A DNA stretch of 64,000 nucleotides. Source: Salminus brasiliensis. Lineage: Eukaryota > Chordata > Actinopteri > Characiformes > Bryconidae. Below the pieces are notes generated by a model, which worked only from the letters and a program-made list of their open reading frames with translations, did not search any database and had not been told where the DNA came from. The stretch's first letter is position 1. Each line of letters starts with the position of its first letter. The stretch lies in NCBI RefSeq assembly GCF_030463535.1, contig NC_132893.1:25818282-25882281 (forward strand). Direction: 5' to 3'. The position numbers and the translations under genes were made by a program. Below are positions 1 to 64,000 of the stretch, piece by piece.

Positions 1-60
1 TACATTTATGCCTTTTAGAGGTCAGTTTGTCTTTTAATCTCTCTCTCTCTCTCTCTCTCT

Positions 61-130
<70 letters not shown>
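1..130. repeat. CT then AT microsatellite
   Basis: A (CT)n tract at about 39-61 runs directly into a long (AT)n tract at about 63-129. The compound CT/AT structure recurs at 43520-43597 inside an intron of the kinase-like gene. Nothing coding is seen. Confidence 0.95.
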
Positions 131-133
<3 letters not shown>

Positions 134-140
134 GTATGGG

Positions 141-472
141 CACTATATGTCCAAATATACCCCTTCTAATGAATGCCTTTAGCCAGGTGCACCCATTCCT
201 AATACAGATGTGCCACTACACACACACAGCTTGTCTAGTCCCTGCTGTCAATACAATAGGGCCCTCTGGAGCAGATAAACATGAACCTATTGGCACCATG
301 CCTAATGCCAGGCTTGTGCATGGGGTAATAAAGCCCCCAGCATTGAGCTGTGGAGCAGTGGACCTGTGTTCACTGTAGTGATGGCGCTCCAGCCAATTGT
401 CTTTTTTAATACCTTTGATTCCGGAAGAAATAATGAACAAGCAGGTGTCTCAATACTTTTGTTCATATAGTG
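141..472 (-). mobile_element. Tc1/mariner-type non-autonomous element with inverted ends
   Basis: The left end reads CACTATATGTCCAAATAT and the right end, reverse-complemented, reads CACTATATGAACAAAAGTAT, so the element has imperfect terminal inverted repeats about 330 bp apart. The interior (for example around 326-360, with a segment on a gctgtggagcagtgg theme) recurs near 16860-16900 and, on the opposite strand, near 62820-62870. I recognise the family as a common fish repeat; the superfamily comes from the end sequence and is inferred. Confidence 0.7.
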
Positions 473-922
473 TATCTACTATAATAAAACAATAACTTAC
501 AAGACAAGACAAGACAGTTGCTAGTATTGCTTTCATATTTAGTGATATATAGTGAACTGGTTCTCGTATTCTTGTAGCCAAAAGCATGTATGAGATGGGT
601 GTTGAGTTTCAGGGCAGGGTGCTTGGTTAAAGTGGACTATTATGGCCTGTGTTATCTAGAACATCATATGCAGGGCTCAGTTATCAGGCTGAGTGATGAG
701 GAGACGAGGATGAGGATAGGAAGGAAGAGAGTAACTTGAGCACTGAGGAGATACTAGGTGTTTGAGTCATGTTAAATGTTCACAATGCAGGAAAGCCTTG
801 GCAAACTGCCATGTGAAGAAATACCAAACAAAAAGAATAAGGAACTTCCTGCATGGGTGAAATACTACTAATAATATGTTATTGTAGAGTAAGTACAGTA
901 GGATTAGGAGTAATCGTTCCAA
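473..922. other. Intergenic, nothing recognised
   Basis: AT-rich unique-looking DNA with a short acaag repeat near 500-520. No coding frame with conserved sequence was seen. Confidence 0.5.
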
Positions 923-1128
923 TTTAAAGCAACACTATGTAGCATTTTTATCTTAAAATATCAGCTTCAAAATCATGGTGATGCTCCACTGACTTGTAAT
1001 AGGGGCTCGACAGGCTACTAACTGCAGTCTGTAACTGTGGAGGAGTGGGCAGGATAACACTTGCGAGGACTGTATAACGCTGTCATATTTGTGTGAAATC
1101 CTGTAATTTTCCATAGTGTTGCTTTAAA
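923..1128. mobile_element. 206-bp MITE with ~17-bp terminal inverted repeats
   Basis: The left end is TTTAAAGCAACACTATG and the right end is its near-perfect reverse complement (CATAGTGTTGCTTTAAA). No reading frame lies inside. No convincing target-site duplication is visible, so the insertion is old or the boundary is slightly off. Confidence 0.75.
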
Positions 1129-2750
1129 GCAATTATCTGTATGTTTTGTGGATTTGGGAATTTAGAGACCTCTCTGGTGAGAATGTGTAATTGCACCGTT
1201 AATGCGGAAGAGTACTTTAAAAATGTGCCTTGCGGGGCAGTTTCCTTTTTCTATTTCTGATCATTGCATGTTTACATTGATTCAGTCAGTGGTGTAGTTT
1301 AGAGTGGAGTGTTCAAAGAGAGCCCAGTCAAAAAATGATATAGCTACTGTTGTCATTCTTATGGGCAATAGTATATCCATACAGATGCACAAAAGTATAT
1401 CCACAATAGTAACTTGGTTTGAGCATACTGTTTGGTTCATTTATGATGAAGTACATAGGGAGCAATTACATCCAACAAACTGGGGGAAAAGTAGCCTGAA
1501 GGCTATTTTTGAGGTGCAACGATATGGAAAATAAACAGTTGAGCAACAGAGAAACACTGTATTCCAGTAGCTATATAAAGCTTCTACTCAGTCAGCCACA
1601 ACAGAGGCCAAAAACAGTGTTAGCAAGCTAACTGGCTAATTTGTTATACAGGTAATACAGCTGCACTGTACTACACTGTAATGCAAGTACACACAGAATC
1701 TACAGTAATGACATCCTGACTGCCTGTTTTAGTAGCTAGTCTTATAAATAAAATAATTACCTGCTCAGCAAGAAAAAGCCAACTCAGCATCACTTTTGAA
1801 TCCTCTCTTCAGTTCAGGACTCTGTCACACTGTCTTCAGTCCTATTCTGAGTTTTTTTGGTTGGACAGAGCATAAATGAGCAGATGAAGACTGAGTTTGT
1901 CATTCTGATATCTTCATGTAAGCAGTAGCCATTCTGTTCATAGCGTTCAGCGCCACGGTTGCACAGGTAACCAGCAAATGACGCTGGCTGTGCATGTTAC
2001 ATAAGTACCTAAAGACATTTGAGGTGGCCAGGACAACTCCTGTGAAAACCTACCAGACCACCCTGCCTATTAGAATGAATATATTAGACAATGCAGGGAT
2101 GGCCGCACCAGCACACTGACACCATTTATTAGAATATTTTCTCCCCTCCTCGCTCAGGAATACTACTGCTTTTAGTGTAAGCAACGAAATCTGCCACATT
2201 AAGCTATCCATGCTGTCTTACTTGTTTTTCTAAACGTGTTGACACATGTTTTTGACCAATGTTTAATGCAAATAAAGGAATTGAGTGTTTATCAACCATG
2301 CTCAGTTTAGCGACAGTCCAAATCCAGTGTTTTGTCTTAGCAACATTATCCTAGCATCTCCTGTCCTAAACTAACAAAGCAAATGCGAGTCATCAAAAAT
2401 GTCCTGACTCAATATGGCATCTTGACTAAATGATAAATAATATTTATTTGATTTTCTGACAAAGCTCTGCACACTTCGTGCACATCTTTGTGAAACCTGA
2501 ACTCAACTGAAAGGTAAAAATAGCAAGCCATTATTTTATGCTGTCATTCAAACAAACCTCTTGTTTAAGTGAAAGGAGGAGGAGTGTATTGGCCTCCAAA
2601 TTCATGTCTATAACCGTATGATTGTTATGAATTTAATAAAGCCCTGGCGTCTGCACTTACTTTACTTGTCCGGTTGTGCTCCATGCTCCAAGAAAACTCG
2701 AAACCCTGTTTATGTTCTTCCCTGCTCTGTGTAGTTACACTTTCATCCCT
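1129..2750. other. Intergenic, no gene seen
   Basis: AT-rich DNA with no reading frame of recognisable conservation. A small cluster of GCTA/TAGC motifs lies at 1618-1740, like the clusters seen near the starts of usp32 and apbb1. Confidence 0.5.
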
Positions 2751-2758
2751 CACCTCAA

Positions 2759-2800
2759 CACACACACACACACATACACATACACACACACACACACAAG
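2759..2800. repeat. (AC)n microsatellite
   Basis: An imperfect run of CA dinucleotides. It produces low-complexity Thr-His or Cys-Val translations that are not genes. Confidence 0.9.
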
Positions 2801-2879
2801 CACGTAGGTCACAATTTTTCTCTGTTTTGCACTTCTCTGACCCATTCATCTTTTTTCATGATTGAATTCTCGTTCTGCT

Positions 2880-3330
2880 GCAGGGGGCATTCATCACCAG
2901 CCCCCCCCCTCCTCACTCATCATTTCATCCATCTCTTTCTTTGTTAATAACTCCCCTTCCACTCATTTTCCATTAATAAAGATGAACTGACTCTACTGTC
3001 ATCCCCCACCCCCTTCTTTCTCTGCTGTACACTTTGTCTCTTTTTCTCCTCCCGGACTCTAGCCTTCCCCTCACTTTTCTCCCCCTCCCCTCCCTCTGCC
3101 TGCTTTCCACTTCATCTCACCCTCTCTTTCTTCATCTGTACTTCTCTCTCGCCCTCTCTCATTTTTCCATCCTCTTGACAGAGACGTCCATCATGAGCGG
3201 AGGCCTGGACACTGGCTGCCCTTCGATACCTGCATCATTTGCGCGCGCTCTCTCTCTCTCTCTCTCGCTCTCTCTCTCTCGTTCTGTCTCTCTCTTTCTC
3301 TTTCTCCCTCCCTCTCTTTCAGTCTTACAT
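2880..3330. repeat. Pyrimidine-rich tract with (CT)n microsatellite
   Basis: The + strand is dominated by C and T, ending in a (TC)n run at about 3247-3311. An island of mixed composition at about 3178-3245 interrupts the tract. Confidence 0.8.
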
Positions 3331-3340
3331 ATTGGGCCAT

Positions 3341-6260
3341 CAATCATGCTCAGCAGGCAATCAGTTCAGGCCAATCTGAACCTACTATGCCTTCGACTAT
3401 CTTTTTTAAACTCTCGCCTCACCCATTGCTTTCACATGCTATCCCATTGAGTCTGCTCTGATTAACTGCTGACATTCAAAGTCTTAAATCAACAGGTTTA
3501 CAGAACTGCAATTGACCTATCCGTGCTCCGCCTACAAGCGCATTCCTTCATAGCTACTGTTGTGAGGTTGGACAAGTTTTCAAAGAGACTTATCGTCTAA
3601 TTACGCTACCCAAGTACTCTACAAATTCTTCTTGGCATAGCAGTGGCGTTTGGCCAGAGCGGGCATCAAACTCCTGAGTCTGGGAGGTGTAATGGAGCTA
3701 GCATGTGGCCTTACCCACAACAAAATGTAGCTTCTTGATAGTGAAATTCTAAACTTATAAACACGTGTTTTGAGAATAGTCGAGGGAATTCGCAGTTCAG
3801 TTTTTCTTTATAATGAGCCCCCATTGTGCCAACCTGTGTTGGATAGTAGGCAGTGTTAGATGCAGTTGACCAGTATTACATATATTTCTTTGAAGGAGGT
3901 TTACCCAAATCTTTACTTTAATCAGCTCTATGTGATGAAGACTGATCTACTCCATTCATTTTTAGAAGTCACTCAAACAGCAAATGAAATATGTTAACAT
4001 ATCTGTCCAGGAAGAACATCGCCAACACTGTGTCTAATGTCCTCCCCATTTGTGTGTAATAATTCTCTCCATTTTGGAAAAGCACTTCCTTCATGGAATA
4101 AAATATCAGAAATAAAAACTTAATGTTGTTTTAGCATGTTTTGTTCCTGATGTTTTTACCCACAGTAGAAGCACATGGAGGGAGCATACCATATTCTGCC
4201 ATGTTTTTCTAGCCAAATGAACAGACATGTGGGCAGAGAAATGGGGCATTCGGGAGAGTCTCATAGAGTGGTGACTGACAGGAGGTCAGTATAAACATAG
4301 ACAAGTATTTTTCAAACAGGTAATTTCATTCACACTAATATACGTGTCGATGCCATTGTTAAAATACATATATTTAAATTATGTTCTGCATATTAAATGC
4401 TGTATTTAAATCAATAAAAGAGAGAGGAACGAATTGAAAAAAGAAAAACAGGTATGATAAGCAGCATCATGAAGTTTGTTAATAAAACTGAGTTTCTAAC
4501 CTAGTAGGGCATTTTCCCAGACCTGAGAGCACTTGCTCTGAGATGTTGTAAGTGTAAAAGCTGTCTTTGAGTCTGTGAGCGGCCCAATCTCTGGTCCTCC
4601 TAAAATAGGTCTGGAGTTCGCTTCCAGCAGACCCATCTGCTGCAGGAAACGCTGCTCTTTACTGCTTGTGTTTGTATCTAAGAAAATTAAGCATTAAAAT
4701 GAATGAACCTAAGCCCTACCATTTTCAAATCAGCGAAAATGAGCCCCTCCCCCAAGTGAGTCTAGAATCAAACCTGGGTGCGGATTTGTGTAATCGGGAC
4801 AAATGTGTGTTAACATCATCCCTGACATTGTTGACATCGTAAGGGTGAAATCATTACCAGAAATCATTTTCGTGTAGATTTATTGTGTATTTAAAACACA
4901 ATTGAATAATAATACAATTACAACATTTGGAATAAATGACAGCCCTCCAGAAGAGTTTTTTCAGTGCTAATGGTGTGTTTCAATGTTAACGATTCCAGTG
5001 GAAAAAACAAAGTGTAAGTCATAGAAATCATTAAGCAACAACGTCCTCACCTTCTGCTGAAAATACACTTTAATAACCATTCACAAATTCTTGTCCTTCA
5101 TAGCTGTAAAAAAGGGCTGCTGAAAATGCAGGCTTTCTGATGGATTTCTGGCATGCGTGGGCTAATTCACATCAGGGAACTGCAACTCAAAAGCCAGGAC
5201 GGTAACAGAATATGCAAGAAAGAAAGATACCATGTCCTTATGCTCAACCCAGTGCAAACTAACAGCATAGTTAAAGGCCTCTCCCATCCACTTAAGTAGA
5301 ATTTCCCTGTATGTGACACATGAGCTTAGAGTCAAAAGTTTCTCTGAATTTGGACAGTGTCTCCATATCCCATTAGCCCCACATATGATTCCCATTGCAC
5401 ACAGCCACATGCCATCGCTCAATATTAGCACTCATGTGTATCAAATGTGCAGAGACAATAATGTAATATTACAGGCATATCAATTATGGAAGGACCCTTG
5501 GGGTCAGCTGTGGGGGGCCTGACAGGAAATGGATGGAGGAGGGTGAGTGGAATGACTGCATAAGCTTGACATGTGTGACATACAGTTACCTAAAAATACA
5601 CTGCAACTGCATAGCTAGCAATTGAAAGCAGCCAGCTTGAAGCCTGGATTTGGCCTGTGAGTTTCAGAAACAGCAGAAACAACACTAGCAAGTTTCTTTC
5701 AGATTAGGAGCTATGTGTAAGATAAGCACTAAGCTTGTCTTAGCTTGTGTCCATTGTTAGCTACATTATCCTTGAATTTCCAATGCAACACTAAAGAAGC
5801 AAGGCATGTCCTGGCTACATTTGGCTAGATTAATGGGAAAACATTAAAGTTAAGTACGTTTTCATCAAACTCTTGCTTTATTTGAGCATAGTTCAGCTGG
5901 GGTCGTTCCTCAACTCCTGGTGAGAGATTTTGGCTTCAGCACCTGAGTTACGACAGAAGCACCATTAGCCCTGTATGTTTCATGGCCTGTAGACATCCTG
6001 ATAACTTTTGGACCTTTTTATAGAGATAAAAGTGCACTCATACGTGCTTGCAACGTAAATAAAATTGAGTTAACTCAGCCCACGGGACAGTGCTGTTTAA
6101 CCACTGCCATATTCATCCACTTTATTGGATTTGGAACCACTGTCCTGCTCTCAGCTTTCGTCTCTGATTAAACCCAAGCGGAGTTGATTGTTTCAGACTC
6201 TCTCCCAAGCCATCAGAAGAGCTGTTTGACATCTCTGCGGCCTTGACAAGCCTTTATGTT
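3341..6260. other. Intergenic, no gene seen
   Basis: About 2.9 kb of mostly AT-rich DNA. Short open frames (for example near 5160-5520) show no recognisable protein. A weak tRNA-like B-box on the - strand near 3660-3690 suggests an old SINE fragment, but this is too weak to call. Confidence 0.45.
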
Positions 6261-6269
6261 AAGTGCGGT

Positions 6270-6860
6270 CACGAGAGGATAAAAGAGTCAGCATGAATCA
6301 CAGAGAAAAGAGATCACGATACAATGCAGAGAAAGAAAGGGAATTACACTAGAGAGAGGAGCGGACATGCGTGGAAAGAAAGGCGCTCAGATGAGGAAGT
6401 AAAATAAGGGGGGGAGAAAAAAGAGAGAGAGAGAGAATGGATATTGCATGGGGAGGGAAGGAGCAAGGAGAGGAGATGGGCTTATAGCTGGGGATTGGGG
6501 CGGCCACGGCGGGGCTATCATTACCATACATCAGCACAATGAATGAGGCTTTCAGCGAGCGGTAATAAGAATTTGATAAATCATGAGCAGAGAATTAACT
6601 AGACGTCAAAACAATGAGAGGAGTCCTGATGGATGGCAAGACGGGACGACACCGATTAGTCTAGCCAGCCAGCGCGGGGAGAGAGGGACGAGCGAAGGGG
6701 AGAGCGAAGAGGGATGAGGGGAGCGAGGGAGGAACAGAAGGGCCAGACAAGGTCAAAAGAGGAACTTGGGAGGGAACGGGTGGGGAGAGGGGGAGATAAA
6801 AGTCACCGAAGGAGATAAAAGGAGGGGAAGACAGCAGGCTAGGGCGAGAGAGGGGTGAAC
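6270..6860. repeat. Purine-rich (GA) tract
   Basis: The + strand is strongly enriched in G and A over roughly 600 bp, with GAGA and GGAG runs at 6410-6480 and 6670-6860. It surrounds a sequence-complex island at 6480-6660, described separately. Confidence 0.75.
6480..6660. other. Candidate conserved non-coding element
   Basis: A non-repetitive island within a low-complexity purine tract. It has homeodomain-type cores (TAATAAG, GATAAATCATGAG, GAATTAAC) and balanced composition, which is how developmental enhancers in gene deserts often look. No alignment was possible here. Confidence 0.3.
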
Positions 6861-8980
6861 CATACAGAAAAAATACAAAGGCCTGTATTTTTATAATGCA
6901 TTTCCAATATGTGGTGCTTCATCCCCATATCCTGCATTTCAGGATATTGCCTGTATAGCAAAAAATGGCCTGTACTGGTAGAAAGTAGGACACAGACATA
7001 ACATATCAATTCAAAATGTTAGCCCAGGTAGATTAACATTAATAAAAGCACCGTTTATTTAAATACACCCTAGCATTATAGTCATCATAGCTTTGGAATT
7101 TAACATGTAAACACAAAACTACATTAAACTACATTGAACTTAAAAACAGCTTTTGGCACACGCACATATTGGCAAGCACACACTGCAAAAATGGATTTGC
7201 TTGGAATGAAAGGGACCGGAGATAAAGTGGAGGTACACATACAGACTGCATGCAGACATTGTTGGAAGAATAAGAGCTAATCAGTCTTGCATATTCACAG
7301 ACAGAATGAACGTTGACAGCTAACAGAAACAGCTTTCCCCAATTGTGTACAAGTTGAAACTCAAACCCGAGGCTCAGCTGCCAAAACCGTCCAAAATCAC
7401 TTGCACGTTTTCTCCTGTTGACCCAAAATGTAATTTTGTAATAGGCTTTTGGCAAAACACAACACGCAGTTTTCGACATAGGCCGCAAGCCTAATTGCTA
7501 AAATCTCTCGTGTTGAAAGGAAAGGCAATGTTCAATGAGTCAGCACAAATCCCGGAGAAAAGAGAGCACCACAGCACAACAACAAGACTGAACTGATCAC
7601 AGTCGCCGCACACATGTGAAAGCTGACTGAGTAACTCTTCAATGCAAAATGAGACTTTAAGAAAAGGCAACATGAACAATTTGGGATATGAACAATGACA
7701 ATGTGGTGGAGAACATGGCCTGAAATACACTGAAATACTGAAATACAGAATAAAATAAATAAAAAATCAAATGAGATTCAGGCTTCAAGATGGCTACTAC
7801 TAATAAGGTGCACTGCAGTCCGGGTCCTATGCTGTCCTATCTGGGTGAGGAAATAGGACCTGGACCTATAACCAATAAACTGTTGAGAACTATTTTATTT
7901 TAAGTTTATTTGAACTGGCATAACTTTTCTAGCCTTTACAGTACAGGTTTAGCCATCCAGGAAACTCACAGACCAATCACATGTACTGTAAATGTCACAT
8001 TTGACGCTACTTAGCCAATGTGCATTATGATGAGTTCTGTGTGTCGGTTGAGTGAAAGCGTTCAGAGTAGAAAGCGAGTCAGGGGACAGTTAAATTATAT
8101 GGCGGAAATATGAAAACTGAGCTTTTAATTAAGAATGGACAGACTCTTCTCTGTTTTGGCTTCTCACAATCTGTAATCCAGTATGTATCATTTGGTCCGA
8201 GACTGTGGTGATTATTAAAAGCAATAATGTCAAGCAGGACCACAAGGTTATTAAGCACTTCTTTCACTTCACTTTCTTATTTATAATTCACCAAGTTCAA
8301 TGTGAAAACTGACAATTAATATTGCAGAAATAAACTGTAATTGATCTTGTATTTTGATTTGACATTCAGTTGTTGACTACATAAAATGAAGCCTATTATA
8401 ACTACTAGGCTAATTCAATATACAGGATATGGCAACAAATTATAGACAGTATGATGTTCCCGACCTGGGATTGGGGAAATCTTCTGTAACTGGACCTTAC
8501 TGTAGTCAGAAACACTGAGCAAGTCTGTGAGTGATGATTTAGGAACTCAGTCCAGTATAAGCTTTAATTACATGCAAGCAAAAAGAAATGTCTTTCTAAA
8601 TTTGATTTATGGCCAAAACTGTTCCTTCACACGGGCCTTAACTAGAGCAGCCCTTCTGTTGTTTGCTCATTGTTCTTGCCAGTACAGCTGTTCGAGGTGA
8701 GAACATGAGCTACTAATGCTCCTGATCTACTGATGCCCCTGCCGACTGTAGCATGTATTTTTCATGAGGCCGGCCTGAGGAGGGTAATGAAATCTGCTGT
8801 AATGTTTATAATACCAGGTCTTATCAGTGCCAGGGGAGCATGACTCTACACAGCAACACTTGTTTTGAGACAGGACTCCCAGTGACCGCCTTATTATCTT
8901 ACCCCTCTTGTGACGCACGAGTCCAGATCACACATAACGAGGCAAAAGAGATCTGAGATAATTCATAAAAAAATAAAAAA

Positions 8981-8986
<6 letters not shown>
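6861..8986. other. Intergenic, no gene seen
   Basis: No recognisable protein or RNA gene. Open frames on the - strand near 7129-7730 are not recognised and are probably chance. A less AT-rich, complex stretch at 8640-8935 is noted among the findings. Confidence 0.45.

Positions 8987-9053
<67 letters not shown>
8987..9053. repeat. (AT)n microsatellite
   Basis: About 33 consecutive TA dinucleotides. Confidence 0.95.
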
Positions 9054-9055
<2 letters not shown>

Positions 9056-9714
9056 CCATCAACCTTTTTAAGCATTATATTTTATATAGTATAGAATATG
9101 TAATATGTAGTATATGTAAATTAAAAATTACCAACAGAAGGGATTTATGAGATTGAAAACACATTTTATTAAACAGGCCAGCAACAAAAGTAAGAAGACA
9201 CTGCTGGATCAAAAGAATAAAACAAAACAAAATAACAACATTTATCATGAAGCATTCAAAAATGTCCCCAGCACAAGTATAATCTGAGAATACAGGCCTA
9301 CTTTTAAAATCCCTGTTCTATGCCCATTTTTCCTCAAAGAATCCCATTTACAAAAGAAAGTAACAGCACCCTGGTGTTGTTTCGCCACACAGCATGTGGA
9401 AGGCTATTGTGAGGCCTATTGCAATGCAATACAGCAACACTTCTTGCCCTAAAGACAGTCAACATTGCCCCCTGGTGTGCATTACAAGGAGTCCCATGCA
9501 GTCGCAGTCATCCAGTCCATCCTCGTATTCCCAGTAAGCAAGACGTCTCCTACTATAAATACAAAGCCATTCACTCTCAATGACAAAACAACAACTCGCT
9601 ACTGAATGGGCTTTAATATCTTATACCTATTTGAAGGAGTCAGAATGTGCACCATCACCTGCACACACAGTGCCTGTGTCTATTAAACCCCCTTCCCCAT
9701 GCCCCTGGTGTCTG
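9054..9714. other. Intergenic, no gene seen
   Basis: Unremarkable AT-rich DNA before the complex stretch that starts near 9715. Confidence 0.45.
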
Positions 9715-10050
9715 CGTGTGTATGATTACTCCATGCTGATTTAGCTGTCAGACAGAGCATGTGTTCCCAGTGTGATTTATAGACTGTGGTGCCGAGCCAG
9801 TGGAGCAGCGATGAATTGGCCAATATTGCGCCAGGCTCATTTGCTTGGCATTACATTAGAGCGGAAATGATGGCCACACAAAGTCATGTAAATGAGCCTG
9901 GAGAGGCTCCCCATCACTCAGCCTGTCAGCTTCTCAGCTCCGTCTTTATTTACTGCTCTAATCACCCTGATCTGCTCCTGGCCGTGACAAACCTGCATGC
10001 TGTCTGTCTCACGCCAGAGCTCCACTGATCTCCATATTGCATTCTATGAT
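9715..10050. other. Candidate conserved non-coding element with a 12-bp inverted repeat
   Basis: A sequence-complex, non-repetitive block with a perfect inverted pair: CCAGGCTCATTT at 9831-9842 and AAATGAGCCTGG at 9890-9901. Several ATTA/TAAT and CCAAT-like motifs lie between and around the arms. The 80-codon open frame across it shows no recognisable protein. Regulatory function is inferred from composition only. Confidence 0.35.
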
Positions 10051-10824
10051 CAGCACAGGTACGGGAGAAGGACTAAAAGTGCTGATTATTTAATATTTTT
10101 ATTTTTAAGAGACCATTAGAGGTGAGACTCAGTCAGGAATGAGACCTAAACACACAGCAGAGGCCTTAACATGGAGGCATCGAGTCCAAGGTTTACCGAG
10201 ACCTCATACACACTGAGCCCGAATGACCTGAGACCAAGACCTGGAAACATTGAGTCTAAGTCAAGACCAAGATCTGGAGGCATTGAGATTATTCAAGACC
10301 AAGACCTGGACCAAGTCCAAATCAGGACCCTGTGGAATACCATAAGAAATTGCATAGTAAGCATAATTACTAGTCGGCTACATTTACTCAGGCAGGCTGT
10401 AGTTATAATTATTGACTCTTACATCTGAAATTGCATTTTAATAAAATGCAACATAAAAACTATATTTGGACAATAGGGACCTTATTTATGCATAAATAAT
10501 GCAAACGATTAAGAAAGCAAGCAAGCAAAAAGTATTTTCTGGCACCCACAGGGTCACGCTAAATCCCTGTAGAAGATAATGTCCAACATAAGTCATTAAT
10601 TGGAATATATAGGAGGCTGGTAATAACATAGAGAACATAAATTCATATTAGGAATATAGGCATAGGCTGGATTCGCAGATTACATCGACATTCAAAGGGT
10701 CTGTAAACACATATTGGCAGTTTACCACAAATCAGAGATACTAATAAACACCAGAAAATGATAGGAATTGCAAGTATTTGTTACTATTTTGTAAGTCCTC
10801 CTATTGCATTCATGACCATGACCT

Positions 10825-10935
10825 GTTTGACCGGTGGTGGACCATTCTCAGCACAGCAGTGACATTGACATGGTAGCTGAGGGGAAGTGTATGTTACACT
10901 GGAAGGAGTGTGTCCCATTGCTGACACACGTCAGC
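10825..10935. mobile_element. Fragment of a widespread fish interspersed repeat
   Basis: The segment around 10835-10880 (a ggtggaccattctcagcac type string followed by cagtgacattgacatggt) matches in degenerate form the element at 47222-47785. Only a short, eroded piece is present. Confidence 0.5.
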
Positions 10936-11136
10936 TAGATTGACAGTGGTTTAAGAGTGACTTTGTGGTATAGAAAGTCTCCAGTGAAGTGCTGGAGGGC
11001 ACAGATTGTATATTAACACATGAGCTTAAGTCTTTAACTGTACATCACCAAGGTGGAGATACATTGAGGGTTTTTTCTGTGCATGATATCATGACCATGA
11101 TATCAGCGCTATTGCTGTGCTCATAATGGAGCATAG

Positions 11137-11368
11137 AGTGGTTGGTGTGGTGCAACAGATAACACCACTAGCCACTGGCACTGAGCTACCACACCATGTG
11201 GGAGACTGGGATTTGATTCCTGGCCTGGGTGATTATGCTGCACTACACCAATACGAGTCCTTGGGCCAGACTCCTAACACTACATTGCCCGACTCTGAAA
11301 TACGAGTAACCCTGTAAGTCGCTCTGGATAAGAGCGTCTGCTAAATGCCATAAATGTAAATGTAAATA
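11137..11368 (+). repeat. tRNA-derived SINE, copy 1
   Basis: The head resembles a tRNA gene with a B-box-like ATTTGATTCCTGG near 11212. It ends in the fish SINE/LINE tail CTCTGGATAAGAGCGTCTGC followed by TAAATG repeats. It is clearly related to the copy at 13810-14030, with substitutions scattered along its length. Confidence 0.85.
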
Positions 11369-11732
11369 ATGGTCAACCACTAAAATAATATCTGGTCAAA
11401 CTAATCAATAATAAACAGAGTATGAGGTGGATAACAAAAGGCTGTAGTTACTAATTATACCCCCAGAGGATCTCATAAATACATCTAACAAGCATTTGAG
11501 AAATTCTTCTTAATGCCGTATTTATGTGGGTCTTTCTTGATGTTTGCAGTAGAAACCGAAGTCAAAAGGAACAAATTTAAAGTAGTGGACTGGCCTAGAC
11601 CTGAGTTTCTAATCAGATGAGATGGCATGTTAGAAAAAGGGTCCGTCGCCTATGGCCCCTCATGAACCAGGGTCCTATAAAAATACTGTATGTGTTGACT
11701 TTAAAAATCCTTTCCCGAAATATACATACCAG

Positions 11733-12093
11733 TGGTTTCCAACCCTGCTCCTGAAGAGCTACCCTGCCTCAGACTTTGGATCCAGCCAACAAATTTCTGC
11801 CTTCAGAGGTTCTTGATTGGCTGAATGCAGGGGGGGTGCTGTATGAGTGGAAAGCTTTTAAGCTTTTTTAAAAGTATTTTCATAGAATTGTTAGAGTTGT
11901 GGGGTCCGGTGTAATATCTTTTTGTGGGGCTCAAAATCCCTGGCATCGCACCTGGCTGAATAGGGTGTGTGAGATTTGGATTGTAGTGGAAACCTGAAGA
12001 AAGGTAGTTCTCCAGGAGGAGGGTTGGAAACTCCTGATTTATACATTAGAAAAAAATCTCTCTGTGTCATTATAATTTTAAGTCATGTCAATG
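11733..12093. repeat. Interspersed repeat with inverted ends, copy 1
   Basis: The left part around 11739-11766 is approximately the reverse complement of 12003-12030 (TCCAACCCTGCTCCTGAAGA against a GGAGGAGGGTTGGA theme). The whole segment to about 12093 is repeated at 13540-14113, and a middle piece recurs at 42940-43040. Confidence 0.7.
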
Positions 12094-13473
12094 CAGCCTC
12101 ATCAGCCCAAGCTAATAGATTGTTTTATGTTAATGATGACAAAAATTGTGTGAGAACAGACAATTAAGCAGTAATAGTTCTTATGATGCCATCACATTTG
12201 ACACTCCTAATAAAAGTGACTGTGGTACTGATGAAGATGACAAAGATGACTAAGAACCTCCTAACCAACATGACTGACTGTCTAAAAAAGACTCTCCTGG
12301 CCCAAAACAGAATCCTCCTTATAAATTCTGTAAAACGTGTCTAAGGTGACCTGTTTCAGGCTTCTTTCTCTCAGCTTAATATAGAGTCAATGAAACCAAG
12401 GCTCACCTGGTCAACTTCTAGTTACTGCTGCCCCCTACAGGCCTGTTGCCCCAAGCATGTAAAGCAAAAGTTGAAAAAATATATGGAATTATCCATTCAA
12501 AAATATGTATCCAGTGGGCCCCAGTTTTCTTTCCTAGGGCTCTATCACTAAACCTGCCCCTGGTCAGACAGATTTCTGTAATTCTGCAAAATGAGAGATG
12601 TGGAAGAGATGTTCCACACAAGAGATCAAAGAGATGTGGAAAATGTGATTTTCAGTCATCATAGCAGTTGGTGGCAGTTGGAGGTAGTTGATAAAGACGG
12701 CACAACCTGTTATTAAGTTTAGGGGAACTATTACTTTTAGATATCGGTATTGCAGAACTATTTCCTTCAGTAAATAACAAAAGTGGTCATGATGGTTACA
12801 AAAGTGTATCGTGTATCTGTTTAGCTTGTATCTGCTTGCATTTTATTACATTTCTGAACGAATATGTGAAAGTAGAACACAATAGACATAATTCATTTGT
12901 AATTGTAATTAATATCATAGAAAATTTAATTATTATATTTATATATTCATTCTGTTTATATACTGTATGTAAACAGATTATTCATTTGTATAATTTACCT
13001 GTCAGTTCTATTATTTTACAGTATTTTACATGTTTGCAGTATCTTGTCCTTTATTAAACCTTTTCCTGATTCTGAATTGAGCAGTATAGATGTATAGACA
13101 TTGTTAGTTCTCCCTGTATAAACTTTTTTACTGGTCAATTTGCACTACTGTTATTTATTCAGTTCAGTAGTTGCATGGGTGATGGCCTCTCAGTGTTTAG
13201 ATTGACTGGGAATTGTATTCGGTGCCATAAATCAACTCTGTAGTAAAATAACACACAAACAGACAATATACTACATTAAACAATCAGATTTACAGTACAC
13301 CACACTTAATATGAGAGAATCATGAAAAATGACTGTAATGTAATTTCGTCTGTGGTGCACAGTGGGTGGTTAGTGTGTGGATGAAGATGATGGGCTGGGT
13401 GTAGGTATTAGGTGTGGAGATTTTATCGGTTCTTGTAGTATTTCGTTATAATATAGATGTATTTTCTCTATAG
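12094..13473. other. Intergenic, no gene seen
   Basis: AT-rich DNA. Short frames at 12418-12664 on both strands were examined and no family was recognised. Confidence 0.45.
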
Positions 13474-14172
13474 GTCTGATTATCACGAACATGGTGCTAT
13501 ACTGTGCTTCTGGATCTTTATCAAGCCAGAAAATCACAGTGTCCAACTCTGCTCCTGAAGAGCTATCCTGCCTCAGACTTTAGATCCAGCCCTAAACCAC
13601 TTAACCTGATCCAACAAATTTCTGCCTTCAGAGGTTCTTGATTGGCTGAATGCAGGGGGGTGCTGTATGTATGGAAAGCTTAGGACGATTCTAAGAGCCT
13701 GTGACATCAAGGACCTTAAAATGTATTAATGGAGTATTTTGATAGAATTGTTAAAGTTGTGGGGTCCGGTGTAATATCTTTTCATGGGGCTCAAAATCTC
13801 AAAAAAGGTAGTTGGTGTGGCGCAACAGATAACACCACTACCTGCCACTAAGCTACCACACCATGTGGGAGACTGGGGTTCGATTCCCGATCTGGGTGAC
13901 TATGCTGCGCTACACCAATTAGAGTCCTTGGGCAAGACTCCTAATACTACACTGACCCACCTCTGTAATATGAGTTACCTTGTAAGTTGCTCTGGATAAG
14001 AGCGTCAGCTAAATGCCATAAATGTAAATGTTGTTCTCCAGGAGGATTTATACATTAGAAAAGAAATCTCTCTGTGTCATTATAATGATTATTTTAAGTC
14101 ATGTCAGTGACTCAGTCTGATTATCATGAACATGGTGCTATATTGTGCTTCTGGGTCTTTATCAAGCCAGAA
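13474..14172. mobile_element. Composite: repeat copy 2 with nested SINE, flanked by 58-bp direct repeats
   Basis: A ~58-bp sequence at 13474-13531 recurs at 14115-14172 with about three mismatches. Between them lies a second copy of the repeat seen at 11733-12093, and the SINE at 13810-14030 is inserted within its right end: copy 1 has GGTAGTTCTCC uninterrupted where copy 2 has GGTAG, SINE, then TTGTTCTCC. The order of events is therefore repeat first, SINE later. Confidence 0.75.
13810..14030 (+). repeat. tRNA-derived SINE, copy 2
   Basis: It has a good Pol III B box, GGTTCGATTCCC, near 13866-13880. It ends with CTCTGGATAAGAGCGTCAGC and a TAAATG-rich terminus. It is nested in the older repeat around it. 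Confidence 0.88.
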
Positions 14173-14499
14173 TCAGACCGTAGCGCTTGCTGTGTTCTGC
14201 TCACAGCAGGATTAAAGCATTTGGTGGTTGAGGGGCCCTAACCTCGCGAGGCTCTGGCGGAGGGAAGTGGGTTAGAACAGGGGTGAGGGGAACGGACTGG
14301 ACCCTGTGTGGAACCCGAAGTATAAGATGCAGGGCTTTCCATCTTTCCCTGTAGTTTTTCACCTGCTTACAGACACAGATACTGCCTTGTCTTCTTTTCC
14401 ACAAAAAATAACGCTCTTATACTTGAATTTGGATTTCGGCTACTCTGCACAATTCCTATCGATGGCGAATTAACTAATTAAGTAATTCAGAGATGGCTT

Positions 14500-14678
14500 G
14501 AATGCGGCACCGTGATTTGTTTTACGCTCCTCTCCGCCGACCCTCGTTAGCTCCCACGTCACGACTCGGTTTTGTCCGGCCAGTCAGGAGAAGAGCGGAG
14601 AGCCAGTTACTCGTATGCGGTGGCGCAGCTAAGCTAAGTCGCGCTATGCTTTCCTTTATGTTATGAAATGAAGAAAAC
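14500..14678 (+). promoter_or_regulatory. usp32: usp32 promoter / 5' UTR region with upstream ORFs
   Basis: This is the most CpG-rich stretch upstream of usp32, with a CRE/E-box-like CACGTCAC at 14555-14562. The transcription start cannot be placed. Two upstream ATGs precede the main start: one at 14646 opens a 6-codon frame ending at TGA 14664-14666, and one at 14668 opens a frame that overlaps the main ATG and stops at the first codon of exon 2. The main ATG at 14679 has the strongest context (A at -3, G at +4). Confidence 0.55.
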
Positions 14679-32301
<17,623 letters not shown>

Positions 32302-33900
32302 TGCTCTTCAGTGCTCTTGAAAGTGTCTCTCAGATTGAGAGGAGCTGCTTTTTTTTTTTTTCTCTCTCTCTCTCTCCCCCTTTTTTCTTTTCTGTTTTAG
32401 CCAAACTGTGGTACTGTCCAGTTATTTCAGGCTTGCTATGTCAGACAATTCAAGAAAGCATCTGTTCTCCGGACTGTCTTGTTTGTTTGTCTTTCTCACA
32501 CAAGTGTATTATGCTTTTTGTTTTTAATTTTTATATTTAATTTGTTCATGTTGATCTGTTGTGATTTGTGATGTACAGATTAAATTAGTAAGTGCCGGTC
32601 ACATACTGTACAAACCATGTGTGACAAACGATCGTCATTAACACCAGTGTGCGTATAAAAAGATGCGGTTGGTACTAAGTCTATTTATTGTTTAGAATCT
32701 CTTAAATAATTTGTGGCATTGATCATGCTAACTTTTTTTTGATTATTATTTTGATCATGGGTATTTTATGTAGATTACATACGTTGATCATTCTAAATAT
32801 TTCTTTGTAAAGAAAAGTGGAGGGTTGCAAGCATTTTATCTTGTGTTATAAGATGTTAAAACGTACTGGATGCACTTTTATGCTTTAAGTTGCTGTCATT
32901 TTATGGTCCCATTCTGCGATGTTGCACATTTTGGCTAAACATTTTTATCCACATGTTGAATGTCATTCCACGCTTGTTTACAAAGTATGTCATTGAAGCA
33001 TATGACATAACCGTTCTGCTTTTTTATTTTTTTTGTCTGTGTCTGTGCCAACAAGTCTTGTAGTACAGTTTGTGCCATTGTACTGTCATTGTTGTCTTCG
33101 CTCAGGATACCAGAATGGTAAATTGCGTCAGCATGTCACCGAGGAAATGTCTGAGCACTTTGTTTATTCTTAGAACGCAAAAGAAAATGTGTAAAGGGTT
33201 GGCCTCTCTTCCACTTTCCAGCGATCTGTGGCTAAACATGAAGCATTTTACAGCGTGGGCCTGTATATTTGTGCTGTAATATTAATGTTAATATTCTGTA
33301 CGCCAAGAGAATCCAGTCAGAGAGCAGTGAGTGAAGCAAGTACAATGGTTTAGTATTGTTTTGATCTTGCTACATTGTGCCACTATATGACATATTTAAC
33401 ATGAAGAAGTTGGATTAGTAAATCTTGTCTAAATAGTATTAAATATTACCCAAATGTGGAACCCCAGCCCTGTTATAGTGAATTCTTCTCTGTGTCTCTA
33501 ACTGTCTTACATTGCGTTATGTTGAGTGATAATCTGGACTTGGCTAGTTATGCTAATAGGTAATCAGTGACTTTTACCTTGTCTGTAACAGTTCACGATT
33601 ATTCTCTCTATTTCTCTCGGCTCTTGGCCGAGTGCCACAGTAGTCCCCTTATCAGACCTCTCTTTTATTTTGTTTTGTTATATTAATAATCTACTACTGA
33701 AATTGATCTTTTTTTATATTAAGTGTAATGTTTTTGTTAATTTGTTTGCATTAAACTGTTTAATGTAATTCATCGTAAAGTTGTATTCAAATCAAATGAT
33801 TTGCACTGACTTCTTAAAAGACAAAGATTGTGTACATAGCGTTTTTGAAAATATGTGTACTGGAATATGAAATATTAAAACCTGTATGAAGTAAAGTTGT
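32302..33900 (+). other. usp32: usp32 3' UTR
   Basis: AT-rich sequence without conserved coding frames after the stop codon. A variant poly(A) signal ATTAAA at 33874-33879 is followed by GT-rich sequence, giving a likely end near 33900. Earlier alternative sites cannot be excluded. Confidence 0.6.
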
Positions 33901-34317
33901 GTTAGTAATAAGGATGCATTACAAGTGTGAATTGAATGGCTTGGTTTTGATGGATGGGTAAAAGCCGACTCAAAGTAAAGGCACTAAAAGAGTTCTTTGA
34001 AGCAATGCCATAAAAAAGGACCACTTTTGGTTCCCTAAGTAATTCAGTGGAGGGGTTATTTTGAACTTCCACATAATATTACTGTTCTGTTTCTGTCACA
34101 AAAAAAAACACCAACCCTGAAGGGATTTGGGGGAATTCGTAATTCAATAGAATAATGTTTTAGAATAAATACTAGACTATTTTAATCAATAGAATAATGA
34201 TTTTACACTTTTGATCAGCCATAACATTATGGCAGGTGAACGTTATCTTTATCTACATCTGTCAAAGGGTTGGATGTTAACCAGTGAAGCTTAAGGATGT
34301 CAGCAACTTTGACCAAA

Positions 34318-35025
34318 GATATCAAAAGTATTAAAATTCATTGCGCAGGTAGAAGTGGAGATACTAGGGTTTAAAAAGACTTCTATAGAAGTTGAAGTAT
34401 GAACTTGAGCTTTTTACTCAAGTAAAAGTGTAAAAGTACTGGTTTCAAAACTACTTAAAGTAGAAAAGTAAAAGTAATGTAAGGAAAACAAAGGCCAAAA
34501 GTTTAGGCTGCACCACAGGGGCCTAGAGTGCACTACCCCACCTCCCCAAAACAACATTTTTCTAAAAGCCATAATGACTGTAATGTTTTATTTAATGTTA
34601 ATATAAAAAAATGCATGGGATGCACTCAGCTGTCTGTTTCAGCTGCATATCTGCCCATTGAAAAGTAATGCATTTTAGTTATATCAAATATATTAAAGGA
34701 GCATCTATGTGCGCTACTGAGCATTAACATGTTCATTGGAGCGGAAAATATGATGAGTAGTTGCCTGTAAGTATTGTAATTGTACTTCACAGGCATGTTA
34801 TCAACTTTTTTATTTTTTATTTATTATATTAATCAAATTCACACTTTCTGTATGGTGCGATTTATCTGGATTTTTAAAATGTAAGGAGCAAAAAGATAAT
34901 TGCGTGAAAATGTCAGGAGAAGTAAAAGCTGAAAAAGAATTACTCCAGTAAAGTATAGAAAAGTATAAAGTATTTCTACTTTAGTAAGGTAACACAGTAT
35001 TTGTACTGTGTTACTTGACACCTCT
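34318..35025. mobile_element. hAT-like non-autonomous element
   Basis: Rich in the aagtaaaagt / agtactttaag theme typical of a common fish repeat. The right end reads TTACTTGACACCTCTG, and the left end (near gatatcaaaagtatt) looks like its decayed counterpart. The superfamily is inferred. Confidence 0.5.
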
Positions 35026-35405
35026 GACTTTGAAAAGGGTCAAATTAGGATGGCAAGACAAATGGTGAAAATGCTTGTCTTGTCTATTTTATTTTATAGC
35101 TTGCGATTGGCTCCAAAAAAGCTTTTTTAAACCCACCAAACTGATGTTCTCTTCCAAAGCAAACTGTCCAATCAGGATTTTGTTTCTTGTGGTATCCGGG
35201 TAGATACAGCCAAGCCAGTGCTCCCATTGGTTGGGGCTCCTTGAGCAGAACTGAAGACAAATCAGATTAGCCACCAACATAATCGTGAAATGACAGCGGG
35301 ATTAACTACATGCTGGAAGTCCTACATACATCACTGACTGAGAATACTAGCAGTAGTCTAAGCAGGGTCCAGTAAGTTGTTCAACCAATCAACCAGAGGC
35401 ACATA

Positions 35406-35812
35406 CACCAATCAGCCATAACATTAAAGCCATCTGTCTCATATTGCGTAGTTCCTCCTCATGCCACCAAAACAGCTCCAACCTTTCGAGACATGGGCTC
35501 CACAAGACCTGGCCAGCATTAACTTCTCCAGTAATTTGTTCTTCAGTAGCTCTTCTGTGGTACCCTGTGCACATCAGTGAACCTTTGCCCCTTATGACCC
35601 AGTCACGGGTTTACCAGTCGTCCATTATTGGATACCATTGTAAAGCCATCACAATGTTCTCCCGTCTTCCAACACATTAAAGAACTGACATTAGTCATCT
35701 TTTCATTTGCTGCCTAATATGCATATTCTATCCCTTGGTAGGTGCCTTTGTAACAAGATAATCAATGATAGTCACTTCACGTCAGTGGTTTTAAAGTTAT
35801 GGCTGTTCGGTG
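35406..35812. mobile_element. Complete short element with inverted ends and TA flanks
   Basis: The left end starts CACCAATCAGCCATAACATT and the right end, reverse-complemented, starts CACCGAACAGCCATAACTTT; about 22 of the first 26 bases match. TA dinucleotides flank both sides (35404-35405 and 35813-35814), consistent with a TA target-site duplication. The interior resembles a longer fish element of which this appears to be an internally deleted copy. Confidence 0.75.
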
Positions 35813-37479
35813 TATATGTTAATGTCATGTTAATGTCTCACAAGTTTCAAATAAACAGATGCAGAGTTTTCTGCTGGTTCGTATTCACTCAGGAACAGCC
35901 AAAAAAATTTCCAGTGTACTGCTGTTAGATTACCGCTTGCTTAAATGAGCACTATGCTTGTAGAGGTGGGTTCACTTATTTTCAGGCTGAAATTTAATCA
36001 TTAATGGCCCAAACTGGAAACCTACGTTTTATTGTTGTAGTTTGCAACTGCATACACCCACGCCAAGAACCATTTTTAAGTGTTGACTCTTTTGACTTTG
36101 ACTCTGTTGACTCTTTTGACTCTTGATTATTAAAATGCACTTGAAGGCAGCATAACCATGCCTTTTTATCCACTGCAGTGTCTCTAGACTATTAAAAAAA
36201 GCGACTTAAGCGTATGTGGTTTTCATGCATGTACGTCAGCTTAGTCTCATCAGAATACTTAGCACTACTTCACTTAGCTAGCTACGTCTCTGACCACTGA
36301 TAAAATGACTAGATGGAAAAAGTGATGTTCAGACAGACAGGAAAAAACTATTACCCCCTCCTCTACAGACAGCTTTTGCTCATGTTTCTGTTTGTAAACG
36401 TGTTCCACATATTTCGAACACTTTTTCCACTAGAAAAATCTGAAAAAAAAGTGGCGTGTACTGATTTAGGTACACAGTCCCCTTTGATTGTCCTCCTTGT
36501 GTCCTTCAAGCTAAGTCTTCTCATGCATTCTCAGCTTCTGTTGGTTTTATACAAAACGTATACAGTGTAAATTCATCCCAGCCTCAAACACCCTCAAAAC
36601 CACTAGGTTACTTTACTTGATATGATCATGGTCCATGTTTTAGGCCTCAGATGTGAAGAAGTCAGCTGGGATACTGTCACAGCAATACAAAGGCATATTT
36701 TCTTGCTTCACAGGAAACCACAATCAGTGGGCTTTAAGCTCTGTTGAACTGTGAAGCGAGGGATGCAGCACATTCAGCACTTTAGACAGAAGTCTTAAAA
36801 GGAAATGACAGACCCTCTTTTTTCGTTGCTCTGTATGTGAGATATATCATGCTGTACCACAGAACGAAAGTACGGATGACTACGATGGAAGAGATGAGCT
36901 AACTGGAATCTTAATGAGCAGGTCTGTTACATTTCTTGTGATGCTATTATTATATATTACATTATTATAACCTTAATAATAATTTAGATATTGTTTTTTA
37001 TGTATGTTTGACGTCTTTTGTCTTACATATGGTTTGTCTTTACCGTTGGGTGAAGGTCCTCAAGCTGTGTGTTCATTAAGTCTGAAGTAGGTTCAGATAG
37101 CAAAATGCTTTTCACAGCATTTTAGTTTAGTTTGGCGTTCAGTGTTTGCTCACCCAATGCTTACACAGGTCTCCAACTGAGAACTCACTGCTCGTAGAGT
37201 TGTGTCTAGACACTCCTGATAGAAATGGAATGTTTTGTTCATTATCTAAGTGAAAGTAGGTCAACAAACTCTACAGAGAGCATGCTTAAATATGCGCTGA
37301 ATAACTTTCAGAGCACCATGTCTATTTATTTGCTACAATATTTACATATTGGATGGATTTACATATGTGTTTTATATAACAAATGAACAATAATTGTGCC
37401 TCAAAATGTGTTCTCTGTAGAGGATGTTTAATTTTCACTGGGAATAGGACGCTGATGAATGTGACCGTGCCCAGTACCA
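35813..37479. other. Intergenic, no gene seen
   Basis: No recognisable coding sequence or repeat. The first, non-coding exon of the downstream kinase-like gene may lie here or just after, but cannot be picked out. Confidence 0.45.
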
Positions 37480-37660
37480 AATTTTGGCTAGAGGGACATA
37501 AACCCCCAACAGTGTTCTCTAAAGTTCCATCCATTTCTTTGAGATGAGCTGGAGTGGCATTTGTGATGCAGAACAAATCACCTAACATCAGCACCTGACC
37601 TTTATAGTGCTCCTGTGGTTTACTATACTCTGATCCTCACAGCAATGTTCTAACATCTAG
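37480..37660. mobile_element. Fragment of the Tc1/mariner-type repeat
   Basis: gagctggagtggcatttgtg and the later ctcacagcaatgtt string are shared with 16930-17015. It is a partial copy without ends. Confidence 0.55.
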
Positions 37661-37905
37661 GGTCAATTTACCAGAGAGGTATTGAGCCAAGTCTTGGACT
37701 ACAGAGCATTCTGAATGGTGATTCTTCACTAAAAGTAAAACGTAATCCAGGACTAGGCTTAATTCCTGTCTGGGAAACCAGCCCCTAATGTAAAGTCTCT
37801 AAAGAAAAAGACTAAGACCCTCTTAGGGAGAAGCTCCATTCTGCATGCTGTGGAAGCCAGGTCTAGGCCAAATCCCTGTCTGGGAAATCAACCCGTGTTG
37901 TGTTT
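37661..37905. repeat. Repeat with two copies of a cctgtctgggaaa motif
   Basis: Two related blocks (around 37748-37785 and 37858-37895) each run from a ccaggnctaggc segment to cctgtctgggaaa. Fish interspersed repeats carry such segments. A related fragment (cctaatcctaggct) lies near 19885-19900. Confidence 0.5.
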
Positions 37906-38148
37906 GGAAGAGGTTTCCCAGATTACATAAGGAGGCCAAATCTTTCAGGCCAAATTGACCACTTATTTCCAACCAGGGCATTTTGAGAAGCTATGAAATA
38001 ATTTTTCATAAATAAATTTCCAATCTCAACTAAAGAAGCTATAGTGAGATGTGTCAGCTAACGACTTTTTTAAAGGTCAGTTTTCCATTCTGTTCATCTC
38101 TCCTTTTCATTGTTCTAGGGCCATATCGGGACAAGGCAGACTACTAGT

Positions 38149-41100
38149 ATGGCATTTAATTACAGTCAAACAGAAGGATCTCATTTCACAACAGCAGGAA
38201 ATGAAAAGGACAAATGTGAGAAAAAAGGTGTGTAAGGCTGTAAGTTTCCATTGTCTGTGGTAGCTGCACTTGTCCGTGGGTGGGAAACACATCCTGAGTT
38301 GTTTTTTATTGATGAATTTATTTTAGATATAGATGGCCTGATGCTCTACATAATCATAATTGCATCTGCCTTCTTTCTTGTCATCATTGGAATGGCTTTA
38401 ATGTGGCTGAAAACGTGAGTTTGCTACATCATTACGTAGTCAGATTGTAGTATTTTTATTTGGCAAGATTAGCAGCAACTGAAATGGAAACATTGTACTT
38501 TTCTCTAGATACAAGACCTTGATACGCACCATTAGGAATCTACAGGATGAAGAACAACGGGGACAGCTGACCCCTCCAGCCCCTGAAGCTGATCATGTAC
38601 AGCAGATCTCTTCGCCTGAGCAAAATCTAACAGTCAAACTGGGGCCAAATATACTTTCCACTACCGAAGCCAAAAGCCAAAGCACCAAGGTAGCTTCAAG
38701 ATCCCTGAGAAGGCCAACACAAATGGTAATCTGGGTGAAGGATATCATGTTATCACGTTAACACTTTAACCCTCATAAGTGCCTCATGATGTATACAATT
38801 TTTAAAAAAGAATATGGACCAAATACTTAATCTTACTCTTACAAAACTCTTATGAAACTATATCCCATAAACCAATAATAACCCTCATCACCTTAGAGTA
38901 TATGGAACAGTTACACTATTTTATACATTTAGCTTACAGATTCCCAACTGAAACAATATTTTTTTGACTTTTACTTCATAGCTAAAGCTGCACAATATTA
39001 AATACAGGAATTTTTTTACCAAATTTCTCTAAAACTCAGTGATCCAGCATGTTGTGATACTAATAATGCACCCTGTGTTTCCAAGACTGGAGTAAAACAA
39101 ATGATATTGGTCAGGTAGAGTCTGCCTCTGGTAGATACATCATGCAAAATGAGAACAGTGCAATTTTTCCTTTTGTATGAAACAAGTTATAGTATAATGT
39201 GAATGACACTGCACCTCCTGCGATGTGACTGTTGTGTATGTGCACATTGAGATGCCGGTTCTGAGATGATATATTGTGCAGGCCTAATTGTAGCCATGCA
39301 AAATACATCAATATTTTTTTCTACCATTCAGTAAGAGGTTAATAGCACTGATGACAAGCTTACCTAACTACTGTTCTGTTTTCAGTAACATGTCTACAGC
39401 TTACAACAGATGTCTCATAACCCCTTAATACTCCAAGGCTTATTACACACTACGGTGTGTTATTCAGTAACTACAGGGACTTTTGTATAAACTGGAGGGG
39501 CTATTCTTTGGTAACAGAAGTTTGTGATAATCCTTTCGGACCGCCGGTGGGCCATAGGCTTTTCCAGAGGTTAAATAATGTGCTATCTAAAGCAACTTTA
39601 TTATTTGCAACTTCAGGGAATATTATATATGGATCTGGGGTCTTTGGCACTGATTAGTAATTGCTGCTGTTAGTAACACAGTGTTCTAAACTGCATTCAC
39701 AGGATTGCCGGTTTAACAAAGCTGACCTTAATTTGCATCAGCTCATTAAGGCAGGAAGGGAGGGAGTGTTCTATAAAGCTAAAATGATGCATGGCACCAT
39801 CAAAGGTCATAACATCTTCACCTGTAAGATCTCCAAAAAGGGTATGGCTTCACCCTTGTTACATTTTTGAGACGTAAAACAAAGCTTCATTCAGAATACC
39901 TTCTTTCTGCTATCCTACGAGGTACTGTGACTGTTTACTGACGTTCTCTTTTTTTACTGTGTGTTTAGGCTGTAACCGTAGGCAGGTGGAAAGAGAGGTT
40001 TCAGTCATGCAGAAGCTGGGCACACACAAGAACCTGCTGCAGCTGCTGGAGTGGGATATCACAGACAGTATGATCCTGTATTTTGTTCAGTTTAATCTAC
40101 CCTGAAATCTGTAGTGCTATAAATATGTCAGGGTGTATGACAGAAGAAGACATCGCTGACCTCACAGCAATGCAATACGACTCTCTTGATATGACTCATA
40201 GTTTTTTTTTATTTTATTAAGACTAGCTTACCATACTTACTAAAAATGGAGATACATGTCTTTGATTGGACAGCAGTGATATGCCGTAGTTCTAATACTG
40301 TCAGATCCTTCAACTAATGAGTTCTTGGGGTGCAACAACATTTACGAAACACCAGGACCGACTAAGTGGAGGTTAGTTAAGGTACCTGCTGAGTCCTGTA
40401 TGCAGTCCAAGATAACTGCTGATACTATAAGGCTGACCTATTGTGGTACAAATACAGCCATAGAACTGTCAAAGTGGCAAGTTCAGCAAGAGACGTTATA
40501 AATGAGGAGACTGGCCGAAATATAAATGAGTTCTTGTAATTCTCAACATTGCCTTTGTTTACAGATGAAATCCCACCCTTAAACAAAAAGAGCCAATCAG
40601 CTTGCTGGTTATGCCGTAAGCAGAGGAGGGTCTGTTTGCTAGTGGGAAAAGCCCCCTCGATGTGGATATCTGTGCAAGTAGAGCAGCCAAAACATGCAGA
40701 AAAATCACTTCTTTAAGCTTTTTTGGGCCGAAAGCTAAAACTATTGATGATGTTTTGTCAGATTTTATCAGTGATTTAAAATCTGTTTTTGAAACAGTAA
40801 TCTGGCCTTCAGTTTAGAGTCTGGCCTCTCCCTATTAATAGATATAGGAGCCTGGTCTTGTGTGACCAGAAATTACTGCATGGCAGCGTGGCAAAGTTGG
40901 CTGCCGAGTGAACAGACTTGGCAATAAAGACTTGGCTCAGCTCGGTTAGAACCCTTTTCGTTGTATAAAGTTCTATGTAGTTCTGAAAAGCGCTTCAAAG
41001 CCTTTTACTTGCCTTTACTGTAGAGCTCTTAAAAGTGTGTCCAAAAGGTTGAAATCATTTTTTAATATTAGTAATGTTATTTTATATATAATAACACCTT

Positions 41101-43515
41101 ATACATGTTTAAACATGTAGATTTAAATACTCCACAAAAAAGTATAGCTGCAGATGTGCAGTCATATGCAAATGTTTGGACACCCCTGTTTGAATGACAT
41201 TTTGACGTTCCAAATTTAGAGTGCAGAGGCTGTTTATTTGCTGAATTTAGCATATTGGATCAAATTATGTATTAAATATCATTAGGGTCAGTCATAACTG
41301 ATTTTTTCTATCTGATAACTGACATCAATGTGTTCCAAAAAAATTCATTTTCATGCATATAATGTCAGGTTGGTATCTTATTACATTTGTCTGATAAAGA
41401 GGCAAAATATTGTGTGTGTGATTGTGCCCTGTGTGTCCCAGCTCCATATATGTTGGTTATGGAGTATGTAGCCCACGGGACCCTCCGCAGTTTTCTGCAG
41501 TTGAATCAAAACAGACTGTGCTTGGACAAAGAGCTCCAGCATCTCTTCACCCTCGCAGCCTACCACATAGCACACGCCATGAAGCACCTGCGCTCCAAAA
41601 TGGTACACCACTCAAGCTTAGCTTTTACTCTGTATTGTAACAATGATGTTTTTGTTGAGTCTCTGTGGTTATTATGTGATGATCAGATATTGCACTGCGA
41701 TCTGGCACTGAGGAATATCATGGTGCACAGTTTTCCTCATGAAGTAAAGGTAGCCGAGTTTGGACTGGCCCGAGAGGTCGCGCGCACATGGAGCAGACGT
41801 GGCAGCTGCAAAAAAGACTGCAAGGTAAGAGCTCAAGGGAAATCAGTGATGTTTTTACCCATGGACCTACAGCACAACTAACCCTGCTCAAGTATTCAGT
41901 GAATGAAAAGTGAAATATGCTGCTTGCATTGCTTTGGATCATTGCACTGATGCATTCAGACCACTCTAGATACTACATAGCTGTGCATGTGACTGTTTCA
42001 CTGGCATAGACTTTCACATTAACACTGAGCATGTGTTCTACACCCACTCACATTCTCATAACTCATGACCTGCTGTCACATTAGCCATAGCTCTTCATTA
42101 GCTCACTCTTTCTGTCCAGCTCTTCTTGTTGTTCTGTTATTTGTTGTACTGGTGTGGACCAGAGGAGGATGGGTTTCTCTTTTGAGTCTTTCATTGTGGA
42201 AAGTGCTATATAAATAAATCTGAACTAAATTGCATAGTTGCATTTAATTTTTGAATATGTTTAAAGATATATGATAAAGATGATAAAAAGTGTGCTCTGT
42301 TTAAACTAAGCTGAAAACTAAATAGATGTTGGATATAGACTGACTTGACTGACTTAAATATATTAATACATTAATATAGACTGACTTAAAGCACTTTTGT
42401 AAGTCGCTCTGGATAAGAGCATCTGCTAAATGCCGTAAATGTAAATGTAAATGTTAACTGTAAATGATCAAAAAGCATCATCCAGAAGGCTCAGTTGCAT
42501 TCATAACTCTGACGGGTCACTAAAAGGCCTCCTCTCAAAACTCAACGTCTTCTTGGTGAAGCCACAGATAGGCTGATAATCACTTTGAAAGAAGTTACGG
42601 TGTTCTAAAGTAGAGTAATGGTGCGCTTGTCTACACGGTGGTCTCTGTGAACAGCTGGAAGATAGCTGGAGGTTGCAAGAAGGTATGAGTTCTGAAAGAC
42701 AGAACTTCTGAAGAAAGCCCAGGAATGACCTGACTAAGAAGAAGTGTAAAAATTCCATGATCAGATGAGACCAAGAGTTTTTGGCCAGAATTCTAGGCGC
42801 TACAGTATGTGTGGTGGGGACATCACCACCATATAGACACCATCCTTATAGTGAAGCATGGTGGTGGTAGTACTGTGACATTTAGGGACGCCATATTGTG
42901 GGTGGAAAAGTTAGGGCAATTCTATGGAACTGTGACTGACAGGGGCCTGAGGAAATGTATTAACTGATTATTTTGGCAGAACTGTTAGCGTGGTGGGGCC
43001 CAGTGTAATATCTTTTCACAGGGCCCAACATCCCTGGCAGTGCCTGCACTCCATTTAAAGGGGGAAAATCAGCCCAAAAATATTCTTGCCAATATTAAAG
43101 TGTGGAATTTTAACACTTACATATGCAGCATATCTCCATGTTTTATTTTCGAATTATTTCATAATAAAAATAAATAAATAAATAACAGACAGGAAAACTG
43201 CATGCATCCGAAAATGTTTGAGTGGGTTGAATGCTTTTTCATTAAGTCATATGGGGACATACTGTGGTCACATGCACATCCTGTAGCTTATTTTGACTGT
43301 GTAGCATCAGGTTGTGGCTGACATGTGTCCCTCTGCAGGAACGAATTCCCTCCCGGTGGTACCCTCCAGAATATTTCAAGAACGATTACTATGGATTCAA
43401 AGGGGATGTTTGGGCATTTGGAATTGTATTATGGGAGATGGAAACATTCGGTAAGTGTCCTTTATAATGAATATAACTAACAACTATATTCCAATTAATA
43501 TTATTTGTAGCATTT

Positions 43516-43601
<86 letters not shown>

Positions 43602-45940
43602 TACTCAACAGCCATGACTAACCCTCATTTCCATTCTTTAGGCACTTTGCCCTACCCAAACTTAAACACATCGGAGGAAGTAGCACGCTATGTGTGTGCT
43701 GGCCACAGAAACGGTGAGCCTGATCAGTGCAGGCCAGAAATGTGAGTAGAAGTGGTGAGATCTTTTCACACCTCTCAGAAAAAAAGCTGCTACGAAGTGT
43801 GTGCTGGCCTTTAAGATGGAGTGGCTTGTGCAAGGCAGCAGGGGCATGTGTTAAAGTTAACTCCCGTTGAGCTTGGATGCACACAGACTACCATATATAG
43901 CTGTGAGTTACTTGTATGTAACTCATGTAGTGGTTTTACATTTGGTACATCACTGACAATTTGGCCACCACAAGGTGTGCTTCACTGAAAACATCTAAAA
44001 ATTTCCCCAAAATGTAGTTAATCAGCTGAGGCATGTTAGTGTCCGTTTACTTTTTTAGTGGAGTTACAAGGCTCATATACTGTAGCTTAAATGTATTAGA
44101 AGTCTTTGTCACCTAAATTCGTATTCAAGATCTTTTTTTCAAGAACAAAACTTGCAAACACTGTGATTCAGAGAATTGAAAATAAAACTGAACTGCAAAG
44201 GAAATGCACATCCATGAAGGCTTGAGGTAAACTTGCGTAATTCACACAGGAAGACCATACTCGAACATGCACATCCAACAAAGCACAAGATCTGACAAAG
44301 AGCTACATATGCAGAAACAAATATTGAACGCCTGACAAGAGTAACATAGTAAGGGTGGCTGGCATGGGACCAGGAACACCTGCAAACAGTAGGGGGGACA
44401 AGGGCAGAGAAACTGACCCAAACATACACACAGAGCCATGTGTAATGTGCAGTGCAGAGACACTGTTCTTATTATAAGTCAGTGGATCATCACAATGATT
44501 TTGAAGCTGTTATTTAATGTGGACAAATCTTTGATTTAAATACTTGAAATACTTAGAAACTTGTGAATGGGCACTGCAGCTGATTGTTCTTGGTTACATG
44601 TCTGTAGATGGCACATGGCAGAGCAAGACAAACAATGACAGGCAAGCTAGGAAAGACACAAAGGCAAAGCAGGGAGGTGAAAACCAAAGCCAGGGCAGGC
44701 ATAGGGGCCTGACAATTATATTGGATCTGTAGCTCCAGTGTAAAACCAAATAAGCTAACTTTAGACAAAAATGTCTTATCTGATCGCCCAGTTTTGGTTT
44801 CAAGCGTGTCAGTTTCAGTTTCTTGGCAAACAATGATTTAAATGACATTGAATGGCATTAAAAAGTCTCAGAAATTACAAGACCTTGAGGATGCCTGCAG
44901 ACACCTTGATCTATGATATCATGTGGACGGACATTCATACTGCTGTATTATTTAAAAAAAAAAAAAAACATATGGGGATGAGATGAATGGCAGTAATGTA
45001 GAAGGTTCGCTTTGCAAGCTTTCCAATACAGGGAGTAACTGTAATTTGCAGTAACCGTCTCAAAGATTCAAGGGCTTAGTACAAATACACACAACAGAAA
45101 TAAAAGGAATAACAGAAATTATAGGTCAGATGATGTACTACAATGAGCGAAATGGTGCCTGTGAAACAGTACATTCCTCTTATTGTATCTAAAATATATA
45201 TAATTAATTATATAAATTTAATATTTATTTTGAAGTGTTTTAATATGTATCATGTATAATCTACCTGTGTCATTTCCCCTCTTAAAACTGTATCTCTAAA
45301 ATATGAAAAAGAAATGTTCTGAGTGTCATGAACTGTAATGCCATGTGTTTGGATTGAGATTTTATCCCAGGTATTTTTTTGCACAAATTCTCTTGTGTAA
45401 AAGTCAATGTGGAACACAGTACAATGAGGTGCAAGTTACCAACATAATTAATATCATGATGCAACATATAATATATATAACATGTAATTTAATAAATTAG
45501 TTATGGTCACAGAAAAAGGATTTTTTTTTAAGAAACTGACTCTGTAATTTGTATCACAGGCTCCAAATGATGAAAGACTGCTGGCAGGAGCCTTACTCCT
45601 TGAGGCCTTCCTTTATGGATATAGTGGAAGTTCTGGAAAACATTCTGGAAAATGACCGTGTGAGTGTCCTTCAGACTATAATACTATAATACACTTTTGA
45701 CAGCGTGCTTATGTCATACTCTTGCATAATGTTGTATGCCCAATAATCTCTCTGTGACTGATTGAAATGCAGTAATATTTATATAAATATTTTAAAATGA
45801 CATCACATTTTCTGTCTTAACAGGACTATGTGGACATGGACGACAGAGTGAATCAGAGGAATCAGAGTGCCTCCGTGCAGCCTGAAGACTCAGATACAGT
45901 CATTAAAACGGATGTGTATTGTAACGAAAGTCAGTCTTAG
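38149..45940 (+). CDS. Single-pass membrane tyrosine-kinase-like protein (STYK1/NOK-like)
   Basis: Eleven coding exons give 449 residues: 38149-38227, 38327-38414, 38509-38725, 39703-39841, 39969-40067, 41442-41602, 41687-41824, 43339-43450, 43642-43741, 45560-45659, 45824-45940 (stop TAG). The short N-terminus has one sequon (NYS at 4-6) and no signal peptide, then a membrane span at about 31-54 (IIIIASAFFLVIIG), a ~75-residue linker and a kinase fold from about 137. Seen motifs: glycine loop GREGVF, beta-3 Lys170 (FTCK), alpha-C Glu184, HCDLALRN (264-271), EFG (285-287), PPE and GDVWAFGIVLWEM. HRD and DFG are altered and the activation segment has no tyrosine, so catalysis may be weak or absent. 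The tail has YVDM (413-416). The layout fits STYK1/NOK, but another fish small receptor-kinase family is possible; no symbol is given. The start is the only ATG upstream of the membrane span in its exon; an upstream non-coding exon is implied by the acceptor at 38117-38118. Confidence 0.85.
41687..41824 (+). CDS. Kinase-like gene exon 7: degenerate catalytic loop and DFG
   Basis: Encodes ILHCDLALRN and VKVAEFGLAREV. The catalytic-loop Asp266 and Asn271 are kept, but the Arg of HRD is Cys and the metal-binding Asp of DFG is Glu. The preceding intron (41603-41686) is only 84 bp, a multiple of three, and free of in-frame stops. Confidence 0.85.
42100..42235 (+). repeat. LINE-like 3' fragment
   Basis: Contains ggaccagaggaggatgggtt and ends with gtgctatataaataaa, both familiar in fish retroelement 3' ends. 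It lies in intron 7 of the kinase-like gene. Confidence 0.45.
42393..42456 (+). repeat. SINE/LINE 3' tail fragment
   Basis: Carries CGCTCTGGATAAGAGCATCT followed by repeated taaatg, the same tail as the SINEs at 11137-11368 and 13810-14030, without the tRNA-like head. Confidence 0.8.
42640..42910 (+). pseudogene. Tc1-like transposase fragment
   Basis: The nucleotide sequence at 42755-42875 follows the familiar Tc1 transposase core (catgatcagatgagacc, then ttttggcca, then agtgaagcatggtggtggta). Stops and indels break the frame. It is a dead fragment in intron 7 of the kinase-like gene. Confidence 0.75.
42940..43045. repeat. Fragment of the interspersed repeat seen at 11.7 and 13.5 kb
   Basis: gtgtaatatcttttcacagg and its surroundings match 11908-11950 and 13765-13800. 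Confidence 0.65.
43518..43598. repeat. CT then AT microsatellite
   Basis: (CT)n followed by (AT)n in intron 8 of the kinase-like gene, with the same compound order as at 1-130. Confidence 0.95.
43742..45559. other. Kinase-like gene intron 9, 1.8 kb
   Basis: No other gene recognised. It contains an A-run at about 44953-44968. Open frames on either strand near 44139-44848 were read and show no known protein. Confidence 0.55.
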
Positions 45941-46465
45941 CTCAGCAAGTTTAATCAGGTTCAAACAATGGCAGACAAGATATGTACCTATGATTTTAGT
46001 GCGTATAGGGGAAAGTCTATGATCAGCTACTAGTGATGGACAACTACCTGGCAAAGACCTTTCAAATAGATGTGGCTTATGTTGCTGTTTGTATGGGCAG
46101 TGTTATTAGAAGCAGTATTCAATGCCAATATTTGATGTCTATGTTTGTTGCAGGTGCTTGACAACAATGTTTGTGATTATTTAAAGGTTGATGAGAACAG
46201 TTTATCTATGCAATATTAAAAATAGGCATCCACACATTTAATTATTATCTTATTATTTGTTGATTTTTATGCCAATGAGTTAACATTACTTCCATGACTT
46301 GTAAGGGGAAATATATATGATCATGTGTGGTATTTCATTCTTTGTTGTAGAATACCACAACAAACCAGCTTTTGTAGTAAACATGTTTCCAAATTTCGAA
46401 AACATTAAATGAAGAGCGATTCAGTTGAGTTAGACCATGACAATAAATTTGAAACGATTGTTTTC
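45941..46465 (+). other. 3' UTR of the kinase-like gene
   Basis: A canonical AATAAA at 46442-46447 followed by a T/G-rich stretch suggests the transcript ends near 46465. Confidence 0.6.
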
Positions 46466-46733
46466 AGGTTGCTACACAATGTTGCTAAGCAGATAAAACT
46501 AATGTTGGAAAGGAAGAAAGCTTGAAAGTCAAAGTTCAGCAACAGACTGAATGATGGTGCTCGTGGTCAGTAGCCTTTAAAAATGCACAGAATTTAAACT
46601 GCACTAGAACGACACAGTATTAACTCTAAGCTAATATTTAATCCCTGTCTTGCATAAAACTTAGTAACTCCATTTTAGCTGTTTTTATGTTTTGATATAA
46701 CTTAAATCTGGCAGTTGTTCTTGTTAAAATTCC

Positions 46734-47215
46734 ATGATGATTGGACCAGTAGGAATAATCCAAAATGCATCTGAAAAAGTTCTTCAGAAAGTTATTTTCC
46801 AAAGGTTTAAATTGCTTTCCAAACATTTTTTTAAAGGTTTGAAAAAAATTCAAGAGATAACATTTTCTTTTGAAAAGGATTTAATGGCTCTGCAAAAAGT
46901 TACAATCACTTTTAAACAGTTGCAAACTTTTTTTTGTTTAAAAGAGTCAAGAGATTCCAGACACTTCTAAAAAGCATTGAATCGCTTTTAAAAAGTTCAA
47001 AGCGATTCTTTAGAAGATTCGGATCTATTCTGGAAAGATTCGAATCACTTTTTATTAAAATATTCAGCAAAGACTTTTTAGGAGGTTCAAAGTGTTTGAC
47101 TCATTTTTTAAAGGATCAAAAACAGTCACCTCTAAAAGGGTTTGAAGTGAAGCGCTTCAAAAAAATGTTTTAAACTCATTTTTCAAAAACAAGAGCTGAA
47201 TCTCTTTTCTAAAGA
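46734..47215. repeat. Degenerate ~21-29 bp tandem repeat
   Basis: Around 16 diverged units that alternate an AAAG(G/A)TTCAAA-like half with a TCnCTTTT half, for example near 46975-46995, 46996-47018 and 47038-47060. The near multiple-of-three period keeps long open frames on the + strand with Lys/Phe/Ser-rich pseudo-proteins. It is best read as an old minisatellite. Confidence 0.6.
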
Positions 47216-47221
47216 TGTAAA

Positions 47222-47785
47222 CAGGGCAGTACTGCTGGAGTTCCTCAACACCTCAGTGTCACTGCTGGACTGAGAACAGTCCGCCATCCAGAAATATCCA
47301 GCCAACAGCGTCCTGAGGGCAGCATCCTGAGGCCACTGATGAAGGACGAGAGGATGACCAACACAAACTGTGCAGCAACAGAACTTCTCTCTCTGACTTT
47401 ACAACTACAAGGTGGACCGACTTGGTAGGAGTGTCTAACAGAGTGGACAGTGAGTGGACAGTTATAACACCACAGCAGCACTGCTGTGTTTCATCCACTC
47501 GTACCAGCGCAACACACACTACTAACACACCACCACCACCATGTCAGTGTCACTGCACTGTTGAGAATGACCCACCACCCAAATACTACTCTGTGGTGTG
47601 GCTCTGTGGTGGTCCTGCGGGGTCCTGAGCTTTGAAGAACAGCATGAAAGGAGGCTAACAGAGCATGATGACAGACTACAGTCTGTAATTGTAGAACTAC
47701 AGAGTGAACCAATATGGTAAATGGACAGTGAGTACAGAGACATGGAGCTGGTTTTAAGAAAGTGGCCGGTCGGTGCATAAATCCT
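47222..47785. mobile_element. Copy of a widespread fish interspersed repeat
   Basis: The order of blocks (ctgctggactgagaacagtc, ccagccaacagcgtcctgag, acaaggtggaccgacttggt, ccaccatgtcagtgtcactg, gaagaacagcatgaaaggag, gtctgtaattgtagaactac) is that of a repeat I recognise from many fish genomes. The full family member is partly self-complementary; here the left part is missing. The shorter piece at 10825-10935 belongs to the same family. Confidence 0.75.
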
Positions 47786-47989
47786 AACTTATGTGCAGGA
47801 ACTAAAATGAGGTAAAAAATAAATAAATAAATTGGAATGACATTTTATTGTGTTTTAAATGGTAGAAGATGAAGTACACTACGCTACATTTGCTCTTATT
47901 TTATTCCTCATGCAAAACAAATCCATCTAAAAGTAAGAAACCGGAGGTAAAAATACCGCATCAATAAGAGAGACCCCTGGTAGTTGACG

Positions 47990-48180
47990 CTGCTTTGACG
48001 TGGGCGGTGTGACGCAGGCGGTGGCTAACGGTGTTAGCATGGTTAGCTTAGCTAGTGCAGTCCTATGAGTACAGCGAGACGGGTGGGCTGAGACGGAGAA
48101 GGAGGAGGGGGACATTTTTTCCGTTTTACTTGCTTGGGTCTACAAACTGCTGGATATAAATGTCGTATTCTGTATAGAAG
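47990..48180 (+). promoter_or_regulatory. apbb1: apbb1 promoter region and non-coding exon 1
   Basis: CpG-richer than its surroundings, with a (G/C)-rich ggcggtgtgacgcaggcgg block at about 48003-48022. A good splice donor follows position 48180 (TAGAAG then gtgagt), and the coding exon begins with an acceptor at 50334-50335, so a non-coding first exon ending at 48180 is inferred. A 5-codon upstream frame (ATG 48160, stop 48175-48177) lies at its end. The transcription start is not resolved. Confidence 0.5.
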
Positions 48181-50335
48181 GTGAGTTAACGCGATTGTAG
48201 TGTTTATTATCTTTTATTTTAAAGCGATAATTGAGCCTCGTTTGTTTGGGTTCTTCGTGTAGCGGCTCTGGGCGTGTTTATGTTGTGGGAGTGAGAGATC
48301 ATGGAGGGCGATGCTAGCGTTGACTATTAGGAGAATTAAGCCGACATTGCTGAATAGTCAGTGCTCGACAGTTTTGGAGCTGTATTTTAATTATTTCAAC
48401 ATCATTTGATCGGCGTTTAATTCTGGTGGCCAGAGGATTGTCTCGTAGTTAACGTTAGCTAGATAGCTAGCTGCCCTCCGGTGCGACAAGCTAAGCTAGC
48501 ACGAAGTTAGCTAGCTAGCTAAATGCGCAGGTAGCGTTACGGTGTTGTGTCGATTTGTGCTGCCTTGTCAAGGCGCGCTACCATAGTGTAGATTTAGCTA
48601 TAGGTACACACACAAGGTAGAAATCCTCCCCATAGTTGTTACTTTCAGGACCTGGGTTTAGCTAGCTAGCTACCACCATAGGGCACAACTGCCTAGCTAG
48701 CTAAATAAGACCGTGGCTAGCGTAGGGTCCTCTGATAGGCCGGCAGTAGCTAGCTGCCATATAAAGCGTCCAGCAGGAGGGTAGCTAGGCAGGATATTCC
48801 GATAGCATGAATCACTGTGTAGCACAGGATAGCTAGCTAACGATATGTAATTAAGGTGATGCAAATAATCGATATTTTTGGTTTAATTTGATTAAATATA
48901 GTGTGTTGGTCTGCGCATGCGAAGAGTCGTTAAGTAGCACATATCGATGGGGTAGGACAACTCGACAGACCACCGGCCCATGTTGGCCATGTTGCTACAC
49001 CGAAGGGGTTTCAGAGCCATATACAGGCTACATTACAGTCTAATGCTGCTATGCGGGCGATGTTACTAAAGGTAGCTAGTCACATTTTGACCAGATGTTT
49101 ATGTAATCCTATGTTTAGCTAGCTGAAGTAATGGTAGATGTGTATGTAGCTAAAAGATATAACGAGTAATATATATATAACAGTCGTTCTGTTGAAGCAT
49201 TTTTCCACGTTAGCAGTGTGTACTACTGGAGAGCTGAAAGTCACGACCCGTTTGGAGGAAACTGACAAATTCTCAGGCCTTCACTGATTGCAGCACCGAG
49301 CTGATGATCAGTGTTGGTTTTCTATCTTAATCAGACGAGCCTCTCTTCTCATTCCACTAATATTAAACCTCAAAACCTGGACGAAGCAGAGTTTCTTGTA
49401 GACATGCCACCACGTCTGTTCATACACCACAACTCTGCACTCACAAAATGTACGGTGTCACACGAAACACTGGGCCTCATTGATTGATCAGGCATCTCAG
49501 ACTAAAAGTACTGACCCCAAGATCAGCTCTCATTAGCTGTCTGAATGAGCTCAGTGTTAATACCAGATCAGCTTGAGAAGCTTGCTAAGTATTGGCCAAT
49601 GTGAGAGTATAGTGGTAGGTAGTAACTTTTACATTGGCTCGGTTACTAACTTATATTAAGGGGAATGGGCTTTCCTGACAAATTTTAGGTAATAATTCTT
49701 CTCCAGCGTCTTTGTGTGGAAAGGAATCTGCATTTTCTTCTATTGCATTGTAGTCCTTACCATTTTAGTAGCTGTACTACTGTGCTGTTGCTTACACCTC
49801 TCACTCTGGAGCTTTACCATTTTCTCATACACCAAATAATGTCAAAAAGGGAGTAATACAGTCTAAAAAAACGTAATGATCTGTAATGGATCATGCTGAT
49901 ATGCTGAATGCCAAGTTAGGCAAGAGGCTTTTTGTTGTTTCAGCTGTGTACAGGCGCACAGCGGAGCAAAATTACAGTCCTCCAGGGCCATGGAGATCTA
50001 CAGACTACATAATGTGTGATGTGGAAATATAGAGCAAGGAAACAATACAGTAAATACAAAATCAGACAGTACGATAAATGGACAGGGGAGAGCAGCACAG
50101 ACACAGTGCACAGAGATGTTTCACGCTGTGATATTTTACGTTTATTTGGAAGTTCCAGTGCTGCTACGTGATGGATTTTCTAAGCCTGATTAATTTGTGC
50201 TCAGTGATGAATCAGTACTTTTACTTGTGTATGGCTTAGGCTATTACACCACATCTGTTCACCTAAACAAGTACAGTGACTTTCTTACTGTAGTAAAATC
50301 ATTAAGTTGTTTGCTTTTCTGACAATCTTTTCCAG
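48181..50335. other. apbb1: apbb1 intron 1 with GCTAGC-rich block
   Basis: The first kilobase is crowded with TAGC/GCTA tetramers (for example 48457-48475, 48493-48522, 48660-48673, 48694-48705, 48826-48840). The rest is ordinary AT-rich DNA without a recognisable gene. Confidence 0.6.
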
Positions 50336-50354
50336 AGGCATCCAGCTCTGTGCC

Positions 50355-52809
50355 ATGTCTTTGGAGAGCTCTTCAGACCTGGCCAACGAGAACACCTGTT
50401 TGCCCCCCTCGCTGAACCTCGACCTGCGCTGCCCCCACAGCGCTCTTCAAGACGCAGAGTTAGGCAAAGTTAAGGGCTCCTGTACCTCCTCTCCCAAGAG
50501 CCGCCGTATCTACGCCAGCACCACCCCGTCCCAGCTTCTCAACGGCATCATGGGTGGACTGGATGATGATGATGCTTCCCTCCAGCATCGTGAGGAAGAG
50601 TGGGCCAGAAATCAAGAGAACGAGCAGGGTCACCCTGTCCCAGGAAGCAATGCCAAGTGGATGAAGGAAGGCCAGAACCAGCTGCGCAAAGTAGCAGAGA
50701 AGCAGCAGGATCTAAACCGAAACCCAGACCAGAACCTTAACCTGGTGGAAAATGAAAACGAAAATGAGAGCCCAGACATGAACCCAAACCAGAACTCCAT
50801 GCTTGGGGTGCAAGAGAGCGACGTGGAGAATAATAAGACCCTGGAGGTCCTATGCTCTGACGTAGATGTTAGGAACACCGCCAACGAACCCATTCTGATT
50901 GATACCTCGGAGGCCCCCAGAGGCAAGAAACAAGAGAATGAGGAGGAGGAGGAAGAGAAGGAAGAAGAAGAAGAAGAAGAGGAGGAGGAAGAGGAGGAGG
51001 AGGAGAACTTCCCTCCTGACAGTGGAGAGAAGGACACAGACTCCTCTGAGACACAGAGCAGCAGTGAGTCGAGGAAAGACAGCGAAGGCGGAGGCAGGAA
51101 CACATGCTTACTGTTCAGCAAGAATGGAGCCAGTGATGAGGACTCCAGCTGTATGTCTTTGTCCCAGGGGAGCACTGCCAACAGCACCCCTGATGGAGAT
51201 CCAGGTAGCGTGTTTTAAACTGTATTACACTGGTCTTTACTGTTATACTACAAAAAAAACTTAATAGTCTACATATTTAATAAAGATTAGGCTCTGACTT
51301 GCAGTTGATGCATTGGGATGTGGTTCTTGCTGTAGCCTTATTATTTCAATGTCTGTGGCTAATAATGTCTTACAACAACAAGATAACTATAATATATACT
51401 TTTGTATAAAATGTTTAAATTAATAAACAATAATTAAACTCCTTTGTTATGAAATTGGAAATTTGCTTAAATGTGGATTATCAAAGTAATCAGAGGCTTC
51501 TACATTTGTACTTACTCTGTGTTTATGTTGTTTTAATGCCACCCCCACTACCATCTGGTGTGACTATTAGAGTCTTATTGGGACCGCAGCGCGTTTGAGA
51601 CAGACACAGACCTGCCAGCCGGTTGGATGCGTGTGCGGGATACCTCTGGGACCTACTACTGGCATATTCCTACAGGCACCACGCAGTGGGAGCCACCTTC
51701 TCCCCTAGAGGAAGGTGCAACCCCAGAGAGACCATCTAGCACATCCCCTGCCATTACCCCCTCTGAGGAGCCACAGGTAAAAAGCAGACGTTGATCTACG
51801 TTTTAATTATAATAGATGTTTTGGGAAAGAATATAATAATATCTGCAAATGCTGAAGAGATTTCTTAAATGACCTTCATGTAGTGTAGTACTAAATTACA
51901 GGGACTTGGATTAACACTGCAGATATTTATACTCCTCATCAGTTCCTCCAAAATTCAAAATCCAAGAGGGAAAAAAATTATGGTTTGATGTAAATATCCT
52001 ATGAATTAGCTGATGTTAAGTGTTAATCCCCTCTGCCTCATCACCCCTTAAAACACAATTTAAAACCATAACGTTTTAAAAATGTAAATCAAAAATCAAC
52101 CTTTAATTAAAAATGGATGTAGCAGAAAGGGATTTCATTTGGATGATGCACGGAGCACCGTTGTTTGCACGCACACGCAGCTAGCTGAAGAGGGGGAGTG
52201 CACTCGCGTCCATTGCCGCATCGAAGCAGTGTAAATGCTACGTGAATGGGTTGTACTGATGTTTAATTATCAGTGGAGAGAACATTCTAGCACCAAACTG
52301 TTGGACCCAGAGTGCTTACTTTTTCATTCTGCCTCTGATATTTTGATTCTGTGTCAAGCCTAAAGCATGTGGTTTTGTATTTAGATTACATGGAATGGCG
52401 TATCTCGTCAAAATAGATTCAACGATGAACTGTGGAAGGTGGGTGGATTATATTTCAGCTGGCTTTGGTTATACAGTGTGGCAATTTAATGCGCTTTACT
52501 TTAATATTTAAAGGCTTACATTTGATTTAGATTTTCTTCTTGTTTATGCTGTTTTAGGAAGACGATGTAACTTCTGATCAGAGTCTGAAGGATTTTGAAG
52601 GGGCTACACTGCGCTATGCCTCCATCAACCTCAGGTGTGCCTTGTTTCATTTAAGAGTAGCCCTGTGTGAAAGATCTGCAGGGTCAGTCAAATCTATAAT
52701 GTCTATTATAGGCTCTTTTGAAGAAAGGAGTTGATTAATTTTACCGTTACCACCCATAGTGACCACAGCTTAGCAGCTCACAGTACAACACAATTATCAC
52801 AGCAAAATA

Positions 52810-52888
<79 letters not shown>

Positions 52889-55800
52889 GGTGGTACATGA
52901 TATGGAATAAAGTATTGGGATACACCTCATTAAATCAGGTGTTTCGTTCTGTCCCATTGCCATAGGTGTATAAAATCAAGCCCCTAGCCACGCAGTGTGC
53001 CTTTACACACATCTGTGAAAGAATTGGTCTTTCTAAAGAGCTCATTGATTCCACCATGTTTCTGTAATAGGATGCCACCATTGCAACAAGTCAGTTTGTG
53101 ATTCCACCATCGACTGTAAGGGATATTATTGAAAAGTGGAAGCATTTAGAAACCACAGCAACTCCGCCACAAAGTGTCAGACCACGTAAAGTTACAGAGC
53201 GGGGTTGCAGAGTGCCAAGCCGCCAACACTCTGCTGACTCAATAACTTTCCAGTCCTGCTGTTAGAACTGCTGCCATTTTTACTATTTGATGAACCATAT
53301 TGGATTCTCATTCTAGGATGCTTTTCTCTCACTGTTTATTACCAGTTGTTCCCAGTCAGAAGGAGAAGAGAAGCCAAATTCGTACAGCACTGACGTAGAG
53401 GCCAAGGTATGGAGCAAATTATTAACATATGATGAGTATGCACACCTCAAATACATCTGAGAACTCTACATTACTGCAAGTCATTGACCGTCTATCATGC
53501 TTTTGTAGTGCTTTGCTGTGCGATCTCTGGGATGGGTGGAGATCTCTGAAGAGGAGATGGCACCTGGAAAAAGCAGCATTGCCGTCAATAACTGTATAAG
53601 GCAGCTGTCTTACCACAAACACAACCTGCATGACACTGTTGGCATCTGGGGAGAGGTATGTGTGTTCTTATTCCATAAAAGAGACATTGAGATGCCTTAG
53701 TTGTGGTAGTTGGTCACGTTTGGTTGTGTTTACCAGGGAAAAGACATGCTTCTGGTGCTGGAGAATGAGATGCTGAATTTGATTGATCCCCTGGGACAGA
53801 CTCTACTCCACACTCAACCTATTGTCAGCATCCGTGTGTGGGGTGTTGGCAGGGACAACGGCAGGTCAGTCTGATATCCGAGCCTCAGTTTTTAAACATA
53901 CAAACAAAGGAGAGGAGATGAAAATCTAATGTTTTGGAATTGTTGGATGCTGAATGCTTAACTGGTATACCTATCCACAGGTTTTTAGCTCACTAAAGGC
54001 TGACTTATTATTTAGTGCAGACGCACATGGATGCATCTGTGAGTTTCAGCATGTTATATATGTAGGTGTCTGCCAACGCACTGGCATGTAATGAGAACAT
54101 GTACTCTATGGGTCATACGCACTGCATTGTTTTTGTAATATTTAGAGGATGAGTCATATAAATATGATGCTTGTACTGCTCCATGTTGAGCACAAGTTCT
54201 GGCTGGTGTACAGTTCCATTCCTGAGGATCAGTCCATTCTGAGCATTACCAAAGAGCCAATCAGCCCTTGTTTGATGCACAACTCCACAGATATACACGA
54301 CATACTTAAAAATAATAATAATAAAGGTTCCAAATTGATTTATTTTCAGAATTTTTAAACCAGTCAATTGATTCATGGAGGAAATAATCAGCAGATAAAT
54401 CTATAATAAAACGAATCATTAGTTAGATACAAAATGGTTCAGGAAGCCTCCTCGTCATGTGTAGCTATGTTTATTTTATCCAAAAGGAAGACTTTCTACA
54501 TAAGCTTCCATTATAAAATAGATAAAATCATAAGCCTTCGTTTTTCATTCCTTTAGGGCCACTATATCACATAATAATAAAAAAACTAATAGTCAGGAGG
54601 AGGAAGAAAACTTCTTACTGTATACATACTGTATACTTTCAGAGATGGCTATCATGCCATTAAACTCTCATACTGTTGCAACTCCACACATGATCCTCTT
54701 TGTAGCCTGACCCAGATATGCAGATGTGCGTCTGTGCAGAGGCATAAGTCAGCCTTAAGAGTGCAAGTGATTTACATTGCTTCTATTAATGTTTAGTGTT
54801 GTTTTCTGAAGGCCTGCTCCTTTTGCAGTTTGCTGTTCTAAACAATAATACTAAAATGTCTAACTATGCCATGTACTACTCAGGGTTAGTCATGTTGCTT
54901 TTGCCCCTTATTTTTAAATATGATTTGTTTTATTAGAAATTATCCCTTTTCTCACTAACACCATGTTGAGGCTGAGCTCCTATAAGTAATTCTGTGAGAT
55001 TTGCAGTGGTGGGAAACTGGGACAGTTCTAACCTAATAAACTCAGCTCATCAAAGTTGGTAGATAAAGTAAAGGTAGTAAAGCCACCACTGGCTTGCAGT
55101 GCTCCAGGGTATTTGCATTCTCAGTAACCATGCTTTTTGTTGCACTTTTAAGTTTTACTTGTGTAGTTAAACAGTAGCTGCATAAGTAATATACGTGTTG
55201 CTGCATAAACAATGTTGCTTTACAAGCATGCTTTGTTTGATTTTACGTTGACCTGCTAGACTAAGCTGTTCTTTTGTTGTGCTCCCTCTTTTGTTTGCTA
55301 TTCAAACCTTGTTTGATTTCTCTCTTTGCTGCTGCATTTTGGGACTCAGGGAGAGGTAGTGTATTGCTATTATTGTGCACGATTTTTCATTATATGTGGT
55401 TGTCATGACCGTATGCTGCCACAGCTCATTTTCACCCCTCCAGTCTCATTTTTATAGTAGTCTTACTGCTGTATTAGATGTTCATTATTGTATTGGTTAT
55501 TTAAACATTATATACAGTCATTGGGGGTTAAAAAATGTCATTGTAGACTCTTAAACATGATCTTTACATTTATTTAATTTTCAACATTATGAAATAGTAG
55601 CGTTCTCCATTTCATTTCCATTTCCTGCTTGTGCTTTTCTCCATAGCCATCTGTCTACTTTCATCCTAGGCACTCAGATATACTTTCATGTACTCAAGCA
55701 GTTTATCACGTTTACGTTTATTTCTCACCCCAGGGACTTTGCATACGTGGCTCGCGACAAGCTGACCCATGTTCTGAAGTGTCATGTGTTCCGATGCGAC

Positions 55801-57755
55801 ACTCCTGCCAAGAACATTGCCACCAGCATGCATGACATCTGTTCCAAGGTAACCGTATATCTGCTGTTGAGTGAGCATTAATTATGCAATGCGATTACTT
55901 GAAATGCGTAACTGTAGTCCTCAAAACAATTCTCTCTGAGATTTTTATTAAAAGCAGCAGAATTATGTTCTTCACAATATTATATGCGCTTCATAGTTTG
56001 ATACCAGATAGAGGACTTTCTATGGATATGGGTTCCATTTGATTCAGTTTTTCAGTTTCATTCAAATTTGTCTAATTTGGACTGACCTGGATCTTTCTGC
56101 AGATTATGGCCCAGAGGAAGACCTCAAAGTCAAGTCTGAACAGGCTCAACATTGACCCGTCCAAACTAGTGGATCTCCCATTTCAGGGTAGGCTGTCAAA
56201 ATCATGATACTAAGCCAGATTCATTTCATGTAACATCATGGCAGCTCAAAATGTTCAAATCTCAAACATAATAAACACAATTCTTAGCTTATTTTGGTCT
56301 CATGCATCCACATTTTAACACACTTTCAGAGTTCCCAGCACCAAAGAATGAGCTGGTCCAGCGTTTCCAGGTGCGCTACCTTGGTAATGTGCCGGTGGCA
56401 AAGCCAGTAGGTAAGGATCTTGGTTTTATGTGGCTCTTTGTGGAAACTGTTGATTGCTGTGCCAGTGCTTTTTCTGTTCTGCCAGAGATGCAGGCTTGTC
56501 ACCTTGTCATGATTGCTTAGGAAGATGGTTTGGCTTGGGGGTATTTTCTGACTCAACCTCAGGGCAATGTGGTCTTTTCAAACCATGTTACTAAAATTGT
56601 AGGTCTTGCTAAGACTTGTTCTGCTGCTCAAACATTTAAGGGGTAAACCCTGATGCAATAACTGTAACAGTTGTTTGAGCGCATTGCTTTAATTGTCCAC
56701 ATTTTGAGAAAAGATGCCCTCAGCATCGGATCGTTTTTACTTTTCTAACAGTAACCCCTGACAGTTTATGACCTTTTCCACAACAATCTGGTGTGATCCC
56801 AGTGATGACAATTTTTTTCCCCTCTTCTACGAATTAAAGTGGCTAGGTCATGTATTTTGGTAGCATCAACTTAGTCTTTGGATTTATGTAGTTATGTGTT
56901 ACTGAACATGATTTGTACTGTGGATGTGCTTCATGTAGGCATGGACATTGTTAATTCTGCCTTGGAGACTGCCCTTGGTGCCAAAGATAAATGGACCTCA
57001 GTGACTGTGAATGTGGCATCTGCTACTCTTACTATCCTTGTTTCAGATGTGAGTACTATACATGGCACTTACTCCTTGTATATATATATTTTTTTACAAT
57101 GCCTTTGTCATCACTTTAACCAACTTTGTGTTAAGATATTAGCTTGTAATTTTTTTTTAAAGTAAAGATTTTTTTGAAGAAACACTTTCTTCCCTCTATC
57201 CCCCCCCCCTCCATTTGTGTGGGTGCAGACTGAGGAGGTTCTGTCAGAGTGTCGCGTTCGGTTCCTGTCATTTATGGGTGTGGGAAAGGATGTCCACACT
57301 TTTGCCTTCATCATGGCGGAAGGCCCTGGAGACTTCATCTGCCACATGTTCTGGTGTGAGCCCAATGCTGCCAGCCTGAGTGAGGCTGTGCAAGCTGCTT
57401 GTATGGTAAGACATAATGCTCTCATAATTGTCTACTGATCTATGTGACATTTCTAATTCTGTGAGATTTACAGGTGATGTGTAGTATGAAAAATAAAGTT
57501 GTTATAAAAATGTATGTCCCATTTGCCTTCATCATATATATAGCAGAAAGTGTCTGTTGTTGTGTGTCTAACTTTATATGTCTGTTGTGCCAGCTGAGGT
57601 ATCAGAAGTGTCTGGATGCAAGACCCCCTAGCACCACCTCATGCCTGCCAGGCCCTCCTGCAGACTCTGTGGCACGCAGGGTGGGCTCCAGTGTCAAGAA
57701 GGGCGTGCAGAGCCTGCTGGGCAGCTTCAAAAGATCTGGGGCCCAGACGCCCTAA
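50355..57755 (+). CDS. apbb1: Amyloid beta precursor protein-binding family B member 1 (Fe65)
   Basis: Adaptor that binds the APP intracellular domain and brings it together with Tip60 and other partners (known for FE65). Coding exons: 50355-51204, 51571-51776, 52385-52438, 52558-52634, 53346-53406, 53509-53655, 53737-53864, 55734-55848, 56103-56187, 56330-56410, 56939-57048, 57229-57405, 57594-57755; 2253 nt, 750 residues (human 710). Seen: [14 protein letters not shown] near the N-terminus, a Glu run (196-217), ASDEDSS before a WW domain at 298-326 (LPAGWM to QWEPP), PTB1 at about 417-546 and PTB2 at about 575-697 ([30 protein letters not shown]). The WW and tail details favour APBB1 over APBB2 or APBB3. 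The start is the ATG 19 nt into exon 2 (context GCCATGT); an in-frame ATG at 50307 lies in the intron. All junctions are GT-AG and in phase. Confidence 0.96.
50940..51005 (+). other. apbb1: Polyglutamate run in apbb1
   Basis: Twenty-two codons, 21 Glu and one Lys, written with mixed GAG and GAA (residues 196-217). Mammalian FE65 has an acidic stretch at the same place. The opposite strand reads as a Ser-rich frame, which is an artefact. Confidence 0.9.
51571..51776 (+). CDS. apbb1: apbb1 exon 3: WW domain
   Basis: Encodes the full WW domain: DLPAGWMRV, then [17 protein letters not shown], with both signature Trp (302 and 323) and the central aromatic block. It binds proline-rich partners such as Mena (known for FE65). 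Confidence 0.95.
52811..52886. repeat. (GT)n microsatellite, apbb1 intron 5
   Basis: About 37 consecutive GT units, pure enough to be polymorphic. Confidence 0.95.
52908..53250 (+). pseudogene. Tc1/mariner transposon 5' fragment
   Basis: Starts near tattgggatacacctcatt and continues into sequence that translates, with frame breaks, to the paired-type DNA-binding part of a Tc1-like transposase ([11 protein letters not shown] and RQHSADSIT around 53175-53250). It ends abruptly before the catalytic domain. It sits in apbb1 intron 5 after the GT microsatellite. Confidence 0.75.
53407..53508. other. apbb1: Short apbb1 intron 6
   Basis: A 102-bp intron between phase-0 exons, ending in ttttgtag. 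It is noted only because it leads directly into PTB1. Confidence 0.8.
53865..55733. other. apbb1: apbb1 intron 8 hosting the microexon
   Basis: A 1.87-kb intron within PTB1, between GlyArg and AspPheAla codons. It is AT-rich, with no repeats that I recognise, and contains the 6-nt microexon at 55350-55355. Confidence 0.75.
55350..55355 (+). CDS. apbb1: apbb1 6-nt neuronal-type microexon (Arg-Glu)
   Basis: GGAGAG is bounded by tttgggactcag and gtagtg. Flanking exon 8 ends in AG (phase 2) and exon 9 begins GGAC. Skipping gives GRDF; inclusion gives GRERDF, the exact residues of the neuron-specific mammalian FE65 form. Upstream lies a pyrimidine stretch and a TGCTGCTGC cluster at 55327-55335, matching the UGC motif that SRRM4 uses to activate neuronal microexons. 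Confidence 0.85.
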
Positions 57756-60360
57756 GAGAGTTCATCCCACCCACCTCTCTCCCCCCCCCCTCCCAGCACA
57801 TCCTCCACCTGCCTGCTGCCTCTCTGGGATTTCAAACGGAGGGCACTGCAGGCTTTCATCAAACCTGGAACACACATTTCACTTCTCCTGACCTCTTTTG
57901 AGGAGCTCAGGTTTCCCCTTTATCTCTGCATTTCTGTGTTGTATGAGTGAGAGAGTGAGTGTGAGAGAAAAGGAGAGATGTGAGGAGGAACATATTAAAT
58001 TATAGTGTGAGACGAGACTGAGTTTCACAAAGCAACACTAGTTCACGCTTTGGTCTGGATAGGTAGTACTGCGTATTCAGTGTAACAGTGCTTACTAAGC
58101 AGTTGTACATTTTGAGGTTGTGTGTTTTGAATATCTACCATATGCGAAGTCTGTCACCTTTAAAAACTGGACCAAAATTGTTTACTGTAATTATAGATAC
58201 CCGAGTGTGCACATCTCGAGAGTAACACGGTATGTACACCGTTTAAAAACACTGAAACTAGCAACAAGCAACACTAATGTAAAGTTGGGTACTATTAATG
58301 TACTGTAACACTGCTATTGTCCTAGATTTTCCCCTCTTTTGATATCAAAATGTCATATGAGACGGTATGGAGATTTGAAGGGAATCGATCAGGTTCCCTG
58401 ACGCTGTGTGCATATTTTCCGTTAACACTTACGCTGTCGGTAGATCACAATACTTTTTTTACGCGTTTACTGTAACTGACAGGTGTCCTGTGATTTGAAT
58501 GCAGTCACTGAGCAGGGCCCCGCACATGGCATGTTACTTTTACCTCTGCTGCCGAATACGGAGTTTGACCCGTACCTGACACATCTGAGTGGAATTATTT
58601 AAGCAGATTATTTATATTCTTTTGTGAAATAGCATTAATTGATCGTAGTCTTCCAAAAGGAACCAACTCACTGGAGAGCTCCTGGATATTTCACTAGTCT
58701 AGATGGGCATTAGTGACTTACGCTATGTTTTGAAATTTATATTGAATTATTTTTGGTTTGGGTTTTTTCCCCCTAGTATTTCAAGTTGTGTTTTCAGTGT
58801 AATGTTGTCTTTTGTTAATTTTCCCCTGCTTGGTGGAAATTCTGTTTTTAGACACACACAAGGTCTCACCACTATGTGGTTTCTGGCAAAGGAGGGACTC
58901 TACTCTAAATGTGCAACGATATTGACTCTAAAAAACGGAATCTCAAGCTCTCGCTAAGGGATTTAAGAGTTAGCCCAGTCTGGTCTTTTTTTAAGGAATC
59001 TGATATAGAGAGTATATAAAATAGATTTGAACTCTGTCAGATCTAGGAACATGATTCAGCATGATTGTGCTAGTGTGGTGATCTGCAGGTAGAGGGCGCT
59101 CTCTGCATTTTCTTTTTCATTTGTCTGACTGTTGGATTGTACAACACTGGCGGGCCCATGGCTTCACTGGCTTCCTTGTGACTCGTCATGTGAATGTTCG
59201 AACAAAAAGAAGGATTTTGACACTTCAGAGAGCTGTGTGTCACTGATTGTCTTGTACATGCACATTGTAATATACTGCACCATGTGTTGCCTCATAGTTA
59301 GGCTATGAAAACCATTAACAGCCATTCACAGATGTCATGCTCTACAATTATTCACTAAATGTTACTGTATATATTGAAACTAATATAGTAATAGTAGCAG
59401 AATGCACCCCTATCCAGTAGCATATTTCTTTGAATACCATCTTACAGTTTGTGTTTACTGTACTCCTCCCTGAAATAGACTCATTCTAAAATGCCCTTTT
59501 TTTTTGGTTTGTTTTACACTCCAGCTGCAATGCAGAAGAAGAGCCTTAGCTTGTAGCTCAGCTGCTAAAGTGAGGAATATAGACCTGGTTTAAGCCTAAA
59601 ATGAATGAAAATGAATGGAAGTTGTTTAGAAGGAACTGGATTTTTATTCCCCCCCCCCCCCCCCCTTCCTTTCATACTCCCCCTGTCGCAGAGTAACTCG
59701 CGCTGCATTTGCTCTACTAAACAAAATTGTGTATGTGATTGTGTCTCACAGCATTTTGTGTATATAATGTAAGGATCTTCGTTCAAAATGCACTCTGAAG
59801 ACCGTAGATCTAGATCACTTTGTGTGATAGCAGAACAAAAAAAGAAACGGAGGTTGTTGCCAACATGGAATAATATCTGTGTATTGTATCTCGTAAAAGG
59901 AATGTCAATGTTAGGTGCTTGTAATCCATCCAGTTTAGGAAAATATCATCTTTTCTCACGTAAAAGAATACACTGAGGAATGAATGAGCGCACACAGATG
60001 ACATCATAACCAGCCTGCCTATCAACTTCTTCATATTCCTCTATGCATAATCAAACCATCTGTGAGTTATACGAGTAGGAGGTACATGCTAGGACATTTT
60101 GTTATCTGTAATATGCAGATATTATTCAAACGGTCCTGTTGGTCCTCCCTGGTGTGTTTCCCTAGACTGTAAGAATGCTTTTTAGTTTAACTGACGGGAG
60201 TGGTGCAAGAGAGATTGCTTTTTCCTTTTTTTATTATTATTATTGTAATTGCTTGTTTTGAATTACTTTCTAAAATGTACATTAGGTGTTATGTATTTGT
60301 ATATACATGTATATTAATATGATGTGTCACTGGGCAAAATAAAATGTTAATGTCCGTTTC
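57756..60360 (+). other. apbb1: apbb1 3' UTR
   Basis: About 2.6 kb with C-runs at 57781-57790 and 59650-59664 and GA-rich stretches near 57945-57985. AATAAA at 60338-60343 followed by tgttctggtgtttt marks a likely poly(A) site near 60360. Open frames within are not conserved proteins. Confidence 0.65.
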
Positions 60361-61370
60361 CATGTCTTCATGTTCTGGTGTTTTAAGTTACTTTTTAAAC
60401 ATAGAAGTAAAATAATCCTAATTTAGGTTCAGTAATCAACTGTATTTGGACACTTCTTTTGAATCTATGCAATCCAAGAGAACATCAGGGCTATATTTGG
60501 GTAATCCCAGAATCTTCTTATAATATACAGAAGGAGTGAACACGCTGAGAGCACTTTAGAAACCATTTAGTTTACTCTGGTCTAGTTGCGTGGAAATGAA
60601 TTGAGCATAGGAAAGATTTTCTTCCCCCAAAGAAAAGTTCCGTTCAAAATGCAGCTTAGACCAAGCAGGACTAAGGACCCTGTTTAAACAATTTTTAGGC
60701 CGTGTGATTGCGTCTTTCCTGTTGAAACGATGGGAAAAATATGCCTTGCGCGGCTCGCAGTTTAACTACAGGGAAATGGACAGTGTAAAGGGAAACAATA
60801 AGGAACAACTGATTTTACCCAACTAACCTTACTAGCTGAGCACTTTTAAATGTTTCTGGCAACAAAAGTATGCAGAAGCTAGCTGATATAGACCTCTTAG
60901 GATAATGCCAAGGGCTTTATACAGTGATAAAATGGCTGAATGACACTGTGGTGGCTGATGTGGTCTGGAAGTCATATGATCTAGCTAGGTTAGCTAACTT
61001 CTATAGCTTTTGCATTAAATTCACATGAATGTACCAAAAAAAATCATACTTTTTTAAGCAAATTTACATTTGGAGCTAATATTTAAATTTGATATAATAT
61101 AAAATGAAAACACTTATGGATAGTGAATTACTAAGTTGATCACAAAGGTTATTTACATTAAGGACACCAGACATATCTTGGACTGTAAAGCTTCACTTTT
61201 GATGCAATATATATTGTAATATTTAGTTTTTGTTAGGTTTGGTAAGTTACATGAGAATCAGTATCCATGATATGCTAAGGAAAATGTGTAATAATAGAAG
61301 TTAATATAATACAATCAAGCAATACAATAGAATATTACCATATTACCCATTCCTGATGTGTGATAATATA
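60361..61370. other. Intergenic, no gene seen
   Basis: AT-rich DNA after the apbb1 poly(A) site with no recognised features. Confidence 0.5.

Positions 61371-61371
<1 letters not shown>

Positions 61372-61444
<73 letters not shown>
61372..61444. repeat. CA then TA microsatellite
   Basis: A (CA)n run passing into about 28 TA units. Confidence 0.95.
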
Positions 61445-61447
<3 letters not shown>

Positions 61448-61599
61448 CACACATTGTTAACAGGTCAGAGTATATTTAGGCACATCTTATATTTAGGCAC
61501 ATCTTCAGTGGATGCTTAAATGCAGTACAAATCTATTTATTTTTATTGAACTGATTCCATTAATCAAGCTTTATAAAAATCACACATATATATCCAGTT

Positions 61600-62110
61600 T
61601 GTACATTTGAATCTGATGAACCCAGCTAATGAATATGAATGTAGTGTGAGTTATTGTGATAATCGTCATGTGTGTATTGCAATTTAAAAACGAGCAAAGC
61701 TGTTCATGTCTTGGGTTGCCTCAATTTACATATTAGAGTAAATATTCAAGCTTGATGAATATGCATGAGTCCAAATCAATAAAACAAAACCAACAGGACC
61801 ATCATCCCTCCCCCATGTTCCAAGTGGTTAATATTCAGATAGCGTGTGGCATGCTGACGTGGAGGTAAATATATTCTCATGTAAATATGCTGTTTTCAGT
61901 TGACACAGTTGGCAGATTACAAATTTCCATTTCCACACTCTCTTTGTGTGTTTTCTGCTTACCAAGGATTTGACGACCCGCAGCAGCCTCACTATTACAT
62001 ATCTGAGTCTCTTACCCATAGAAACTCCCTTCTTGTCAAACAGACTTGCATTTGCATTTGTTTGCAAATGACAGTGAGTTGTTAGTGTGTGTTTGAAATG
62101 CTTTATGTAT
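61600..62110. other. Candidate conserved non-coding element
   Basis: Unique-looking sequence rich in POU/homeodomain-type words: ATATGCATGA near 61758, TGTAAATATGC near 61880 and GCATTTGCATTTG at 62047-62059 followed by TTTGCAAAT. No open frame is recognised. Regulatory role is inferred only. Confidence 0.25.
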
Positions 62111-62527
62111 AACACACTCACTGGCTTATTCAGTAGATGGCATTTATGATCCTGTCTAGCTCGGCATACAGAACTCTACAGAAAGCTTTGCTAAATTAAT
62201 TCGGTTTATAATTAGATGGGTTTGTTTTGGTTTTGCTAAACCTTTTTCACCCAAGACCTTGGAAGAGGAGGGGGTGCTCTCACTCCATTGCTATCCCATT
62301 ATTTATAGATTAGACAGCATATTTACATACATAATTCCATATTCGGTTGTACTAAAAAACAAACAAACAAACAAAAAAACTGAGAAAATTTTCATTTCTA
62401 TAGGTCTGTACTACCTACACCATGTTTTACCATTACCTGTCCTCAAATACAAGCACTGATACTTCTGTCAAATAATGAATCAAGCAGAATTAGCTGTCCA
62501 TATAATTGCATGAGTAGTACAGACATA

Positions 62528-63050
62528 AACAACATGGACAGAAGTATTGGGACACCTCATTCATTGTTACGCCTGAAATCAGTGCCAATAAAATGAGTTT
62601 ATTCTGCTTTTGTTGGAGTAACTGTCTCCACTGTTTTGGGAAGAAGGCTTTCTGCTAGATCTTGGAGAACTGCTGTGAGAATTTGAATGCATTTAGAGAC
62701 AGGAGTGTTAGTGAGGTTAGGATGTTGGGATGCTCACCACCACCCCACCTCATCCGTAACTCCTCAACTCTCCAACTCATCCCAAACATATTGGATAAAG
62801 CATCACCATCATTACGGAGAACAAAGCTCCACTGCTCCACAGCTCAATAATAGGGGGCTTTATACCCCTCTAGCCCACAGCGGATCTTAGACAGGATGGC
62901 AATAGGTTTTCGGTTGGTCTGCTCCAGTGAGTCACATTTTATTGGCAGTTTTTTTATTCACAGGGGCTAGACAAGCTGTATGTGTGTGCATTTGCACAAC
63001 CTGTGTCAGCAATGGGTGCACCTTAAAGGACAAAAACCTATAGAACTGCG
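62528..63050 (+). mobile_element. Tc1/mariner-type non-autonomous element
   Basis: Opens with a tggacagaagtattgggac end and continues through ctccactgctccacagctca and gggctttatacccctctagc, the reverse complement of the 141-472 family interior. It closes near gtcagcaatgggtgcacc. Ends are eroded. Confidence 0.7.
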
Positions 63051-63690
63051 GGGGAACTTCTTAGTACTGTCATCATATGTCAGTATAGAAAAGGAAGTGT
63101 GATAGACTCTGGCCTCCTTCTTTTTATGCTCTCTTGATATCAAGCCAGATGTGTGACCAATTACAGTGCAGTATAGCTACTGTGACCTGTGTATCATAAA
63201 GAAATTAAAAGCAAATAATAAATGAATTGCTTCACAAATATAAGTGAGTAGTCTATTTGTCAAATGAATGACTTCATCTTATTCCTGTTTCCAACTTATC
63301 TTGTTTTTCTAGATTAAGTAGTGATCTGAGAGATACTGCTTAGGGGAGACAGGAGTTAAAAGGAACATTTTATAAAAACCCATCAGAGCGATCTGCTGTG
63401 ACTTTCTGAATGCTCTGTTTGTATAAAGCTGCAGTCACATTGCTTTGTGTACTGAGGAGCAGACACGACCAGATAAAAAGCCATGTTGATTGTTGGAGCT
63501 GAATTTCTGGATTTTAGTTGACCTGGTCCAGCTAGAAAAGATCTTTAAAAGATTAAAATCTAATCTCAGCAGCTGCTGTGCTTTGCTAAAGAATATTACA
63601 TAAATAGCAAATGCTAATTTTGAGTGGCTCTGGCTACTAGACCTACTAAATACAAACATACTGGTTTTCTAATATTTCTGTTAATCTAGG
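63051..63690. other. Intergenic, no gene seen
   Basis: No recognisable coding or repeat sequence up to the transposon-like stretch that follows. Confidence 0.45.
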
Positions 63691-63920
63691 GTGACCATAT
63701 GTCCTCTTTTCCCTCTATTTGGGATAAAAATAGGTGAAGATTGTGTGAAGATTTAAACTGGCCTGCTTAAGTCCCGCCTTCTACCCGTCACTATTGGTCT
63801 ACATGCACCTGAATCTACATCAACCATTGGTCAAACTGCTTAGATCCCGCCTTCTCCCCGCACTATTGGTCTACATGCACCTGAATCTACATCAACCATT
63901 GGTCAAACTGTTTGCCACCA
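63691..63920. repeat. Transposon-like fragment with a ~73-bp tandem duplication
   Basis: gtgaccatatgtcctctttt at 63692-63711 is typical of a common fish repeat. The block beginning CCCGCCTTCT at 63773 is repeated from 63846 with one small deletion and very few substitutions, so the duplication looks recent. Each unit carries two ATTGGT (inverted CCAAT) words. Confidence 0.7.
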
Positions 63921-64000
63921 CAACCAAAACATGCCTAAACGCAAATGTAAATAAACACAAATCATTTAAACTTCCCATTACTTTTTAATTTATTTATGTA

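Follow-up and report, generated by a model that had tools for sequence, protein, structure and literature searches.

Gene and Exon Organization of the Locus

The window, that is the whole stretch of 64,000 nucleotides of Salminus brasiliensis DNA that was analyzed, contains a gene which, judging from the encoded WW domain, two PTB/PID stretches and matches to APBB1 entries in the PDB, is apbb1. In a Pfam search the exons of the window encode the FE65-type architecture, with WW (PF00397) and two stretches of PID (PF00640). When the first PTB domain (PTB1) was used as a query, the sole PDB relative with E <= 0.001 was the sequence of 3d8d/3d8e/3d8f, which belongs to APBB1 (we take 3d8d to be the human protein), and the best PDB match of the PTB2 query was 3dxc, named APBB1. 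An open frame at 41363-41881 of the plus strand matches the protein kinase family PF07714 (E 4.9e-17) and probably represents exons of an adjoining kinase gene.

The part of apbb1 considered here lies on the plus strand and starts with the coding exon at 53509..53655, identified by its AG/GT borders, its translation (ending in GIWGE) and its match to Pfam PID, which encodes the first part of PTB1. It is followed by the exon at 53737..53864 (exon 8 of the first-pass annotation), which ends with GGC AG in phase 2, and by the exon at 55734..55848 (exon 9), which starts with G GAC TTT and encodes (R)DFAYVARDK. The two latter exons are separated by a phase 2 intron of 1869 nt, with GGC AG/gtcagt on the donor side (exon end 53864) and ccccag/GGAC on the acceptor side (exon start 55734).

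The 6-nt Site and the Encoded Peptide

Within this intron, the hexanucleotide GGAGAG at 55350..55355 is placed between an AG (55348-55349) and the putative 5' splice site gtagtg (55356..55361), in the context ...tttgctgctgcattttgggactcag/GGAGAG/gtagtg; the letters directly before it read ...ttgctgctgcattttgggactcag. The predicted 3' splice-site region (55318..55349) comprises, besides the AG, a CU-rich stretch with a PTB-like UCUCU (55318-55325) and UGCUGCUGC at 55327-55335, the roles of these motifs being presumed. UGC occurs at 55327, 55330 and 55333, i.e. at -23, -20 and -17, and the run at 55327-55335 is the sole TGCTGCTGC on the plus strand of the window. A UGC motif close to the 5' side of the 3' splice site, a feature of SRRM3/4-dependent microexons, is present at this site.

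Since the intron is in phase 2, inclusion of GGAGAG changes GRDFAYVA into GRERDFAYVA and leaves the reading frame unbroken. The insert is Arg-Glu, equally readable as Glu-Arg, and 3d8d, a construct of the APBB1 PTB1, carries both residues at the corresponding point, so that GRERDFAYVA is found in both. The first-pass annotation had described GGAGAG as a microexon bounded by AG and GT between apbb1 exons 8 and 9, adding in frame to PTB1 the two residues of the mammalian FE65 insert and preceded by a UGC cluster 15-23 nt upstream. On re-reading, its coordinates proved exact, the intron borders, phase and translation agree with it, the residues are those of 3d8d and the cluster lies where it had been placed. 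As a separate observation, the exon at 53509-53655 also ends with GGGAGAG followed by gta (53649-53658), the same letters as the last G of the acceptor, the microexon and the start of the donor; this is probably due to chance.

Chance Occurrence Versus a Real Exon

The observation of a 6-nt exon is thus confirmed, and on sequence grounds the exon looks real. The alternative, that AG-GGAGAG-GT is an intronic string without a splicing role, was weighed against a null model consisting of dinucleotide shuffles of the 1869-nt intron (5000 or 2000 replicates). AG-N6-GT sites are indeed frequent (on average 7.0 in each shuffled intron), and at least one well-formed site, whatever its peptide, was found in 1264 of 5000 shuffles. 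The intron itself contains five stop-free AG-N6-GT sites, the microexon and four others, and an equally clean site in it, the hexamer CCATCT at 55647-55652 (Ser-His-Leu), is also preceded by a pyrimidine-rich tract and two UGCs. The shuffles and this equally good rival indicate that the appearance of the splice sites, taken alone, says little.

GGAGAG between AG and GT was reached in only 2 of 5000 shuffled introns and any R-E-R hexamer in 22/5000. Under strict criteria (an R-E-R hexamer, 18 nt free of AG directly ahead of the acceptor AG, and UGC at -30 to -11), which were chosen post hoc, once the site had been seen, while the peptide was given in advance by the known protein, a site appeared in 3 of 5000 shuffles and, in the same test confined to sites beyond the first 39 nt, in 0 of 2000. 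The window, both strands taken together, has 466 stop-free AG-N6-GT sites, of which 55350-55355 alone satisfies these criteria. A genome-wide pattern, TGC-N8-AGGGAGAGGT, gave 69 matches (47 forward and 22 reverse), including a tandem array on C5, and is uninformative for 55350-55355, which is absent from these matches because its nearest UGC sits 4 nt further upstream than the spacing of the pattern. The weight for a real exon therefore rests on the identity of the predicted peptide with the known insert of 3d8d, which makes chance a poor explanation. Together with the rarity of such sites in the shuffles, a similar arrangement in a paralog (see below) and the fish cDNAs that carry the exon, as reported in PMC4317164, this renders a string without splicing role exceedingly improbable.

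Paralogs in the Same Genome

Further FE65-type PTB1 exons were found in the genome on C28, C18 and C12; the copies on C28 and C18 are presumably apbb2-like, and that on C12 presumably apbb3-like. The matching intron on C28 contains AGAGAG (6042806-6042811, minus strand), which would give R-E-R and has a pyrimidine-rich tract upstream, UGC at -17 and gtaaca downstream. A site of this type was found in 8 of 2000 shuffles of that intron. Another R-E-R site in the same intron, AGAAAG, lacks UGC and follows a region poor in pyrimidines (share of 0.33 over 27 nt). On C18, the equivalent intron contains AGACAG (19406353-19406358, minus strand), which is flanked by AG and GT, would give R-D-R, and is preceded by a pyrimidine-rich tract and followed by gtaact, with UGC absent from -30 to -11; in the corresponding test, 18 of 2000 shuffles had an R-E-R or R-D-R site that was clean and pyrimidine-rich. 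The C12 copy yielded two PTB1 exons, while the exon directly upstream of the relevant intron was not found in a region that includes a run of N. The counts for C12 apply to the 9171 nt that were scanned ahead of the downstream exon; these contain 66 stop-free AG-N6-GT sites, one of them R-E-R and located in a purine repeat, and the sites were counted neither for nor against a microexon. By sequence, one of the three paralogs thus has a good candidate (C28) and one a weaker candidate (C18), and C12 is not judgeable.

A tentative and rather doubtful scenario for the C18 copy is that, after duplication of an apbb2-like FE65-type gene in fish, it kept the 6-nt microexon, now encoding Arg-Asp (AGACAG), and lost the UGC close to its acceptor. 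Its tissue regulation would then have diverged from control by Srrm3/4, which the apbb1 and C28 copies would have retained.

Published Occurrence of the Microexon

The GGAGAG microexon is not new, being known as a kind of exon, in this gene and as a feature of fish. All three APBB genes have 6-nt microexons, also in fish cDNAs, and the origin of the APBB microexon has been dated before the early vertebrate gene duplications (PMC4317164). In zebrafish, apbb1 is among 21 conserved microexons selected by criteria that included neural inclusion and regulation by srrm3/4; a line with the microexon deleted was made by CRISPR, and it is among those with altered expression of the host gene and its paralogs (PMC12626424). 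The Fe65 mini-exon 9 encodes E462-R463, and the isoforms without it are predominantly non-neuronal (PMC8304848). The claim of the first-pass annotation that the microexon is preserved in fish Fe65 is borne out by its published existence and alternative splicing in fishes (PMC4317164). The novelty that the annotation suggested does not hold, this microexon being covered already by PMC4317164, PMC12626424 and PMC8304848. In view of these earlier reports, fish included, the finding is already known: the same microexon has been described in mammals, birds and fish, and the present case is an ordinary further example. It illustrates that a two-codon exon is recognizable from the raw sequence and extends a known microexon to a further fish genome, leaving the view of FE65 and of microexon biology unchanged.

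Proposed Regulation and Function

Given its splice dinucleotides, its frame, the identity of the peptide with the APBB1 PTB1 construct and the like candidate in a paralog, 55350-55355 is almost certainly the fish ortholog of the published 6-nt neural microexon of APBB1/FE65 (mammalian mini-exon 9). By extension from mammalian and zebrafish papers, from which Srrm3/4 action, skipping outside neurons and the tuning of PTB1 contacts are all drawn, a factor with an eMIC domain (Srrm3/Srrm4) would act in neurons at the UGC run just 5' of the AG and lead to inclusion of the tiny exon, while outside neurons the microexon would be skipped, perhaps with the help of PTBP1 at the CU-rich stretch. With the exon included, PTB1 would gain two charged residues and might bind partners, Kat5/Tip60 among them, more strongly, as reported for the mammalian protein. 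In the literature, SRRM4 recognizes a UGC close to the acceptor of a protrudin exon, and Apbb1 is named as an SRRM4 target (PMC5247714); the insert raises binding to Kat5/Tip60 and, to a lesser extent, to APP (PMC8911335). In Neuro2A cells from which the Apbb1 microexon had been deleted, retinoic-acid-induced neurite outgrowth was unaffected (PMC5247714), and the majority of microexon deletions in zebrafish gave minor phenotypes (PMC12626424), results that count against a strong effect of the microexon.

A GCACG, a weaker RBFOX motif, lies at 55377, 22 nt 3' of the exon, and the PTB-like UCUCU is found on the other side. These elements, and the general link of brain microexons to RBFOX and PTBP1 (PMC4317164), are what would be expected if the exon were real but constitutive in this species, or controlled mainly by PTBP1/RBFOX instead of Srrm3/4. 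This reading appears quite unlikely given the UGC run at -23 to -15 and the fact that regulation by srrm3/4 was one of the criteria by which the zebrafish exon was chosen (PMC12626424); moreover, the single GCATG within 55100-55700 sits upstream, at 55226, whereas the over-representation of TGCATG around such exons is on their downstream side (PMC4317164). Control of the orthologous neural microexon by Srrm3/4 is the preferred reading.

As for the structural context, the two residues have been mapped onto PDB 2ROZ, and their closeness to the APP tail has been argued on this basis (PMC4317164). The chain sequence of 2roz is that of 1wgu and was matched by the PTB2 query, and 2roz/1wgu was not matched by the PTB1 query at E <= 0.001. 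Since the microexon lies in PTB1 and 2ROZ matches PTB2, the structural argument of that paper seems to concern the second PTB domain instead of the first. It is offered as a lead that the contact suggested with the APP tail may have been derived from the wrong domain; 3d8d, which carries the insert itself, would be a better template than 2ROZ.

Comparison with Known Systems

Among the systems with which the site can be compared, the 6-nt microexons of APBB2 and APBB3 (PMC4317164) occupy the paralogous position; in the present genome the C28 copy has an Arg-Glu candidate, whereas the C18 copy would give Arg-Asp, without a near UGC. The zebrafish apbb1 neural microexon (VastDB EX0013846) belongs to the same gene in another fish and is likened here by its published description (PMC12626424). 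The mammalian APBB1/FE65 mini-exon 9, the skipping of which removes two residues (PMC8304848), is from other species and is likened through the protein to a site known in S. brasiliensis from genomic sequence; it lies at the same place of PTB1 and encodes the same residues as 55350-55355.
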